Origin: Balneola sp.
GTDB lineage: Bacteria; Bacteroidota; Rhodothermia; Balneolales; Balneolaceae
Direction of reading: 5' to 3'
Length of the DNA: 64,000 bases
Assembly: GCA_003712055.1 (NCBI GenBank)
Contig: RHLJ01000002.1
Span: 372,001 to 436,000 of the forward strand
Each line of letters opens with the position of its first letter. Position 1 is the stretch's first letter. Shown piece by piece: positions 1 through 64,000 of the stretch. The position numbers and the translations under genes are program-made. The notes below the pieces were generated by a model. That model had not been told where the DNA came from. It saw nothing but the letters and a program-made list of their open reading frames with translations, and did no database searches.

Positions 1-1
1 A

Positions 2-55
2 TTTGTAGAACATCAAAAAGAATTTGAAATAATGATACGGAAAACAACCCAATAA
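2..55 (+). CDS. Possible 3' end of an upstream gene
   Basis: One frame is open from the left edge of the window to a TAA at 53-55, giving 17 residues that end in RKTTQ. The other two forward frames hit stops at once. The stretch lies 31 bases before pabB on the same strand, so it may be the tail of the preceding gene. It is too short to identify or to distinguish from chance. Confidence 0.25.
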   Translation, partial: FVEHQKEFEIMIRKTTQ

Positions 56-86
56 TGGAGCATAAACCGTATCATATGCAGCTTAA

Positions 87-1322
87 ATGAATGACAAGGA
101 AGGAAATATTAACGCTTTGATAGAGGCTCTTTCCAGAGAAGGAGATGTGATACTTTTAGAGTCTCAGAAGGAAGATCATCCCGAAAGCAAGACTTCATTT
201 TTGGCAGGCAGGCCAAAAGCCTGGATAAAGGCAGATGGGGGTAAAACGTATGTTTTTGAAAATGGAAACAAAACGGAGCGGGAAGGAAATATCTGGGAAC
301 AGCTTTTAGCCTTCAGGAAAAGAAATGAAGGATGGCTGTTTGGGTATTTAGGATATGATTTAAAAAATTCATTAGAAGATCTTCAGTCGGAAAATTCTGA
401 GCTTATATCGGCTCCCGATATGTATTTCATGGTACCAGATTACCTGGAAGAATTTTCATTCAACAAATCGTCAGAGATGGAAAACCGATCGGGATTCGAA
501 CTACAGGAAAAGAATCGGATTGATAAGGAAGACTATATTTCCAGAGTTGTAGAGGCAAAGAAATTAATAGGAGAAGGAGATTTTTATGAGATAAATCTGT
601 CGCATGCCCTCGAGTTCGATTTTTCAGGAAATCCACTGGAACTTTATGGCGCTATGAAAGGGAAGGGATCGGTTCCGTTTGGCGCATATCTATCAATTGG
701 TGATTTGTCGATTTGTTGTTCTTCCCCAGAGCGTTTTTTAAGAAGAAAGGCAAACAAAGTAATCTCCCAACCTATAAAAGGGACAATCTCTCGAAATGGA
801 ATCGCCGGGGATGAAAAGTTAAGACTTCTACATTCGGAAAAGAACAGAGCAGAAAACCTGATGATCGTAGATTTGGTTCGAAATGACTTAAGCAGAGTAG
901 CAAAAAACGGGTCTGTTAATGTTCAAAAACTTTTTGAGATTCAAAGCTTTGAGACCCTTCATCAAATGGTTTCAACTGTTGAATGTGAAGTGTCTTCAGA
1001 AACAGATTCTCTTGAAATCATAAAATCTTGTTTTCCAATGGGGTCTATGACTGGAGCTCCTAAGATAGCTGCAATGCAGAGTATAGAGGAATTCGAAGAT
1101 TATAAAAGAGGTATTTATTCAGGAGCAATAGGATACATAGCTCCAAACGGAGACTTTGATTTCAATGTAGTAATTCGAACAGCAATTATTCAGAATCAGC
1201 GTCTAGTTTATCCTGTTGGTGGAGCTATTACTGCCGATTCGGTTCCTGAAGAGGAATGGCAAGAAACATTAGTGAAAGCGAAGGCTCTGACCACTCTTAT
1301 TCCTAATTATAAGAATGAATGA
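87..1322 (+). CDS. pabB: Aminodeoxychorismate synthase component I (PabB)
   Basis: A chorismate-binding enzyme of 411 residues. It aminates chorismate to 4-amino-4-deoxychorismate for folate synthesis, normally with a PabA glutaminase subunit. The N-terminal half carries GWLFGYLGYD (about 88-97). The C-terminal catalytic half has PIKGT at 229-233, MIVDLVRND near 259-267 and GSMTGAPK near 318. The lysine in PIKGT is the residue that separates PabB from TrpE, which has PIAGT. Length is normal for PabB without a fused lyase. The start at 87 follows an in-frame TAA immediately upstream. No pabA or pabC lies in the window, so partners are elsewhere or to the left. Confidence 0.9.
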   Translation: MNDKEGNINALIEALSREGDVILLESQKEDHPESKTSFLAGRPKAWIKADGGKTYVFENGNKTEREGNIWEQLLAFRKRNEGWLFGYLGYDLKNSLEDLQSENSELISAPDMYFMVPDYLEEFSFNKSSEMENRSGFELQEKNRIDKEDYISRVVEAKKLIGEGDFYEINLSHALEFDFSGNPLELYGAMKGKGSVPFGAYLSIGDLSICCSSPERFLRRKANKVISQPIKGTISRNGIAGDEKLRLLHSEKNRAENLMIVDLVRNDLSRVAKNGSVNVQKLFEIQSFETLHQMVSTVECEVSSETDSLEIIKSCFPMGSMTGAPKIAAMQSIEEFEDYKRGIYSGAIGYIAPNGDFDFNVVIRTAIIQNQRLVYPVGGAITADSVPEEEWQETLVKAKALTTLIPNYKNE

Positions 1323-1367
1323 AATGCTTTCGTTAGAAGTTATGGAAGAAATTTAGAGTAATTATTC

Positions 1368-2873
1368 ATGAACGATTTACATCAAAAAGTAAATACACTT
1401 AAAGAGCTCAGAGAAAATGGATGGCAATCAATTTCGGTAAAGGAAGAAATTCGAAAGAATTTGATTAAAGCAATGCAAGAAGGGAGTCCCTTCTTTGAGG
1501 GGATTCACGGTTACGAGAAAACAGTACTCCCTCAAATTCAACATGCATTGCTTTCGAAGCATGATATGATTCTTTTGGGCCTTAGAGGACAGGCAAAAAC
1601 TAAGATGCTCCGTATGCTTGTTAACTTTTTGGATGAGTATATGCCAATTGTTGCTGGCTCTGAAATTAATGATGACCCATTTCGGCCATTATCGATCTAT
1701 GCAAAAAAACTTATTGGCGAAAAGGGGGATGATACCCCAATCGATTGGGTTCACCGTTCAAAAAGGTATGGGGAAAAATTAGCTACACCAGATACTACGG
1801 TAGCAGATTTAATAGGCGATATCGATCCGATAAAAGCCGCCACTAAAAAGATAAGCCTTTCCGATGAGAATGCCATTAATTTTGGCCTGATACCCAGGAC
1901 AAACAGAGGGATTTTTGTAATAAATGAACTCCCTGATTTACAACCCCGAATCCAGGTAGCACTACTCAATATAATGCAGGAAAGAGATATCCAGATTAGA
2001 GGTTTTCATGTACGGATTCCATTAGATGTGTCGTTGGCATTTTCAGCAAATCCTGAAGATTATACGAATCGGGGGAATATAATAACTCCGCTTAAAGATA
2101 GAATTGATGCCCAAATCATCACCCATTACCCCAAAGAGATGGAGACAGGCATTAACATCACTCGGCAAGAAGCCTGGGATGAAAGAGGAAATCAGATTTC
2201 AGTTCATATCCCCGAAGTATATCGGGAGATCATTGAGCAAGCTGCTTTTGAAGCAAGGAATTCGGAATATGTTGATCAGAAGAGTGGGGTTTCAACAAGA
2301 ATGACAATTACTGCTATGGAACAAGCCATTTCATCAGCAGAGCGAAGGGCTGTATTAAATGGTGAGCAGGAAACAGTACTCAGGATTTCTGATATCTATC
2401 ATATGGTACCAGCATTGACAGGGAAGTTGGAGTTGGTATATGAAGGTGAGCAGGAAGGAGTTATTAGCGTTGCAAAGCACATCATTGGCAAAGCAATTAG
2501 TACGATATTCAAAAAGTATTTTATAGACCCACAATCGCGAGCTGAAAAAGAACGAAGTACTTATAAACCAATTACCGAATGGTTTTCCAATGGAAATGAA
2601 GTAAATCTTCCTGATGTCTCTTCTGATAAAGAGTATCAAAAAGAGCTCGCTAAAGTCTCCGGACTAAAACAACTGGCAGTAAATGGTAGGGCTAAGAATA
2701 GTAAACTTGAGGAATTTGCCTGGATGGATTTCATGCTGGATGCTCTTCATCAACATTCTATGCTCAGTAAAGAGGATTTAGATGACCATACCTCATACTC
2801 CGATATGGTTGGAACTATGTTCTCGTCATTCAGTGATTTAAGTGATGAAGATTTTAGTAATTACGATATATAA
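1368..2873 (+). CDS. MoxR/ChlI-like AAA+ ATPase
   Basis: A 501-residue AAA+ protein of the magnesium-chelatase-subunit-I/MoxR type. Such ATPases usually act as chaperones that remodel a target together with a von Willebrand A-domain partner. The P-loop reads GLRGQAKTK (about 71-79); the last glycine of the usual GxxxxGK is alanine. A Walker B-like segment VINELPDLQPR lies near 183-193 and the sensor segment AFSANPEDYTNRG near 225. The C-terminal third is acidic and not recognised. No VWA gene is adjacent; the next gene is L31. Function beyond ATP-driven remodelling is unknown. The gap to pabB is 45 bases, so they may be cotranscribed. Confidence 0.75.
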   Translation: MNDLHQKVNTLKELRENGWQSISVKEEIRKNLIKAMQEGSPFFEGIHGYEKTVLPQIQHALLSKHDMILLGLRGQAKTKMLRMLVNFLDEYMPIVAGSEINDDPFRPLSIYAKKLIGEKGDDTPIDWVHRSKRYGEKLATPDTTVADLIGDIDPIKAATKKISLSDENAINFGLIPRTNRGIFVINELPDLQPRIQVALLNIMQERDIQIRGFHVRIPLDVSLAFSANPEDYTNRGNIITPLKDRIDAQIITHYPKEMETGINITRQEAWDERGNQISVHIPEVYREIIEQAAFEARNSEYVDQKSGVSTRMTITAMEQAISSAERRAVLNGEQETVLRISDIYHMVPALTGKLELVYEGEQEGVISVAKHIIGKAISTIFKKYFIDPQSRAEKERSTYKPITEWFSNGNEVNLPDVSSDKEYQKELAKVSGLKQLAVNGRAKNSKLEEFAWMDFMLDALHQHSMLSKEDLDDHTSYSDMVGTMFSSFSDLSDEDFSNYDI

Positions 2874-2947
2874 AATCATTGATATCGCTTATATATAGTC
2901 TTATATTTATAGCCTTTCCAAAAAACTGAAGGAAGTTCGAAGCAATT

Positions 2948-3160
2948 ATGAAAAAAGGAATTCACCCAGAATACAAAGAAATTACCGTAGTGCTTAGTGA
3001 TGGTTCTGAGATTCAAACCAGAAGTACACTAAAAACTAAAGACGGGGTGTACAAGAGTGAGATTGATTCAAAAAACCACCCTTTTTACACTAAGAAGTCG
3101 TTTACTGCGAAAGCTGGTCGAGTTGATCGATTCAAGCGTATGTACGACAAAAAGAATTAA
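2948..3160 (+). CDS. rpmE: 50S ribosomal protein L31, zinc-free form
   Basis: A 70-residue L31. It begins MKKGIHPEYKEITVVLSDG and keeps STLK near 27-30, HPFYT near 44 and GRVDRFKRMY at the end, all L31 hallmarks. The CxxC-type zinc ligands of classical L31 are missing: the first pair position is SDGSE, the second is SKNHPF, and the protein contains no cysteine. It should therefore fold without zinc, like the C-minus L31 paralogues of other bacteria. It is followed at once by a strong terminator, so it is probably expressed alone from its own AT-rich leader (2874-2947). Confidence 0.92.
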   Translation: MKKGIHPEYKEITVVLSDGSEIQTRSTLKTKDGVYKSEIDSKNHPFYTKKSFTAKAGRVDRFKRMYDKKN

Positions 3161-3176
3161 CAGGATTTTTTCCGAC

Positions 3177-3210
3177 AAAAGGATGCATTTTCCCAATGCA
3201 TCCTTTTTTT
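3177..3210 (+). terminator. Rho-independent terminator after rpmE
   Basis: The arms GGATGCATT (3181-3189) and AATGCATCC (3195-3203) pair perfectly around a TTCCC loop. Four A's precede the stem and seven T's follow it. It lies 20 bases after the L31 stop codon. The downstream hydrolase start at 3221 comes almost directly after the T-run. Confidence 0.9.
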
Positions 3211-3220
3211 ATATGTGCTC

Positions 3221-3856
3221 ATGGAGATCATTACATTTCAAGTCGGTCCTTTTCTAGAAAATACCTATCTCATTCGAGCAGGTAATGAATCCATTGTAAT
3301 AGACCCCGGGTTTTCGTCAGAACCTGAATTCCAGCAGTTTAAACGATATCTATCTGAGCAGAACAATGATCTCAAAGCAGTAGTATTGACCCACGCACAT
3401 GTAGATCACATGCTAGGTCTTCAGCGTTTACTAAAAGATTTTGAGATCCCTGTTTACCTAAATACTGAGGATCTTTTTTTGTGGGAAAATTTTGGAAGCC
3501 AGGCTACGATGTTTGGGTTACGTCAGGTTGGATTTAGTTTTATCCCAGAGCCTTTACCTGAGCAAGCCCTATTTAATATTGGGAAGTTTAGTTTCGAATG
3601 TTTGTATACACCAGGTCATTCCCCCGATCATACCTCATTATACTTCAAAGAAGAAGGAGTACTGATAGTAGGTGACGCATTATTTCGAGAAAGTATAGGG
3701 AGAACAGATCTGTACAAAGGGGATTTTGAACTTCTCGAACAATCTATCAAAGAGAAGTTATATGTTCTTCCTGACGATACAATAGTGTATCCTGGTCACG
3801 GTCCGGACACTACCATCGGGCATGAGAAGAAAAAAAATCCGTTCGTTAAGGCTTAG
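3221..3856 (+). CDS. MBL-fold metallo-hydrolase (glyoxalase II-like)
   Basis: A 211-residue metallo-beta-lactamase-fold hydrolase, probably binuclear zinc. It carries the metal motif THAHVDHMLG near 58-67, a second histidine in YTPGHSPDH near 130, the aspartate in VGDALF near 150 and a final YPGHGPDT near 190. Length and layout match the small hydroxyacylglutathione-hydrolase-like group, whose real substrates are often unknown. I chose ATG 3221 over GTG 3215 because the protein begins MEIITFQVGPFLENTYL, which is the typical family start. It converges on the TPR gene with a 4-base overlap. Confidence 0.85.
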   Translation: MEIITFQVGPFLENTYLIRAGNESIVIDPGFSSEPEFQQFKRYLSEQNNDLKAVVLTHAHVDHMLGLQRLLKDFEIPVYLNTEDLFLWENFGSQATMFGLRQVGFSFIPEPLPEQALFNIGKFSFECLYTPGHSPDHTSLYFKEEGVLIVGDALFRESIGRTDLYKGDFELLEQSIKEKLYVLPDDTIVYPGHGPDTTIGHEKKKNPFVKA

Positions 3857-4461
3857 TCTTCTTGCAGCTTAGAAATCTGAGAGCTGTAAATTTCAGCTTT
3901 ATCCTCATTAAGAGTGATTAAACGCTCATACATTTTGATAGCTTCACTCCTGTTTCCTTGCTTCTCATGGATTTTAGCAAGGGTTTCCGAAACAATATCA
4001 CCTACATCCGAAGAATCTTCACTGAGGTCTTCATCATTTGCGTCTTCATTACCCAAAGGAATTTGTATCCGCTGCGACTCAACTTCTTCCAATAGTTCTA
4101 TAAGCCTATCGAGATCCAGTATAGGTGAGGTTCGTGAGGCTTGCTGTAGCTTCCGTTGAGAAGAATAATTAGTTGAGGGCACCCTGGCTTCAAACAACTC
4201 TGGGTGTATAAGGAAATAGTGGAGATGCTCCATAAGCGGACTGCCCGGTGCATAAGTCTTTGCGATCAATGCTTCTTTAATTGCTAACTGATTTTGCCCT
4301 TGGAGGTGGTAAAACCAGGCAAGTAAAAAGTGTCCCACTGCATCCGGATCTCTTTTGTGAATTAACTTCGCAAGTTTTTTAGTACTTCCTTCCGGATCAG
4401 TTTCAAACTTCTCTACATAAGAGGAAAGAGATTTTGGTATGTTAAATGGGAGCGTCTGCAT
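3853..4461 (-). CDS. TPR-containing protein
   Basis: A 202-residue soluble protein without a signal peptide. Residues 40-70 (AVGHFLLAWFYHLQGQNQLAIKEA pattern) and 163-190 (LAKIHEKQGNRSEAIKMYERL pattern) look like tetratricopeptide helices. They are separated by an acidic linker rich in D, E and S near 135-155. It is the last gene of the minus-strand set sigma-54 activator, lptE, TPR gene, 44 bases after lptE. In related Bacteroidota a small TPR gene often sits beside lptE, from memory. It is probably a protein-interaction factor; its partner is not evident. Confidence 0.7.
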   Translation of the reverse strand: MQTLPFNIPKSLSSYVEKFETDPEGSTKKLAKLIHKRDPDAVGHFLLAWFYHLQGQNQLAIKEALIAKTYAPGSPLMEHLHYFLIHPELFEARVPSTNYSSQRKLQQASRTSPILDLDRLIELLEEVESQRIQIPLGNEDANDEDLSEDSSDVGDIVSETLAKIHEKQGNRSEAIKMYERLITLNEDKAEIYSSQISKLQED

Positions 4462-4505
4462 GTAGGAGTAAGTATAAAGCGAAGGCTAAATACATTCAAT
4501 CGTAT

Positions 4506-5027
4506 TTACCAGCTACTTACAGCGTCATTAAACATATTATTCGCAATTTGCTCCAACACTTCTTCGGTCGCATCCGTCTCTCCTCCAATAGGGTCTTCGG
4601 TTGGATCAAAAGTGAAAGTGCTGGAAAAATTTTTATCACTCCATAAAGGTTGAGGGTCACCCTTATATTGAAAGGTGGCCCGCACAGCGATCTGTATTTG
4701 GTTTTGATCAGCTTCTTCATCCCCACCAATACTAAAAGGTCTATTGCTGTAACTCACTATTGAACCATCAATTACCGCATCAGCATCGTTTTCATTACTA
4801 GCCAGTTGAAGTTTGCTTGAATTTATAAACCGGTCAATGAGAGCTTCATTAAGGCGATCACTTAAATCGCTGAAGCCGCTGTTAGATTGATCCGGAAAAA
4901 AGGGGATGTAGATCGTATTCACACCTTCCGGAATAGAAGTACCAGTAAAGCTATACCTTAGGCACGAAGTGTTGGCGACACAAAAAAGAACTACTAATAA
5001 AAATGATATTCTATTACGCCAGTCCAT
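4506..5027 (-). CDS. lptE: LptE-family outer-membrane LPS assembly lipoprotein
   Basis: A 173-residue lipoprotein. A hydrophobic signal (LLVVLFCVA) ends in a lipobox-like NTSC with Cys22. After it comes RYSFTGTSIPEGVNTIYIPFF, the characteristic opening of Bacteroidota LptE proteins. LptE plugs the LptD barrel and helps place lipopolysaccharide in the outer leaflet. The start codon overlaps the 3' end of the sigma-54 activator gene by 14 bases, which indicates translational coupling. No lptD is visible in the window. Confidence 0.8.
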   Translation of the reverse strand: MDWRNRISFLLVVLFCVANTSCLRYSFTGTSIPEGVNTIYIPFFPDQSNSGFSDLSDRLNEALIDRFINSSKLQLASNENDADAVIDGSIVSYSNRPFSIGGDEEADQNQIQIAVRATFQYKGDPQPLWSDKNFSSTFTFDPTEDPIGGETDATEEVLEQIANNMFNDAVSSW

Positions 5028-6309
5028 ACTGATCTAATTTTCGGTAAAGTGTGCGCTCGCTAATCCCCAGGGTCTCCGAAGCCTTTCTTCTGTTTCCATC
5101 AAATTTCTCCAGGGCCTTTTTGATAAGGAATTGTTCGGTTTCTTCAATTGAGGGAATCTGACCATCACCGAAGAAGTCCAACACATCCGTGTCTTCATCT
5201 TCAAAAAGTGGAGTGGTATCGTCATTACTTGAGAAGGGAATGGAGGTCATTCCTAAAGGTTTATCACCAACATCTATTCCCAGGTGCGGTGTAATCTCTG
5301 TATTAATTGTACTTCCTGAAGCAGGGGGTAGAGCTTTAATATCCTTATCGGTAATTGATGAATACAGAAAGTTCCCCAGCATTCGCTTTACATCACTTAT
5401 GTCGTTGCGAAGCTCAACCAAAGCTCTAAATACAAGTTCCCTGTCTCTTCGCTCAAAACCTGAATCAGATGTTTGTGCTCCATCAAAGTCTGAAATCATA
5501 GGCAGGTTATCTGCAGAGCCTTCGTGCTGCCTTCCTTTTAAGTACTTCTGTAACCTTTCTACATCAATAAATTGAGATTTTTCAAGCACTACGAGCTGCT
5601 CAGCCACATTTCTAAGCTCTCTGATGTTTCCGGGCCACCTATATGAGGTGAGTAACTCTCGAGCTTCATCTGAGAATCCCTTAAATACAGAATCGTAACG
5701 AGCAGAGAATTCCTGAACGAACTTCCTAAAAATGGGTATGATATCTTCCTGTCGTTCACGGAGGGGTGGGAGGTGGATTTGAACGGTATCTAACCTGTAG
5801 TATAGATCTTCCCGAAAACTTCCATCTTGTACCATTTGCCACAAATCTCTGTTTGTAGCTGCAATAAGTCGAACATCTACCTTTTTAACTTTGCTAGAAC
5901 CAACCCTGAAAAACTCACCATTTTCGAGGACGCGTAAGAGTTTTACCTGAATGTTTTTCGGAGTGTCTCCTATTTCGTCAAGGAAAATTGTTCCTCCATC
6001 AGCTTTTTCGAAATAACCCTCGCGTGCTTCATTAGCTCCTGTAAATGCTCCTTTTTCGTGCCCAAAGAGCTCACTTTCAATGATTCCTTCTGGAATAGCT
6101 CCACAGTTCACTATTACAATATCGTTAGATTTACGTGCACTGGTGCCATGAATAGCCCGTGCGGTTACATCTTTTCCTACACCACTCTCTCCCTGAAGCA
6201 ACACCGTAATGTCGGTTCTGGAAACTTGCATAATTTTGTCCACTACCTGCTTAATAGCGGGTGAACTACCTAATAATCCGAATTGCTCCTGAAATACTTC
6301 GCGATCCAT
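5014..6309 (-). CDS. Sigma-54-dependent Fis-family transcriptional activator
   Basis: A 431-residue enhancer-binding protein with no N-terminal receiver or sensor domain. The central AAA+ domain starts almost at residue 9. It has Walker A GESGVGKD at 40-47, the sigma-54 contact loop GAFTGA at 87-92 and Walker B TIFLDEIGD at 107-115. The C-terminal Fis-type helix-turn-helix lies at about 390-430 (RKASETLGISERTLYRKL). Residues 265-385 form a variable linker. Lacking a regulatory domain, it is probably controlled by level or by a partner. It is first in the set with lptE and the TPR gene. Confidence 0.9.
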   Translation of the reverse strand: MDREVFQEQFGLLGSSPAIKQVVDKIMQVSRTDITVLLQGESGVGKDVTARAIHGTSARKSNDIVIVNCGAIPEGIIESELFGHEKGAFTGANEAREGYFEKADGGTIFLDEIGDTPKNIQVKLLRVLENGEFFRVGSSKVKKVDVRLIAATNRDLWQMVQDGSFREDLYYRLDTVQIHLPPLRERQEDIIPIFRKFVQEFSARYDSVFKGFSDEARELLTSYRWPGNIRELRNVAEQLVVLEKSQFIDVERLQKYLKGRQHEGSADNLPMISDFDGAQTSDSGFERRDRELVFRALVELRNDISDVKRMLGNFLYSSITDKDIKALPPASGSTINTEITPHLGIDVGDKPLGMTSIPFSSNDDTTPLFEDEDTDVLDFFGDGQIPSIEETEQFLIKKALEKFDGNRRKASETLGISERTLYRKLDQYGLA

Positions 6310-6384
6310 TGAATGCTTTTACGTCTGACAATATGACGTAAGTTAAGCAATCAAAAGTTGTTTACTAACTCTTTTCTGGACTTT

Positions 6385-6867
6385 CTACGACTTTATTAAC
6401 TCAGTGGCTTGTTCTATTGGAAGAGCTCTTGTTTCCTTAAAACTGGAAAGCACAATATTCGAACGTGTCTTGTCAACACCGTTCCAGGATTGAATGGTTG
6501 AGAGAAGACGCTCAAAGGAAGCGGTATTTTTAGTTCTCACTTTTAGTAAGTGCGAGCCATCTCCGGTTATAGAGTGGCATTCGAGTACCTCTGGCTCATT
6601 AGATACCTTGCGAACAAATTCGGGATAGTTTTCTGACCCATCAACCTGAACAAAGAGAAAAGCAGTAATATCAAAATTGAAGTCCTTACTGTTAAGAATA
6701 GCATGATATCCCTGAATAAGTCCTCGTTCTTCGAGCTTCTTCATTCTTTCGGAAACGGAAGGCACCGATAAGTTAACAAGCTCAGCAATTTTGTTTCTTT
6801 GTGCTCGCCCGTTTTCCTGAAGGTGGTTTAGAATGGCGATGTCAATTTCATCGAGCAATTGAGTCAT
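6385..6867 (-). CDS. Lrp/AsnC-family transcriptional regulator
   Basis: A 160-residue regulator. The N-terminal winged helix-turn-helix spans about 4-60 (DEIDIAILNHLQENGRAQRNKIAEL). The C-terminal RAM ligand and oligomerisation domain spans about 70-145, with ECHSITGDGSHLLKVRT. Proteins of this family sense amino acids and usually repress their own gene. A 15-bp palindrome at 6915-6929, 48 bases upstream, is a plausible autoregulatory site. It is divergent from serS, so the shared gap may control both. Ligand unknown. Confidence 0.9.
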   Translation of the reverse strand: MTQLLDEIDIAILNHLQENGRAQRNKIAELVNLSVPSVSERMKKLEERGLIQGYHAILNSKDFNFDITAFLFVQVDGSENYPEFVRKVSNEPEVLECHSITGDGSHLLKVRTKNTASFERLLSTIQSWNGVDKTRSNIVLSSFKETRALPIEQATELIKS

Positions 6868-6914
6868 GTAAAAAATCCCTATTTCCTAAAATTTCTATGA
6901 TTAGATTTTAATTA

Positions 6915-6929
6915 CCTAATTTATTTAGG
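6915..6929. promoter_or_regulatory. Candidate Lrp-type operator
   Basis: The sequence CCTAATTTATTTAGG has perfect 5-bp arms (CCTAA/TTAGG) around a 5-base AT spacer. That is the size and AT-rich centre expected of an Lrp/AsnC box. Related half-sites (CCTAAAAT, ATTAGAT) occur between it and the regulator start. It lies in the divergent lrp-serS gap. The assignment rests on position and symmetry only. Confidence 0.4.
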
Positions 6930-7056
6930 CGATAAGTTAGAAAAGCACTATCAAAAATAAAAGATAAAAGTAATAAGCCTCTTAAAAAAAAGTGAAGTAA
7001 TAGATTTAATAGGCCTTATCTTTAGTGCGATTTTAAACTCCCAATAAAAGCAAAGA

Positions 7057-8325
7057 ATGTTAGATATAGGCTTCATCAAAGCGAATAAAGAGCTGGTTGA
7101 ACAAGCAATAGTGAATAAAGGTGAAAAGGACATTTCCATAGTTGAGGAAGTGTTAGCTAAAGATGAAGAATGGAGATCTTTAGTTCATAAGGCAGATTCT
7201 TTGAGAAGTGAAAGCAATACTAAGGCCAAACAAATTGGGGCGTTAATGGGGCAGGGTAAAAAAGATGAGGCACAAGCTATAATTGCTGAAACTTCTTCAA
7301 TTAAGGAAGAAATCAAGAAGCTTGAAGAGCAAGAGAAGGTACTTACAACAGAAAGAGAACAGATGCTTCTTAGAATTCCTAATGTTCCACATCCTACCGT
7401 TCCTGTAGGTGCGACCGAGGAAGAAAATGAAGTTTTCTCAACATGGGGAGCTCCTAATCAGGATGAATGGCGAAAACCGCATTGGGAAATCACTGAACGC
7501 TATGGCTGGGTAGATTTTGAAAGAGGAGTAAAGGTAACTGGCGCTGGGTTTCCGTTTTATGTAGGTCCTGTTGCTCAATTACAACGCGCTCTCATCAATT
7601 ATTTTATTACTGAAGCGGGAAAAGCAGGATATACCGAATTGCAGGCTCCTTTCTTCATTAATGAGGATTCGGCCAGAGGAACAGGTCAAATTCCTGATAA
7701 AGAAGATATGATGTATGTAATCCCCAGAGATGAATTCTTTGCAATACCTACGGCAGAAGTACCGGTCACTAACTTCCATAGAGATGAGATTCTAAAAGAA
7801 GATGAGCTTCCGGTACAGTATGTATGTTACACTCCTTGCTGGAGGAGAGAAGCTGGTTCATATGGAAAGGATGTAAGGGGCCTGAATCGCCTACATCAGT
7901 TTGATAAAGTAGAGATTGTTAAGATTGTACATCCTGAAACTTCCTATGAAGAGCTTGAAAATTTACGAGAACACTCCGAAATGCTATTAAAAGCATTGGA
8001 ACTACCTTTCCGCACTTTACTGATGTGTACCGGGGATATGGGTTTTACGCAAAGCAAAAAATATGATTTAGAGGTATGGAGTCCTGGTCAAAAGCGATGG
8101 TTGGAGGTGAGTTCTTGTTCAAATTTTGAGAGTTTCCAGGCAAGAAGAATGCAGCTCAGGTATCGAAAAGGAGAAAAGCAGACTGAGATGGTACACACGT
8201 TAAATGGATCTGCATTGGCTCTTCCAAGAGTAGTCGCTTCTATTTTAGAAACTTACCAAGAGGAAAATGCTAAGGTTCGAGTACCTGAAGTCTTGAAGCC
8301 TTATATCGGTAGGGAATATCTTTAG
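7057..8325 (+). CDS. serS: Seryl-tRNA synthetase
   Basis: A 422-residue class II synthetase that charges tRNA-Ser and, in most bacteria, tRNA-Sec. The N-terminal coiled-coil arm that grips the long variable arm of the tRNA spans about 30-105. Motif 2 is PCWRREAGSYGKDVRGLNR near 260, with SSCSNFESFQARRM near 350. Motif 3 is GSALALPRVVASILE near 385. Full length for the family. The TAG stop runs directly into an 11-copy heptamer array, with no conventional terminator. Divergent from the Lrp regulator. Confidence 0.97.
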   Translation: MLDIGFIKANKELVEQAIVNKGEKDISIVEEVLAKDEEWRSLVHKADSLRSESNTKAKQIGALMGQGKKDEAQAIIAETSSIKEEIKKLEEQEKVLTTEREQMLLRIPNVPHPTVPVGATEEENEVFSTWGAPNQDEWRKPHWEITERYGWVDFERGVKVTGAGFPFYVGPVAQLQRALINYFITEAGKAGYTELQAPFFINEDSARGTGQIPDKEDMMYVIPRDEFFAIPTAEVPVTNFHRDEILKEDELPVQYVCYTPCWRREAGSYGKDVRGLNRLHQFDKVEIVKIVHPETSYEELENLREHSEMLLKALELPFRTLLMCTGDMGFTQSKKYDLEVWSPGQKRWLEVSSCSNFESFQARRMQLRYRKGEKQTEMVHTLNGSALALPRVVASILETYQEENAKVRVPEVLKPYIGREYL

Positions 8326-8402
8326 AGGTGAGAGGTGAGAGGTGAGAGGTGAGAGGTGAGAGGTGAGAGGTGAGAGGTGAGAGGTGAGAGGTGAGAGGTG
8401 AG
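8326..8402. repeat. Heptamer tandem array, 11 x AGGTGAG
   Basis: Exactly eleven uninterrupted copies of AGGTGAG (77 bp) begin at the base after the serS TAG. Just downstream CCTCTCAC (8421-8428) is the complement of GTGAGAGG, so any register of the array can fold into a hairpin with it. The array fills the convergent gap between serS and the small membrane protein gene. Perfect copies imply recent expansion by slippage, so copy number probably varies between strains. Confidence 0.97.
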
Positions 8403-8431
8403 GCTGCTCATCACTTATCTCCTCTCACTTA

Positions 8432-8632
8432 TCATTTCTTCTTATTGGCGAAGTACCAAATCGCCCAGCCAATACCTACAATTGCTAATGCAAGGCCTAT
8501 TCCTCCAAGGAATGCATACAGTAAATAAGGTACGATTATACTCACTACCAGACCGGTTATGGCTTTAACGGGAACAGCAGCACTTGCTGCTCCAAAGATA
8601 GACTGAAAAACTCGTGCTAAACGCGCTAACAT
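8432..8632 (-). CDS. Small two-helix membrane protein
   Basis: A 66-residue protein with a basic amphipathic start (MLARLARVFQ), a hydrophobic stretch at about 20-45 and a second at 46-60, and a KKK tail. It is probably a small inner-membrane protein with two helices. I do not recognise a family. Its stop lies 29 bases from the heptamer array. It is a single gene between serS and dusB. Short hydrophobic ORFs can be spurious, but the length, start codon and regular composition support it. Confidence 0.55.
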   Translation of the reverse strand: MLARLARVFQSIFGAASAAVPVKAITGLVVSIIVPYLLYAFLGGIGLALAIVGIGWAIWYFANKKK

Positions 8633-8703
8633 AGTTGCTCCATTTTGTTCGAACCGCAGCGGGTACGGGAGGCAGAATAAAAAGATTCGTTTAGGACAGT
8701 TAG

Positions 8704-9693
8704 TTAAGCTACCACAAAAAACTCGTCTTCCTTAAAATTGAGCAATCGTTCTAGAATGGGCTCCATCGTATCGAATTGCATGAGTTCGAGACGAAGTTTC
8801 TTGCCATTCCTGATTCCCTTCAGGTACTGACCATAATGCTTTTTCATTATGATAACACCGTAACGTTCCCCTTGATGTTCCACTGATTTTCGAAGCTGTT
8901 CTGCCGTTAGTTCCAGGCGTTCCTGTAAAGTAGGTTCGGGAAGTAATTCACCTGTTTCTAAATAATGGCGGGATCGCTCAAAAATCCAGGGATTACCGAT
9001 CGCTCCGCGTCCAATCATTACACCATCAACACCGGTTTCATCAAACATTTTTTTTGCTAACTCAGGAGAAGTTACATCTCCATTACCGATGATAGGAATC
9101 TCAAGACCCGGAGTGTCTTTCAATTTCTTGAGCCATTCCCACCTGGCATCCCCTTTGTATTTCTGAGCTCTTGTTCTAGCGTGAACGGTTAATGCTTTTA
9201 CTCCAATGCGTTGAAGCATAAGTGCCACTTCCTGGATTTTTATGGTGGTATCATCCCAGCCAAGCCTGGTTTTTACGGTAACAGGTTTATTTTGTACGGC
9301 ATCTACAACGGTACCAGCCATTCGTTCCATCATTCCAAGATCTCTTAAGCAAGCAGCTCCGGCGCCTTTATTAACGACTTTATAAACAGGGCACCCAAAA
9401 TTAATATCCACCAGGTCGGGATTGTTGTTCTCGGCTACCTTGGCAGCTCCTTCCATAGCCTCTTCCCGTCCACCGAAAATTTGAATCCCAAAAGGGCGCT
9501 CACTCTCGGAATAGCTCATCTTGTGAATGGCGATATCCGAGTCCCTTATTAGAGCTTCAGAACTAATGAACTCGGTAAATACAATATCTGCTCCTTTCTC
9601 TCTGCAAATCTGCCGAAATGGAGAATCCGTCACATCCTCCATGGGAGCAAGGAAAAGCGGTTTTTCTGGAAGCTGGATATTATCGATGTTCAT
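8704..9693 (-). CDS. dusB: tRNA-dihydrouridine synthase (DusB type)
   Basis: A 329-residue FMN enzyme that reduces uridines in the tRNA D-loop with NADPH. It opens with the family start LFLAPMEDVTDSPFR near 14-27. It carries NFGCP at 98-102, whose Cys101 is the expected general acid, followed by KVVNKGAGAACLRD, VKTRLGWDD and the phosphate-binding GNGDV and MIGRGAIGNPW segments. I chose ATG 9693 over an upstream TTG at 9702. Transcribed alone on the minus strand. Confidence 0.93.
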   Translation of the reverse strand: MNIDNIQLPEKPLFLAPMEDVTDSPFRQICREKGADIVFTEFISSEALIRDSDIAIHKMSYSESERPFGIQIFGGREEAMEGAAKVAENNNPDLVDINFGCPVYKVVNKGAGAACLRDLGMMERMAGTVVDAVQNKPVTVKTRLGWDDTTIKIQEVALMLQRIGVKALTVHARTRAQKYKGDARWEWLKKLKDTPGLEIPIIGNGDVTSPELAKKMFDETGVDGVMIGRGAIGNPWIFERSRHYLETGELLPEPTLQERLELTAEQLRKSVEHQGERYGVIIMKKHYGQYLKGIRNGKKLRLELMQFDTMEPILERLLNFKEDEFFVVA

Positions 9694-9835
9694 AAGGCTC
9701 AAAAAAGAAACAAAGATAAGGATTTTGAATGGATTGGGATAATCGGATTGAATTCTAGGGCTAAGTTATGCTAGTCATTTCTTTGATTAACCCATATATT
9801 TTTAGTCCTCAAAATTAACTACTAATACTTTAGAC

Positions 9836-10912
9836 ATGTCGATTGATTTAGGTAAAATTGAAGAACTATTAGGGGACGATGCTTCCTACTTGTTGGATCA
9901 CAAATGCGAAACTATAAGTGTTGACAGAATAGCACTACCTTCATCAACTTTTGTGGATGATATTTGGTCGCTTTCAGATAGAAATAACCGTGTATTAGGA
10001 AACCTGCAATGGATGTTTGAAGCAGGTCGCTTAGGAAATACTGGTTTCCTTTCCATCCTTCCTGTTGATCAGGGAATTGAGCACTCAGCCGGTGCTTCTT
10101 TTGCAAAAAATCCTGATTACTTTGATCCGGAGAATATTGTAAACCTTGCTATTGAAGCAGGATGTAATGCGGTTGCATCGACTTTTGGTGCACTTAGAGT
10201 GGTTGCCAGAAAGTATGCTCACAAAATCCCTTTCGTTGTCAAGATCAACCACAACGAATTACTGACCTACCCAAATACTTTCGATCAGATTATGTACGGT
10301 ACCATTGAGCAGGCTTACGATATGGGAGCTGCTGCTGTTGGTGCTACGATCTATTTTGGTTCAGATGAGTCAAATCGACAAATACAGGAAGTAGCTCAGG
10401 CTTTTGCTTATGCTCACGAACTTGGAATGGCAACCATACTTTGGTGCTACACAAGAAATAATGCTTTCAAAGTAGACGGAGTAGATTATCATACTTCAGC
10501 TGACTTAACCGGTCAGGCAAATCATATTGGTACAACTATCGGAGCTGATATCATCAAGCAGAAGCAGCCAACTAATAATGGCGGATATAAGGCTCTTAAT
10601 GCTGGTGATTCAAGCTATGGTAAGTTAGATGAGCGCATTTATTCTGAACTAACTACAGACCACCCAATCGATCTTACCAGATATCAGGTTGCTAACTGCT
10701 TCATGGGAAGAGCTGGTTTGATTAATTCTGGCGGTGCTTCTGGCTCTAACGATTTTGCTGATGCAGTTAAAACAGCCATTATTAACAAGCGAGCTGGTGG
10801 AATGGGTCTAATTAGTGGCCGTAAAGCATTCCAGCGACCAATTGGAGAAGGCGTAAAGCTTCTTAATATGATCCAGGATGTTTATTTAAATGAAGAGATT
10901 ACCGTAGCGTAA
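9836..10912 (+). CDS. fbaB: Class I fructose-bisphosphate aldolase (DhnA/FbaB type)
   Basis: A 358-residue Schiff-base aldolase of glycolysis and gluconeogenesis that cleaves fructose 1,6-bisphosphate to two triose phosphates. Family landmarks are [11 protein letters not shown] near 82, [14 protein letters not shown] near 135 and a C-terminal GRKAFQRP segment. It is longer than Escherichia coli FbaB-like cores but matches the longer DhnA-type proteins annotated as class I aldolases. It has its own leader and a strong terminator 20 bases after the stop, so it is monocistronic. Confidence 0.9.
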
Positions 10913-10932
10913 CTTTTTCTTAAATTGTTGGT

Positions 10933-10963
10933 AGCCACGCATATCTTATGCGTGGCTTTTTTT
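10933..10963 (+). terminator. Rho-independent terminator after the aldolase gene
   Basis: Perfect 10-bp arms AGCCACGCAT and ATGCGTGGCT flank the loop ATCTT and are followed by a run of seven T's. Confidence 0.93.
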
Positions 10964-10986
10964 ATACTTAGTGAAATCAACTACAG

Positions 10987-12030
10987 TTGAGTACAGACCA
11001 GAATCAAATAACGCAGCCCCAAAATATTATCTCAAAGAGGTATCTGATTATTTCTATCTCTTTGAGTGTGCTTACTATGGCTGGTGTTATTTATTACACC
11101 TATACCCCAGGAATACTTGAGCATCTCCTTCCCAAAAGGATGCCCGGTCTGTTAATAGCGCTTGTTGTCTCATTTTTAAGAGTCTGGTTTACTGCTGCTA
11201 AGTTTCGGGTTCTCTCGGAAGGGGTAATAAGCTGGATGGGTTCATTTAGAATTGTACTTACCTGGGATTTTACTTCTGCCGTAACCCCTTCTACAATAGG
11301 TGGTGCTCCTATGGCGACCTATGCAATGACTAAAGAAGGTCTCAAACTTGGCGAAGCTACCGCAATCATTCTATACAGTGTATTGCTAGACCAGATTTGG
11401 TTTGCTATTGCTATCCCAATTCTGCTAATAGCAGGCATTTTTTATGAAGTTGTACCTCCGGAAGTTGGACTTGTGGGAGAAGCTTCCATGTTATTGCTTT
11501 ATGTGATTTTGCTAAGCTACGCCAGTATTTTGGCTTATGGAGTGTTGGTAAACCCTGCTGCTATAAAGAAGGTCATTAAAGCAGTATTCAAGCTTCCAAT
11601 TTTGCGTAGATATCACGATAAGATAAGTGCTGAAGCTGAAAACCTTGAAAGTTATGCGCATCAGCTACGCAAAAAGCCGATAAGCTTTTTGTTAAAGGCA
11701 TTCTTTTTTTCAACTATGACGTGGATGGCTAGAATTGCTCTACCAACCATTGTTATTCTGAGTTTACTTCCAGCCCCAGAGATTCTTTCCGCACTCCGTA
11801 GTCTTGCGATGAACCTGACCTTCTTGGTTGTTCCCACACCTGGTGGTAGCGGAGGTGTTGAGGGATTATTTGTGGTATTCCAGGGGCCGCTAATTTCCAG
11901 AGAATCCTTTATTGGGCTCGCTCTCTTCTTGTGGAGGCTCATTAGTTATTATATAACCATTGCAATAGGAATGGCAGCCACTACCTGGTACATAAATCGG
12001 CAGGTAGTTGAGAGCACACAAAAAGACTGA
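10987..12030 (+). CDS. Flippase-like (LPG synthase transmembrane domain) membrane protein
   Basis: A 347-residue polytopic membrane protein with about eight hydrophobic segments, of the UPF0104/lysylphosphatidylglycerol-synthase transmembrane family. The family signature PTPGGSGGVEGLF lies near 280-292, and the early AVTPSTIGGAPMATYAM segment near 98 is also typical. Members are thought to move or modify lipids, but few are characterised. The first possible start is TTG 10987; an in-frame stop lies just upstream and no ATG appears before residue 37, already inside the first helix. It is followed 2 bases later by radA, so the two are cotranscribed. Confidence 0.8.
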   Translation: MSTDQNQITQPQNIISKRYLIISISLSVLTMAGVIYYTYTPGILEHLLPKRMPGLLIALVVSFLRVWFTAAKFRVLSEGVISWMGSFRIVLTWDFTSAVTPSTIGGAPMATYAMTKEGLKLGEATAIILYSVLLDQIWFAIAIPILLIAGIFYEVVPPEVGLVGEASMLLLYVILLSYASILAYGVLVNPAAIKKVIKAVFKLPILRRYHDKISAEAENLESYAHQLRKKPISFLLKAFFFSTMTWMARIALPTIVILSLLPAPEILSALRSLAMNLTFLVVPTPGGSGGVEGLFVVFQGPLISRESFIGLALFLWRLISYYITIAIGMAATTWYINRQVVESTQKD

Positions 12031-12032
12031 TT

Positions 12033-13370
12033 GTGGCTAAAACGAAAGTTCAGTTCGAATGTAGCTCTTGCGGCCATATCTCTCCAAAATGGTTGGGTAG
12101 CTGTCCTACTTGTGGTGAATGGAATACCTTTGTTGAAGTTAAAACTACAGCCAAATCTAATGTTGAGCATAAAGCGAAGATTTCAGGGGTTGAAAGTTCA
12201 ACAAGCCCTCAACGATTAGATGAAATTGAAACTTCTGAGAAGTCCAGGTTTCATTCAAGAATCAGCGAGTTCGATAGAGTTTTGGGAGGAGGGTTTCTAC
12301 CGGGAGCCTATATTTTATTGGGAGGGGAGCCCGGAGTAGGAAAGAGTACCTTAACCCTTCAAATTGCAAAGTCTAATCCCGAGTTAAAGATTCTGTATTG
12401 TGCAGGTGAGGAATCATCAGGACAAATAAAGCAAAGAGCAGAACGAATAGGAGTTAATTCCTCGAACCTGTCGATATTTAATGAAACACAGGTTGACGTT
12501 ATCATTGAAGAAGTCAATAAAAGTACACCCGATTTATTAATTATTGACTCCATCCAAACGGTATACCGAACGGAGTTATCCAGTATGCCAGGGAGTATTC
12601 AACAAGTGAAAGAATGTGCTGCTTTATTCCAACAGGTAGCTAAAAAGAAGAACGTGACTACCATTGTGATTGGTCACGTTACTAAAGAAGGGGATATAGC
12701 TGGTCCCAGGGTACTTGAGCATATGGTAGATACTGTGCTTCAGTTTGAAGGGGATAAGAACTATACCTACCGCTTGCTCAGAACGCTAAAAAATCGTTTT
12801 GGTCCGGCACAGGAAGTAGGAGTATTTGAAATGTTCGCACATGGTTTGCGTGAAGTGGATAATCCATCTGAACTTTTTATTTCAGATACAAACACCGAAG
12901 TAAGTGGGAATGCGATTGTATGTACTATGGAAGGATCAAGGCCTCTTTTGATCGAGGTGCAGGCATTGGTTACGGCATCTACTTATGGAACCCCACAACG
13001 CACATCAAATGGATTTGATAGAAACAGGCTTACACTCTTACTAGCCGTTCTAGAAAAAAGAGCTGGATATAGCTTTGCCAATCAGGATGTATACCTTAAT
13101 GTAGCGGGTGGATTCAAATTAACTGATCCTGGAGGAGATGTTGGTATATGCTGTGCGCTCGTTTCTAGTCTAATGGATAAGCCGATTAAGGAAAAATCGG
13201 TATTTATAGGAGAGGTAGGTTTAGGTGGAGAAGTTCGGTCGGTGCCCAATGTAGATCAGCGATTGAAAGAATCTAAGAAGTTGGGCTTTGATGGATTTAT
13301 CGTTCCAGGAAAAGTTTCCAATGCAGGGGTAAATTCAATTAGTCAGGCTATAAAAAAAGCCTTGGATTAG
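12033..13370 (+). CDS. radA: DNA repair protein RadA (Sms)
   Basis: A 445-residue hexameric RecA-like helicase that extends branches during homologous recombination. The N-terminal zinc finger has Cys10, Cys13, Cys24 and Cys27. Walker A GGEPGVGKST lies near 97-106. The RadA-specific KNRFG motif is at 253-257. A Lon-protease-like C-terminal domain covers about 290-445. The start is GTG 12033, 2 bases after the upstream membrane protein gene, and gives the usual MAKTKVQFEC opening. Full length and intact. Confidence 0.96.
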   Translation: MAKTKVQFECSSCGHISPKWLGSCPTCGEWNTFVEVKTTAKSNVEHKAKISGVESSTSPQRLDEIETSEKSRFHSRISEFDRVLGGGFLPGAYILLGGEPGVGKSTLTLQIAKSNPELKILYCAGEESSGQIKQRAERIGVNSSNLSIFNETQVDVIIEEVNKSTPDLLIIDSIQTVYRTELSSMPGSIQQVKECAALFQQVAKKKNVTTIVIGHVTKEGDIAGPRVLEHMVDTVLQFEGDKNYTYRLLRTLKNRFGPAQEVGVFEMFAHGLREVDNPSELFISDTNTEVSGNAIVCTMEGSRPLLIEVQALVTASTYGTPQRTSNGFDRNRLTLLLAVLEKRAGYSFANQDVYLNVAGGFKLTDPGGDVGICCALVSSLMDKPIKEKSVFIGEVGLGGEVRSVPNVDQRLKESKKLGFDGFIVPGKVSNAGVNSISQAIKKALD

Positions 13371-13379
13371 TTTGGAAGG

Positions 13380-14405
13380 TCAGCTTTCCTGAATGACCAT
13401 CAATACCCATTCAAAAATCTTCTTTTCAAATGGAATTTGCTCTTGGGTGCCTGGATTTAACAGTGAGTGGTTCACCCCAGGTATTAGTTCTATGGTAAAG
13501 TTCTCATTTTTAGCTAATTCCATAGCTTCTTTGATATTCTCAATACTCTGCTTGGCAGGAACTATTCTATCTTCTTCTCCATAAATACTATACCATGGTA
13601 TGGATAGATTTTTGAGTTCGCTTAGTAAATCTAGTCCCATTGAATTGTATATGGGATTTTGGTCACGATCAGCATGATATGGTGGTAATAAACTCCGGTA
13701 TATATTTGTCGAAGCTTCTCTTATTTCATCATCAAGAGCGAGAGAACGTTCATGATCTCTAGCCTCAAGAGCATTAAAGTGTTCTTCCCAATAAGGAAGG
13801 ATCAGGCTCTTAACAGAATCACTTAGTTGTGTTCGATCCAATGAGTTTTTAAATGCATAATATCGATTGGGCCCTACTCTGTTAATTGGCCCTGAGACCC
13901 CTGCTATAAAAGAAACACTATTATTTCTTACCGCTAGATTAGCAATTAGCCTTCCTCCCTGGCTAAATCCACTGGCACCTATTTGTTTATTGTTTACTTC
14001 CTTATGACTGGCTAAAAAATCTACGGCTGCTTCAGCATCTGAAATTAGGTCATTAAAGTCCGTTTCTGAGTATTCTCCTGAGGAATTACCAGTTCCTCTT
14101 TTATCATAAAACAAAGCAATGATGCCGCACGCCGCAGCTCTTTTTGCAAGGTAAATGGGTACATTCCTTAAGTTGTTGACATTATTGCCTCCTCCAGGGA
14201 GTAACAAAAGAGCTGGATAAAGCCCTTCTGATTTAGGTAAATATAATTCAGCAGATAAGCTCACATCTCCATTTCGAATGGTAATTTCTTCTAGTCGAAA
14301 TAGCTCTTCAGATTCAACATATTCGTCAAAACAGCTAACATCCTGAGCATGTATCATGGTGCTTGAGAAAGCAATGAGTAAAAGAAAAAGTGGCAGTCTA
14401 AACAT
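13380..14405 (-). CDS. Secreted alpha/beta hydrolase
   Basis: A 341-residue exported hydrolase. A Sec signal peptide (LFLLLIAFSSTMIHAQ) is cleaved near residue 20. The nucleophile elbow is GFSQGG with Ser148. An oxyanion-side LLLPGGGNN lies near 68-76. The probable acid is Asp in YGEEDRIVP near 276-285 and the probable base is His in GVNHSLL near 310. It resembles the dienelactone-hydrolase/peptidase S9-like esterases of Bacteroidota; the substrate cannot be told. It converges on radA with a 9-base gap and no obvious terminator. Confidence 0.82.
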   Translation of the reverse strand: MFRLPLFLLLIAFSSTMIHAQDVSCFDEYVESEELFRLEEITIRNGDVSLSAELYLPKSEGLYPALLLLPGGGNNVNNLRNVPIYLAKRAAACGIIALFYDKRGTGNSSGEYSETDFNDLISDAEAAVDFLASHKEVNNKQIGASGFSQGGRLIANLAVRNNSVSFIAGVSGPINRVGPNRYYAFKNSLDRTQLSDSVKSLILPYWEEHFNALEARDHERSLALDDEIREASTNIYRSLLPPYHADRDQNPIYNSMGLDLLSELKNLSIPWYSIYGEEDRIVPAKQSIENIKEAMELAKNENFTIELIPGVNHSLLNPGTQEQIPFEKKIFEWVLMVIQES

Positions 14406-14501
14406 TGAACTATATAATTAATACTAATAAGATAGTATAAAATAATTTAGGAATGAATCCTAGGCTAAGAATGCAGGGCAACTGGTCCCTTTAATGATGG
14501 G

Positions 14502-14534
14502 CAAAAAAAAGCCCTTGGTGAATACCAAAGGCTT
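14502..14534 (-). terminator. Rho-independent terminator after rpsU
   Basis: On the minus strand AAGCCTTTGG, a six-base loop and CCAAGGGCTT form a 10-bp stem with one G-T pair, followed by eight T's. Confidence 0.9.
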
Positions 14535-14560
14535 TAAATCTGTGATACAACGACTACCAT

Positions 14561-14755
14561 TTAGTAGTTATCACGTTGACGACGACGCTGCTCGCGAACG
14601 GCTTTTTTCATAGCCTCGCGACGTTCAATAGAAGGTTTGATAAACTGTTGACGATCTTTGTACTCATTAAGAATACGAGATCGAGTTACCATCTTCTTGA
14701 AACGATTGATCGCTCGTTCAACACTTTCGTTGTCTTTAACTTCAACGCCTAGCAT
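14561..14755 (-). CDS. rpsU: 30S ribosomal protein S21
   Basis: A 64-residue very basic protein. It carries NESVERAINRFKKMVTRSRIL near 8-28 and ends in an arginine-rich tail (KKAVREQRRRQRDNY), matching Bacteroidota S21. S21 binds the 16S platform near the anti-Shine-Dalgarno region. It is monocistronic, with a terminator 27 bases downstream. In Bacteroidota S21 is part of the pocket that occludes the anti-SD, which fits the scarcity of Shine-Dalgarno sites here. Confidence 0.95.
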   Translation of the reverse strand: MLGVEVKDNESVERAINRFKKMVTRSRILNEYKDRQQFIKPSIERREAMKKAVREQRRRQRDNY

Positions 14756-14862
14756 TGAGTCTCACTTCCTTTCATTTGTTTTATTCCCATAATTGGGGTT
14801 GCAAATATACTAAAAAAGTTAGTTAATGTAGCATTTTAGATTCTAGGAGCAAGTAACTGACT

Positions 14863-15630
14863 ATGGAAGAGAAGATCGATCATAATAAACCATCTGAAAA
14901 GAAGGAAGCAGGTCTATTCGAAGAACTCCTCGGAGATGCCTTTAATCTGGATAGAGGTTTACCCGCTACGATTTACAATATGTTCGTAAACCCTGGACTG
15001 GTAATAGAAAGCTATTTTACTGACAAGGGTAGGTTCGTAAACCCAATCAGGTACACCATTTTTATTTTAGCAGTTACTACTGCAATTACTATTTATCTGA
15101 TTGATTATGAGCAGTTTTTAGAACAAGTAGCAAACGCCAGTACTCAAGGTGATTTTGAGGCCAATCTTGAAGAACTAAAAGAGCAGACGGGCATTGATTG
15201 GCCTGGTTATATGGACACGGTGGGAGAGGTAACGATTTTAATGACTACTAAACTCAACCAGCTACTTTATATAGTAGTTTTAGCTCCGGTTTTGGCCTTT
15301 TTCAGCAAGCTTTTTTTTAAAAAGAAGAAGCCTTATTTCAAACATCACTATGTAATGTATCTGTATTTATTAGCTAGTTTTGCAATAGTGAGCCTGTTAT
15401 TAACTCCTTTGTCGATGCTTGAAGGGGGTGGGGGGATATTTCTTTTTGCACTTACTTTTTTAATGCTAGTTTATTCAATGTTTGTTCAAAGCCGATACCT
15501 GGGTCTTAAAGGCTTTGATCAGCATGCAATGAGTTTTCTCAGTTTCATTTTTGGGTATATCGTCTATTCGATTGGTTCCGCAATTCTTATGTATGGAGCA
15601 GCCGCTATACTTTTTATTTCAAGGAACTAA
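14863..15630 (+). CDS. DUF3667-like membrane protein
   Basis: A 255-residue membrane protein with four to five hydrophobic segments (about 62-80, 137-155, 168-188, 193-212 and 225-250). The soluble N-terminus contains GLPATIYNMFVNPGLVIESYFTDKGRFVNP-type sequence, which resembles the DUF3667 signature of Bacteroidota proteins. The zinc-ribbon cysteines that often open DUF3667 proteins are absent. Function unknown. AGGAG at 14845-14849 is one of the few Shine-Dalgarno-like strings here, though its 13-base spacing is long. The stop overlaps the convergent TIGR02757 gene by 4 bases. Confidence 0.6.
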   Translation: MEEKIDHNKPSEKKEAGLFEELLGDAFNLDRGLPATIYNMFVNPGLVIESYFTDKGRFVNPIRYTIFILAVTTAITIYLIDYEQFLEQVANASTQGDFEANLEELKEQTGIDWPGYMDTVGEVTILMTTKLNQLLYIVVLAPVLAFFSKLFFKKKKPYFKHHYVMYLYLLASFAIVSLLLTPLSMLEGGGGIFLFALTFLMLVYSMFVQSRYLGLKGFDQHAMSFLSFIFGYIVYSIGSAILMYGAAAILFISRN

Positions 15631-16406
15631 TCATTGCTCTTAAGAACTCCTGATCCAAACAAAGCAAAATCATACTTCGCAGGGTCCATAGGATCTAGTA
15701 GTACTAACCTTTCATTTAGTTCTAGTACCGCTTTCCAGTCATTCTGCTTTCTATTAAGAAGTCCCATCTTTCTAGCTTGATTACCTACATGAACATCCAG
15801 AGGGATTTTCAATTCAGCTGGAGACATAAAAGTCATGATACCCAAGTCAACGTCACTTTTTCTTATGCACCATCTGAGATACATATAAAGACGTTTGCAC
15901 GAGCTATTTTTGTCGGGATTTGAAATGTGCTTTCGAGTTCGTTGTGGTATTTCAGGATGAATAGAAAAAAATTGCTCATGGAAAATGGCAATAAGCTCTC
16001 TTTCTTGTTCTTTGCTAATATCATAGCATAGCTTCCAGAACCCTTCAAAAGAAGAGAATTCAATAAGAATGTTTTTCAGTGTCTTAATCAACCAGTAAAT
16101 ATCTATTGGTTTAAATGTCCGGTGTTTAAAATCTGAGAAGTATTCAGCATCTGATTCGGAGAAGTTTAGTATGAATTCATAGGGGCGGTAATTCATTCTA
16201 TTAAGCAAGTCATCCACCTTTGCAATAACTATGTCTCTGCGCCCCCAGGCCATGATTGCGGCAAAGAAACCGGCCAGCTCCTGGTCTCTTTTATCTGAAA
16301 ATGCATGCATAAACTGAATCGGATCATGATCTATAAATTCATTTCGATCAAACCTTCTTACCAGTTCTTCCAGATCATCTTTCAAAGCGAAAATTTCATT
16401 TGGCAT
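15627..16406 (-). CDS. TIGR02757 family protein
   Basis: A 259-residue soluble protein. It matches the conserved TIGR02757/DUF2400 family of Bacteroidota: HDPIQFMHAFSDKRDQE near 26-42, FFAAIMAWGRRD near 47-58, RLYMYLRWCIRKSDVDLG near 168-185 and a C-terminal LDVHVGNQARKMGLL. The fold is related to helix-hairpin-helix DNA glycosylases as far as I recall, but no activity is established. ATG 16406 is preferred over the adjacent TTG 16409. Convergent with and slightly overlapping the DUF3667-like gene. Confidence 0.8.
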   Translation of the reverse strand: MPNEIFALKDDLEELVRRFDRNEFIDHDPIQFMHAFSDKRDQELAGFFAAIMAWGRRDIVIAKVDDLLNRMNYRPYEFILNFSESDAEYFSDFKHRTFKPIDIYWLIKTLKNILIEFSSFEGFWKLCYDISKEQERELIAIFHEQFFSIHPEIPQRTRKHISNPDKNSSCKRLYMYLRWCIRKSDVDLGIMTFMSPAELKIPLDVHVGNQARKMGLLNRKQNDWKAVLELNERLVLLDPMDPAKYDFALFGSGVLKSND

Positions 16407-16517
16407 CAATGAAGATATCGTTTTAAAAAGTTCGCCAGGGTATTTTTCTGATAAAATTTATCACGATTTCTCCTCTTAAGAGCATTACCTATATTCGGGA
16501 GAATAAAACCGCTTTCA

Positions 16518-17879
16518 ATGAAAACACTCTTCGTTTTTTTTATCCTATTAACCTCATGTTCTGCATATGATCAAAATATTCCCTGGGTGCCTCTTTTTGA
16601 TGGAGATACAACCGATGGATGGGAACAAATAGGTGGTGTTGCTACCTATGAAGTGAAAGAAGGAGCTATAGTAGGTACTACAGTGGCCGATACCCCAAAC
16701 TCTTTTCTCAGAACAGAGGTGCTGTATAGTGATTTTATTCTGGAATATGAGGTAAAACTTTCAGATGCGACAAACTCAGGAGTACAGATTAGGAGTAATA
16801 GTTTTCCTGAATTTCAGGATGGTAGAGTGCATGGTTATCAGGTTGAAATCGATCCTTCAGATCGATCATGGACAGGTGGAATTTACGATGAAGCACGCAG
16901 AGGATGGCTTCATCCACTTAGAGATATGCCTGAAGCACAAGCAGCTTATAAACATCTGGAATGGAATAAATTTAGAGTTGAAGCAATTGGCGATACTATC
17001 AAAACCTGGGTAAATGGGATTCCTGTTTCGCATTTAGTTGACAACAGAACGTCAGAAGGATTTATAGCTCTTCAGGTACATAGTATTGGAAATCCGGATG
17101 AAGCCGGCATTGAAATAAGCTGGAGGGATATTCGGATTATAACGGATAATCCACGAAAATATGCCCAAAGCACAAGTGCTCCAGCTATTGACAAGTATAA
17201 CGTATTAACGCACAGTCAAGAGGATTGGGGTTGGGAATTATTGTATGATGGAACCAGCATGGATAAATGGCGTGGTGCTCGTTCTGATGAGTTCCCTTAT
17301 TCAGAGAAAGGAAAAGGTTGGGATGTTGAAGACGGAGTGATTGTAATTCATGAATCTGGTGGTGCAGAATCAGAAGACGCCGGAGATATTGTTACGAGGG
17401 AGTTATTTAGCAATTTTGAGCTTTGGGTCGATTTTAAAGTTACTCCTGGGGCTAATAGTGGTATAAAGTATTTTGTTGATGCAAATCTCAATAAGGGGAC
17501 AGGATCTTCGATAGGGCTAGAGTATCAGGTTCTTGATGATGATCTTCATCCGGATGCTAAATTGGGGGCACAGCCTGGAAGCAGGACAGTGGCTTCTTTA
17601 TATGATCTCATCAAGGCAGAAGACAAGCCCATAAATCCGGTTGGAGAATGGAATCATGCCAGAATAATTTCAAACGGTAACCATGTTGAGCATTGGTTAA
17701 ATGGTCGGAAGGTGCTTGAATACGATCGAAATACCCCGGAATTCCAAAAACTGGTTGATGAAAGTAAATATGAAGTGTGGCCAGGTTTCGGAACCTGGAC
17801 AGAAGGAAATATCCTGCTTCAGGATCATGGAAATGAGGTACACTACCGAAATATTTTCATCAAAAGATTAAACCCATAA
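16518..17879 (+). CDS. Tandem DUF1080 (3-keto-disaccharide hydrolase-like) lipoprotein
   Basis: A 453-residue exported protein with two copies of the DUF1080 concanavalin-like domain (PF06439), about 22-208 and 232-450. The copies share the pattern W..LFDG/LYDG near the start, then the SNFEL/SDFIL and NSGI/NSGV strands and a WNHARI/WNKFRV...G..V..W.NG segment. A short signal ends in LLTSC with Cys14, so it is probably lipid-anchored. DUF1080 enzymes hydrolyse or eliminate 3-keto-glycosides. It begins an operon with two Gfo/Idh/MocA oxidoreductases (gaps 11 and 3 bases), the usual partners that make the 3-keto sugar. Single-domain proteins are more common than this duplication. Confidence 0.8.
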   Translation: MKTLFVFFILLTSCSAYDQNIPWVPLFDGDTTDGWEQIGGVATYEVKEGAIVGTTVADTPNSFLRTEVLYSDFILEYEVKLSDATNSGVQIRSNSFPEFQDGRVHGYQVEIDPSDRSWTGGIYDEARRGWLHPLRDMPEAQAAYKHLEWNKFRVEAIGDTIKTWVNGIPVSHLVDNRTSEGFIALQVHSIGNPDEAGIEISWRDIRIITDNPRKYAQSTSAPAIDKYNVLTHSQEDWGWELLYDGTSMDKWRGARSDEFPYSEKGKGWDVEDGVIVIHESGGAESEDAGDIVTRELFSNFELWVDFKVTPGANSGIKYFVDANLNKGTGSSIGLEYQVLDDDLHPDAKLGAQPGSRTVASLYDLIKAEDKPINPVGEWNHARIISNGNHVEHWLNGRKVLEYDRNTPEFQKLVDESKYEVWPGFGTWTEGNILLQDHGNEVHYRNIFIKRLNP

Positions 17880-17890
17880 AACAAGCTACT

Positions 17891-19222
17891 ATGAAAAGTA
17901 TGGATCGAAAAACCTTCCTTAAAAAGAGCACCGCTACCGGGTTAGGAAGTGCAATGGCATTGAGCTTTCCAAATATCCTGATAGGAAAACCAAATAATAG
18001 ACTGAATGTAGCTGTAGTTGGGGTAAGAAGTCGGGGTAAAGCTCATGTTGAAGCTGTTGATAAAGTAGATAATGCAACTGTAACCTGGTTCTGTGATGTA
18101 GATGACAACATCATTGATGAGCACAAAAAGTGGCAGGAGGAAACCGTTGGTTATGTGCCTCAAGTAGAAAAGGATTTTCGAAGGTTACTCGAAAAGGATG
18201 ATATTGACATCATTACCATTGCTACGCCAGAACATTGGCACACGCCAATGGCCATCATGGCTATGCAGGCTGGGAAACATGTATTTATTGAAAAACCGTG
18301 CAGTCATAATCCCTATGAAAATGAACTATTAGTAGCAGCTCAAAAGAAATATGGAAAGTATTGCCAGATGGGGAATCAGCAACGCTCTTCTATTACTTCT
18401 AATAAAGCCGTACAGGAGATTAGAGAGGGTATTATTGGTGATGTTTACTATGCAAAAGCCTGGTATTCAAATACAAGAGGAAGTATCGGGAAAGGGAATG
18501 TAGTACCTGTTCCTGACGCCCTGGACTGGGAACTATTTCAGGGACCTGCTCCAAGAGAAGATTACAGAGACAATGTTCATCCTTATAACTGGCATTGGTT
18601 CAGAACATGGGGAACGGGGGAAATCCATAATAATGGAACCCATGAGATTGATATTTGTCGCTGGGCACTCGGTGTTGATTTGCCTGTAAAAGCAACCTCC
18701 GCAGGAGGACGGTACCATTTTGATGATGACTGGGAATTTTACGATACCCAGAATGCCAGCTTTGAGTTCGAAGGTGGTAAAATGATTTCCTGGGAAGGCA
18801 AAAGCTGTAATGGTTATCCAATAATGGGTAGAGGACGAGGCTCTTTAATACATGGTACTGAGGGGTCTATCTTGTTAGATCGAGATGGATATCTTTTATA
18901 TGATTTACGAGGAAAATTAATCAAAGAAGAAGTGGAGCCTGAAGGAGGTGGGGCTGCAAACACTGCGGATACTCGTGGATTTGATGCCTTAACTGTAAAC
19001 CATATGATTAATTTCGCAAATGCTATTAGGGATGGCGAAGCATTAAAGGCACCGATCGATGATGCAAGTATTTCGACAATGCTATGTCATTATGGAAATA
19101 TTGCTCAGGAAGTAGGAGGGAGTATTCAAATCGATCCAAAGACCGGAAAAATTTTGAATAACCCTGAAGCTATGAAGCACTGGAAGCGTGAATATGAAAA
19201 TGGCTGGGAACCTAAATTATAG
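17891..19222 (+). CDS. Gfo/Idh/MocA oxidoreductase, exported
   Basis: A 443-residue NAD(P)-dependent sugar oxidoreductase. The N-terminus (MDRKTFLKKSTATGLGSAMALSFP) is a Tat-like leader with R-K in place of R-R. The Rossmann motif VAVVGVRSRGKAHV follows at about 36-50. The catalytic EKP is at 134-136 and the substrate segment with GEIHNNGTHEIDICRW near 242. It is the second gene of the DUF1080 operon. The inferred role is C3 oxidation or reduction of a glycoside, with NAD(P) bound before Tat export. The sugar is unknown. Confidence 0.85.
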   Translation: MKSMDRKTFLKKSTATGLGSAMALSFPNILIGKPNNRLNVAVVGVRSRGKAHVEAVDKVDNATVTWFCDVDDNIIDEHKKWQEETVGYVPQVEKDFRRLLEKDDIDIITIATPEHWHTPMAIMAMQAGKHVFIEKPCSHNPYENELLVAAQKKYGKYCQMGNQQRSSITSNKAVQEIREGIIGDVYYAKAWYSNTRGSIGKGNVVPVPDALDWELFQGPAPREDYRDNVHPYNWHWFRTWGTGEIHNNGTHEIDICRWALGVDLPVKATSAGGRYHFDDDWEFYDTQNASFEFEGGKMISWEGKSCNGYPIMGRGRGSLIHGTEGSILLDRDGYLLYDLRGKLIKEEVEPEGGGAANTADTRGFDALTVNHMINFANAIRDGEALKAPIDDASISTMLCHYGNIAQEVGGSIQIDPKTGKILNNPEAMKHWKREYENGWEPKL

Positions 19223-19225
19223 TAG

Positions 19226-20416
19226 ATGAAAAGAAGAGACTTTATCAAAACATCAGCATTAGCCGGAGCAGCCACTTTAACATCTGGGTTTGCTGGAGTG
19301 TACCGATCTAAAGAATTTAACGACATAAAAATTGGAGTGATCGGTACTGGTGATCGTGGGACTGGACTTTCTCATATCATAAAAGATATTGATGGAGTTG
19401 AGGTGACAGCCTGTAGCGATATCATCCCGTTCCGTTTAAAAGATTGTGTGGAAAAAGCTACCAATGGAGCAACGGCCTATGAAGACTATCGGGCATTAAT
19501 TGACGACGACAATGTAAATGCCATTTTGATTGCTGTGCCGTATGGCTTACATGATGAGATTCTGGAGGATGCGCTCGAATCGGGAAAGCACATTTATTGT
19601 GAAAAGACCATGATTAAAGGCATTGAGCCAGCTAAAGATTTGGTTAAAAGAGTAAGAAGCTATGACAGTATTTTCCAGGTTGGTCACCAATACCATAGCA
19701 GTCGTCTGTATCACAAGGCAGTGGAGATTGTTAATGATGGGTATCTAGGCCATATCGAATCTATCGAATGCCAGTGGAATAGAAATGGAGACTGGAGAAG
19801 GCCAGTACCGGATCCAAAGTGGGAGCGAATGATCAACTGGAGGATGTACAGAGAATACTCTGGAGGACTAACTGCGGAGCTATGCTCACACCAAATCGAT
19901 TTCTGTAATTGGGTTGCTGGGGCTACACCAACAAAGGTAAGTGGTTTTGGAGGTATTGATTACTGGAAGGATGGTCGTGAGACTTATGATAATGTTCATA
20001 TCATGATGCAGTATGCCAATGGGATGAATACCAAGTTCACAAGTCTTACCACCAATGCCTATGAACGGTATCAAATTAAGCTTCAAGGGCAAAAGGGCAC
20101 CTTAGTAATTAATTTCGGAGGAGCTAAAATCTATCTTGAGAACCTTGATCAGGCTCGGGAACAGGGATTGGTTGATGGAGTCTCCGGCGCAACTTCAGAA
20201 GCATGGGATCGAGGAGAAGGAGCTCCAATTACGGTTGCTGATGACATGGATGCCTCAAAACAGGCACTGATCGATTTCAGGGATTCCGTACGAACTGGTA
20301 AGGAACCCGATTCAAATGTTGAAACCGGCGCAAATGTATCAATTCTTGTTTCTATGGCTATTGATGCAATGGATAACAATAAGGTTGTCGAATGGAAGCC
20401 GGAGTATAATATTTAA
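19226..20416 (+). CDS. Gfo/Idh/MocA oxidoreductase with Tat signal
   Basis: A 396-residue paralogue of the preceding enzyme and last gene of the DUF1080 operon, 3 bases downstream. It has a proper twin-arginine leader (MKRRDFIKTSALAGAA) and the Rossmann motif IGVIGTGDRGTGL at about 36-48. The catalytic-lysine motif reads EKT at 126-128 in place of EKP. The histidine-containing helix is ELCSHQIDFCNW near 218. The leader and operon position suggest periplasmic action beside the DUF1080 lipoprotein. The EKT variant suggests a different sugar or direction from its neighbour. Confidence 0.85.
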   Translation: MKRRDFIKTSALAGAATLTSGFAGVYRSKEFNDIKIGVIGTGDRGTGLSHIIKDIDGVEVTACSDIIPFRLKDCVEKATNGATAYEDYRALIDDDNVNAILIAVPYGLHDEILEDALESGKHIYCEKTMIKGIEPAKDLVKRVRSYDSIFQVGHQYHSSRLYHKAVEIVNDGYLGHIESIECQWNRNGDWRRPVPDPKWERMINWRMYREYSGGLTAELCSHQIDFCNWVAGATPTKVSGFGGIDYWKDGRETYDNVHIMMQYANGMNTKFTSLTTNAYERYQIKLQGQKGTLVINFGGAKIYLENLDQAREQGLVDGVSGATSEAWDRGEGAPITVADDMDASKQALIDFRDSVRTGKEPDSNVETGANVSILVSMAIDAMDNNKVVEWKPEYNI

Positions 20417-20434
20417 CTTTCGCTCTCTTTCATT

Positions 20435-20528
20435 GTCATTCTGAGGCTACTGCCGAAGAATCAACAAAGCCATAAATTTGTTTAGGTTGTTAATTGTGCT
20501 GATTCTTCGCAAGTATGCTCAGAATGAC
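20435..20528. repeat. REPIN-like doublet A (class 1 hairpins)
   Basis: Two inverted 29-base arms (20435-20463 and 20500-20528) lie in the convergent gap between the oxidoreductase gene and safE. Read towards the centre, each arm is GTC, stem ATTCT, GA, a 2-base inner stem, a 6-base loop, the inner stem partner, GA, AGAAT, CA. The inner stem is GG/CC with loop CTACTG on the left and GC/GC with loop ATACTT on the right. The arms therefore differ in sequence but keep pairing. Copies B and D have the same plan. Confidence 0.9.
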
Positions 20529-20531
20529 GAT

Positions 20532-21239
20532 TTACTTGCTAACAGGAAAGACACAAAAGCTCTCCATGTTTTCGGCCAGTATCCGTGCCAGGTGCAAATC
20601 CTGGAAAGCAATCCCTCTGACGATTAGGAAGACTCCCAGGCTAAAGGCAAGGTAAGGTACGAGCTTTCGAATGGAGCTTCTCAGGTTAAGAGAGAGAATA
20701 GTAGGTGCGAGATACATCAAAAACATAGCCGGGAAAGTACCCAATCCAAATAATGCCATATACTGCATGCTATGCATGGGAGATTCGGTTAATACAGCTG
20801 CTGCAAGGCCTGAATACACAAAAGCACAGGGGAGAAGTCCATTTAACACGCCCATTCCAAAAAGGGCAAAAAAGGAAGGTTTTCGAAGCAATTTGCCATA
20901 ATACTTCGAAATGGATTTGACAAAATTCTGATAAATCTGTGGCTTTTCTCTTTTCTTAAAGAAACGATTCAGCACTACTCCAAATACTATTCCTACTCCA
21001 AGTAGTATAGAAAGTGTGCCTTGAAAACCCGAGAAAGTGATTTGAGTTCCTAACAACCCAAATAGCAATCCAAAAAGGGCATAAACCAGGATTCGCCCAG
21101 AATTATATAAGCCGGCGCTTAATGAAAGAGCAACCAGGCTTGAACTTGACCTGGGAATAGACATCGCGATAGGGCCACACATCCCCACACAATGAAAGCT
21201 TCCTACAAAGCCTAGAACCGGGGCAGTCCAGAGTTCCAT
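20532..21239 (-). CDS. TauE/SafE (UreH-domain) membrane protein of the cbb3 operon
   Basis: A 235-residue polytopic membrane protein with about six hydrophobic segments. It starts with GFVGSFHCVGMCGPIAMSIP (about 10-29), the Cys-containing signature of the SafE/UreH-domain group found at the end of cco operons. Such proteins are thought to serve oxidase or cytochrome maturation, perhaps metal or sulfur-species transport; the substrate is unproven. It is the last gene of the operon, 1 base after ccoH. Its stop abuts the REPIN-like doublet. Confidence 0.8.
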   Translation of the reverse strand: MELWTAPVLGFVGSFHCVGMCGPIAMSIPRSSSSLVALSLSAGLYNSGRILVYALFGLLFGLLGTQITFSGFQGTLSILLGVGIVFGVVLNRFFKKREKPQIYQNFVKSISKYYGKLLRKPSFFALFGMGVLNGLLPCAFVYSGLAAAVLTESPMHSMQYMALFGLGTFPAMFLMYLAPTILSLNLRSSIRKLVPYLAFSLGVFLIVRGIAFQDLHLARILAENMESFCVFPVSK

Positions 21240-21240
21240 A

Positions 21241-21690
21241 TTATATGATTACTACTTTTTCTTCCTGGTAGTCCAGGTTATCCATTTTCCAGGTTACCGT
21301 AAGTACCCATTTCCCTTTGTCCATTCGCTCCATAGGGATCACATGTGTGTTTCCGGCATCAAACTGGATAGCCAGGTTCATGTCCTTACTTGCATCGTTT
21401 GGTCTATAGAGGTTAATGGTTCCTTCCTGGGCTTTTTTCACTATTTCTTCAGGGAAAAATACCTTTAAGGCCACACGCTCTTCATCGAATAGAATAACAA
21501 CTTGTTCCTCCAGTTCTGAAGCTCGTTCCTTGCTATCGATGGTTTCCTGGTATGCCACACCCTCTTCATAATGATTGTTATTCACCAGATAGAAATCGAG
21601 GCTGATGAGGTAGCTGACCATACTTAAGGTTCCGATTATAAAGAGCGTAACCGCGATAAAAATTCCTTTTCCCCAATCTAGTTTTTTCAT
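21241..21690 (-). CDS. ccoH: FixH/CcoH cbb3 oxidase assembly protein
   Basis: A 149-residue protein with one N-terminal membrane anchor (about 10-30) and a periplasmic domain. The domain ends in a W-x-L-T-V-x-W type strand (KGKWVLTVTWKMD near 124-136), typical of FixH/CcoH. CcoH stabilises early assembly intermediates of cbb3 oxidase. It lies 8 bases after ccoG and 1 base before safE. Sequence conservation is low in this family, so the call rests on size, topology and position. Confidence 0.8.
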   Translation of the reverse strand: MKKLDWGKGIFIAVTLFIIGTLSMVSYLISLDFYLVNNNHYEEGVAYQETIDSKERASELEEQVVILFDEERVALKVFFPEEIVKKAQEGTINLYRPNDASKDMNLAIQFDAGNTHVIPMERMDKGKWVLTVTWKMDNLDYQEEKVVII

Positions 21691-21698
21691 GATCGTAC

Positions 21699-23153
21699 TT
21701 AGTTATTAGGCCCTAAAAAGCCGGTTTTTACTGTTTCAATTTGTTCTCCATCAGCCATAACAATAAAGCTAATGTCGGTTTGTAGTCCATCTAAATGCTC
21801 TTTAGAAATCTGAACCATAAAGCGGCCTTCTACTAAACTTTGTCCCGGTACAGAATTGATCATCCCAAGAGATACCAGTTGTCCGGGAGGTGAAATTAGG
21901 GCAAGCTCATAGTCTATTTCTTCAAAAGTCTTATTGATTACTTTGATGGTATATATATTGCTAATTCGGTTATCAGGAAGTTCCTGGAAAAGGGTGCCTC
22001 TCTCTCTTAAGATGGTCGTTTCAAGGTCTGAGCGCATGCTTAACAGTACTACAAAAGTAGTGAGTAGTGCTAAAAGAACGGCGGAGTACCCCATTATTCT
22101 TGGGGTAAGGATTTTTCTCTTTTCAGACCGAATAGCATTTTCTGAAGAATAACGAATAAGACCTCTTGGCTTGTCGATTTTGTCCATGATATCATCGCAG
22201 GCATCAATACAGGCAGTGCAATGAGTACATTCCAGTTGAGTACCGTTTCTGATATCAATACCCATTGGGCATACCTGCACGCATTGATAGCAATCGATAC
22301 AATCTCCAAAGGTAGCGCCTTCTTCTAATCCAAGATCTGCAATAGAAAAAGCTCCACTTTCAACTTTCTTTCGATCACCAACTCTTGCCCTGCTTTCACC
22401 CCGAACATAATCGTACATCACATTTATCGAGTTATTATCGAGCATTACGGACTGCATTCTACCATAAGGGCACACGAAATGACATACCTGCTCTCTCATA
22501 AAAGCAAATACGCCATAAAATACCCCACTGAAAATGATCATAGCCGATAAGCCAGCAAGATGTTCAGAAGGCGGATCAGTAACCAGTTCAATCCAGTCAT
22601 CTTTTCCCATTACATAGGCTAAAAAGAGGTTGGAAATCAGAAAGGCCATTCCATAGAAGATGGCATGCTTACTTCCTTTCTTTAGAATCTTTTCGGCATT
22701 CCATGGAGCTTTTTTTAATCGAATCTGATCGGAAGCGTCACCTTCAATCCAGTACTCTATTCTTCGGAAAACCATTTCCATGAAAATAGTTTGAGGACAG
22801 GCCCATCCGCAGAATAGTCGGCCAAAGATCGTTGTAAATAGAACAACACCCAGGATGAATGCTAACATCCCAAAAACCAATAGATGTAGGTCCTGTGGCC
22901 AAAAAGCCACGCCGAAGATGACGAATTCCCGTTCAATGACATCAATCATCAACAGAGGTTGACCATTTATTTCGATAAAAGGCCCGGAGAAGAAGAAACC
23001 CAGTAATAACAGAGCCACGATATTCCGGGCTCTGTAATACCTTCCACTCGGTTTTTTTGGATAAATCCAGTTTCTGCCACCTTTCTCATTTACGGTGGCC
23101 AGATAATCACGAAATTGATCCTGCTCTATTCGACGATCTTTAGTTTTGGACAT
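21699..23153 (-). CDS. ccoG: CcoG/RdxA/FixG cbb3 oxidase accessory iron-sulfur protein
   Basis: A 484-residue membrane protein with several N-terminal helices. The periplasm-side motif CGWACPQTIFMEMVFRRIE lies near 119-137. Two 4Fe-4S ferredoxin-type clusters follow: CIDCYQCVQVCPMGID near 280-295 and CTHCTACIDACD near 303-314. A C-terminal Ig-like domain covers about 370-484. CcoG reduces copper(II) during cbb3 copper-site assembly, as known from other bacteria. Its start overlaps the stop of the 54-residue Cys-rich ORF by 14 bases. Confidence 0.93.
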   Translation of the reverse strand: MSKTKDRRIEQDQFRDYLATVNEKGGRNWIYPKKPSGRYYRARNIVALLLLGFFFSGPFIEINGQPLLMIDVIEREFVIFGVAFWPQDLHLLVFGMLAFILGVVLFTTIFGRLFCGWACPQTIFMEMVFRRIEYWIEGDASDQIRLKKAPWNAEKILKKGSKHAIFYGMAFLISNLFLAYVMGKDDWIELVTDPPSEHLAGLSAMIIFSGVFYGVFAFMREQVCHFVCPYGRMQSVMLDNNSINVMYDYVRGESRARVGDRKKVESGAFSIADLGLEEGATFGDCIDCYQCVQVCPMGIDIRNGTQLECTHCTACIDACDDIMDKIDKPRGLIRYSSENAIRSEKRKILTPRIMGYSAVLLALLTTFVVLLSMRSDLETTILRERGTLFQELPDNRISNIYTIKVINKTFEEIDYELALISPPGQLVSLGMINSVPGQSLVEGRFMVQISKEHLDGLQTDISFIVMADGEQIETVKTGFLGPNN

Positions 23154-23304
23154 CTTTTACAACCGATGGTTTAACTGTATCTGGTTTGGTTTTCAGAGTT
23201 TCCACACTAATTGATTTTGATTTACAATTAGGGTTTTTGCAGGTGCCGGAGCACCCTTCTTTGATTCTTATTGTATCGTTAGATGTATCCACTCTTAAAC
23301 ACAT
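23140..23304 (-). CDS. Cys-rich 54-residue ORF between ccoP and ccoG
   Basis: I translated this by hand. ATG at 23304 opens 54 codons to TAA at 23140-23142. The product begins MCLRVDTSNDTIRIKEG, has the cluster CSGTCKNPNC (Cys18, Cys22, Cys27) and ends in a Lys/Thr/Val-rich tail. It starts 3 bases after the ccoP stop and overlaps the ccoG start by 14 bases, the tight spacing used by every other gene in this operon. Removing it would leave the only large gap (154 bases). No signal peptide or membrane segment is seen. A metal-binding or copper-handling role is inferred from the cysteines and the neighbourhood only. Confidence 0.6.
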   Translation of the reverse strand: MCLRVDTSNDTIRIKEGCSGTCKNPNCKSKSISVETLKTKPDTVKPSVVKDVQN

Positions 23305-23307
23305 AAC

Positions 23308-23913
23308 CTACTCCATGTTACATTGAACGGCTCTTGTTTCATCAACAGCCTTTGGGTTAGGAGGGTTGGTGCCCTGGATTGATGCAATGTAACTGATTAG
23401 GTCGGTCATGTCTTCATCAGCAATTGGTGCATTACTTCCATAAGGCATCATTCCTTTTTCCATGAATCCATTAGCAATATTTGTAGCTATCTCTTCGGCA
23501 GAACATCCACTGATCCAGAATTCATCGGTTAAGTTGGGTCCTACCAATCCTTCGCCAGCATTTCCATGACAGGTGAAACAAAGATTATTGGTGCTCATAA
23601 AGATTTCCTTTCCATTGGCAATGGATGCTTCATCTGTTTCAAAAACCCAGGCTACCGTTCCTGTACTTGCCTGTGGGTCATTATCTGATCCCAGTCCATA
23701 CTGTTCTTCCGCTGCCGCCATCTCCAGGGCATACTGCTCATGTTGGTCCGAACCGAAATTGAACACTTCATAATAGAGCAAATACAGAACGCCCCATCCG
23801 ATGGTGAAGTAGAACAACCAAAGCCACCAAACCGGCATGTGATTATCTAATTCACGAATACCATCATATTCATGATTAAGTAGTTTGTCTTGTTCATCAT
23901 CTAAAATGTTCAT
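23308..23913 (-). CDS. ccoP: cbb3 oxidase subunit III, single-heme CcoP
   Basis: A 201-residue c-type cytochrome subunit. One membrane helix lies at about 29-50 (WWLWLFYFTIGWGVLYLLYY). The single heme motif CFTCH is at 112-116. A probable methionine ligand lies in KGMMPYG near 153-159. The diheme CcoP of Proteobacteria has two CxxCH domains; this one has only one. The cytoplasmic start contains HEYDGIRELDNHMPVWW, typical of CcoP. It follows ccoQ by 2 bases and feeds electrons to the CcoNO core. Confidence 0.92.
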   Translation of the reverse strand: MNILDDEQDKLLNHEYDGIRELDNHMPVWWLWLFYFTIGWGVLYLLYYEVFNFGSDQHEQYALEMAAAEEQYGLGSDNDPQASTGTVAWVFETDEASIANGKEIFMSTNNLCFTCHGNAGEGLVGPNLTDEFWISGCSAEEIATNIANGFMEKGMMPYGSNAPIADEDMTDLISYIASIQGTNPPNPKAVDETRAVQCNME

Positions 23914-23915
23914 GG

Positions 23916-24101
23916 CTATGAGAGTTTCTGGTTAATAGTTTCATCAGATTCTAAAGGAAGGTTTGCGGCATCATCCCAATGATGCTTTCCTGTTTTTATC
24001 AGGTATGTGATCAAAAGGACGAAAAAGGCAAAAAAGAGGAGGAGGGAGATGCTTGGAAACAACTCGATCCCTTCCATGCTTCGAAGTACTTGCTTATACA
24101 T
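23916..24101 (-). CDS. ccoQ: CcoQ/FixQ-like small cbb3 subunit
   Basis: A 61-residue single-span membrane protein. The start MYKQVLRSMEGIELFPSISL leads into a helix (LLLFFAFFVLLITYLI) and a charged cytoplasmic tail. Size, topology and position between ccoNO and ccoP match CcoQ, which stabilises the CcoN-CcoP interaction. The spacing is 2 bases to both neighbours. Confidence 0.85.
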   Translation of the reverse strand: MYKQVLRSMEGIELFPSISLLLFFAFFVLLITYLIKTGKHHWDDAANLPLESDETINQKLS

Positions 24102-24103
24102 AA

Positions 24104-26284
24104 TTAATCCTCCTGCTCATTTAAGCTTAATGGGTTGGTAGAAGGCAGTCCTTCAAAGGGATCATTATTGCCATTAATATCTGTACCCAGGCGCTGTAGG
24201 TAAGCGATTAAGGCAATGATCTGTTTCTCAGAAGTGATTTCAATTCCATCAACTTCTCCGAATCCATTTTCGCGAAGTCCGGTAGCTATTTGCTCAGCCT
24301 GAGCTCTTAAGTCTGCAATCGCCTGATCTTCATAACCCTCAGCGTAAGGAACACCTACAGCCCGAAGTGCATTTACTCGCTTAGGAATACTTTCGATATC
24401 CATGTCCTTCTCGAGCATCCACGGGTAGGCCGGCATAATAGATCCAGGTGAGGTAGAATTAGGATCATACATATGTCTCAGATGCCATGAATCTGGATAT
24501 TTTCCTCCGATTCTATGTAGATCAGGACCCGTTCGTTTTGACCCCCACAGGAATGGATGATCATAAACAAACTCACCTGCTTTAGAATATTCGCCATAGC
24601 GTTCTGTTTCAGAACGGAAAGGACGGATCATCTGAGAATGACAGTTGTTACATCCTTCAGCTATGTAAATATCTCGCCCCTCGATCTCCAAAGGAGTGTA
24701 GGGTTTTACACTTTCTATAGTTGGAATATTGGAATCGATCAGAGCCGTAGGCATGTATTCAACAATACCACCTATTAGTATGGCTACCACTACCAGAAGG
24801 GTGAACTTGATAGGTCTTCCTTCCAAATTTCTGTGCCATTTTTCCTTATGACCTTCCATTGGATCGATAAGCGCAGGAGCCTGAGCTTCTTCAGAAGCCT
24901 CAAGACTTCCTTTTTGAGCGGTTTTAAGGATGTTATATACACCAACTACAGCTCCAACGATGAACAAGCTACCACCAAGTGCACGTAGTGCATACATTGG
25001 CATAATTTGGACAACAGTTTCCAGGAAGTTTGGGTACTGTAAGAAACCTTCAGCTGTGAATTGCTTCCACATTAAACTCTGAGTGATTCCACCCCAGTAC
25101 ATTGGGATCACATAGAAGATTGCACCAAGCGTAGCGAACCAAAAATGGATGTTAGCTAGCTTTACAGAAAACAACTTGGTCTTATAAATCTTAGGAGTGA
25201 TGTAGTACAGCATGGCAAAGGTCAAACCACCATTCCATAGAAGTGCACCATTGTGAACATGACCGATGATATAGTCAGAGTAATGGGCAATTGCGTTCAC
25301 ATTAGCGATGGAAAGCATAGGCCCTTCAAAGGTTACCATACCATACGCAGTAACACCAACTACCAGGAATTTAAGTACGGGGTCTTCGCGAACCTTATCC
25401 CATGCTCCACGAAGGGTTAACAAACCATTCAACATACCTCCCCACGAAGGAGCAATCAGCATTAAACTGAATACAGTTCCCAATGCCTGAGCCCAACCTG
25501 GAAGAGCGGTATATAGCAGGTGATGCGGCCCCGCCCAGATATAAATAAAGATCAACGACCAGAAGTGAACAATGGACAATCGATATGAGAAGATCGGACG
25601 ATTTGCTGCCTTAGGAATGAAGTAATACATGATTCCCAGGAAGGGGGTAGTCAGGAAAAAGGCCACGGCATTGTGGCCATACCACCATTGAACGAGGGCA
25701 TCCTGAACACCTGCATACAAAGAATAGCTCTTTAGCATAGTAGCAGGTACTTCAAAGGAGTTAACTACGTGGAGTACAGCTACTGTCACGAAAGTAGCGA
25801 TATAGAACCAAATAGCTACATAGATATGCTTTTCACGGCGCTTCATGATCGTCATGATCATATTCACCCCAAATACCACCCAAATTAGTGTAATGGCGAT
25901 ATCAATAGGCCATTCCAGTTCCGCATATTCCTTACTGGTAGTTATCCCGAAAGGAAGGGTTAGTACTGCTGAAAGAATGATGATCTGCCATCCCCAAAAA
26001 TGAATTTTACTTAGTAAGGGACTCCACATGGGAGTTTTACAAAGTCGGGGTAGTGAGTAGTAAACCCCGTAGAAGATGGCATTTCCAGCAAATGCAAAGA
26101 TTACTGCATTTGTATGAAGTGGCCTTAATCGCCCATAAGACAGCTCAGGAATAAATCCAAGGAAGTCTGGGAAAATAAGCTTTAGGGCGACAATTAATCC
26201 TACAAGGAAGCCGATGATCCCGAAAATCATCGAGGCGAGCCCGAAATTGCGAACTATTTTATTGTCATAATGAAAAGTGTCCAT
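24104..26284 (-). CDS. ccoNO: Fused cbb3 oxidase subunits I and II (CcoN-CcoO)
   Basis: A 726-residue fusion. Residues 1 to about 470 are CcoN, the 12-helix heme b/heme b3-CuB core. LHTNAVIFAFAGN is near 52, WWYGHNAVAFFLTTP near 200 and DYIIGHVHNGALLWNGG near 340. Residues from about 500 are CcoO, with one anchor helix and a heme c motif CNNCH near 543 (followed by SQMIRPFRSE) and GSIMPAYPWM near 613 with the methionine ligand. The fusion of ccoN and ccoO is common in Bacteroidota and relatives. The enzyme is a high-affinity terminal oxidase for low oxygen. Confidence 0.96.
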   Translation of the reverse strand: MDTFHYDNKIVRNFGLASMIFGIIGFLVGLIVALKLIFPDFLGFIPELSYGRLRPLHTNAVIFAFAGNAIFYGVYYSLPRLCKTPMWSPLLSKIHFWGWQIIILSAVLTLPFGITTSKEYAELEWPIDIAITLIWVVFGVNMIMTIMKRREKHIYVAIWFYIATFVTVAVLHVVNSFEVPATMLKSYSLYAGVQDALVQWWYGHNAVAFFLTTPFLGIMYYFIPKAANRPIFSYRLSIVHFWSLIFIYIWAGPHHLLYTALPGWAQALGTVFSLMLIAPSWGGMLNGLLTLRGAWDKVREDPVLKFLVVGVTAYGMVTFEGPMLSIANVNAIAHYSDYIIGHVHNGALLWNGGLTFAMLYYITPKIYKTKLFSVKLANIHFWFATLGAIFYVIPMYWGGITQSLMWKQFTAEGFLQYPNFLETVVQIMPMYALRALGGSLFIVGAVVGVYNILKTAQKGSLEASEEAQAPALIDPMEGHKEKWHRNLEGRPIKFTLLVVVAILIGGIVEYMPTALIDSNIPTIESVKPYTPLEIEGRDIYIAEGCNNCHSQMIRPFRSETERYGEYSKAGEFVYDHPFLWGSKRTGPDLHRIGGKYPDSWHLRHMYDPNSTSPGSIMPAYPWMLEKDMDIESIPKRVNALRAVGVPYAEGYEDQAIADLRAQAEQIATGLRENGFGEVDGIEITSEKQIIALIAYLQRLGTDINGNNDPFEGLPSTNPLSLNEQED

Positions 26285-26293
26285 TGATATGAC

Positions 26294-26476
26294 CTAGTCA
26301 GTTTTATTAGTTAGTGTTTTATGTTCTTTTGATGGAGGTTCATCATTGAATAGCATTCTAATGGAGGGAGTTTGAGGGTCGTCGAATTGCCCCGTTTTAA
26401 CCGCCCAGAAGAATGCTCCCAAAAAGGTGAGAGCGACGAGCAAGCTGAATATGATGAGTACTACTATTACGCCCAT
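26294..26476 (-). CDS. ccoS: CcoS cbb3 oxidase assembly protein
   Basis: A 60-residue single-span protein. MGVIVVLIIFSLLVALTFLGAFFWAVKTGQFDD is the typical CcoS start, with the conserved W-A-x-x-x-G-Q-F-D-D at the membrane edge, followed by PxxRML. CcoS is needed to load heme and copper into cbb3. The frame stays open upstream to 26665, but ATG 26476 is the right start because upstream sequence lies inside ccoI. It overlaps ccoI by 10 bases. Confidence 0.92.
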   Translation of the reverse strand: MGVIVVLIIFSLLVALTFLGAFFWAVKTGQFDDPQTPSIRMLFNDEPPSKEHKTLTNKTD

Positions 26477-28914
26477 GACTTCAGCCCCATTTGCCTTGCT
26501 TTTACCCTTGTGGCAATAGTGGTAAATGCCATAATCGTAATTGAACTTAGTGGCATAAGAATAGCTGCTACTAAAGGTGATAAATGTCCCGTAATTGCAA
26601 ACCCCAGCCCGGTTAGGTTGTATGCCAGGGAAAGGACAAAGCTTGCGATAATGATCTTGAAACAAACCTTTCCAAAATCAACAAATTCACTCAAATCTTT
26701 CAATGCACTTGCATCTACAATAGCATCGCAGGCTGGAGAAAAGGAGCTCTTATCGTCAGAGACAGCGATTCCAAAATTGCTAGCTGTTAACGCTCCTGCA
26801 TCATTTAAACCATCACCAATCATAGTGATATGAGAATCATCGTTCTTTAATGACTGAACAAACTCAAGCTTCTGGATAGGGGATTGATTGAAGTTCATAG
26901 AACTCCAGTGTCCGAAATCTTCTAGTAGGGTGGACTTTTCGTACTCATTATCTCCGGATAATAAATGGAGAGGGTATTCTTCTGAATGCAGATCATTAAG
27001 TAATTCAGTTAGTCCATTTCTGATGCTATGATGGATTTGATAGAAGCCTTTGTATTCTCCATTGATAGCAATGTGAACCATGGATCCCTTTCTAGGTTCT
27101 TGTGCTCTTACTCCTTCCCAATTAGAAAGCTGTTCCTCAAGGAAGGATGCACTTCCTATCAATACAGGAGTACCTTCGATAGATGCGTCAATACCTTTAC
27201 CCTGAATTTCATAGTAATAGGAAGGCTCAAGTGAAACCAGATTAGTGAGGTTTTTAGCTATAACCTGAGCTAATGGATGAGTGGACGGTTTTGTTGCAGA
27301 AGCAACAAGCTGAAGCTCTTTTTCTGAAAGTGGATCCCCTATAAATACAGCAGAAGATTTGCCTGTTTCTGTAATAGTGCCGGTTTTGTCAAATACAAAG
27401 ACATCGGTATTAGATAGCTCCTCAACAACAGAGGTGTTCTTGAGGTAAAACCCATTTGCTGCAAGGATATTAACTGCTGAACCTAAAGTGAACGGGGTAG
27501 ATAAAGCCAGGGCACACGGACAGGCGACAATAAGCACTGCTGTAAAAATGGTGAAGGCTTTTGAAGCATCAATGCTCAGCCACACCAATAACGATAAGGC
27601 TGCAATCCCTAAAACAGTAAAGGTAAAATATGGGCTGATACGATCAGCAAAAGAAGTTACGGAGCTTTCCTTTTTAGAAGATTGGAAAGACTCATTTTCC
27701 CAAAGCTGAGTAAGGTAGCTGTGCTCAACTTTTTTGGATACGATCAGTTCTATGGTTTGTCCAATTACTTTACCACCTGCAAAAACCTGCTGACCTTTTT
27801 CTAGTATTACTGGTTCAGATTCTCCAGTGATGAAACTGTAATCTACCTGTAGTTGCCCATCAACTATAATTGAATCAGCGGGGACGAGTTCGTTATTGCG
27901 AACAAGAATATGATCTCCAATTTCAATTCGATGAACGGGAATTGATTCTTCGATACCATCCTTAATCCTGAGTATCGAAATCGGAAGGTATGATTTATAA
28001 TCCCGGTCAAAAGAGAGCTGATCAAAAGTCTTCTTCTGTACCACTTTTCCAATCAATAAAAAGAAGATAAACCCTGTGAATGAATCGAAATACCCAGCTC
28101 CGGTTCCACTAAGGATTTCATATAAACTTCTTCCAAATAAAGCGATCATCCCAATGGAAATAGGTACATCCAGGTTAATCCCTTTTTGAGCAAGTGCGGC
28201 CCACGCCGATTTTAGGTAATCAATGCCACTATAAAACAGTACAGGTACTGCGAGTGCGATATTTAGCGCTCCAAAAAAGTACCGAAACATCTCAGAAGAG
28301 CCGGACTGATCCATGTTAAGGTATTCCGGAAAGCTGAATAGCATGATATTTCCGAAGCAAAAACCCGCAACTCCAAGCTTTAGCCAAAGAGACCGCTCGA
28401 TAGTGGCTGGTTTCTCTTCCTTGAGTTGCTCCAGTTTCAGGCTAGGTTCATAGCCAATAGTGGTAAGCAGTTCAACAACCTCTCGTAACGAGGTTTTCTC
28501 ATCATTATATACAATGGTCACAGTACGCTTCAGAAAGTTTACGGTACCACGGAGAACGCCTTCATCAATGTTTTGTAGATTTTCTAGCAACCAAACACAG
28601 GAAGTACAATGGATGTTTGGGATGAAAAATGTGACAGAGACAATATGCTCTTTCCTGAAATCAACCAGCTTGTGCTGCACTTCCAGGTCGAGTAAATATT
28701 CAAATCGTTTGCGCTCAACTCCGGTTTTTATAGTTCTACCTGGTTGCTCATCCAGGGTATAATATGTGCAAAGGTTGTTTTCGTCCAGGATTTGGAAAAC
28801 GGTTTTACAACCTTCACAGCAAAATGCTCTTTTCTCAAATAGAATCTTATTCTCCTCACACTGTTCACCACAATGGAAACACCGAGACTGTTCTATGAGA
28901 GGGGGGTGGCTCAT
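26467..28914 (-). CDS. ccoI: CcoI/FixI copper-transporting P1B-type ATPase
   Basis: An 815-residue P-type ATPase that exports copper for cbb3 assembly. A Cys-rich N-terminal domain (CFHCGEQC at about 12-19, CCEGC near 33-37) precedes a heavy-metal domain with HCTSCVW near 109-115. Eight membrane helices include the transport motif CPC near 465. The phosphorylation motif DKTGT lies near 507 and the hinge GDGLNDAG near 700. This domain order is that of CcoI and not of CopA efflux pumps. It starts 3 bases after the rrf2 stop and overlaps ccoS. Confidence 0.95.
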   Translation of the reverse strand: MSHPPLIEQSRCFHCGEQCEENKILFEKRAFCCEGCKTVFQILDENNLCTYYTLDEQPGRTIKTGVERKRFEYLLDLEVQHKLVDFRKEHIVSVTFFIPNIHCTSCVWLLENLQNIDEGVLRGTVNFLKRTVTIVYNDEKTSLREVVELLTTIGYEPSLKLEQLKEEKPATIERSLWLKLGVAGFCFGNIMLFSFPEYLNMDQSGSSEMFRYFFGALNIALAVPVLFYSGIDYLKSAWAALAQKGINLDVPISIGMIALFGRSLYEILSGTGAGYFDSFTGFIFFLLIGKVVQKKTFDQLSFDRDYKSYLPISILRIKDGIEESIPVHRIEIGDHILVRNNELVPADSIIVDGQLQVDYSFITGESEPVILEKGQQVFAGGKVIGQTIELIVSKKVEHSYLTQLWENESFQSSKKESSVTSFADRISPYFTFTVLGIAALSLLVWLSIDASKAFTIFTAVLIVACPCALALSTPFTLGSAVNILAANGFYLKNTSVVEELSNTDVFVFDKTGTITETGKSSAVFIGDPLSEKELQLVASATKPSTHPLAQVIAKNLTNLVSLEPSYYYEIQGKGIDASIEGTPVLIGSASFLEEQLSNWEGVRAQEPRKGSMVHIAINGEYKGFYQIHHSIRNGLTELLNDLHSEEYPLHLLSGDNEYEKSTLLEDFGHWSSMNFNQSPIQKLEFVQSLKNDDSHITMIGDGLNDAGALTASNFGIAVSDDKSSFSPACDAIVDASALKDLSEFVDFGKVCFKIIIASFVLSLAYNLTGLGFAITGHLSPLVAAILMPLSSITIMAFTTIATRVKARQMGLKSWA

Positions 28915-28917
28915 GCG

Positions 28918-29370
28918 TCAGAACACTCCATTAGTAAAAGAGAGCCGTTCATTAAACCAGGCCTGACTCATTATGCCTTCAGCTTCGGCAAAACTAGTTT
29001 GTTGAAGCCATTCTTTGATCTCACCTCTTTTGGAAGACCAAAAGTTATGAAAAGGGCAGGGTTCAATATGTCCACATCCTTCAATGCCCATAAAGCAGGT
29101 AGAGAAAAAAGCTTCTCCATCAATAGCGGCAATCACATCATATACTGAAATATCTTCCAGATTCTTTGCAAGATAGACACCACCATTTAAGCCTCGCTGA
29201 GATTTGAGAATGCCGGGAGCTTTAAGCTTTGCAAGAATTTGAGAAAGGTAGGCAGCAGGGCAGTTAAGTGAACGTGATAATTCTGAGGCAGAGATCACAT
29301 CGTTGGGATGCTTTGAAATAGCGATAATAGCAGAAATCGCGTATTGGGCACCTTGAGAAACTAGCTTCAT
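28918..29370 (-). CDS. Rrf2-family regulator with Fe-S cysteines, first gene of the cbb3 operon
   Basis: A 150-residue Rrf2 regulator. The winged helix covers about 1-70, with YAISAIIAISKHP and a recognition segment SCPAAYLSQILAKL-like at 36-49. Three cysteines, Cys92, Cys99 and Cys105 (spacing x6, x5), lie where IscR and NsrR bind their iron-sulfur cluster. It heads the operon, 3 bases before ccoI. A near-perfect 32-bp palindrome lies 17 bases upstream of its start, so autoregulation of the whole operon is likely. The signal could be oxygen, nitric oxide or iron-sulfur status; the sequence does not tell. Confidence 0.9.
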   Translation of the reverse strand: MKLVSQGAQYAISAIIAISKHPNDVISASELSRSLNCPAAYLSQILAKLKAPGILKSQRGLNGGVYLAKNLEDISVYDVIAAIDGEAFFSTCFMGIEGCGHIEPCPFHNFWSSKRGEIKEWLQQTSFAEAEGIMSQAWFNERLSFTNGVF

Positions 29371-29386
29371 TTGAAAGTATTTTAAT

Positions 29387-29418
29387 TCTAATATTCATAT
29401 TCGAATATCGATATTAGA
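29387..29418. promoter_or_regulatory. 32-bp palindromic operator candidate upstream of rrf2-cco
   Basis: TCTAATAT at 29387-29394 and ATATTAGA at 29411-29418 are perfect inverted arms. The centre ATATTCGAATAT (29397-29408) is itself a perfect palindrome. Only the two dinucleotides between arms and centre break the symmetry, so 28 of 32 positions are symmetrical. It sits 17-48 bases upstream of the rrf2 ATG, where an autoregulatory Rrf2 site would be expected. Confidence 0.65.
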
Positions 29419-29436
29419 TTTTAAGAAGGTTTCAAA

Positions 29437-29451
29437 TTAGATTCAATCTAA
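29437..29451. promoter_or_regulatory. Second inverted repeat in the rrf2-purL gap
   Basis: TTAGATT, a central C and AATCTAA form a perfect 15-base inverted repeat. It shares the TTAGA half-site with the 32-bp palindrome 18 bases away. It may be a second binding site of the same regulator or a site for a Crp/Fnr-type activator; the Fnr core TTGAT-N4-ATCAA is not present. Confidence 0.4.
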
Positions 29452-29470
29452 AGTTTAAAATTCTTGCTTT

Positions 29471-29555
29471 GTCATTCTGAGCGAAAGCGAAGAATCAGGG
29501 TTAAGATGAATTGTTTAATTTTGTGTTGATCCTTCGGCCGTAACCTCAGGATGAC
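29471..29555. repeat. REPIN-like doublet B (class 1 hairpins)
   Basis: Inverted arms at 29471-29497 and 29527-29555 share the plan of doublet A. The left arm has stem ATTCT/AGAAT, inner stem GC/GC and a GAAA tetraloop. The right arm, read inward, has stem ATCCT/AGGAT, inner stem GG/CC and loop TTACGG. The T-to-C and A-to-G changes in the right stem compensate each other. The outer flanks TTGCTTT and AAGCAA extend the palindrome. Unlike the other doublets it lies in a divergent gap, upstream of purL and behind the rrf2 operators. Confidence 0.9.
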
Positions 29556-29669
29556 AAGCAAAAAATGTTGATTAGGTTAATTACTTGTGGAAAACATCCC
29601 CCTCATTTTTCCGCAAATCCTCGTATTTTCGTGCTCTTCAAAAAAGCTAACACTCAATCAAACGACTAC

Positions 29670-31907
29670 ATGGCGCAACCCAACATGCAGGAACCGGAAG
29701 TAAATCTGGAACTTGCTATCGACCACGGACTGAATGAAGAAGAATTTGAAATAATAAAGTCCCGGTTGGGGCGCGTACCTACCTTCACCGAACTGGGTGT
29801 GTATTCGGTAATGTGGAGCGAGCATTGCTCCTACAAAAACTCCATTGTTGAATTAAAGAAATTACCCAGAGACGGAGAGCATTTATTAGTAGAAGCAGGA
29901 GAAGAGAACGCCGGGCTGGTTGATATTGGAGATGGCTTGGGTTGTGCGTTTAAAATTGAAAGTCATAACCACCCATCAGCGGTTGAGCCTTACCAGGGTG
30001 CTGCTACTGGTGTTGGAGGGATACATCGCGATATTTTTACGATGGGTGCCCGGCCGATCGCAAGTTTGAATTCTCTTCGATTCGGGAGCATGGAAAATCC
30101 CAGAGTTCGCTATTTATTGGATGGAGTTGTTCGTGGAATTGGTGATTATGGCAACTCTTTTGGAATTCCGGTTATTGGGGGGGAAGTCTATTTTGATGAG
30201 AGTTATGAAGGCAATCCACTAGTAAATGCAATGAGCATCGGGATTGTAAAAGCAGGCGAGACTGCTTCAGCAATAGCCAAAGGAATTGGAAACCCGGTAA
30301 TTATTGTAGGTGCAAGTACAGGTCGTGATGGTATTCATGGTGCTACGTTTGCTTCGGAAGAAATCAGCGAAGAAAGTGAAGCAAAGCGACCAAGCGTTCA
30401 GGTAGGTGATCCTTTTACTGAGAAGTTATTATTGGAAGCCAGTTTGGAAGCCCTGCAAACAGGAGCAGTTGTTGGTATGCAGGATATGGGAGCAGCTGGA
30501 ATTGCCTGTTCTACCAGTGAAATGACTGCAAAAGGGGAGCAGGGAATGTTGGTGGATCTGGATAAAGTTCCGGCTCGAGAAGATGGTATGACCGCTTATG
30601 AATTGCTTCTTTCTGAAAGCCAGGAGCGAATGCTTATTGTAGCTGAAAAGGGCCGAGAGCAGGAAATCATCGATATTTATGAGAAATGGGATTTACACGG
30701 AGTGGTAATTGGTGAGGTAGTAGATACCGACCGAGTAACCTATATGAAGGAAGGGGAAGTTAAAGCTGATATCCCAGCGGAGCATCTTGTACTTGGAGGA
30801 GGGGCTCCTCAATATATTCGGGAAACGAAAAAGCCAGGGTACCTGGAAGAAACTCAAAGTTTCGATGCCGAAAGCCTGGATCATCCATCAAATCATGTTG
30901 ATACGATCAAGAAATTATTGAACTCGCCCAACGTGGCTTCGAAGCGATGGGTTCACGAGCAATACGATACCACCGTTCGAACCAATACAGTTACCGCACC
31001 AGGAGCTTCTGATTCAGGGGTAATTCGAATTAAAGGGACTAACCGTGGACTCGTAGCAAAAACTGATTGCAATGGTCGTTATGTGTATTTGAATCCACGA
31101 AGGGGAGGACAGATTGCAGTAATCGAGTCTGCTCGTAATGTCGTATGTTCCGGAGGTCAGCCATTGGCAATAACTAACTGCCTGAATTTCGGAAATCCGT
31201 ACAAACCGGAAGTGTACTGGACATTCAAGGAGGCTCTCGCAGGTATGGGAGATGCTTGCCGTGCTTTGAATACCCCGGTTACCGGAGGGAATGTGAGTTT
31301 CTATAACGAAAATCCAAAAGCAGCCATTTTCCCGTCTCCAATTATTGGTATGCTTGGGTTAATTGAAGATGTTGAGAATCATACGACCACTCCCGACTTC
31401 AAGGAAGAGGGAGATGTTATTCTATATATCGGTGCTGATCGAAAAGGATTGGGTGGTACTGAATATTTAAAGGTAGTTCACGGACTAACTAAAGGAGATG
31501 CTCCTGCCCTGGATATCGATTTTGAAGTAGTGCTTCAGAAATCACTTCTTGAAGCAATAAGAGCTGGTTTCATTACTGCTGCTCATGACATTTCTGATGG
31601 AGGACTTTCTATCTCATTAGCTGAAATGGCAATTCATGGAAAGCTTGGAGCAACGGTTGACACTGGCGCTCTTTCAGGCTCAGAACATGAGGTTCTATTC
31701 AGTGAAGCACAATCTGGGGTAGTGATTACAGTTTCAGAAGCTGACCTGGCAAAAGCGAAAGCACATTTCACTGAAGCCGGTGTACCGGTTTATGAACTTG
31801 GTAAAGTAGGAGGTACTACTCTTGATATCTCCGGAGTAGGTTCTCTATCCGTTTCCGTAATGAGCGAGATGTATGAGGGCGTTATTCCTTCGGCGATGGA
31901 GGTTTAA
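29670..31907 (+). CDS. purL: Phosphoribosylformylglycinamidine synthase subunit PurL (small type)
   Basis: A 745-residue ATP-dependent enzyme of de novo purine synthesis. It converts FGAR to FGAM using ammonia supplied by PurQ through a complex with Pur[10 protein letters not shown] lies near 52, [19 protein letters not shown] near 95-113, [15 protein letters not shown] near 270 and the second-half [11 protein letters not shown] near 510. Length fits the small PurL that needs PurS and PurQ, neither of which is in the window. ATG 29670 ([11 protein letters not shown]) is preferred. The frame is open to 29565, but that extension is Pro/His/Phe-rich and unlike the family. Confidence 0.95.
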
Positions 31908-31924
31908 GAACAAACCCCTCTAAA

Positions 31925-32053
31925 TGTCATCCCGGACTTGATCCGGGATCTGTAGTGAATGATTCGTTGATGAAAAGTAAGCTTTAGATCAAAGCCTACC
32001 CTTATAGATGCTGAATCAAGTTCAGCATGACAGTAATATTGTCCGGGATGACA
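31925..32053. repeat. REPIN-like doublet C (class 2, CTTGA-loop hairpins)
   Basis: Inverted 27-base arms at 31925-31951 and 32006-32032 both read, inward, TGTC, an 8-bp stem, loop CTTGA, the stem partner, CT. The left stem is ATCCCGGA/TCCGGGAT and the right stem ATGCTGAA/TTCAGCAT. The six positions that differ between arms form three compensated base pairs. A third partial arm, TCCGGGATGACA, follows at 32042-32053. It lies in the convergent gap between purL and the AraC-type regulator. Confidence 0.9.
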
Positions 32054-32071
32054 GGAATAAGAGGAAGTGAT

Positions 32072-32908
32072 CTAATAATACGCCTGCTTTTGTACCACAG
32101 AGGATGCCATCATTTTAGGGATATGAAAGCCTTTTGTTCTGAATTCAGAGGGGCCCAAACCGGTAAAGCTGGTGAAATCCTTGATCATATGGCTCTGATC
32201 GAAAAAGCCCAGCTCATAGCTTAATTCAGTAAGAGATTTTTTTGTAAACAGAATCTGGTTCATCAGATAGTTATACCGGATAATTTTTGAATACTGCTTC
32301 GGAGTAAGTCCAGTTTGATGCTTAAAATTCTTCTCCAGGGTCGATTTATGCACTCCGCTTTCCTCACAAAACTCTTCCACTCTCACATTCCCCTTACTCC
32401 GAATGGATTGATCAATAAAGTGATGGGTGAGCTTATCATCTTTAACACTACTGGATTGAGCTTTAAGCAGGTTTGTGATTTTCCCGATTAGCTCAATTTT
32501 AGAAGTTCCTTTCTGGATTTCATTCATGCATAAATCCGTCAAATCGGGCATTAAAACTTCCAGGGGATAGGCACTTTCATTTAGTTCATCCAGGCTATAA
32601 CCGGTTAATTCGGTAATTGCACCGGGCTTGAATCGAACACAAACTCCAGAAGTGCCGGGTTTCTGATACACTTTTACCGCTTTTCGAAATGGGGTTACCA
32701 GCCTGCAATCTTCCACAAGATATTCCGAATTAACCTGTTCATCCTTTCTTAGATAGGTGCCATCAATCATAATCATGGCTTCGATATTTCCGTCTGGAAT
32801 GATGATATCAAAATCATCTCGAATATCTTCCTCAGTGAGATAATTCGTCCAGAAGCACTCTACAAGATGCTGGATTTCTTTGGCAGGTTTGTACTCTTTG
32901 TAATCCAT
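32072..32908 (-). CDS. AraC-family transcriptional regulator
   Basis: A 278-residue regulator. An N-terminal ligand or interaction domain spans about 1-150. It begins MDYKEYKPAKEIQHLVECFW, as in the AraC proteins annotated with DUF6597. The C-terminal double helix-turn-helix spans about 165-265, with VEEFCEESGVHKSTLEKNFK and YELGFFDQSHMIKDFTSFTG. No target or ligand can be assigned. It is monocistronic, convergent with purL and divergent from the following secreted protein gene, which it might control. Confidence 0.85.
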   Translation of the reverse strand: MDYKEYKPAKEIQHLVECFWTNYLTEEDIRDDFDIIIPDGNIEAMIMIDGTYLRKDEQVNSEYLVEDCRLVTPFRKAVKVYQKPGTSGVCVRFKPGAITELTGYSLDELNESAYPLEVLMPDLTDLCMNEIQKGTSKIELIGKITNLLKAQSSSVKDDKLTHHFIDQSIRSKGNVRVEEFCEESGVHKSTLEKNFKHQTGLTPKQYSKIIRYNYLMNQILFTKKSLTELSYELGFFDQSHMIKDFTSFTGLGPSEFRTKGFHIPKMMASSVVQKQAYY

Positions 32909-32987
32909 AAGAATTAATGTCCTAGAAAATAAAGATAATCGTCTTTTTTACAATTCATTCAGTGCTCCTCCTCGTGATCTTTTCATC

Positions 32988-33719
32988 ATGAAACGATTAA
33001 TCTTGATTTATCTGATGCTTGGTGCGGGCGCTTCGACGCTTGCCCAAGATACCGTAAAGGTTGCACCCGGTAGTGCTATTATTGATGGTTCATTTATAGA
33101 ACCTTATACCAATAAATGGGAAGTATATGTTCAAACTCCTGATGGCCAGGAAAACCACATTCGCTATTGGACCGATTATGTACAAATTATAGATCAGGAC
33201 GGAACGCCATTAATGCATCGAGTGCAGGATATTTATGGGTCAGATCGGAGTTTGCAAAGTACCTGGATAAATGTGGTAGAGCACAAAAGCCTAATTCCTA
33301 AAAGATTTACTGTTCAAGGCCCCACAGGAGCAATTGTATTCATCGATTTTAATAAGGAGAGAGTTATCTCAGGGTCTAATCAGAATGAAGCAGGGACTTT
33401 TTCTTCGGATACATTAGCGGCAGGCCAGTTGTACTATGACTGGAACCTGTATGGTATGCTGTTAGTGGGATTGCCTTTTGATGAAGGTACTACTTACGAA
33501 TTACCTTATTGGAGCACACAAAACAATGCATCTACTTCTGTGTTTGCAACTATTGGTAAGCAAGAGGAAACGGAGACCTTATCAGGTGAAAAGATCAGTA
33601 CAAATCCGGTGTCAACGAGTGACGGTTTCACCTTCTATTTGTCCAAGAAAGCCCCCTATGTAATCAAGTTGGTATGGGATTTACCGAATGGAAATAAAAT
33701 GATCTGGAGAAAAATCTAA
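32988..33719 (+). CDS. Secreted protein of unknown function
   Basis: A 243-residue protein with a clear Sec signal (MKRLILIYLMLGAGASTLAQ, cleavage near 20) and no other membrane segment. The mature part is beta-rich. It has WTDYVQIIDQDG, a QGPTGAIVFIDF strand and ends in LVWDLPNGNKMIWRKI. I do not recognise a family. It is the first of three consecutive small exported proteins but is separated from the next by a terminator-like hairpin. Divergent from the AraC regulator. Confidence 0.75.
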   Translation: MKRLILIYLMLGAGASTLAQDTVKVAPGSAIIDGSFIEPYTNKWEVYVQTPDGQENHIRYWTDYVQIIDQDGTPLMHRVQDIYGSDRSLQSTWINVVEHKSLIPKRFTVQGPTGAIVFIDFNKERVISGSNQNEAGTFSSDTLAAGQLYYDWNLYGMLLVGLPFDEGTTYELPYWSTQNNASTSVFATIGKQEETETLSGEKISTNPVSTSDGFTFYLSKKAPYVIKLVWDLPNGNKMIWRKI

Positions 33720-33756
33720 ATAATAATGGGGTCATCTTTCTCTAAATAGCCCTAAT

Positions 33757-33797
33757 AAGCCTGGCTCATTTAACAATGGGTTGGGCTTTTAATTTTT
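33757..33797 (+). terminator. Probable terminator after the 243-residue secreted protein gene
   Basis: AAGCC and GGGCTT close an imperfect hairpin whose inner stem is CATT/AATG, followed by TTTTAATTTTT. It lies between two same-strand genes. Confidence 0.55.
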
Positions 33798-33802
33798 AAG
33801 CA

Positions 33803-34333
33803 ATGTATATGAAAAAACTAGGATTACTTTTTTTTGCAATCGCTCTCTTTGGAACCACCACAATAGCTCAGCAATCTCTTTCTGAGTTATCTTCTGAGGA
33901 ATACTTTGATTTCTGGGTAGGAGAATGGGACGTAAGTTGGGATGAAGGAGAAGGTAAAACTGGTAGGGGTACTAACACTATCGAGAAAATTCTGGATGGT
34001 AAGGTGATTCAGGAAAATTTCAGGATTTTGGAAGGTCAAAGTTCAGGATTCAAGGGCATAAGTCATTCCGTATATCAACCTCAGTTTGAACGGTGGAAAC
34101 AATCTTGGGCTGATAATAATGGAGGCTATTATGATTTTGTAGGCAAGTTTGATGGAGACAAGAGAATATTCCAAACCATCGTTTTTGAACTCGAGGATGG
34201 AAGGAAGCTTAGCTATCGAATGATTTTTTACAATATAGAAGAAAACTCCCTGACCTGGGATTGGGAAGTTTCTTATGATGGAGGTGAAAACTGGAATCTC
34301 ATGTGGAGAATAAACTACGAGCGAAAAAAATGA
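33803..34333 (+). CDS. Secreted DUF1579-like protein
   Basis: A 176-residue exported protein (174 if ATG 33809 is used). The signal peptide KKLGLLFFAIALFGTTTIAQ is followed by FDFWVGEWDVSWDEGEG near 36-52. That FxxWVGxWxV pattern is typical of DUF1579 and related lipocalin-like calycin proteins. Later strands contain GFKGISHSVYQPQFERWKQSWAD and WDWEVSYDGGENW. Probably binds a small hydrophobic ligand, by analogy only. The stop overlaps the next start by 4 bases (ATGA), so the two are translationally coupled. Confidence 0.7.
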   Translation: MYMKKLGLLFFAIALFGTTTIAQQSLSELSSEEYFDFWVGEWDVSWDEGEGKTGRGTNTIEKILDGKVIQENFRILEGQSSGFKGISHSVYQPQFERWKQSWADNNGGYYDFVGKFDGDKRIFQTIVFELEDGRKLSYRMIFYNIEENSLTWDWEVSYDGGENWNLMWRINYERKK

Positions 34334-35067
34334 AATTGAATCCTGCACGAATCACCTTTCTACTTTTGATCCCCTTTTTAGCCGGAGCTCCTAATATTCA
34401 AGCCCAATCAGTATCAGGAGAAGAACTATTACATAAGAGTAAAAACTATCACGATCCTGACGGAAACTGGGGAAATCAGGTGTTAAAGCTCCATATCCAG
34501 GAGCCGCGACCTCAAACTCCTTTTCGATTTTCAGAACTCACTCTCGATTTACAAACAGGAGCGTTCAATCTTGGAAGAGAATATGAAGTTGGTTCGGTGG
34601 TGCGGATAATTACAGAATCCGGTGAAGCAAAGGTTTTGGTAAATGGAAGTGAAGACTTCTCGGAAGAAATCAAAGAAGAGCTGCGGTTAGATGCATCCAG
34701 GAACTCAGGATATCGCTCATTCTACAGGTTGATGCAGGGAATACCCATGTCACTTGATGACTCAACAATCAAAGAGTTTGGTGAGGTTCAGGAAGAGGTT
34801 TTTGCCGATGAAGCTGTTTTTGCAATTTCTATTGAATTAAACGAGCCTATGATTTCAGGTGAGTGGCTTTTTTATATAAGCAAAGAGGATTATTCGGTGG
34901 TAGCACTTCGTTTTCTACATCGTGACACAGAAAGGGAAGATGAGATGATTGTATATGATGGAATCTATGAATTTGAAAACATCAGAATACCCAGGTTCAG
35001 ACACTGGTATGAAGCGGATTCCTGGAAGTATTCTGGGAGCGATATTATCGTGAAAGAAATAGATTAA
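34330..35067 (+). CDS. Secreted protein, DUF6503-like
   Basis: A 245-residue exported protein with a signal at about 1-28 (ITFLLLIPFLAGAPNIQAQ). The mature part carries GEELLHKSKNYHDPDGNW near 32-49 and a LoIA/LolB-like half-barrel pattern of strands with WLFYISKEDYSVVALRF near 178. It resembles the Bacteroidota proteins labelled DUF6503, from memory. The start at 34330 overlaps the upstream stop (ATGA) and is preferred over 34303, which would lie inside the upstream gene. Function unknown. Confidence 0.65.
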   Translation: MKLNPARITFLLLIPFLAGAPNIQAQSVSGEELLHKSKNYHDPDGNWGNQVLKLHIQEPRPQTPFRFSELTLDLQTGAFNLGREYEVGSVVRIITESGEAKVLVNGSEDFSEEIKEELRLDASRNSGYRSFYRLMQGIPMSLDDSTIKEFGEVQEEVFADEAVFAISIELNEPMISGEWLFYISKEDYSVVALRFLHRDTEREDEMIVYDGIYEFENIRIPRFRHWYEADSWKYSGSDIIVKEID

Positions 35068-35206
35068 GATTAACCTAGTCCGAAAATATTGTCTCGCTAT
35101 TTATCACAAGATCAACTTTATGTGTCTCTGCATTTATTTTTTCATCAATAATGATAGGACAAGTATACGAAAAGATATTTCGACCCGAATGATATATGGT
35201 AGGTTT

Positions 35207-35800
35207 CTAGTTGGTATTCCGCTCCAAACTTTGTGAAGCTGAGATATTAACTCTGAACTGCTCATTAAGTGTTTGAACTTCAAACTCATCTGGTTTAAAA
35301 CCCAAATATGATAAGTCGATTGGGATAGATATATCCAAGCTAAGTTCATCCCTCAAATTCTTAATTAAAGCAATCGAGTGAGGTCTGAAGAATCGAGACT
35401 CTCCTTGGAGAATTCCGTTTATACGTACTCCATATGTTCCCTCTTCATCCAGATAAGGGAAATTATTTAAGTAGTTCCCTTCTTTATCTGAAAAACCTCC
35501 AAAGTAAGCCACAAACACAGTATCTATACGACCCTTGCCTATTAAGGAGATTCCAGTCGAAATCTCTATTGGTTCAATTGGTATAAAAATAAATACTTTT
35601 CCACAATTAGTATCTATTGATAAGCCATTGGGTACACCAGCAGCTGTATTGTATTCACTATCAGAAAATTGATAATCAACCCTGGTGATGTCAAAGATAA
35701 AGTCAAAGCTTCGTTTACCATTAGCTGGATTACAATCTTGTGAAAAACTCTTAGTAGATATAAATGAACATATTATAAGTAATAAGGTTGAAGCTTTCAT
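35207..35800 (-). CDS. Secreted protein of unknown function
   Basis: A 197-residue exported protein with a Sec signal (MKASTLLLIICSFISTKSFSQ) and two cysteines early in the mature part. Segments include RSFDFIFDITRVDYQF and GVRINGILQGESRFFRPHSI. No family recognised. It lies directly after glyS on the same strand, with a 1-base overlap, so it may be cotranscribed with glyS although no functional link is apparent. The 139-base convergent gap on its other side (35068-35206) shows no repeat or terminator that I can see. Confidence 0.65.
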   Translation of the reverse strand: MKASTLLLIICSFISTKSFSQDCNPANGKRSFDFIFDITRVDYQFSDSEYNTAAGVPNGLSIDTNCGKVFIFIPIEPIEISTGISLIGKGRIDTVFVAYFGGFSDKEGNYLNNFPYLDEEGTYGVRINGILQGESRFFRPHSIALIKNLRDELSLDISIPIDLSYLGFKPDEFEVQTLNEQFRVNISASQSLERNTN

Positions 35801-37248
35801 TATTCAGCTTTCCAGCCTTTAATCCCATCTTTGATAGCATCAGCCACTTTATCTACAGAAATACGTTCCTGGCTCATATCATCCCGATGACGGATAGTAA
35901 CGGTATTATCCTCTAACCCGTCAAAATCGACTGTAATACAGAATGGAGTACCTGCTTCATCTAGTCGGCGATATCGTTTGCCGATAGAGCCTGCCTCATC
36001 ATATTGTACAGAGAAGTCTTCTCTTAAATCAGCATCTATTTTGTGTGCAAGCTCCTGCAATTCTGGCTTCTTAATTAGTGGGAATACACCAACCTGAACA
36101 GGTGCTAATTCCGGATGCATTTTAAGTACGGTTCTTTTATCTCCATCTACTTCTTCTTCACGGTACGCATCGCAAAGAACCATCAACGTACACCGATCTA
36201 ATCCGATAGAAGTCTCAATTACATAAGGTACATATCGTTTGTTCTGCTTCTGATCAAAGTAATCCAGCTTTTTCCCTGAGTACTCCTGATGCTGGGTCAA
36301 ATCAAAATCAGAGCGATTGTGAATACCTTCTACTTCCTGCCAGCCAATGGGGAATTGATATTGAACATCAACAGCGGCAAGGGCATAGTGAGCCAATTTA
36401 TCTGCTGGATGATCAGCAAAACGTAAATTTTCTTCGCGAATACCAATGCTCTTATGCCAGCCGATTCTCTTTTCTTTCCAGGCGTCATAGGCGTCGCCAT
36501 CAGTACCAGGTTCTACAAAGTATTGCATCTCCATTTGCTCAAACTCACGCATACGAAATACAAACTGCCGGGCAACTACTTCATTTCGGAAAGCTTTACC
36601 TGTTTGAGCAATGCCGAAAGGAACCTGAACTCTGGTAGAATCCAGCACATTCTTATAATTCACAAAAATACCCTGGGCCGTCTCAGGGCGAAGGTAAACG
36701 GCATCATCTTCACTGGCAGTTGCTCCGAAAGCCGTTTTAAACATTAGGTTGAACTGACGTACTTCGGTCCAGTCGAAAGCTCCAGAATCCGGTGCCTTAA
36801 TCTCATTTTCGATGATGATATCGTACAGATCTTCGGTAAGGCTTTTTCTGGTTCCGGAAGTATCTAATAATTCCTGAAGTTCAGCAGCTTTTTCGGTTTT
36901 TCCATCTTTCTCAAGCTTGAGAATATACTGCTCGATAATCATATCAGCTCGATATCGCTTCTTAGACTGCTTGTCGTCAATCATAGGATCGTTGAATCCA
37001 GCAACGTGTCCACTGGCTTCCCATACTTTAGGATGCATAAAGATTGCAGCATCCACACCAACAATATTATCATGGCGTTGGGTCATTTCTTTCCACCATG
37101 CATTGCGAATGTTTCTTTTGAGTTCTACCCCTAATGGACCGTAATCATATACAGCGCTAAGCCCACCATAGATTTCAGAGGATTGGAATATGAAACCTCT
37201 GGCTTTGGCCAGGGAAACGATTTTATCAAGACTGTCTAAATTCGACAT
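35800..37248 (-). CDS. glyS: Glycyl-tRNA synthetase, homodimeric (GRS1) type
   Basis: A 482-residue class II synthetase that charges tRNA-Gly. It begins with the family start LDKIVSLAKARGFIFQSSEIYGG. It contains LRPETAQGIFVNYKNV near 196, FRNEVVARQFVFRMREFEQMEMQYF near 223 (motif 2) and SIGLDRCTLMVLCDAY near 345 (motif 3), then an anticodon-binding C-terminal domain. This is the alpha-2 type and not the alpha2-beta2 type. Full length. Confidence 0.95.
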   Translation of the reverse strand: MSNLDSLDKIVSLAKARGFIFQSSEIYGGLSAVYDYGPLGVELKRNIRNAWWKEMTQRHDNIVGVDAAIFMHPKVWEASGHVAGFNDPMIDDKQSKKRYRADMIIEQYILKLEKDGKTEKAAELQELLDTSGTRKSLTEDLYDIIIENEIKAPDSGAFDWTEVRQFNLMFKTAFGATASEDDAVYLRPETAQGIFVNYKNVLDSTRVQVPFGIAQTGKAFRNEVVARQFVFRMREFEQMEMQYFVEPGTDGDAYDAWKEKRIGWHKSIGIREENLRFADHPADKLAHYALAAVDVQYQFPIGWQEVEGIHNRSDFDLTQHQEYSGKKLDYFDQKQNKRYVPYVIETSIGLDRCTLMVLCDAYREEEVDGDKRTVLKMHPELAPVQVGVFPLIKKPELQELAHKIDADLREDFSVQYDEAGSIGKRYRRLDEAGTPFCITVDFDGLEDNTVTIRHRDDMSQERISVDKVADAIKDGIKGWKAE

Positions 37249-37360
37249 GTAATATTCTGCTTCGTTGCGTGAGTTTTTCAGGGCGGAAAAGATAAGGATT
37301 TACTATCTCCTTTTTACTACCAAAGCAAGAAAGTTATTAAGTGTAAATATTAACCCGCAT

Positions 37361-37430
37361 CAATTAAGAATTAAGAATTAAGAATGGTAATTTCCAGATT
37401 CAAAAATCACTCATTTTTAATTCTTAATTG
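37361..37430. repeat. 70-bp AT-rich palindrome with ATTAAGA heptamers upstream of asd
   Basis: CAATTAAGAATTA at 37361-37373 is inverted exactly at 37418-37430 (TAATTCTTAATTG). The left arm contains three tandem ATTAAGA heptamers (37363-37383). The right arm ends 3 bases before the asd ATG. The motif recurs in the composite element at 43.8 kb. It fills most of the divergent glyS-asd gap, so it may overlap asd expression signals. Confidence 0.9.
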
Positions 37431-37433
37431 TTC

Positions 37434-38483
37434 ATGAACGTTGGAATACTGGGCGCAACGGGCGCTGTAGGTCAAAAATTTATTCGCTTATTACAGGGAC
37501 ATCCCTGGTTTACGATAACCGCTCTTGGAGCATCAGAACGTTCAGCAGGTAAGAAGTATAAAGAAGCGGCAAACTGGATTGAAGATGTACCTCTTTCTGA
37601 GTACATAGCATCGAAAACAGTTTCTACTTGTGATCCTTCCTTTTTTGATGGGGTAGACTTTGTCTTTTCTGGCTTAGACTCAAGTGTAGCTTTCGAGGTA
37701 GAAGGGGCATTTGCAAGAGCGGGTATTCCGGTAATCTCTAATGCGAAGAATTACAGGATGGATCCGAATGTGCCATTATTGGTACCAGAGGTAAATCCTG
37801 ATCATATCGAGCTCATCAAAACCCAATCATTTACCGAGGATGGATCTGGATGGATTGTTACGAATCCAAATTGTGTAGCTGTTCCATTATCAATTGCGTT
37901 AAAGCCTATTTATGATGCTTTTGGCATCGATTCGATGATTGTGACTACGATGCAAGCCATTTCCGGTGCAGGCTATCCGGGTGTAGCAAGCCTGGATATT
38001 CTCGGAAATGTGGTGCCTTTCATTCCGGGAGAAGAGCCAAAAATAGCTCCGGAAACTCAGAAATTATTGGCTGAATATGGAGGTGGATCTTTAGTAGAGC
38101 CATCCTTTACTGTACAGGCAACCTGTACACGAGTACCTACTCTTAACGGACATATGGCAGCTGTTACACTGAAACTTTCCAATCCTCCAGCTTCTATTGA
38201 TGAGGTTAGAGAAGCGGTATTGAATTTTAAAAATCCTATTTCAGGACTCGGACTTCCTTCAGCTCCCGAAGAAGTGATTAAACTCCATGATGAAGTGAAA
38301 TACCCTCAACCTCGTTTGCATGCTGATCAGGAAGGTGGAATGCAATTACATATGGGGCGTTTAAGAGAAGCAGAAGTTTTTGACATCAGTTTTGTATGTA
38401 TGGCACATAACACCATTCGTGGCGCGGCAGGGGGAGCAATTCTCAATGCTGAACTGCTGGTTAAGAAAGGGTTTTTGAAGTAA
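37434..38483 (+). CDS. asd: Aspartate-semialdehyde dehydrogenase
   Basis: A 349-residue NADPH enzyme making aspartate semialdehyde for lysine, threonine, methionine and peptidoglycan diaminopimelate. The Rossmann motif GILGATGAVGQKF is at 4-16. The catalytic cysteine is Cys147 in NPNCVAVP. An active-site basic segment lies near 300 (QLHMGRLR). Length and the HMGRLR ending resemble the archaeal/fungal-type ASADH and not the shorter Escherichia coli-type enzyme. ATG 37434 (MNVGILGATG) is preferred over TTG 37428. Confidence 0.93.
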   Translation: MNVGILGATGAVGQKFIRLLQGHPWFTITALGASERSAGKKYKEAANWIEDVPLSEYIASKTVSTCDPSFFDGVDFVFSGLDSSVAFEVEGAFARAGIPVISNAKNYRMDPNVPLLVPEVNPDHIELIKTQSFTEDGSGWIVTNPNCVAVPLSIALKPIYDAFGIDSMIVTTMQAISGAGYPGVASLDILGNVVPFIPGEEPKIAPETQKLLAEYGGGSLVEPSFTVQATCTRVPTLNGHMAAVTLKLSNPPASIDEVREAVLNFKNPISGLGLPSAPEEVIKLHDEVKYPQPRLHADQEGGMQLHMGRLREAEVFDISFVCMAHNTIRGAAGGAILNAELLVKKGFLK

Positions 38484-38563
38484 GAATAAAGAACATTGAA
38501 TAAGGAACACCGAATTTCGAAGTTCTACATTCATCTGGTAAGTCATTGATCAATCATCAATTT

Positions 38564-38584
38564 TTCAATGTTCAATGTTCAATG
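38564..38584. repeat. Heptamer array, 3 x TTCAATG
   Basis: Three perfect copies of TTCAATG, the complement of the CATTGAA unit found 10 times at 44.0 kb, lie at the end of the convergent gap between asd and the paralogue pair. Degenerate copies of the complement (GAACATTGAATAAGGAACA) lie at the other end of the gap near 38490-38508, giving an imperfect inverted layout. The array reaches to within two bases of the neighbouring stop codon. Confidence 0.85.
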
Positions 38585-38585
38585 T

Positions 38586-38966
38586 TCATAATTCCTTCAG
38601 CTTCCTCTCCGAAAGTGCTATCCTCAATTTCTGAGCAAAATCATGTGCGTAATTCCTATCGCTGCGAGAAATCTTGAGTGTAATTCTGCCCTGAGAGCTT
38701 CCCGGAAGAGGGTCAAGGAAAACCATTTTGGTAGTTTCGATAGATAGTCGACCTGAGAACAAGCCTTTCTTGAAATCGATATTCTTTAGGTATTCCACAT
38801 TGATGGAAAACTTATTTAGTGTGCTAAGCATGTTACCGGCCGGGTCATACACCTTGAATTCAAATAAAAGCTCTTCTCCCTCGATACTTAAAACTCCTTT
38901 CACACGCTTATAGGGAGTCTGATGATCATTTTGCTGGAGTAAGCTGTATTCGTAAGCTACGCTCAT
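38586..38966 (-). CDS. Unknown protein, tandem paralogue 1
   Basis: A 126-residue soluble protein without signal peptide. It is beta-rich, with the pattern KGVLSIEGEELLFEFKVYD near 23-41, a central NIDFKKGLFSGRLSIET and a C-terminal helix ending LRIALSERKLKEL. The same order, FKKGVFSNKL and LSERKLREL, occurs in the adjacent upstream gene, so the pair arose by duplication. The strands-then-helix layout recalls a PH-like domain, but this is only an impression. Its start overlaps the stop of the other copy by 4 bases. Confidence 0.7.
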   Translation of the reverse strand: MSVAYEYSLLQQNDHQTPYKRVKGVLSIEGEELLFEFKVYDPAGNMLSTLNKFSINVEYLKNIDFKKGLFSGRLSIETTKMVFLDPLPGSSQGRITLKISRSDRNYAHDFAQKLRIALSERKLKEL

Positions 38967-39349
38967 TCATCATCTCCTGATAATTCCCTGAGCTTTCTCT
39001 CTGATAATTCAAGGTTGGCATTAGAAGAAAGAGAGGCTGCTATTTCTCTATGCTTTCTCTTAATCTTGAGGACTCGCTCGGTGAGGTGATTGCCAGGAAA
39101 ATCCTGGAAGGTAACGGCGCGCTTAGCATGAATTATCAGCTTATTTGAGAATACTCCTTTTTTGAATTCAAGCATCGCTATTTCAGAAAGATCAATTTCC
39201 AATTCTCTCACATCCGATTTAAAAGTCTCTAAAATGGCGTCTGTTTTTTGAAATTCTAAATAGAATTTTCCCTTCTCCATGCGCAGAATTCCATCCAATT
39301 TCATAAATCCGCCGTTTAAATCATCCATGTAAAAAGGTAAGCTACGCAT
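38963..39349 (-). CDS. Unknown protein, tandem paralogue 2
   Basis: A 128-residue protein and the first gene of the pair. KLDGILRMEKGKFYLEFQKTD near 17-37, MLEFKKGVFSNKLIIHAKR near 59-77 and a C-terminal helix ending ELSERKLRELSGDDE correspond one to one with segments of the downstream copy. No signal peptide, cysteine cluster or catalytic motif is visible. The ATGA overlap indicates translational coupling, which is usual for subunits of a heteromer. Function unknown. Confidence 0.7.
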   Translation of the reverse strand: MRSLPFYMDDLNGGFMKLDGILRMEKGKFYLEFQKTDAILETFKSDVRELEIDLSEIAMLEFKKGVFSNKLIIHAKRAVTFQDFPGNHLTERVLKIKRKHREIAASLSSNANLELSERKLRELSGDDE

Positions 39350-39540
39350 GCTAAGTCTATTAAATATTAGATTTGGTTTTTCAGTTTTGAATCAGAAAAA
39401 AAGTACAAAAAATCTGTAAGGACTTCCTGTTTAATCGGTCTGACTTATCAAGCATAGAGACGACAATCATTGCCTTTGAGAGTAAAATCTCAATGTCCTT
39501 CCAGGGGTAAGAGGTGGATAACCTTTTACCCTATTTTTTT
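39350..39540 (+). ncRNA. Possible small RNA or leader ending in an orphan terminator
   Basis: This gap contains no ORF. It shows a hairpin TTGAGA-GTAAAA-TCTCAA (39476-39493), then a second hairpin GGGTAA...TTACCC (39505-39531) with inner GGT/ACC pairs, followed by TATTTTTTT. The second is terminator-like, but no plus-strand gene lies upstream; the neighbours there are on the minus strand. It may end a small RNA that starts in 39350-39450, or attenuate the downstream surface-protein gene. No known riboswitch family is recognised. The 5' end is a guess. Confidence 0.3.
39505..39540 (+). terminator. Orphan terminator-like hairpin upstream of the LTD protein gene
   Basis: GGGTAA and TTACCC arms with an inner GGT/ACC stem separated by a GA/TT internal loop, followed by TA and seven T's. 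It lies 67 bases upstream of the surface-protein start. Confidence 0.55.
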
Positions 39541-39607
39541 GGTTAACAGTTTATTAAGACTTTAATACAAGGTTGATTAAGTGCGCTAGTGCAATTATTC
39601 TAGTTGC

Positions 39608-42600
39608 ATGAAAGTATTGTTTGCCTCTCTGCTTTTATTATTTGCTCATCAGTTATATGCACAAAATTTTGAGGATGATTTCTCTGATGGAGATTTTACC
39701 TCAAATCCAGTCTGGTCGGGCGCAGATAGCAACTTTGTAATTTTTGAGCTGGATGGGAATAATGCGCTTCGATTAAATGACAATGAAGCATCTACTTCTT
39801 ACCTCTCTACGGCCTCATCAAATGTAATAGGAGAATGGGAGTTCTTTGTTCGTATTGATGGGGGTGCTCCTTCGAATAGTAACAGAGCTGAAGTTTACTT
39901 GATGAGCGACATTGCCGATTTAGATGGAGCAGTAAATGGATATGCTTTAAGAATTGGTCAAACCGGTGATGATGTATTTACACTTGTGCGGTTTGATGCA
40001 GGATCTCAAAGCACCATTCTTCAAGATACTACCATATTCCAGGCCGGGGGTGAATATCGGGTAAAGGTATCCAGAGATGGAAGTGGAAGTTGGTCGATCG
40101 AAGTTGGGGAAGGGTATAATGGGGATTTGAAGAATTCGGGGAATACAGCGTTGGATAACACGCATACAAGTTCTTCCTTTTTTGGAGTATGGGTGAGCTA
40201 TACGAGTACCCGTACCGACGATTTCTATTTCGATTTTAAAATTGATCCTCCTCCGGTAATTATCGATCCATTGATGATTAGCAGCTTTGAAGTACAGAAC
40301 CAATTTGAGATTGATATCGCTTTTACCAGAGAGGTTGATGTTAATACAGTTCAGGTATCAGACTTTATATTAAATGGATCTACGTTTCCGAACACAGTCT
40401 CAGATCTTTCAAATGATACTATTCGAGTAGCGTTCAATTTACCAATACCCGGAGGCGAAAATGAGCTGTTTATTTCCGGGATTGAAAGTTTTAATAACGA
40501 TACGGTGTTAACCGATACCACTCTCAACTTCTTTATTTTTGATGAATTTCTTACTGGAGATGTAATAATTAATGAGTTTTTAAAAGATCCACCTTCAGGA
40601 TCCGGATTGTCGGAATACATAGAATTAAGAAATACATCCTCAAAATATTTAAACCTCAATGGTTGGCAGATTGGAGATAATTCTTCACTTGCTGAGATAA
40701 GTAGTGAAGACCTGATTCTACTCCCGGATAGTTTTCTAGTAATTACTTCTGATCCCGACGCCCTCACCGCTGAATTCGGGGAAGGAGTGTATGTAGATGT
40801 TTCTCTTCCTGCACTAAATAATACAACTGACCAGATCAGGGTATTTGATCCTGAGGGTAATAGTGTCGATTCTCTGGAATATACTCTGGATTGGGGCGGG
40901 GTAGATGTTGCCCTAGAGCGCCGGAGCCCAGATTTAGCTTCAACATTTCAGGCGAATTGGGGAGATTCTCCTAGTGCTATTGGAACTCCCGGCAGGCAAA
41001 ATGATATTGAATTGGATACGGAACCTCCCGGGTTAGAATCCTGGGAGTTTCTAAATGACAGTACACTTCTGCTGGTTTTTACTGAAGAAATAAAAAGCGA
41101 ACCTGCTGAAAATCCCGACAATTATTATGTTGCAATTCCTGTTGCAGCAGCATCTGAGCTACAAAATGGTGAGAACGATTTCTTAAGAGCTACCTTCTTT
41201 TCTCCTGATACTGTGCTGATTGATTTTTTTGACCCTCCTTACTCAGGAGGGCTTCCCAATAGTTTTGTAATCGAAAATCAGGAGGATGTTTTTGGAAACA
41301 TTAGTTCAGTTCTTGTCTTTGAATACCAGCTTTTACCTACAGCAGAAGCACTTCCCGGAGATATCGCAATTAATGAGTTTATGTATGATCCCGCAGATGG
41401 GTATACAGAATTCATCGAAATAAATAGCCACACTGATAAGATCATCAACCTTAAGGGATGGACCTTAAGTGATAATTCCGGAAACCATCGAGTGATTACA
41501 GAAGAAGATTTTTTCATTACCAGTTACGGTACTTCTTTTTCTTTGGGACTTGTCTGGAACCAGCATACTATTCTTGTTCCTGGCGAAGAATTCACCGAAT
41601 CAGCTCAGGAAACGATCATTATGGGAAGTAATTTTCCGATTTTGAACAACACCTCCGATGCCATAGTTATCAAAAATGCAGAGGGCATTACCATAGATTC
41701 ATTAACCTATTTTTCAAGCTGGGGAGGAGATGAAGTTTCATTAGAGCGCAGATCAGTAGATTTTCCCGCGACTTTTAGAGAGAATTGGGGAGACAGTCCT
41801 TCCGAGAATCTGGCTACACCAGCACGAGAAAATGCAATCGGAGTAGATACATTGGGCCCTCAGTTAATAGCCGCTTCAACGCTCTCATCAACAGAGATAC
41901 AACTTGTGTTTAATGAAGCTCCTGTTGAACCAACAGTATCGGATACATCCAATTTCAAAGTGAGCGGGCTCAATGAATTTGACCGATTAGAGGTTGCTGA
42001 GGATACAGTTACCCTTATTTTTTTACTTCCATTTGAAGATGGACAAACGATTTCAATCCGTGTACTTAATCAGAGTGATGTATTCGGTAATAATACACTT
42101 AGTCAAAATATAGAAGTAACCTATGTAGAAATTCAGTCTGCTCAGCCAGCTCAGGTAGTAATTAATGAAATCTTATATCGAAGAGCAGATGCTTTCTCTC
42201 CCGAGTTTGTAGAGTTATACAATAACAGTGATAATAATTTTGATCTTTCGGGATGGAAACTAATAGATGCCGGGAATAATGATGCAGAACTTCCTGATGG
42301 GACACTCATATTTGCAGGTGAATATCTTGTGTTAACAGATCAGGAGGACTTCGCGGCATCGGTTGTTAATGGCATCTATTTAAATGATTTTCCCTCCCTT
42401 AATGATAGCGGAGATGAAGTGATTATTAAGGATGCTGAAGGCGCAACCATGGATAGCTTATTTTATGAATCCGATTGGGGAGGAGATTCTCCAGGGGTAT
42501 CCTTAGAAAGAAGGGATCCGGAAGCTGCTTCTAATGACCCATCCAATTGGGGCACCAGTACCGCCGAGGGAGGTTTTAGTGCAGGCACCGAAAGCGCGTT

Positions 42601-43822
42601 ATTTGAAATAGATGTTACAGCTCCGGAGATTATTTTTGCTGTCCAGATTGATACCTTGGTGCGAGTTGTTTTTTCTGAGTTCGTAAGAATTGACGGCGAA
42701 ACATCTTTTTTTGTGAATAGCCAGGAAACACTACCAGTTGATATAGGTGAGATACCGGAAAATGAGCTCTACCTGACCTGGTATCCTGCGTTTTTTGTAG
42801 ACAATAACAAGAGAGCGTCTACAGGCCGTACAAATGTTAATGTAGAGATTCGAAACATAAGAGATGTAAAAGGGAATTTAGCCCAAACCATTACTTCTGT
42901 TCTTGCTTCGCCTATCTCACAAGGGTCAATTGTAATCAATGAAATAATGTTTGATCCACTAGCAGACTCTGATGATAATCTCCCGGATCAAACCGAGTAT
43001 GTAGAGCTTTATAATCCTACCAACGAAGCCATTTCATTAGAAGGAATTACCATTCATGATGCTCCGGACGAAGATGATGGAATTAGGATCATTGAGCCTG
43101 TTTCATCAGAGTTCAAATGGATTCCTTCAGGAGGATATTTTCTCATTTACTCAGAAGACGCAGCAGAAACATTCACGGATAGCCGTATTGCGCAGTATTT
43201 CAGTTTGGAAGGCGAGTCAGATCAATTTACAATGAGAGTTGACCGTTCGAGTTTAAGTCTGGCTTCATCTGGAGATGCTATTTTCATAGCCGATAGCAGT
43301 GGTGCAACTATAGATTCAGTATTCTATGACGAAAGCTGGCATAACCCTAATGTATTTGATACCGACGGTATAGCCCTGGAACGGATCAATCCTCAGGGAT
43401 CAAGTAATGATGAAAGTAATTGGAGTTCCAGTACCGATATAAGCGGTGGAACGCCTACCATGCAGAATACTATTTTCCAAGAGCCCGGAAGTCTACCACC
43501 TTCGTCCGGAATTTCATTTTCGCCCAACCCTTTCTCTCCGGACGATGATGGCTTTGAAGACAACTTATTTATCAATTATACACTGGATGCTCCTGATTAT
43601 TTACTTAGAGTTCGAATATTCGATAGATATGGTCGTGAGGTAAGAGAACTGGCGGACGGAGTTCAGGCAGGATTTGAAGGTTCCCTTATTTGGGATGGTC
43701 TCACTGATGACCGACGCAAGAACAGGGTAGGAATCTATATAGTGCTTTTTGAAGCGTATAACAGCGCCAGCGGAAGGGATAGAACGTTTAAAGAGACCGT
43801 GGTTTTAGCCAGGATGTTTTAG
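39608..43822 (+). CDS. Large secreted lamin-tail-domain surface protein
   Basis: A 1404-residue exported protein. A signal peptide (about 1-19) is followed by a concanavalin-like region to about 210. Four lamin-tail domains then begin near 317, 584, 849 and 1107. Each starts with a V/I-x-INE[FI] strand (VIINEFL, AINEFMYDP, VINEILY, VINEIMFDP). Each closes with an LERR/LERI...NW segment and a TP- or GT-type turn. SbsA-like Ig modules with FTE/FNE/FSE strands lie between them. The C-terminus (about 1301-1404) is FSPNPFSPDDDG plus a FlgD-like Ig domain ending in VVLARMF, as in secreted Bacteroidota proteins. Probably a cell-surface scaffold or nuclease-associated adhesin; no catalytic motif seen. 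Confidence 0.85.
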   Translation: MKVLFASLLLLFAHQLYAQNFEDDFSDGDFTSNPVWSGADSNFVIFELDGNNALRLNDNEASTSYLSTASSNVIGEWEFFVRIDGGAPSNSNRAEVYLMSDIADLDGAVNGYALRIGQTGDDVFTLVRFDAGSQSTILQDTTIFQAGGEYRVKVSRDGSGSWSIEVGEGYNGDLKNSGNTALDNTHTSSSFFGVWVSYTSTRTDDFYFDFKIDPPPVIIDPLMISSFEVQNQFEIDIAFTREVDVNTVQVSDFILNGSTFPNTVSDLSNDTIRVAFNLPIPGGENELFISGIESFNNDTVLTDTTLNFFIFDEFLTGDVIINEFLKDPPSGSGLSEYIELRNTSSKYLNLNGWQIGDNSSLAEISSEDLILLPDSFLVITSDPDALTAEFGEGVYVDVSLPALNNTTDQIRVFDPEGNSVDSLEYTLDWGGVDVALERRSPDLASTFQANWGDSPSAIGTPGRQNDIELDTEPPGLESWEFLNDSTLLLVFTEEIKSEPAENPDNYYVAIPVAAASELQNGENDFLRATFFSPDTVLIDFFDPPYSGGLPNSFVIENQEDVFGNISSVLVFEYQLLPTAEALPGDIAINEFMYDPADGYTEFIEINSHTDKIINLKGWTLSDNSGNHRVITEEDFFITSYGTSFSLGLVWNQHTILVPGEEFTESAQETIIMGSNFPILNNTSDAIVIKNAEGITIDSLTYFSSWGGDEVSLERRSVDFPATFRENWGDSPSENLATPARENAIGVDTLGPQLIAASTLSSTEIQLVFNEAPVEPTVSDTSNFKVSGLNEFDRLEVAEDTVTLIFLLPFEDGQTISIRVLNQSDVFGNNTLSQNIEVTYVEIQSAQPAQVVINEILYRRADAFSPEFVELYNNSDNNFDLSGWKLIDAGNNDAELPDGTLIFAGEYLVLTDQEDFAASVVNGIYLNDFPSLNDSGDEVIIKDAEGATMDSLFYESDWGGDSPGVSLERRDPEAASNDPSNWGTSTAEGGFSAGTESALFEIDVTAPEIIFAVQIDTLVRVVFSEFVRIDGETSFFVNSQETLPVDIGEIPENELYLTWYPAFFVDNNKRASTGRTNVNVEIRNIRDVKGNLAQTITSVLASPISQGSIVINEIMFDPLADSDDNLPDQTEYVELYNPTNEAISLEGITIHDAPDEDDGIRIIEPVSSEFKWIPSGGYFLIYSEDAAETFTDSRIAQYFSLEGESDQFTMRVDRSSLSLASSGDAIFIADSSGATIDSVFYDESWHNPNVFDTDGIALERINPQGSSNDESNWSSSTDISGGTPTMQNTIFQEPGSLPPSSGISFSPNPFSPDDDGFEDNLFINYTLDAPDYLLRVRIFDRYGREVRELADGVQAGFEGSLIWDGLTDDRRKNRVGIYIVLFEAYNSASGRDRTFKETVVLARMF

Positions 43823-43894
43823 TGCTCGCTATGCTCGCCAATTATCAATTGTTCAATGTTCAATTAAGAATTATCAATTAGGAATAAAGTGCTT

Positions 43895-43973
43895 GCCATT
43901 TCGAGTCGAGCGAGAAATCTAGGAATTAGGCTTTGTTTACGATTTTAGATTTCTCACATTCGTTCGAAATGAC
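43895..43973. repeat. REPIN-like doublet D (class 1 hairpins)
   Basis: Arms at 43895-43920 and 43947-43973 follow the plan of doublets A and B with a different stem, ATTTC/GAAAT. GA/GA lies inside it in both arms. The inner stem is AC/GT with loop GAAT in the right arm and G-C plus T-G around CGA in the left arm. The right arm keeps the GTC foot; the left has GCC. The 26-base spacer is the shortest of the set. Confidence 0.88.
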
Positions 43974-43984
43974 AAGATTACCTA

Positions 43985-44054
43985 ATTGAACATTGAACAT
44001 TGAACATTGAACATTGAACATTGAACATTGAACATTGAACATTGAACATTGAAC
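43985..44054. repeat. Heptamer tandem array, 10 x ATTGAAC
   Basis: Seventy bases made of exactly ten perfect ATTGAAC units. The last two units form part of the right terminal inverted repeat of the composite element. Reverse-complement units occur at 38.56 kb and 43.85 kb. Confidence 0.97.
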
Positions 44055-44067
44055 AATTGATAATTGC

Positions 44068-46149
44068 CTAATTCTTAATTGAATAATTGATTCCCAGCCC
44101 AAAAAACCAATTCCTCTCTGGTGCAGGTTGGAAATAACGGCCTCCAAAGGGATTACTGTCAAAGCCGAGACTGTATTCCTCATCCAAAAGATTATCAACC
44201 CCAAAATGAGCATTTAGCATAATATTATCGGCTAGCTTTCCGGACCAATCCAGTTTTGTTTGTAGCACATTAAAAGATTCTGAATAGATGGTATTATCGT
44301 CTCTCAATGGTTGTTCATCCACAAAGCGATGTGTAACAGCGATTGAAAAGCCCTGGTCAAACTCAAAACTAATTCGATTAAAAAGTTCATGAGCAGGAAC
44401 TCCGGTAAGTTCATTTCCAGAGAAATCACCATCTGAAGTATTGTATTCATCAAAAGTGAAATCGCTGAAGGTATAAGCTATAGAGAGTTCAGCCTGATTT
44501 AAGATAGAGACAGGGTTTTTGAGCAAGAGGTAATTGGCATTAAGCTCTAGCCCTTTTTGGTCAGTAGTACCGACATTAAGAAACACAGATGTTTCGGGAC
44601 GATCGGGGCTTGGCTGGTTGGTGATGGCGTCCTGGAGTTTGTAATAAAAAACTACTGCATCAAAACCTAGTCGGCCTTTTAGCGCATTTCCCCTCGCTCC
44701 TACTTCATAATTGATGCCTCGTTCCGCTTCCAGGTCAAGGTTGATGCTTGCTTCGTTAGTCCGTACTTCATCAAAGGTAGGAGGAGAAAAACCGGTGCTA
44801 ATACTACCGTGAATGGTTATTGAAGGAGAAACTTTTTTCGCAATAGCAATTCGAGGTACCAGTTCAGGATCAAAGGTTTTGCTAAAAAGACCGGTAGTGC
44901 TATCCGGAGTATTATCAACCAAACGATTTATCGAATACCTAAGCATGTTGATGCTGAATCCCGCTGTTACATACCAACTATTGTCTAAATCCAATTGAAC
45001 ATTTCCGAAGACTAATCCGGACTGTACTTTTAGCACATCGTCGAAGTTTAATGCACCGGGAGAGCCGGCTTCATTTTCAAAATTTCGGGCAGCATAGCTG
45101 GAAGCTTGTAATTCGGTACCCAGAGAAAATTTGGTATCCAGACCTGATAGGGAAGTATCGTACTCATATACAGAGCGAAGCCCGCCGCTTTTCCTACTAT
45201 CCAATTTATAGTCAAGATTGAAAGGATTTTCGAAATCACTAAAAGTCCCGAATGCAGCTACTTCATTATATAGCTTCTCAGTTATTTGGTAAGTATGGGT
45301 AGCTCCGAAAAGTAAAGATTCATGTTTGATGCTGGCATTTTTTTCAACACTACCAAAAAGACCCCCACGTGCCTGGGTTGGATCTTCATCGAATTGTTCC
45401 TGGGTAAGTCCGCCAGGGATGCCATAATTTAAATCTGAATAAAACATGGAGATTTGAATCTCTCTGCCTTCCATGTATTCTGTTTTACCGGAAACCTCAA
45501 GAATCTCACGGTCAAAGAAAGATTGATCCCTGTACCCATCACTGGTATGATCAGAGAATTTGAAGGAGAGGTGACCATTATCTACGACGTCATCGTATGC
45601 AAGATCGTATCTGAAAGCTCCAAATGAGCCGACCGAAGCTTGTGCTGAAACCCGATCATTCAAAAATGGAGCGGTGCTATTAATTAATAAAGTTCCTCCA
45701 TTCCCGGCACCATACATACTTCCAGATGGTCCTTTAATAATCTCCATTTCCTGCATATTTGAAGGGGAAAGCAAATTTATAAAGGTAGTGCCGGTTGGTT
45801 CGGTAAAAGGAATTCCATTCCAGTACACCTTTACATTTCGCACTCCAAAAGGAGATCGCAAAGAACTTCCTCTTATAGATATTCGATAACTTCCGTTCGC
45901 TCTTTCCCCCATTCGTACTCCTGCAATAGTATTCAACCCGAATACCAACGAAGAATTATCAAAACCGGAAATGAGTTCAGGCTTCAGGTAGCTGATACTA
46001 CCCGGGGTTTCGAGAAGACTACGATTACTCTGATAAGCAACTACCGTGATTTGGTCGAGTTCTACAGATAATGTGTCTGTAGTTGCCTGTGCAAATGCAA
46101 AATGAGGGAAGAATATTATCCCAATGAAGAACAATAATTTTTTAAGCAT
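44068..46149 (-). CDS. TonB-dependent outer-membrane receptor
   Basis: A 693-residue receptor. A Sec signal (LFFIGIIFFPHFAFAQ) is followed by a plug domain at about 30-165 with ELDQITVVAYQSNRSLLETPGS and a barrel of about 22 strands. The barrel ends in NWFFGLGINYSIKN with the usual terminal aromatic pattern. No carboxypeptidase-like N-terminal domain is present, so it is not of the SusC type; siderophore, vitamin or metal-chelate uptake is more likely. Ligand unknown. Monocistronic, divergent from murI. Confidence 0.9.
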   Translation of the reverse strand: MLKKLLFFIGIIFFPHFAFAQATTDTLSVELDQITVVAYQSNRSLLETPGSISYLKPELISGFDNSSLVFGLNTIAGVRMGERANGSYRISIRGSSLRSPFGVRNVKVYWNGIPFTEPTGTTFINLLSPSNMQEMEIIKGPSGSMYGAGNGGTLLINSTAPFLNDRVSAQASVGSFGAFRYDLAYDDVVDNGHLSFKFSDHTSDGYRDQSFFDREILEVSGKTEYMEGREIQISMFYSDLNYGIPGGLTQEQFDEDPTQARGGLFGSVEKNASIKHESLLFGATHTYQITEKLYNEVAAFGTFSDFENPFNLDYKLDSRKSGGLRSVYEYDTSLSGLDTKFSLGTELQASSYAARNFENEAGSPGALNFDDVLKVQSGLVFGNVQLDLDNSWYVTAGFSINMLRYSINRLVDNTPDSTTGLFSKTFDPELVPRIAIAKKVSPSITIHGSISTGFSPPTFDEVRTNEASINLDLEAERGINYEVGARGNALKGRLGFDAVVFYYKLQDAITNQPSPDRPETSVFLNVGTTDQKGLELNANYLLLKNPVSILNQAELSIAYTFSDFTFDEYNTSDGDFSGNELTGVPAHELFNRISFEFDQGFSIAVTHRFVDEQPLRDDNTIYSESFNVLQTKLDWSGKLADNIMLNAHFGVDNLLDEEYSLGFDSNPFGGRYFQPAPERNWFFGLGINYSIKN

Positions 46150-46226
46150 GGAACAAACTACGAAGGCTTGAATTAAGTTTTGAGAAATGGATACATTCCT
46201 TTACAAGAAATCATTCAAAAAAATTA

Positions 46227-47033
46227 GTGAATTTACAGTCAACGGCACCTATTGGCATCTTTGATTCGGGGATTGGAGGACTAACTGTAGCTAAAGCAGT
46301 AATGGAAGCTTTACCCAACGAAGACATCATCTATTTTGGCGATACCGCACGAGTACCCTATGGAATAAAGTCAGAAGAAACAGTTCGACAGTATGCGCTT
46401 CAAATCACAGATTTTTTACTTCATAAAGGAGTAAAAATGATTTTGATTGCCTGTAATACGGTTTCAGCATCTGCTAAAAAGGAGATTTTAGAATTGGCAG
46501 GTTCTATTCCTGTTTTGGATGTAATCACTTCTGGTGCAGATGCTGCCGTTGAACAGGGAGGAGCTCAAAAAGTGGGTGTGATAGGTACATTGGCAACGGT
46601 TAACTCCGGCGCCTATATAGATGCTATCTCCGCTAAAAACGCATCAACTGAAGTGATTCAGCAAGCTTGTCCTTTGTTAGTTCCGCTAGCAGAAGAGGGC
46701 TGGACTGACAATAAAATTGCTGTTCAAACTCTTAACGAATATCTGAAAGTGTTCGACGGAAAGGGTATTGATGCATTAATTCTTGGGTGTACTCATTACC
46801 CTCTTTTTAAACGTGCAATACCTGAAGTGCTTGAAGATGAATCGATTTCAATCATTGATTCTGCAGATTCGATAGCAAAATCTGTGGAGTACTATTTGAA
46901 AAAGAATGACCTTTTAAACGAGTCAGGAGGGAAATTCGAGTGCTTTGTAAGTGACCGTCCTCAGCGATTTAGGGAACTGGCGGAGCGCTTTTTGGGGAGA
47001 TACGTTTCGGAAACCACCATCGTTTCTCTCTAG
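46227..47033 (+). CDS. murI: Glutamate racemase
   Basis: A 268-residue cofactor-independent racemase that makes D-glutamate for peptidoglycan. The substrate motif FDSGIGGL starts at residue 12. The two catalytic cysteines are Cys76 in ACNTVSA and Cys188 in GCTHYPL. The start is GTG 46227, close after the divergent TonB receptor start. No upstream ATG is in frame. Full length and intact. Confidence 0.95.
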   Translation: MNLQSTAPIGIFDSGIGGLTVAKAVMEALPNEDIIYFGDTARVPYGIKSEETVRQYALQITDFLLHKGVKMILIACNTVSASAKKEILELAGSIPVLDVITSGADAAVEQGGAQKVGVIGTLATVNSGAYIDAISAKNASTEVIQQACPLLVPLAEEGWTDNKIAVQTLNEYLKVFDGKGIDALILGCTHYPLFKRAIPEVLEDESISIIDSADSIAKSVEYYLKKNDLLNESGGKFECFVSDRPQRFRELAERFLGRYVSETTIVSL

Positions 47034-47109
47034 ATTTACTACTTTTGATTTCGATGTTAAAATCAGCACAGCTATCTTAATTCAAACCAAATCGACAAAA
47101 CTCGTCTCT

Positions 47110-49389
47110 ATGAAACGAATAAACAATACAGTGTGTGTAGTTGCACTGGCTCTTTTTATCACTGCCCAGGGATTTGCCCAAAGTGTAGGCATAGATCTTT
47201 ATACAGAAATGGGACAGCGAGGATTTATCAACTACGAAGGGCAATTTGGAGTTAGATGGCTGCCCGGAGATATGGGATATATGGAAACTGAAAACACCGG
47301 CGATGGAATGGTTTTCTATAAAATAGACCCTAAGAACCAGGAAAAAACCCCCATCTTTGATGAGCGAACGGAGCAGGCTATTATTGAGCAGTTCAATGAA
47401 GCAACAGGTGGCAATACATCGGGTCTTCCATTTCAATCTTTTAGCTTCGTAATGGATAATGAAGCCATTTTCTTTACAAATGATGGCACTGATTTCCTTT
47501 TCCACCTGGATGACAAGAATCTTAAAAAGCTATTCAAGCCGGAGATAGAGCGTTTTAAATACGATGATGAGTTGATGAGAAGAATGGAAACCAGCCAGCT
47601 CTGGAATGGAACCTATTCTCACGATTACACCAAGTTCGCTTATGTGAAGGGTTATGATATTTATGTCGTAGATACCGAAACGAAAGAAGAGAAAAGACTT
47701 ACGTACGGAAGCGAAGAGCAGATGAACGGCAAGCCTAGCTGGGTTTATCCCGAAGAATTTGGAGAAAGAGATGCTTATTGGTTCTCCCCAGATGATTCAA
47801 AAATTGCCTATCTGCAATACAACGAAACAGATGTTTTTCTTTACCCAATTATTCACGAATTAGATTTTGAAGCCGGCCTAGAGCAAATGCGCTACCCAAA
47901 AGCTGGAGAGGAAAACCCAACGGTTAAATTGTTCATCGTTGATATTGAAAACGGAGATATCGAAGAAATTCCTACCAATAGCGGCCCCGATACCTATATT
48001 GTACGTCCAATCTGGAGAAATGACGGTTCGGAACTTACGTTCAGAAGACTTAACAGAAAGCAAGATCATCTGGAATTACTGGCATATAGCCTGGATTCAA
48101 AAGACGTTCGAACCATCCTTGAAGAAACAGAAGAAACCTACATCAATCTGCACGATAATTTTATCCAGCTTGATGACAACAAAACCTTTTTATGGACTTC
48201 TGAACAAAGTGGCTATAATCATATTTATCACTATGACTTCAGTGGAGAACTGAAAACTCAACTTACTAAAGGTGACTGGCCGGTAGGTAGTATTGCAAAT
48301 GTAGATCAGAAAAATAAGAAGGTGTACTTTTCGGCGTACCATAACATGGGATTGGATCGCTACTTCCATGTAGTCAATTTCAATGGAAAGGGGCTGAAGA
48401 ACCTGAATGATACTCCTGGTCGCCATACTATTTCTATGAACGAAGCTGGCACCTATTACACCAATAGCTTCTCATCTTTCGACCAGGCTCCTACAGTTAC
48501 CCTTCACGAAGCGAATGGAAAGGAAGTTCGCACCTTGATGGAATCAGATATTTCAAAGGTAGACGATAACAATCTTTCCAAGCCTGAACTTCTGACTATA
48601 AAATCTGCTGATGGAAACTATGACCTACCAGTACTTGTGTACAAGCCGGTAGATTTCGATCCGAATAAAAAATACCCGGTTGTACTTCCATTATATGGTG
48701 GACCTACCTATCAGGATGTTACCAATACTTATAAAAATGCTGATGGTTATCAGAGACTGGCGCAGCTCGGTTTTATTGTTGTAAGGGCAAATTACAGAGG
48801 CTCCGGAAATCGAGGCAAAGAGTTTGGCACGCTACATTATGGAGGTTTAGGTAGTATCGAGATTGATGACTATGCACACATAGTTCAAGAAATCACAAAA
48901 AGAGATTATGCTGATGGGAACAGGGTAGGAGTATATGGGCACTCTTATGGAGGTTATGCTACTTCATTACTCATGCTTCGCTTCCCTGAAATATTCCATG
49001 TAGGGATAGCTGGGGCACCTGTTACCGATTGGAGAAGTTATGATACCATTTATACTGAGCGCTATATGAATACCCCTCAAGCTAATCCAGAAGGCTATGA
49101 TTACGGCTCGGCAATGAAATACGCCGACAACCTCAAAGGGAAGCTTTTATTAGTTCATGGTAACATCGACAATAATGTACACCCTGGGAACACGGTACAG
49201 CTTCAAAATGCGCTGATACTAGCGAATAAGAAATTTGATCTTATGATGTATCCCGGAAACAGACATGGCATCAGGGGAGCACATGGACAGCATTATGTGA
49301 AATTGAGACTCAATTATTTGATTGAAAACCTTCAGCCAGATATCACAGGTTCTGACGAAGTGAATGCGAACTTAAGTTGGTCTAACTAA
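47110..49389 (+). CDS. Secreted S9-family dipeptidyl peptidase (DPP-IV-like)
   Basis: A 759-residue exported serine peptidase. The signal peptide (MKRINNTVCVVALALFITAQGFAQ) is followed by a beta-propeller (about 60-520) and an alpha/beta-hydrolase domain. The catalytic triad is Ser612 in GHSYGG, Asp687 in HGNIDNNVH and His719 in NRHGIRG. DPP-IV-like enzymes release X-Pro or X-Ala dipeptides, serving periplasmic peptide use. ATG 47110 starts the signal peptide; the open frame further upstream overlaps murI and is not used. Followed by a bidirectional terminator. Confidence 0.9.
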   Translation: MKRINNTVCVVALALFITAQGFAQSVGIDLYTEMGQRGFINYEGQFGVRWLPGDMGYMETENTGDGMVFYKIDPKNQEKTPIFDERTEQAIIEQFNEATGGNTSGLPFQSFSFVMDNEAIFFTNDGTDFLFHLDDKNLKKLFKPEIERFKYDDELMRRMETSQLWNGTYSHDYTKFAYVKGYDIYVVDTETKEEKRLTYGSEEQMNGKPSWVYPEEFGERDAYWFSPDDSKIAYLQYNETDVFLYPIIHELDFEAGLEQMRYPKAGEENPTVKLFIVDIENGDIEEIPTNSGPDTYIVRPIWRNDGSELTFRRLNRKQDHLELLAYSLDSKDVRTILEETEETYINLHDNFIQLDDNKTFLWTSEQSGYNHIYHYDFSGELKTQLTKGDWPVGSIANVDQKNKKVYFSAYHNMGLDRYFHVVNFNGKGLKNLNDTPGRHTISMNEAGTYYTNSFSSFDQAPTVTLHEANGKEVRTLMESDISKVDDNNLSKPELLTIKSADGNYDLPVLVYKPVDFDPNKKYPVVLPLYGGPTYQDVTNTYKNADGYQRLAQLGFIVVRANYRGSGNRGKEFGTLHYGGLGSIEIDDYAHIVQEITKRDYADGNRVGVYGHSYGGYATSLLMLRFPEIFHVGIAGAPVTDWRSYDTIYTERYMNTPQANPEGYDYGSAMKYADNLKGKLLLVHGNIDNNVHPGNTVQLQNALILANKKFDLMMYPGNRHGIRGAHGQHYVKLRLNYLIENLQPDITGSDEVNANLSWSN

Positions 49390-49397
49390 TCAACAAT

Positions 49398-49426
49398 AAA
49401 AAAGCCCCTGAATTTGGGGCTTTTTT
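49398..49426. terminator. Bidirectional terminator between the peptidase and GH9 genes
   Basis: AAAAAAGCCCC and GGGGCTTTTTT are perfect 11-bp arms around a 7-base loop, so both convergent genes get a GC stem with a T-run. Confidence 0.93.
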
Positions 49427-52040
49427 ATTTTATCAAAGTCATCTTACGGGTTAAAACCCGATCACCTAACTGGAGTTGGTAATAATACACTCCACTTGAA
49501 AAGCCTGCTGCATTCCAGCTAATAGAATGGGTGCCTGCCGATTTAACTTCATTAACCAGCGTAGCCACCATTTGTCCCATTAAAGAATAGACGGATAACA
49601 CAGCTTTTCCTGGTTTATCCAATTCAAAGCTAATGCTTGTTGTGGGGTTAAAAGGATTGGGGAAATTTTGAGCTAAACTGAATTCGGCGATTCTAGAAGG
49701 ATCTTCAGTATTCACAAGGGCAACAATGGGGATAGGATCTGTTTCTGCAAAAACAGTATCCGTTTCAGCATCTTCAAGTCTTAAAACAAAGGAATCTCCC
49801 GGGGCTTCAGGAACCCAAAAACGATTATAAAAACCATCAGCGGCAGCGATGTCTTCTCCTACCAGTTCGAATTCCACTTCTGTTCCTAACCGGGCATACA
49901 GGTTAAGAGTTTCAACGGAAACACTAATCCAATAAATCGAAACTCTTTTCCCGGGATTAAACTCACCGCTTACCCAAATTTCATCAATGACAAGGCTTCG
50001 GTTTGGGCTGATTTTTAAGGAAGGCGATTGAACCCAAACCTCTTCATCATCTAAGTCTTGTAATCGAAAAACGATGGATTCTCCTCTAAGATCAGGTACA
50101 ATAAAAGCGGAGTATACAGAGTCATCAGCTGTTAAATTACTTTCTAATACAGTGAACTCTTCCTCAGAAAGCAATCGGTAGGATAGCGAGAAATTATCAA
50201 TGTTAAACAACTTCCAGGACAAGGAAACGGTATCGCCAGGTTCAAAATAGGGGCTAAAATTAGGGCTTCTAAAAAACCCGGTCTTAGTATCCTCAAGCGA
50301 AAAAGCCTCAGTAAGATGCTCCAGTCCGGCCAGCAAATACACGAAAGGAGAGTTCCAGTAAGTTGTCATCTCATTGGTAGAGTAACTGCAATAATGATCT
50401 AAATAAGAAAGAGCAGGATTTGTATAAGTGTAAGCAGAAGTTCCGCAATCCTGACTTTGGTTATTAGGGTTTGCACCTCCAGCTACCCATCCAGGTACAG
50501 GATCAACCACATTGTCGGCCTCAGATTGGCGATGATGAATATTCATTGGAGGATTTTCCCCGAACCCTGTTACAAAGCTTTGATCCAGAGGATTTCTTCC
50601 CATGATATAATCGAGCACATGTATAGTAGCATCATAATATTCTTCCTCTCCGGTTACTCTGTAAGCGAGCATTGTTACCAGGCCGATATTTCCTGCAAAT
50701 CCATTACTTCCCCAGAAAAAATGACCAGATGCTGTTCCAAATGGAGAACGGTACGCGGAGGTATTACCCGAGTTAATATATGAGTCAGCGATGCTGGCTA
50801 CTTTCTGTTTCATTGAAGTAGTATCGCTCAGTCCTACAGCAGTTAATTCCGTTCGATTAGCTACCAAAGAGAATAAGCCCATACCACGAACGCTATTCCA
50901 ACCTACAACACCAGAGCTACTCCAGCCATTATCCATATAATAGCTATCATCTTTGGTTGTGATATATAATTCAGAGGCAGCCCAAAACTTCTCATCACCA
51001 AAACTCCCATCACCATAGGTGCCCGTACTGATCGCCGGGTTTGTCAAAGCCCCCTGATTATAGGATACGTTTGGATTATCCAATGCCCAATCCCAGGCAT
51101 CTTCAGCAGCAGCCAGTGCAGAATCAGCAAAATCTGGCAAGAAAGGTTCATAAACTCGTGCTGCATGAGCCATAACAGCTGCAAAGTCGTAGGTAGCAGC
51201 CGTTCCTTTCATAACCACATATCGGTCGGCGGTTGGTACATTAGGCATAACTGTACCTTGAAAGGTTGGTGAAGTAAGTTTATGATAAACACCACCGTCT
51301 TCAGGGTCTTGCATAGTAAAAAGCCACCGTAACGCCCAAAGGTTTTCATCCAGGATATCGGGAATGTCATTTGTGCTTTCCGGAATATTTAATGATCGAT
51401 CGTCGAAGAATTCAGGGAATTCCTCATAGGCAAACAGCATCTGGCTGATACTGGATGAAATAGGAACCACATACTTATTGAAGTCTCCGGCATCGTACCA
51501 ACCTTTTGAGGACGAAATAATCGAGTTTGCCGGCCTTCCGGTGGAAGCTGCAGAATTATGAACAAGAACTTCGTCATCAGGGTGTCCTAAAGCCCGGGCC
51601 CATTCACCGGCATAAGCTTCTTCCAGTTCCATAGATGCCCGATTAAAATACATTGCTTTAATAATCCCATCGGTTAGCTCAGAAAAAACATTATTGCCAA
51701 TAGTGAACGGATAGGATTCTTCTCCATCCACAATACCAAGTATATAGGTGCCCGGAACAAAGTATTCGCTAAAATCAGCGACTTTTACTGATTCATCACC
51801 GGGGCTGTAATAGTCATCATCCGAAAGTTCCCCCTCGTAAACAACCGCTCCAGATTCGGCATCCTTTAAATAGAAAGAGGATAAGTCTGTTTGTGGGGTA
51901 ATCCCAAGTTTAGGAGCCTGAGGATAATAACCAAGCTGGTTTACTTTGGGTTTGGAGTTCTTTGTTTGAGCGAGAACTGCTGCGGTTGAGATTAAAGAGA
52001 AAAAAAGAATGAAAAGAGTTCTGGAAAACGTGGTAGTCAT
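49425..52040 (-). CDS. Secreted glycoside hydrolase family 9 enzyme with C-terminal sorting domain
   Basis: An 871-residue exported glycosidase. After the signal peptide comes an N-terminal Ig-like CelD_N domain (KPKVNQLGYYPQAPKLGI near 29-46). The (alpha/alpha)6 GH9 domain covers about 120-570, with the catalytic aspartate region GWYDAGDFNKYV near 181, HHRQSEAD near 497 and the acid CSYSTNEMTTYWNSP near 546. Two Ig-like modules follow. The last 85 residues (AQNFPNPFNPTTSISFEL...LTRKMTLIK) are a Por/type-IX-like sorting domain. The likely role is beta-1,4-glucan or related hemicellulose breakdown at the cell surface. Confidence 0.9.
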   Translation of the reverse strand: MTTTFSRTLFILFFSLISTAAVLAQTKNSKPKVNQLGYYPQAPKLGITPQTDLSSFYLKDAESGAVVYEGELSDDDYYSPGDESVKVADFSEYFVPGTYILGIVDGEESYPFTIGNNVFSELTDGIIKAMYFNRASMELEEAYAGEWARALGHPDDEVLVHNSAASTGRPANSIISSSKGWYDAGDFNKYVVPISSSISQMLFAYEEFPEFFDDRSLNIPESTNDIPDILDENLWALRWLFTMQDPEDGGVYHKLTSPTFQGTVMPNVPTADRYVVMKGTAATYDFAAVMAHAARVYEPFLPDFADSALAAAEDAWDWALDNPNVSYNQGALTNPAISTGTYGDGSFGDEKFWAASELYITTKDDSYYMDNGWSSSGVVGWNSVRGMGLFSLVANRTELTAVGLSDTTSMKQKVASIADSYINSGNTSAYRSPFGTASGHFFWGSNGFAGNIGLVTMLAYRVTGEEEYYDATIHVLDYIMGRNPLDQSFVTGFGENPPMNIHHRQSEADNVVDPVPGWVAGGANPNNQSQDCGTSAYTYTNPALSYLDHYCSYSTNEMTTYWNSPFVYLLAGLEHLTEAFSLEDTKTGFFRSPNFSPYFEPGDTVSLSWKLFNIDNFSLSYRLLSEEEFTVLESNLTADDSVYSAFIVPDLRGESIVFRLQDLDDEEVWVQSPSLKISPNRSLVIDEIWVSGEFNPGKRVSIYWISVSVETLNLYARLGTEVEFELVGEDIAAADGFYNRFWVPEAPGDSFVLRLEDAETDTVFAETDPIPIVALVNTEDPSRIAEFSLAQNFPNPFNPTTSISFELDKPGKAVLSVYSLMGQMVATLVNEVKSAGTHSISWNAAGFSSGVYYYQLQLGDRVLTRKMTLIK

Positions 52041-52120
52041 AGAGATTGATCAATTAATTTTAGTAAATATGAAACTAAAAAATGAAAGTTAAAAAAGATA
52101 TGAATTCTCACGAGCCAACA

Positions 52121-53164
52121 TCAGTGGGAGGAGGTCGGAGCCTGAACCAGAATTGGAGAATTCATAGTGTCAAAGAAGTCTTTAAGAATCAATTCTTTAT
52201 TAAAGTTTTCCCAGATCAATACTTCTCTTGTATTGTCTGGTTGCTCAACCCATGTTTCATCAATCATTGTTGGGGCAGGGATCAGTTTTTGCTCTCCCCA
52301 GGCCTCATTTTTCAGAATAGCAACAGCCACCATATCGAATAATGCTCTGCCAGGTGGATCTCCGTACAGGTCAATATTCTCAAACAGGCTAATGGAATAG
52401 TCTCCGAAGTTAGTAAAAGTGTTTCCATGTCTGCCTTCTACAGGAGCAACAGTAGGCCCAAGTCCGGGCATTTTCTCAGCAATAATCTCTGGAGTAACTT
52501 TTACGGCGTCAGAGCCGCTTGGCTCGCCATATCTAACCATCACCATTTCAAAAGGTACATCCTGTTCCAGAACGTAATTCATAGAAGGAATATCATTTTC
52601 CAGGTTGTATTCTCCGGGATCAGGATAATTGGCTCCTAACCATACTATTCGAATATTCTTTTTTATGTCCGGAGCTTTCTCAAGAGCAAGTGCAATATTA
52701 GTAAGCTTGCCAACAGGAAGTAAAACGAGTGGTTCATCGGTAGCAGCTCTGGCTTCCTTTATAATAAACTCAACCGCTTCAGCTCCATCGTATTCTTCAG
52801 AGGATATGTAATCCTTGATGTCATTAAAATCTCCATTTGCTCCAGCAAGTAAAGGAATGTCTCCATCCAAGCTACTGAGTTTGAGAATTCGCTCTGCTTC
52901 TGCGTAATGCCCATCAATTTCTCCACCGTTATAGGTAGCATTTACGGTTACACCGCGAACATTAAAAACATCCCCGTTGAATAACAGGTAAGCGAGAGCA
53001 TGTTGATCATCAAGCTCATTGTTAGCATCGGTATCGAAGATGACTGATATTTTTTTTGATGCCTCTTTATTAGTGTCAGGTGGTGTTTTTTGAGTACAAC
53101 TCAAGGTTAATACCACAAAAAAAGTGATACAGATAGTTTTGGAGAATTGGTTTATGGAGTACAT
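52121..53164 (-). CDS. Nucleoside hydrolase-like lipoprotein
   Basis: A 347-residue exported protein with a lipobox-like LTLSC near residue 24 and the calcium motif VIFDTDANNELDDQHAL near 41-57, where nucleoside hydrolases have DTDxGxDDA. Later come LLPVGKLTNIALAL near 149 and a C-terminal EVLIWENFNKELI. It should release ribose from nucleosides in the periplasm. It is the last gene of the ribokinase-transporter operon (gap 14 bases from the chosen start), which fits ribose salvage. ATG 53164 is preferred over TTG 53173. Confidence 0.82.
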   Translation of the reverse strand: MYSINQFSKTICITFFVVLTLSCTQKTPPDTNKEASKKISVIFDTDANNELDDQHALAYLLFNGDVFNVRGVTVNATYNGGEIDGHYAEAERILKLSSLDGDIPLLAGANGDFNDIKDYISSEEYDGAEAVEFIIKEARAATDEPLVLLPVGKLTNIALALEKAPDIKKNIRIVWLGANYPDPGEYNLENDIPSMNYVLEQDVPFEMVMVRYGEPSGSDAVKVTPEIIAEKMPGLGPTVAPVEGRHGNTFTNFGDYSISLFENIDLYGDPPGRALFDMVAVAILKNEAWGEQKLIPAPTMIDETWVEQPDNTREVLIWENFNKELILKDFFDTMNSPILVQAPTSSH

Positions 53165-53178
53165 GAGTTCCAATGAGG

Positions 53179-54183
53179 TTAGATTAATCGTGAGTAAACA
53201 ATGAGTGCCAATCCGGCTATAAAAAAGAAAAACATCATGCCTATAAGGCGGTTAACTCCCTGAGGGGCATCTTTAAATTCTTTCCAAACAAATACTCCCC
53301 ATGCAGCAGCTACCATAGTAGCTCCTTGTCCCAGACCATAGGAAATTGCAAATCCAGCTTTATCGGCAGCAATGAGACTAAGCGACATTCCAATACACCA
53401 TATCACCCCACCAAGTATTCCTATGAGATGAAGCTTCGTATCTCCCTTTTTGAAATAATCAGCATAAGATACTTTTTCACCTTTTACTGGCTTGAACATG
53501 AAAATAGAGTTCCAAAGGAAGTTGGAAACAAAAATTCCAATAGAGAAGATGAATACCGCTGAGTACGGAGTTAATAAACCTGCTTCGGGAGAAACGAAAT
53601 CAGTAGACATCGATGCCGCTACGAATCGGTAAAAGAAGCCCATCAAAATCCCACCAACTATCGACAATATGATGCCTTTAGCTGGTGTTGAAGATCCCTG
53701 AGAGACCTTTTTTTTATAGGCTAATGCGTCTATACCAATTGCTGCTGCTACGAGGCCTACCCCTGAGAAAAGCAGTAAGGGATCACCTACTGGATCAGCG
53801 ATATAATTAACCACCACTCCCAAAATAAGGGCAATTCCAATGCCGACCGGGAAGGCAACGGCCATACCCGCGATATCAATAGCCGCAACAATCAGTAGGT
53901 TCGCAATATTGAAAACGACTCCTCCGATAAATGCAGAAACAAGAGCATCAGGAGATCCTTGAGAAAGATCTGCGACAAAACTCCTTCCGGCATCCCCCAT
54001 ACTTCCCAGGGTGAATCCAAAGATCAGAGTTAATAGCACGATGCCGATAGCGTAGTCCCAGTAAAAAAGTTGGAAGGCCCAGGATTTAGAAGAAAGCTTT
54101 TGAGTATTGGCCCAGGATCCCCAGCAAAGCATGGTAATCACACATAAAAAAACAGAAAGGGCATAACTATCAGGAATAAACAT
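53179..54183 (-). CDS. GRP/RhaT-like sugar permease
   Basis: A 334-residue membrane protein with about ten helices, of the DMT superfamily glucose/ribose porter type. It opens with SVFLCVITMLCWGSWANTQKL near 9-29 and has MAVAFPVGIGIALILGVVVNY near 127-147. It lies 7 bases after the ribokinase gene and just before the nucleoside hydrolase gene. The context points to uptake of the ribose released by the hydrolase, though substrate preference cannot be read from sequence. Confidence 0.78.
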   Translation of the reverse strand: MFIPDSYALSVFLCVITMLCWGSWANTQKLSSKSWAFQLFYWDYAIGIVLLTLIFGFTLGSMGDAGRSFVADLSQGSPDALVSAFIGGVVFNIANLLIVAAIDIAGMAVAFPVGIGIALILGVVVNYIADPVGDPLLLFSGVGLVAAAIGIDALAYKKKVSQGSSTPAKGIILSIVGGILMGFFYRFVAASMSTDFVSPEAGLLTPYSAVFIFSIGIFVSNFLWNSIFMFKPVKGEKVSYADYFKKGDTKLHLIGILGGVIWCIGMSLSLIAADKAGFAISYGLGQGATMVAAAWGVFVWKEFKDAPQGVNRLIGMMFFFFIAGLALIVYSRLI

Positions 54184-54190
54184 AATCGAT

Positions 54191-55114
54191 TTATTTGGTG
54201 GTTAGGAGGTCTGTCAATTCTTTTCTAAAAGGCACTGAAGCTTGTGCCCCTTTTCTTGTTACTGAAATTGCTGCTGCACGATTAGCGAATGCTACTGCCT
54301 CTTTAAGCTCCATGTTTTCGGATAAGGCTACTGCAAGAGCACCATTGAAAGTATCCCCGGCAGCAGTGGTATCAACGGCCGTAACTTTTTGTGTGGGAAT
54401 GATCTGATCCATAGTACTGGTGAGTACATATGCTCCCTGGCTGCCCAGTGTGATAATCACATATTCTATTCCTTTATCTCTTAGTGCAGTAGCTGCTTTT
54501 CGAGCACTTTCAAGATCAGTAACGGTTATTCCAGTAAGAATTTCGGCTTCTGTTTCATTAGGAGTGATAATGGATATTCGTTGCAGGTCTTTATCATCAA
54601 GAGCCTGGGCAGGAGCAGGATTGAGAATGACTTTACAGTTTTCCTGCTCAGCAATTTCCAGGCAATAGGAAACGATGGGAAGCGGAATTTCGAGTTGAAT
54701 GAGCATGAATTGTGCAGCCTGTATTGCAGGAGTAGCCTTGTCTATATCCGCAGTAGTTATTGAGGAGTTTGCACCTGAAGCCACTGCTATAGAGTTTTCT
54801 CCTTGGGCATCTACCAGGATAAGCGCTACCCCGGAAGGCGTTCCTGCTTGAATACTTACGTATTGGCTATCAATACCAGCTTCATTGAAATTGCTTAGAG
54901 ATTCTTTCCCAAAAATGTCGCTGCCAATACTGGATACGAAACTAACATTACCTCCTAAACGAGCAGCAGCTACGGCCTGGTTTGCTCCTTTCCCTCCGGG
55001 GTTCATCTTAAATGTACCCCCAAGAATAGTTTCTCCAGGACGTGGAATACGATCTGAATAGATCACCATATCCGTATTACTACTTCCGACAACAACAATT
55101 TTATTAGGACTCAT
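54191..55114 (-). CDS. rbsK: Ribokinase
   Basis: A 307-residue PfkB-family kinase phosphorylating ribose to ribose 5-phosphate. It begins KIVVVGSSNTDMVIYSDRIPRPGET. The sugar-site motif NPGGKGANQAVAAARLGG lies near 38-55. ATP-site and catalytic-base motif DTTAAGDTFNGAL lies near 243-255. It is first of a three-gene minus-strand operon with the permease and nucleoside hydrolase and is divergent from the LacI regulator, with a candidate operator 23 bases upstream of its start. Confidence 0.92.
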   Translation of the reverse strand: MSPNKIVVVGSSNTDMVIYSDRIPRPGETILGGTFKMNPGGKGANQAVAAARLGGNVSFVSSIGSDIFGKESLSNFNEAGIDSQYVSIQAGTPSGVALILVDAQGENSIAVASGANSSITTADIDKATPAIQAAQFMLIQLEIPLPIVSYCLEIAEQENCKVILNPAPAQALDDKDLQRISIITPNETEAEILTGITVTDLESARKAATALRDKGIEYVIITLGSQGAYVLTSTMDQIIPTQKVTAVDTTAAGDTFNGALAVALSENMELKEAVAFANRAAAISVTRKGAQASVPFRKELTDLLTTK

Positions 55115-55136
55115 TTTCAGGCAGTAAAAATTAGAA

Positions 55137-55146
55137 CAAACGTGTG
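55137..55146. promoter_or_regulatory. Candidate LacI-family operator between rbsK and lacI-type gene
   Basis: CAAACGTGTG shows 8 of 10 symmetrical positions around a central CG, the usual centre of LacI/PurR-type operators. It is the only such site I see in the 116-base divergent gap. Confidence 0.35.
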
Positions 55147-55230
55147 AGCAATAAATTAAAAGGAGTTTTTAAGATAAATACAAATTAAAATTTTAGGTTT
55201 TGATTGATGAATATGTTGTTAACTTCTGCC

Positions 55231-56241
55231 ATGAAATCAGACGGGATTACAATTAAGGAAATAGCCGCATTGCTCAATATTTCCAGCAGTACAGTATCAA
55301 GAGTGTTAGGAGGGAAGGCTAAAGAATTCAGGATAAGTAGCGAAACAGAAAAGCTGATCAAGAAAACGGCAGAGGCTCATAACTATCGTCCAAACCAGGT
55401 AGCCAGAAATTTGAGGCTCCAAAAATCGAATACGATCGGATTGGTGATCCCGGATATTTCCAATCCTTTTTTTTGCAACCTTGCGCTCAAGATCGAAACA
55501 GAGTTAAGGAGTAGGGGCAAACTTATTCTGCTTTGCGATACACATGATGACTCAGAAATTGAAAAGGATAGCCTGCAGCTTTTGGTTGACAGGCAGGTCG
55601 ATGGCTTGTTGGTTGCTCCCGTAGGGTTAAAAGGCGAGCATTTTGAGAATCTCTCTAAACCACTGGTTATGATTGATCGATATTTCGAAACCTTGTCAAT
55701 CCCTTATGTGTCGACGAATAACTATTCCAGTTCCTATGATGCGGTGAAACTTCTTCAGGGGAGAGGGCACAAAAAAATAAGTTGTATTCAAGGACTTGAG
55801 AACACCATATCAAACCGGCAGCGTGTGGAAGGATATTTGAAAGCTATGGCTGAGCATGATGCTACAAGATTCGAAGTTGAAGTAATAGGATCTGACTTTA
55901 CCATTCAAAATGGATATGAATCTGCATTAGAAGTACTTGGCAGAAAAAAACGCCCTACGGCAATATTCTCACTGAGCAATCAGATTACTTTAGGGGTATT
56001 AAAGGCGACTAAGGAGTTAAAGTTAGAAGTACCAACAGATGTCTCAATCATATCCTTTGATGATCAACCCTACTTCGAGCTTACCCAACCTTCTATTAGC
56101 TCTATCCGTCAACCTGTTGAAGAAATAGGTAAAGAAGCCGTAAAGCTTCTGTTCGATCTCATTGAAGGCAAAGAAAGTACCAGCAAGCTTATTGAAGCTA
56201 CTTATATAGAAAGAGAATCTATCTCAGCTCCTTCGTTGTAG
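55231..56241 (+). CDS. LacI-family transcriptional regulator
   Basis: A 336-residue repressor. The helix-turn-helix ITIKEIAALLNISSSTVSRVLGGK lies at about 6-29, with the hinge helix NYRPNQVARNLR near 50. The periplasmic-binding-protein-like sensor starts at NTIGLVIPDISNPFF near 68. Divergent from the ribokinase operon, so ribose or a ribosyl compound is the probable inducer. ATG 55231 gives the usual spacing to the HTH; ATG 55207 and 55213 are also possible. Confidence 0.88.
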   Translation: MKSDGITIKEIAALLNISSSTVSRVLGGKAKEFRISSETEKLIKKTAEAHNYRPNQVARNLRLQKSNTIGLVIPDISNPFFCNLALKIETELRSRGKLILLCDTHDDSEIEKDSLQLLVDRQVDGLLVAPVGLKGEHFENLSKPLVMIDRYFETLSIPYVSTNNYSSSYDAVKLLQGRGHKKISCIQGLENTISNRQRVEGYLKAMAEHDATRFEVEVIGSDFTIQNGYESALEVLGRKKRPTAIFSLSNQITLGVLKATKELKLEVPTDVSIISFDDQPYFELTQPSISSIRQPVEEIGKEAVKLLFDLIEGKESTSKLIEATYIERESISAPSL

Positions 56242-56246
56242 AAGAA

Positions 56247-57578
56247 TTAAAGCAGCTTACTTGCGATGTTTGCCAATTCTGAGCGCTCGCCTTTTTCCAG
56301 GTTTACATGTGCATAAATGGGATTATTATGCATTCTATCTACCAGGTATGAAAGTCCATTACTTTGAGAGTCCAGGTATGGAGTATCAATCTGGAAGATA
56401 TCTCCTGTAAAGATGATTTTCGTCTTTTCTCCAGCCCTTGTAATGATGGTTTTTATCTCATGAGGAGTCAGGTTTTGAGCCTCATCAACAATAAAAATCA
56501 CGTTCGATAAACTACGTCCTCTGATATAAGCCAGAGGAACGATGCGAAGCTTATCGGTTTGCACCATTTCATCAATCTTCTTGTACTGCTTACTGGTTTC
56601 CTTGAATTGGTTTTTAATAAAGCTCAGGTTATCCCAAAGCGGCTGCATATAAGGATCAATCTTTTGGCTGGCATCTCCTGGGAGATATCCAATATCCTTA
56701 TTGCTAAGTGGTACAATTGGGCGTGCTAAATAAATTTGTTTGAAATGGCTTCGCTGCTCCAGGGCACTAGCTAATGCAAGCAATGTTTTTCCAGTTCCAG
56801 CTGAGCCTGTTACACTAGCCAACATAATACTTGGGTTCATAAGTGCATGAAGTGCAAAAGTCTGCTCCGCATTTTTTGGAGTTATACCATAGGCATTCAT
56901 TACTTCGATGTTCTCAATATAACCGGACTTCTTATTGTATTTGCCCAAAGCAGAAGAGCCATGACTTTTCATGATATAGAAGTGGTTGCTTACTGGTGAA
57001 GCTTCCATTAATCCCTTGGGACGGATTTTGCCCTTTTCATAGAACTTGCTGATTACAGAAGGATCTTCCAGTTCAAGCTCAGTTTTACCTTTGTATAACT
57101 GGTCAATATTCTTGACTTGCACCGTCTCATAATCCTCTGCCTCGAGGTTAAGGGCTCGTGCTTTCAGTCTCAGGTTTATATCCTTTGAAACGAGGATTAC
57201 TTTTTCCTTGGGATTTTCGGATTTCAGCCTGAGTGCGGCATTGATGATATCATGATCGTTTTTCTTAGAACCAAACATTTCGTTGGCATCTACATGATCT
57301 CCACCATTAGTAATTACTTTCAGATTGCCGTGGGAGCGCCCATTAAGTGGAATCCAATCAAGGAGCATGTTGTCATCAGAAATACTATCCAGATAACGGA
57401 TAAATTCCCTTGCATGTAAGTTAGTTACTGAGTTCCCCTTTTTAAAAGTGTCTATCTCCTCAAGAACAGTGATAGGGATTGCTACGTCATTTTTTTCAAA
57501 ATTTTTAACTGCTTCATTGTCATATAAAAGAACGGAAGTGTCGAGTACGAAAATCTTTTTCGTTTTCTTCTTCGGCAT
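56247..57578 (-). CDS. PhoH-family ATPase with N-terminal PIN domain
   Basis: A 443-residue PhoH2-like protein. An N-terminal PIN ribonuclease domain covers about 1-150 (KIFVLDTSVLLYD near 8-20, with the acidic metal site). A C-terminal PhoH helicase-type ATPase covers about 215-440, with Walker A GSAGTGKTLLAL near 260 and Walker B VIFIVDEAQNLTP near 350. Such proteins are RNA unwinding-nucleases in other bacteria. ATG 57578 is preferred over TTG 57584. Convergent with the LacI-type gene, only 5 bases apart. Confidence 0.9.
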   Translation of the reverse strand: MPKKKTKKIFVLDTSVLLYDNEAVKNFEKNDVAIPITVLEEIDTFKKGNSVTNLHAREFIRYLDSISDDNMLLDWIPLNGRSHGNLKVITNGGDHVDANEMFGSKKNDHDIINAALRLKSENPKEKVILVSKDINLRLKARALNLEAEDYETVQVKNIDQLYKGKTELELEDPSVISKFYEKGKIRPKGLMEASPVSNHFYIMKSHGSSALGKYNKKSGYIENIEVMNAYGITPKNAEQTFALHALMNPSIMLASVTGSAGTGKTLLALASALEQRSHFKQIYLARPIVPLSNKDIGYLPGDASQKIDPYMQPLWDNLSFIKNQFKETSKQYKKIDEMVQTDKLRIVPLAYIRGRSLSNVIFIVDEAQNLTPHEIKTIITRAGEKTKIIFTGDIFQIDTPYLDSQSNGLSYLVDRMHNNPIYAHVNLEKGERSELANIASKLL

Positions 57579-57747
57579 GGGCAAATGGTATTTAAATTCA
57601 ACGTAAAACCGTAAGCCTTTGTAGATGATGTTAAAGAACGGCTATCAGAATTAATGAACATCTATATCTAGATGCAACGAATGTGGAAAAGTATTTAGAT
57701 TTTTTTTTGAGAGACGAAAAAGGCAGTTTTTTGGGTGAGTTATCAAC

Positions 57748-58500
57748 TTAATTATTCACATGCCATAAGCCGATGCTAAGTGCAACTGCCGCATTAAGGC
57801 TCTCAACAGCGTTTTGATCACCTGAAGCTGGGATTAGTGCTCGAGTTCTTTTAGGTGATATGAGGGACTTACTAATACCATTTGCTTCGTTGCCAACCAC
57901 TAAAATTATTTTATCACTTGATGGGATTTCAATGATTGGAATAGAGCCGGGATTTCCATCTAGTAAAACTACCTTCCATCCCGATTCTTCCAGTTGCTGA
58001 AAGGATTCATCAAGTTCGAGAGAAAGGTAGGGGATAGCCCCGGTAGCACCTACGGTACTTCGTACAACTTTAGGATTGAACATATCCACCGTGCCTTTCC
58101 CACTTAGGAATGCGACAGCATTAAACCAGGAGGCGGTTCGGATTATAGTTCCAAGGTTACCTGGGTCTTGAATAGCATCCACAGCGACAACTACTCCTTT
58201 CTGCTTCTTTAGTTCTTCAATTGTTATAGGGTTAGGAATATGGAAGATGCCTAATACTCCTTGAGGGTTTTCAGTATTGGAAACTTCATCAAATAAAGCA
58301 CTGTCCAGGAAAAAAGCTTCAGAGAAATCTGTAGTAACATGTTCCTCCAAGAAAATAGAATGGAGTTTTACTTTTTTTGATTCAAGTACTTGCTTTAAGG
58401 CACGTTCACCCTCAACAATAAATAGTTTTTCCTGCTCCCGGTATTTACGGGAACGCAGTTTTCTCAATAGGGTAAGTTGTTTGTTAGAAGCTTTTTTCAA
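57748..58500 (-). CDS. SpoU/TrmH-family RNA 2'-O-methyltransferase
   Basis: A 250-residue SPOUT methyltransferase acting on rRNA or tRNA ribose. An N-terminal substrate-binding domain (about 1-85, EKLFIVEGERALKQVLES) is followed by motif 1 NLGTIIRTASWF, motif 2 ILVVGNEANGIS and motif 3 LIPASGDQNAVESLNAAVALSIGLW at the C-terminus. The frame is open to TTG 58587 but holds no ATG. TTG 58500 gives MKKASNKQLTLLRKLRSRKYR, the usual family start, and I prefer it. TTG 58542 is another option. Confidence 0.85.
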   Translation of the reverse strand: MKKASNKQLTLLRKLRSRKYREQEKLFIVEGERALKQVLESKKVKLHSIFLEEHVTTDFSEAFFLDSALFDEVSNTENPQGVLGIFHIPNPITIEELKKQKGVVVAVDAIQDPGNLGTIIRTASWFNAVAFLSGKGTVDMFNPKVVRSTVGATGAIPYLSLELDESFQQLEESGWKVVLLDGNPGSIPIIEIPSSDKIILVVGNEANGISKSLISPKRTRALIPASGDQNAVESLNAAVALSIGLWHVNN

Positions 58501-58607
58501 AAGTGTACTTTTCTGACGGATCAAAGGTAATTCAAATTTCAATCTTCGGCATTTACTAATTCTGAATTGTCTATCTTTGCCCCACAAATTTACCCAAAAA
58601 ATAAAGA

Positions 58608-60116
58608 ATGGATTTTCTAAAGAAATTAGGAATAGAAGGAGTAAACGCGGGAACCAGTACGGGCCAGAAATATCTGGAAAGTAAAGAAATGATAAGCAGC
58701 TATACCCCTGTGGATGGAAAGAAAATTGCTAATGTTTCGGTTACAACTAAAGAACAATATGATGAGGTAGTAGCTACTGCAGAAGAAGCGTTCAAAGTTT
58801 GGAGAGAAGTGCCTGCTCCTCAGCGTGGTGAGATTGTCCGACAAATTGGAGAAAAACTCCGTGAGTTTAAAGAACCCCTGGGAAAACTTGTTACTTATGA
58901 GATGGGTAAAATAAACCAGGAGGGACTTGGTGAAGTACAGGAAATGATTGATATCTGCGATTTTGCAGTAGGTTTGAGCAGGCAGCTTTATGGCCTTACT
59001 ATGCATAGTGAGCGCCCTAATCATAGAATGTATGAGCAATGGCATCCGCTTGGTGTTGTAGGGATTATTTCCGCTTTCAACTTTCCGGTAGCGGTTTGGA
59101 GCTGGAATGCAATGATAGCAGCAGTATGCGGAGATGTGATGATCTGGAAGGGCTCAGAAAAAACCCCGTTATGTGGAGTTGCCATTCAAAATATTGTATC
59201 TAAAGTTTTGAAAGAGAATAATCTGCCTGAAGGGATTTTTAATCTCGTTACCGGCGATCGTGAAGTAGGAGAATGGATGACAAAAGATGAACGTGTTCCT
59301 CTTGTCTCAGCTACTGGTTCTATTAGGATGGGTAAAGAAGTTGCAAAAACAGTAGGAGGAAGGCTTGGGAGATCTATTCTTGAGCTCGGTGGTAACAATG
59401 CCATTATTATTTCGGAGCATGCAGATATTGAAATGGCAATCAGAGCTACGGTATTTGGAGCTGTGGGAACCTGTGGGCAACGTTGTACAAGTACCAGGCG
59501 GTTGATTATTCATGAGAATGTGTATGACCAGGTAAAAGAACGTTTACTCGCAATCTATGATAACATCACAATTGGAAACCCTCTTGACCCTGAAACACTG
59601 GTTGGCCCACTTATTGACGAAATTGCTATCGAGAATATGCAAAAGGCGCTCAAGCAGATTAAAAAGCAAGGTGGCGAGGTTATTTATGGTGGTGAAGTTC
59701 TGGAAAGGGAAGGATATTTCGTTCGCCCGGCCATTGCTGAAGTAAAAAATGAATACAAGATTGTGCAGGAAGAAACTTTTGCTCCAATCCTATATCTAAT
59801 TAAGTATAGCACCATGGAGGAAGCAATTAGTTATCACAATGGAGTAAAACAAGGACTAAGCTCGGCGATGTTTACACTCAATATGAGAGAAGCTGAAGGG
59901 TTTTTAAGTGCCAGAGGGTCTGATTGCGGTATTGCTAATGTTAATATTGGAACAAGTGGGGCAGAAATTGGTGGCGCTTTTGGTGGAGAAAAGGAAACCG
60001 GAGGAGGAAGAGAATCTGGTTCTGATGCCTGGAAGGCTTATATGCGCCGACAAACGAATACTATAAACTGGAGCGAAGAGCTTCCGTTAGCTCAGGGCAT
60101 CTCTTTTGATGTGTAG
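58608..60116 (+). CDS. ALDH7-type aldehyde dehydrogenase (aminoadipate semialdehyde type)
   Basis: A 502-residue NAD-dependent aldehyde dehydrogenase. The cofactor segment is FNFPVAVWSWN near 155. The general base is Glu259 in ELGGNN and the catalytic cysteine Cys293 in GQRCTS. The sequence GGAFGGEKETGGGRESGSDAWKAYMRRQT near the end and TNTINWSEELPLAQGI match the antiquitin/AmaB group, which oxidises 2-aminoadipate 6-semialdehyde (piperideine-6-carboxylate) in lysine breakdown. No other lysine-degradation gene is nearby. Monocistronic and divergent from the RNA methyltransferase gene. Confidence 0.88.
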   Translation: MDFLKKLGIEGVNAGTSTGQKYLESKEMISSYTPVDGKKIANVSVTTKEQYDEVVATAEEAFKVWREVPAPQRGEIVRQIGEKLREFKEPLGKLVTYEMGKINQEGLGEVQEMIDICDFAVGLSRQLYGLTMHSERPNHRMYEQWHPLGVVGIISAFNFPVAVWSWNAMIAAVCGDVMIWKGSEKTPLCGVAIQNIVSKVLKENNLPEGIFNLVTGDREVGEWMTKDERVPLVSATGSIRMGKEVAKTVGGRLGRSILELGGNNAIIISEHADIEMAIRATVFGAVGTCGQRCTSTRRLIIHENVYDQVKERLLAIYDNITIGNPLDPETLVGPLIDEIAIENMQKALKQIKKQGGEVIYGGEVLEREGYFVRPAIAEVKNEYKIVQEETFAPILYLIKYSTMEEAISYHNGVKQGLSSAMFTLNMREAEGFLSARGSDCGIANVNIGTSGAEIGGAFGGEKETGGGRESGSDAWKAYMRRQTNTINWSEELPLAQGISFDV

Positions 60117-60237
60117 TCATCATAAAAGAACCCAATGTCCTTCATAACCATAAACAATGTGCATCATTGGTTGGAACCTTCCGATCTTGGCATCGAAATT
60201 TTTTAAAAGTATTATTTAATAAAAACAGGTGATAGAA

Positions 60238-60564
60238 ATGGCTAACACAGTTGAATTTAATGACAGCAATTTCGAACAAGAAGTATTGAACTCAGACCAA
60301 CCTGTATTGGTTGATTTTTGGGCTGAATGGTGTGGTCCATGTAGAATGATTGGACCAGTTGTTGAAGAAATGGCTGGCGAATACGCTGGTAAAGCAAAAA
60401 TTGGAAAAGTAAATGTTGATCATAACCCTGAAGTTTCTGTGAAGTACGGAATCAGAAGTATTCCTGCTCTACTAATTTTTAAGGATGGACAGGTTGTAGA
60501 TCAGATTATTGGTGCAGTTCCTAAAACTCACCTTACCAAGCAATTAGATGCTCAATTGAACTAA
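60238..60564 (+). CDS. trxA: Thioredoxin
   Basis: A 108-residue classical thioredoxin with the redox motif WCGPC at 31-35, the cis-proline in RSIPALLIF near 75 and the conserved VDFWAEW lead-in. It is a cytosolic protein-disulfide reductase. ATG 60238 follows AGGTGA at a good spacing of about 5 bases, one of the few clear Shine-Dalgarno sites in this window. GTG 60229 is less likely. It has its own leader and a terminator, so it is monocistronic. Confidence 0.96.
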
Positions 60565-60588
60565 GAGCATTACGACCTCATATGCTTT

Positions 60589-60624
60589 AAAGGCCGGTTA
60601 GTAAACTGATCGGCCTTTTTTATT
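60589..60624 (+). terminator. Rho-independent terminator after trxA
   Basis: AAAGGCCGGTTAG and CTGATCGGCCTTT pair along about 12 positions with two G-T pairs, followed by a T-run. It ends where the convergent kinase gene ends. Confidence 0.88.
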
Positions 60625-61043
60625 TAAGCCAGATTGAATTTGAGTACCAGCTTAGTCCCGTTATCCTGGTACGCCACCTCTTCTGCATACTCATTCATAA
60701 GAAATACTCCCCGGCCACTGGTATTCAGCAAATTCTCTTCTGCAAGTGGGTCAGCAATATCATCGGGATTGAAGCCAGGTCCCTCGTCTTTTGAAGTAAT
60801 GGTCAAACTTTTACCATCGCTTTGTGCGGTAAGGATAACTTTTTTGGTGGGGTCGAGTTGGTTACCGTGTACCACTCCGTTAGTAGCTGCTTCTGATACC
60901 GTGAGCATCAGTTTAGCATAAAGCTCGTCATCAAAACCCAGCTTTTCCTGTAACTCATTAAGAAATCCTTCCAGTTTATCTAGCTCCTCATATTCTGATT
61001 TGAGGATTAACTCTATCTTTACTTGCATAAGAGATAACGTCAT
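60624..61043 (-). CDS. RsbW-like anti-sigma/ATP-binding regulatory kinase
   Basis: A 139-residue stand-alone GHKL ATPase. The N-box is SEAATNGVVHGN near 50-61, the G1-type box DEGPGFNPDDI near 87-97 and the G2-type SGRGVFLM near 109. Such proteins bind sigma factors or phosphorylate STAS-domain antagonists. No sigma factor, STAS protein or phosphatase is adjacent, so the partner is elsewhere. ATG 61028 (MQVKIELIL) may be the real start; both ATGs are in frame. Confidence 0.82.
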   Translation of the reverse strand: MTLSLMQVKIELILKSEYEELDKLEGFLNELQEKLGFDDELYAKLMLTVSEAATNGVVHGNQLDPTKKVILTAQSDGKSLTITSKDEGPGFNPDDIADPLAEENLLNTSGRGVFLMNEYAEEVAYQDNGTKLVLKFNLA

Positions 61044-61070
61044 AATTTTAACCGCGGCATACTAAAATAT

Positions 61071-61087
61071 TTGTATTCTAGATACAA
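61071..61087. promoter_or_regulatory. Inverted repeat in the kinase-permease divergent gap
   Basis: TTGTAT and ATACAA are perfect 6-bp arms around TCTAG. It lies 28 bases upstream of the kinase start in a 138-base divergent gap. A regulator cannot be named. Confidence 0.3.
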
Positions 61088-61181
61088 GTACTATCGACTT
61101 AGAAATGGCTAACAAAGATAATACTATCTTAACATGTAATGGGTACACTTACTTGAATAAAATTTCAGCACAAAATAGTTA

Positions 61182-62312
61182 ATGACTAATTCATCAGATT
61201 CACGCAACGGAAGCTTCATAGAAAGCCTGATACCTACCAGCTTTTTTCACATCATCAAACAAGAAAGAATCTTTATCGGGCTTATTGGTCTCTTCTTTTT
61301 TGCTGCAGGTGTCACCTTCCCCTATGCCGAAATTGCAATGTGGGTGGGATTTATTTTTGCTGGCTATTCTGCCATTGCTAACGACAGTATCCAAACTATC
61401 GGCACCTTTCTGGCTTCGAACCAGGATAAGAAGTGGTGGGTGTTATGGATTTACATCGGCGGGATTTTTCTTGCTACGGTAACAGTGAGCTGGGTTATTT
61501 TCGATGGTGATGTAAGCTACCAGCGTCTTACTTCAAAAGGATTTAGCGAAAGTCCAACCAGCTTTACCTTCTTACAGGTAGCTGCTCCTGTATTCCTTCT
61601 CATATTGACCAGAATGAGAATGCCGGTTTCTACCACATTCTTATTGTTGAGTTGTTTTGCTGCTTCTGCCGAAGACATCACTTCTGTACTGGGAAAGAGC
61701 TTAAGCGGATATTTTCTCGCTTTTGCCGCAGGTTTGATTGTTTGGTTATTGGTTACCAAAACCTTTGAAAAGAAATTTGCAACAACTGAAGCAGCAAAGA
61801 TATGGCTTCCTATTCAGTGGATTACCTCGGGTAGTTTATGGGCAGTTTGGGTTATGCAAGATGCCGCGAATGTGGCTGTATATTTACCTAGGTCATTAAG
61901 CTTTGGACAATTTCTTGGCTTTGCTCTGTTTATTTTCTTTGGCCTTGGTTTGTTATTCTATTTGAGAGGGGACAAGATTCAGCAGATTGTAACCGAAAAG
62001 TCCAGGGTTACCGATATTCGTTCAGCGACCATTATTGATTTTATTTATGCAATCCTGCTTACTTATAAACTTACAGTAAGTACGGTTCCTATGAGTACAA
62101 CCTGGGTATTTCTGGGGCTTCTGGCAGGTCGTGAAATCGGGATGAGTATAACGGGTGATAAAAAGATAACTGGTCAGCCAATAGGAAAGGTGCTAAAAAT
62201 GATATTCAAAGATTTATCCTATGCCTTATTTGGACTGTTGGTATCCATCTTGTTGGCCGTATCGATAAACGCTGATGTTAGGGAAGAGTTATTAAACTAC
62301 CTCGGCTATTGA
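61182..62312 (+). CDS. PiT-like (inorganic phosphate transporter superfamily) membrane protein
   Basis: A 376-residue polytopic membrane protein with about ten helices. Two halves each carry a degenerate PiT-type signature. The first half has YSAIANDSIQTIGTF near 59-73, then MPVSTTFLLL near 147. The second half has MQDAANVAVYLPR near 227, then VPMSTTWVFLGLLAGREIG near 306. PiT permeases have GANDVANAIG and PVSTTH in such a two-fold repeat, so I infer distant homology. Conservation of the Asn-Asp and Ser-Thr-Thr elements suggests cation-coupled anion transport. The substrate is not certain. Confidence 0.55.
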   Translation: MTNSSDSRNGSFIESLIPTSFFHIIKQERIFIGLIGLFFFAAGVTFPYAEIAMWVGFIFAGYSAIANDSIQTIGTFLASNQDKKWWVLWIYIGGIFLATVTVSWVIFDGDVSYQRLTSKGFSESPTSFTFLQVAAPVFLLILTRMRMPVSTTFLLLSCFAASAEDITSVLGKSLSGYFLAFAAGLIVWLLVTKTFEKKFATTEAAKIWLPIQWITSGSLWAVWVMQDAANVAVYLPRSLSFGQFLGFALFIFFGLGLLFYLRGDKIQQIVTEKSRVTDIRSATIIDFIYAILLTYKLTVSTVPMSTTWVFLGLLAGREIGMSITGDKKITGQPIGKVLKMIFKDLSYALFGLLVSILLAVSINADVREELLNYLGY

Positions 62313-62337
62313 AATTGAGATCAAAAAGCTTCATACT

Positions 62338-62372
62338 AAGGCGTGCTCGTTTATTACGAGCACGCCTTTTTT
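62338..62372 (+). terminator. Rho-independent terminator after the PiT-like gene
   Basis: GCGTGCTCGT and ACGAGCACGC are perfect 10-bp arms, extended by AAG/CTT, around TTATT and followed by a T-run. Confidence 0.93.
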
Positions 62373-62447
62373 ATTATTCCTGTCCTGCATTCTCTTCGAA
62401 AGAAAGTCATCTACATATAACCCAACTATTCGAAAACCAGATGCACT

Positions 62448-62948
62448 ATGAATGCTAACGTATTAGTTTTAAATCAGGACTACCAGCCATTGAGTATTTG
62501 CTCGGTGCAACGGTCCATGAAACTCCTTTTTCTGGAAAAGGCTGAGCTACTTCATGACGATCCGGAAAAAGAATTGAGAACTCCGAGAGACGCGTACCAA
62601 TATCCTTCTGTAATTCGCTTGAGAAGCTACATTCGTATTCCATATACCAAAGTAGTTTTATCGAGAAGGAATGTGATGAGAAGGGATAACTTTGAGTGCC
62701 AATATTGCGGAAGTAGATCGAATCTGACCATCGATCATGTAATTCCTAAAAGCCGAGGTGGAGGAGACACCTGGGAAAATCTTGCTACAGCTTGTGAAAG
62801 GTGTAATGTAAAGAAAGGAAACAAAACTCCCAGAGAAGCAGAAATGCCTCTCCGATCAAAACCCTATCGTCCGATTCCAATTACTTTTTTCAGGGATTAT
62901 AATGGCTTTGTTCAAGAGCCCTGGAAGCCGTATTTGTATATGACCTAA
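62448..62948 (+). CDS. HNH endonuclease family protein
   Basis: A 166-residue protein. The N-terminus NANVLVLNQDYQPLSICSVQRSMKLLFLEKAE is the usual start of the stand-alone bacterial HNH proteins. The zinc-binding HNH core covers about 80-125: CQYCG near 83, the catalytic LTIDHVIPKSRGGGDTWEN and CERCN near 116. It is a single chromosomal gene between a terminator and a convergent DsrE-like gene (4-base overlap), with no toxin or restriction partners. The cellular role of this common housekeeping-like family is not established. Confidence 0.88.
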   Translation: MNANVLVLNQDYQPLSICSVQRSMKLLFLEKAELLHDDPEKELRTPRDAYQYPSVIRLRSYIRIPYTKVVLSRRNVMRRDNFECQYCGSRSNLTIDHVIPKSRGGGDTWENLATACERCNVKKGNKTPREAEMPLRSKPYRPIPITFFRDYNGFVQEPWKPYLYMT

Positions 62949-63478
62949 TTGAATACTAGCGGTAGGTACCCCTCGTGCATATAGGTTGTAAATACCGTAA
63001 GCATTGAAAGACCTGTGGTTATATCTGGGTTCACACTTTGCTGAGCATACTTTCGGGCGAGTAAGGATTGCCCACATACATAAATACTTACCCCGGCTTC
63101 TTTTAATGTGCTAATCAAGTCGATGTTCGGGTTATTCAGCTCATAGCGCTGTTGATAGGTTTCATTATCCAGAACAACATCAGTTGCACCACCATGGATC
63201 ACCACTGCCACACTCAGGTTTTCTGGTGTTACCCCGCCCAATCCATGTAGGTTCATCATTCTGGCAACATTATTCAATCCAGGATTAATACTCTCTTTAT
63301 CTCTCTGGAGTGTTTTTAAATCGACCACGATGTCGTATGAAACATCCAACTTTGGGTGTACTGCTCCTTCGATTTCATAAATGCCGCCGAATCCTTTGAT
63401 GATAGGAAAGCGTGCTTCTTGTGCAAATAAGGTGCTGGTAAAAATGAGAACGAAGAGTAATGGACTGAGTAATTTCAT
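62945..63478 (-). CDS. Secreted DsrE/DsrF-like protein
   Basis: A 177-residue exported protein with a signal peptide (MKLLSPLLFVLIFTSTLFAQ). The mature part has the DsrE-like fold pattern, VAVVIHGGATDVVLDNETY near 88-106 and ISVYVCGQSLLARKY near 132-146 with a single conserved cysteine. DsrE proteins carry sulfur on that cysteine. The periplasmic location is unusual for sulfur relay but common for this Bacteroidota subgroup. ATG 63478 starts the signal; the upstream TTG at 63508 is less likely. Divergent from the final nucleoside hydrolase gene. Confidence 0.75.
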   Translation of the reverse strand: MKLLSPLLFVLIFTSTLFAQEARFPIIKGFGGIYEIEGAVHPKLDVSYDIVVDLKTLQRDKESINPGLNNVARMMNLHGLGGVTPENLSVAVVIHGGATDVVLDNETYQQRYELNNPNIDLISTLKEAGVSIYVCGQSLLARKYAQQSVNPDITTGLSMLTVFTTYMHEGYLPLVFN

Positions 63479-63527
63479 AAAAAGGGTTTTTTGAGTATTG
63501 TATTTCAAAGTCGATTCAACATATACA

Positions 63528-64000
63528 ATGAAAAAGTATCTATCTCTAATTCTTATTGGAATACTATCAGTCCCAAATGTAGCAGCTCAATCAAAAATCA
63601 TTTTTGACACCGATTTCGGTGGCGATGCTGACGATCTGGGAGCATTAGCAATGATCCATAATCTACAAAGCCATGGGGAGACAGAGTTACTGGCTGTGAT
63701 GTGCTGGAGTACCGAAGAATATGCGGTTTCAGGAATTGATGCCGTTAATACTTTTTATGGCAGACCACATATTCCAATCGGAGTTAGAAAGGATGGAAAA
63801 TTTCACGAACCCTGGAATCATTCAAAACCAATCACAGAGGTACTGCCATTCAATGAAAGTTATGATTCCGCTACTGAAGCAGTCGCCCTTTATAGAAAGC
63901 TACTTTCTGACGCGGATGAAAATAGTATCACTATAATCACAGTGGGTCCACTGGCTAATATCAAAAACCTGTTGGAATCAGAGCCAGATTCAAATTCTCC
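63528..64000 (+). CDS. Nucleoside hydrolase, secreted, 3' end beyond the window
   Basis: An ORF that begins at ATG 63528 and stays open to the last base, giving 157 residues. The signal peptide (MKKYLSLILIGILSVPNVAAQ) is followed by IIFDTDFGGDADDLGAL near 24-40, the calcium-binding motif of nucleoside hydrolases. ITIITVGPLANIKNLL near 137 is the conserved T-x-GPLTN region. It is distinct in sequence from the hydrolase at 52-53 kb. The C-terminal part and any operon lie to the right of the window. Confidence 0.85.
   Translation, partial: MKKYLSLILIGILSVPNVAAQSKIIFDTDFGGDADDLGALAMIHNLQSHGETELLAVMCWSTEEYAVSGIDAVNTFYGRPHIPIGVRKDGKFHEPWNHSKPITEVLPFNESYDSATEAVALYRKLLSDADENSITIITVGPLANIKNLLESEPDSNS

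Follow-up and report, generated by a model that had tools for sequence, protein, structure and literature searches.

The 228-nt palindromic element in a convergent intergenic gap of Balneola sp. is probably one case of a widespread, fast-changing heptamer hairpin at the ends of Balneolaceae genes, and probably no jumping gene. It lies in the window, that is, the whole 64,000-nucleotide stretch of DNA that was analysed, between a gene encoding an LTD-domain protein and the gene of a TonB-dependent receptor. The best explanation, for which the case is somewhat better than even, is that of a 3'-end hairpin common to the two converging transcripts, the arms of which consist of 7-nt units, with a REP doublet in the loop, with one unit multiplied, and with renewal of the arms in the way proposed below. 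A broader, joint claim is put forward tentatively, its chances being rated below even. Balneolaceae would possess a class of gene-end hairpins, phased at 7 nt and of fast turnover, that are re-formed in place and do the job for which sister families use a G+C-rich hairpin with a U-tract. It is part of this claim that orthologous gaps within one genus carry unrelated heptamers and that re-formation would occur via slippage and arm-to-arm copying. The interest lies in this wider pattern of heptad hairpins. If right, it would provide a concrete, countable example of a functional RNA element that has a 7-nt step and preserves its shape through replacement of its sequence; it would tie the heptamer excess of bacteria to gene-end hairpins; and it would offer orthologous sites at which slippage and arm homogenisation can be traced stepwise.

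Anatomy and Fold of the Palindrome

The gap, its flanking genes, and the components of the element are arranged in the window as follows.

39608-43822, + strand: LTD-domain gene
43823..44067: intergenic gap of 245 nt, flanked by the converging LTD-domain and TonB-dependent receptor genes
43839..43887, + strand: left arm, degenerate heptamers, pairing with the right arm
43839..43864, + strand: 26-nt perfect inverted terminus, left
43892..43976, no strand assigned: inner REP-like doublet (palindrome)
43977..44066, - strand: right arm, the left-arm heptamers inverted
43985..44060, + strand: tandem array (ATTGAAC)10.7, period 7, 98% matches
44041..44066, - strand: 26-nt perfect inverted terminus, right
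44068-46149, - strand: TonB-dependent receptor gene
44069..44083, - strand: heptamer-like sequence TAATTCTTAATTGAA in the last codons (S-I-K-N region) and stop codon of the receptor

An earlier, sequence-only reading had described 26-bp perfect inverted ends, and these were borne out (26/26 identity; chance expectation 0.00). Divided into 7-nt units, the left arm reads CAATTAT CAATTGT TCAATGT TCAATTA AGAATTA TCAATTA GGAATAA. The right arm, when inverted, begins with the first units of the left arm, continues with TTCAATG repeats, and returns to the left-arm sequence at CAATTAGG. This inner anchor is common to both arms and lies exactly 42 nt deeper on the right arm, the arms thus differing between shared anchors by exactly six heptamers. 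Because both arms read as heptamers, the 26-nt "terminal inverted repeat" is the outer stretch of a heptamer string and no separate terminus. The array is a one-sided expansion, with the unit occurring about twice in the left arm; of the one-sided heptamer array noted earlier, the expansion of the TTCAATG unit on one side is upheld, whereas the heptad structure as such is present in both arms. The doublet is laid out as TGCCATTTCGA-N7-GAGAAATCT plus an inverted TGTCATTTCGA-N8-GAGAAATCT.

The 245-nt gap folds with -77.2 kcal/mol (z = -7.8 versus shuffles), so that this convergent gap contains what is looked for in a terminator, namely, a stable hairpin at a gene end; no U-tract or terminator-like site was found at the element. 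An Rfam search gave no credible match. The fit to the gap is looser than had been stated. Rather than filling the gap exactly, the element leaves 16 nt after the stop of the LTD gene, and rather than ending at the receptor stop codon, repeat material runs on into the receptor gene, where TAATTCTTAATTGAA at 44069-44083 is an exact inverted match of 43859-43873 and the receptor C-terminus reads ...NYSIKN-stop. Positions 43823-43838, between the LTD stop and the left arm, contain a short tandem GCTCGC-TAT-GCTCGC. The top named database matches of the receptor are Balneolaceae MAGs. By-eye sequence comparison indicates that the receptors of two related genomes (G005, G008) and the one at locus L056 are apparently two residues shorter, stopping at the isoleucine of ...NYSI.

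Proposed Function and Renewal

We infer that the hairpin serves in termination or mRNA protection. In RNA, it would mark or protect the 3' ends of both mRNAs, either by termination through folding without a U-tract or by acting as an exonuclease block. The arms would be renewed through heptamer slippage, and one arm would be the template for the other in a template-switching event, by which complementarity would be kept while the sequence is turned over; the REP-type doublet would have arrived separately in the loop. The one-sided arrays, in the element and at 8326-8431, speak for turnover by heptamer slippage. Arm-to-arm copying is suggested by the perfect outer arms taken together with template switching that homogenises hairpin arms, which is a described process (PMC8604942); possibly, the present arms have been homogenised in this manner. 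Differences in arm length that are multiples of 7 were not found in other heptad hairpins, and the general rule that arms always differ in sevens, while true for the element, was abandoned.

Orthologous Gaps in Relatives

In the orthologous gaps, of which those at LTD/TonB had been suggested as the place to look for empty sites, the element itself did not turn up, and no clean empty site did either; the gaps contain other hairpins, mostly of the heptad type, or none. At LTD/TonB in G005, the heptamers TTGAATT ATAAATT ATGAATG TTAAATG are present together with their inverse (z = -6.7, lag-7 p = 0.002), while the arms in G014 are of the ATTAGGA type (z = -8.7, lag-7 p = 0.007; lag 8 also scores). 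Both of these hairpins overlap the receptor stop region.

Two more convergent gaps of the window contain hairpins of this kind.

8326..8431, no strand assigned: third hairpin of the kind, gap 3' of serS, with (AGAGGTG)11 in one arm and degenerate heptamers in the other arm
38484..38585, no strand assigned: second hairpin of the same kind, gap 3' of asd

At the asd gap, the window has TTCAATG, G002 of the same genus has GTTAATG GTTACTG GTTAATT, and G014 has CAGTGAT CAGTGAA CAGTAAG. At the serS gap, GTTAATG/GTTATTA arms with weak folds (z about -1.8) are found in G001 and G002, the lag-7 signal of the latter being marginal (p = 0.067); AAAGCTG units are found in G003 and a hairpin without heptads in G005, whereas G017 and G022, which belong to other families of the order, have G+C hairpins of the canonical kind, followed by U-tracts. 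In G008, no evident hairpin was detected at the LTD/TonB, asd, or serS gap, and the hairpin is, therefore, dispensable. The sequence-only reading would have yielded to one and the same element being present at this site in all relatives and nowhere else in the genome; what was found instead is a design that recurs with a differing sequence. The recurrence of place and design, but not of sequence, is at odds both with one old insertion and with a recent mobile one.

A serious rival to the best reading, if on the whole a rather unlikely one, is neutral slippage without function. The hairpins would then be by-products of heptamer microsatellites that have grown by polymerase slippage where selection is weak and that fold back by chance or after inverted duplication, with their position reflecting tolerance. 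Heptamers are indeed over-represented in bacterial repeats, and slippage related to the polymerase footprint has been put forward to account for this (discussed in PMC4692102). Expansion of ATTGAAC x3 in this species, with presence in only 5/92 family genomes, and the three sites in G008 without evident hairpin agree with the neutral explanation, too. Less easily reconciled with it are the complementary arms of differing heptamers that were kept, or were formed anew, at the corresponding gaps of relatives, and the positional preferences of the hairpins.

Position Relative to Genes

Among 28 ATTGAAC-like elements for which both neighbour genes were called, 16 are in convergent gaps versus 48/365 (13%) in the background (p = 5e-8, uncorrected), a comparison in which retrieval by similarity to a convergent-gap query could favour two-armed cases. 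Only 2/28 are in divergent gaps, which make up 22% of gaps overall, and none lies inside a called gene. Against neutral slippage, convergent gaps are preferred over divergent ones although the latter are more numerous in the sample. Also contrary to it, heptad hairpins in tandem gaps hug the stop codon, with 22/28 being located at most 10 nt from the upstream stop in comparison to 112/242 of other hairpins (p = 0.001, uncorrected). Some heptad hairpins sit in divergent gaps, where a 3'-end role is inapplicable. Canonical terminators were found in 1/41 heptad gaps versus 50/483 others, which is a trend only (p = 0.68 and 0.16 for two gap classes taken separately), and the notion of heptad hairpins excluding such terminators was dropped.

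Heptad Periodicity in the Family

Five Balneolaceae genomes, of which 1.6 Mb in total were sampled, contributed 621 intergenic gaps with lengths of 25-300 nt; genes were called by a home-made dicodon model. For each lag k, the best local self-match was compared with that of 200 dinucleotide shuffles. At lag 7, 9/75 of the convergent, 29/422 of the tandem, and 8/124 of the divergent gaps reached significance, while the figure for other lags was mostly about 1-2%; together with its echo at lag 14, lag 7 is the sole clearly enriched repeat period in the 621 gaps. Most of the lag-7 matches read as hairpins rich in A and T, their units including GTTAATG, AAATTCC, ATTAAAG, and CAGTGAT. When hairpins of at least 13 pairs were considered, lag-7 arms were present in 48/449, compared with 5-16 for each of the lags 4-6 and 8-12. 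In the controls, lag 7 was found in 1/42 gaps of E. coli, 0/79 gaps of Cytophagales, and 4/110 gaps of Chitinophagales-type loci, at least two of the last being plainly hairpins of the same design (e.g., GTTACAGGTTACAGGTTTCAGGG...CCTGTAACCTGAAAC). No published report of heptad-phased hairpins in Balneolaceae was found in the literature searched, which covered few subscription journals.

Copies in the Same Genome and the Inner Doublet

In the assembly of the source genome (G000, 3.63 Mb, 9 contigs), a search with the 26-base terminus, as had been proposed, did retrieve copies, but solely as lone arms. A 24/26 match at 38551-38576, 5.3 kb away, is one arm only of the asd-gap hairpin, and a 26/26 match at C4:324002-324027 is likewise a lone arm. 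The nearest paralogue, at C2:544269, has the order heptamers-doublet-array and 83% identity over query positions 31-228, without the outer arms; a weaker composite paralogue is located at C2:127211. The unit pair ATTGAACATTGAAC has 133 matches in the genome (at most one mismatch), while the reversed control has 0. ATTGAAC x3 occurs 80 times, and since such runs are present in no more than 5 of 92 family genomes, the unit has been expanded in this species. Its copy number differs widely among loci. The end of contig C2 (544384-544549) and the start of C8 (1-127) both lie within ATTGAAC arrays of the same orientation; for this reason, the two contigs may adjoin each other, with an array of some 40 copies or more between them. 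In the sister species G001, a perfect GTTAATC array of about 15 copies is found between tandem genes (L264:720-866). From this different heptamer, it seems that every species expands a heptamer of its own.

The doublet consists of two inverted REPs with a short spacer, and the same doublets of about 72 nt are found elsewhere in the genome and in relatives. The motif ATTTCGA-N5-11-GAGAAATC has 15 strict sites in the genome, most of them in inverted pairs about 72 nt across. Several doublets there stand without heptamers, and the motif is present in 28/92 family genomes, many of which lack the ATTGAAC array. As doublet and heptamer arms occur independently, here and in relatives, the doublet is a component separate from the heptamer arms. 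With REPINs and with the CGTC-tagged REPs (PMC3733652, PMC3116915), a class reported from several phyla, Bacteroidetes included (PMC3733652), it shares the inverted pair of short palindromes and the dispersed, extragenic occurrence in many relatives. It differs in its tag, which reads TGTC and TGCC, near but not equal to CGTC (PMC3733652) and not GTAG. Unlike in REPINs, no REP doublet was found near three Y1 transposase (Y1_Tnp) genes in the 3-kb loci examined, and no RAYT-REP link was found; at L170, GATTTCTC and CATTTCGA each had only a single stray 8-mer match.

These distributions bear on the possibility that the element is a composite non-autonomous transposon (MITE), with a transposase recognising the 26-nt inverted repeats as its ends and the REP doublet being carried along. 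The perfect ends, the composite paralogues at C2:544269 and C2:127211, and the precedent of MITEs bearing tandem repeats (BrickBuilt, PMC4596501) would suit such an element. It is, nevertheless, improbable, since there is no target duplication (the flanks ...GCTCGC and CCTAAT... share none), no copy has the same two termini, the best paralogue lacks the outer termini, doublet and heptamer arms are found apart, and the orthologous gaps compared, all from other species, carry other heptad hairpins, or none, rather than clean empty sites. Hence, of the layered mobile unit of the sequence-only reading, the layering is retained, with a REP-like doublet within a second palindrome, one arm of which bears a young array. 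A MITE, or a REPIN inside a MITE, moving as one unit is not supported, given the lone-arm 26-mers, the missing target duplication, and the parts found apart. If the hairpin reading is right, perfect inverted ends are poor grounds for naming such palindromes mobile elements. A length-variable switch (contingency locus), in which the ATTGAAC copy number tunes expression of the receptor or the LTD protein, is very improbable in spite of the near-perfect 10.7-copy array, the wide variation between loci, and the contigs C2 and C8 ending in arrays, because the array is 3' of both genes, outside any promoter or reading frame, and the unit also adjoins unrelated genes.

Comparison with Known Repeat Systems

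The 3'-end hairpin favoured here resembles bidirectional intrinsic terminators in its location between converging genes, canonical ones being present in other gaps of the same genome, and differs from them by the absence of a U-tract and by its long AT-rich stem built of heptamers. Cyanobacterial STRRs are heptanucleotide repeats; the ATTGAAC repeat is STRR-like in being a tandem 7-nt unit that is intergenic, present at many loci, and lineage-specific. TAACTGA repeats are known from several phyla, including Beggiatoaceae, Cyanobacteria, and Bacteroidetes (PMC4679880). Common to STRR/TAACTGA repeats and the present ones are intergenic multi-copy heptamer arrays that are species-specific and often of mixed heptamers, with contigs broken at long arrays; both of these, however, are direct arrays, which in Maribeggiatoa are mostly just 5' of start codons, while inverted arms at gene ends are found here.

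Inverted heptamer pairs are already known from Xanthomonas, whose GGGAATC repeats form 70-75 inverted pairs per genome (PMC4692102), and the present hairpins are variations on this known theme. Both have 7-nt units in degenerate and perfect arrays, inverted pairing, and an intergenic location near the neighbouring upstream gene, with the gene context mostly kept across species and length and sequence varying (PMC4692102). The Xanthomonas repeats are G-rich and quadruplex-forming, with one unit family per genome, whereas the units described here are mostly AT-rich and site-specific, with long complementary arms and a loop in which a REP doublet can sit. The BrickBuilt MITE of Porphyromonas gingivalis (PMC4596501) is likewise intergenic, with a tandem repeat in an element with inverted ends, but it has a 23-nt unit and leader and tail ends that share terminal inverted repeats, while the copies here are without common ends.

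Further Intergenic Structures

In the 5' leader of asd (window 37249-37427), three AATTAAG heptamers are able to pair with ATTCTTAATT directly ahead of the start codon. The leader sequence TTAATTCTTAATTG is conserved in G014 (see also L232:11712-11818) and similar in G001; judged from sequence, it may constitute a conserved translational switch. Other long convergent-gap hairpins (window 20417-20531 and 31908-32071; L224:5101-5240) belong to different, dispersed-looking families of the GTCATTCTGAGG...GAAGAATC and GTCATCCTGAGC...GAAGGATC types. In the relative G011 (L178), the TonB receptor gene is followed downstream by a pair of long intergenic repeats that are nearly identical (GGACCTCCT...CCTCCTTTGAAGGAGG).
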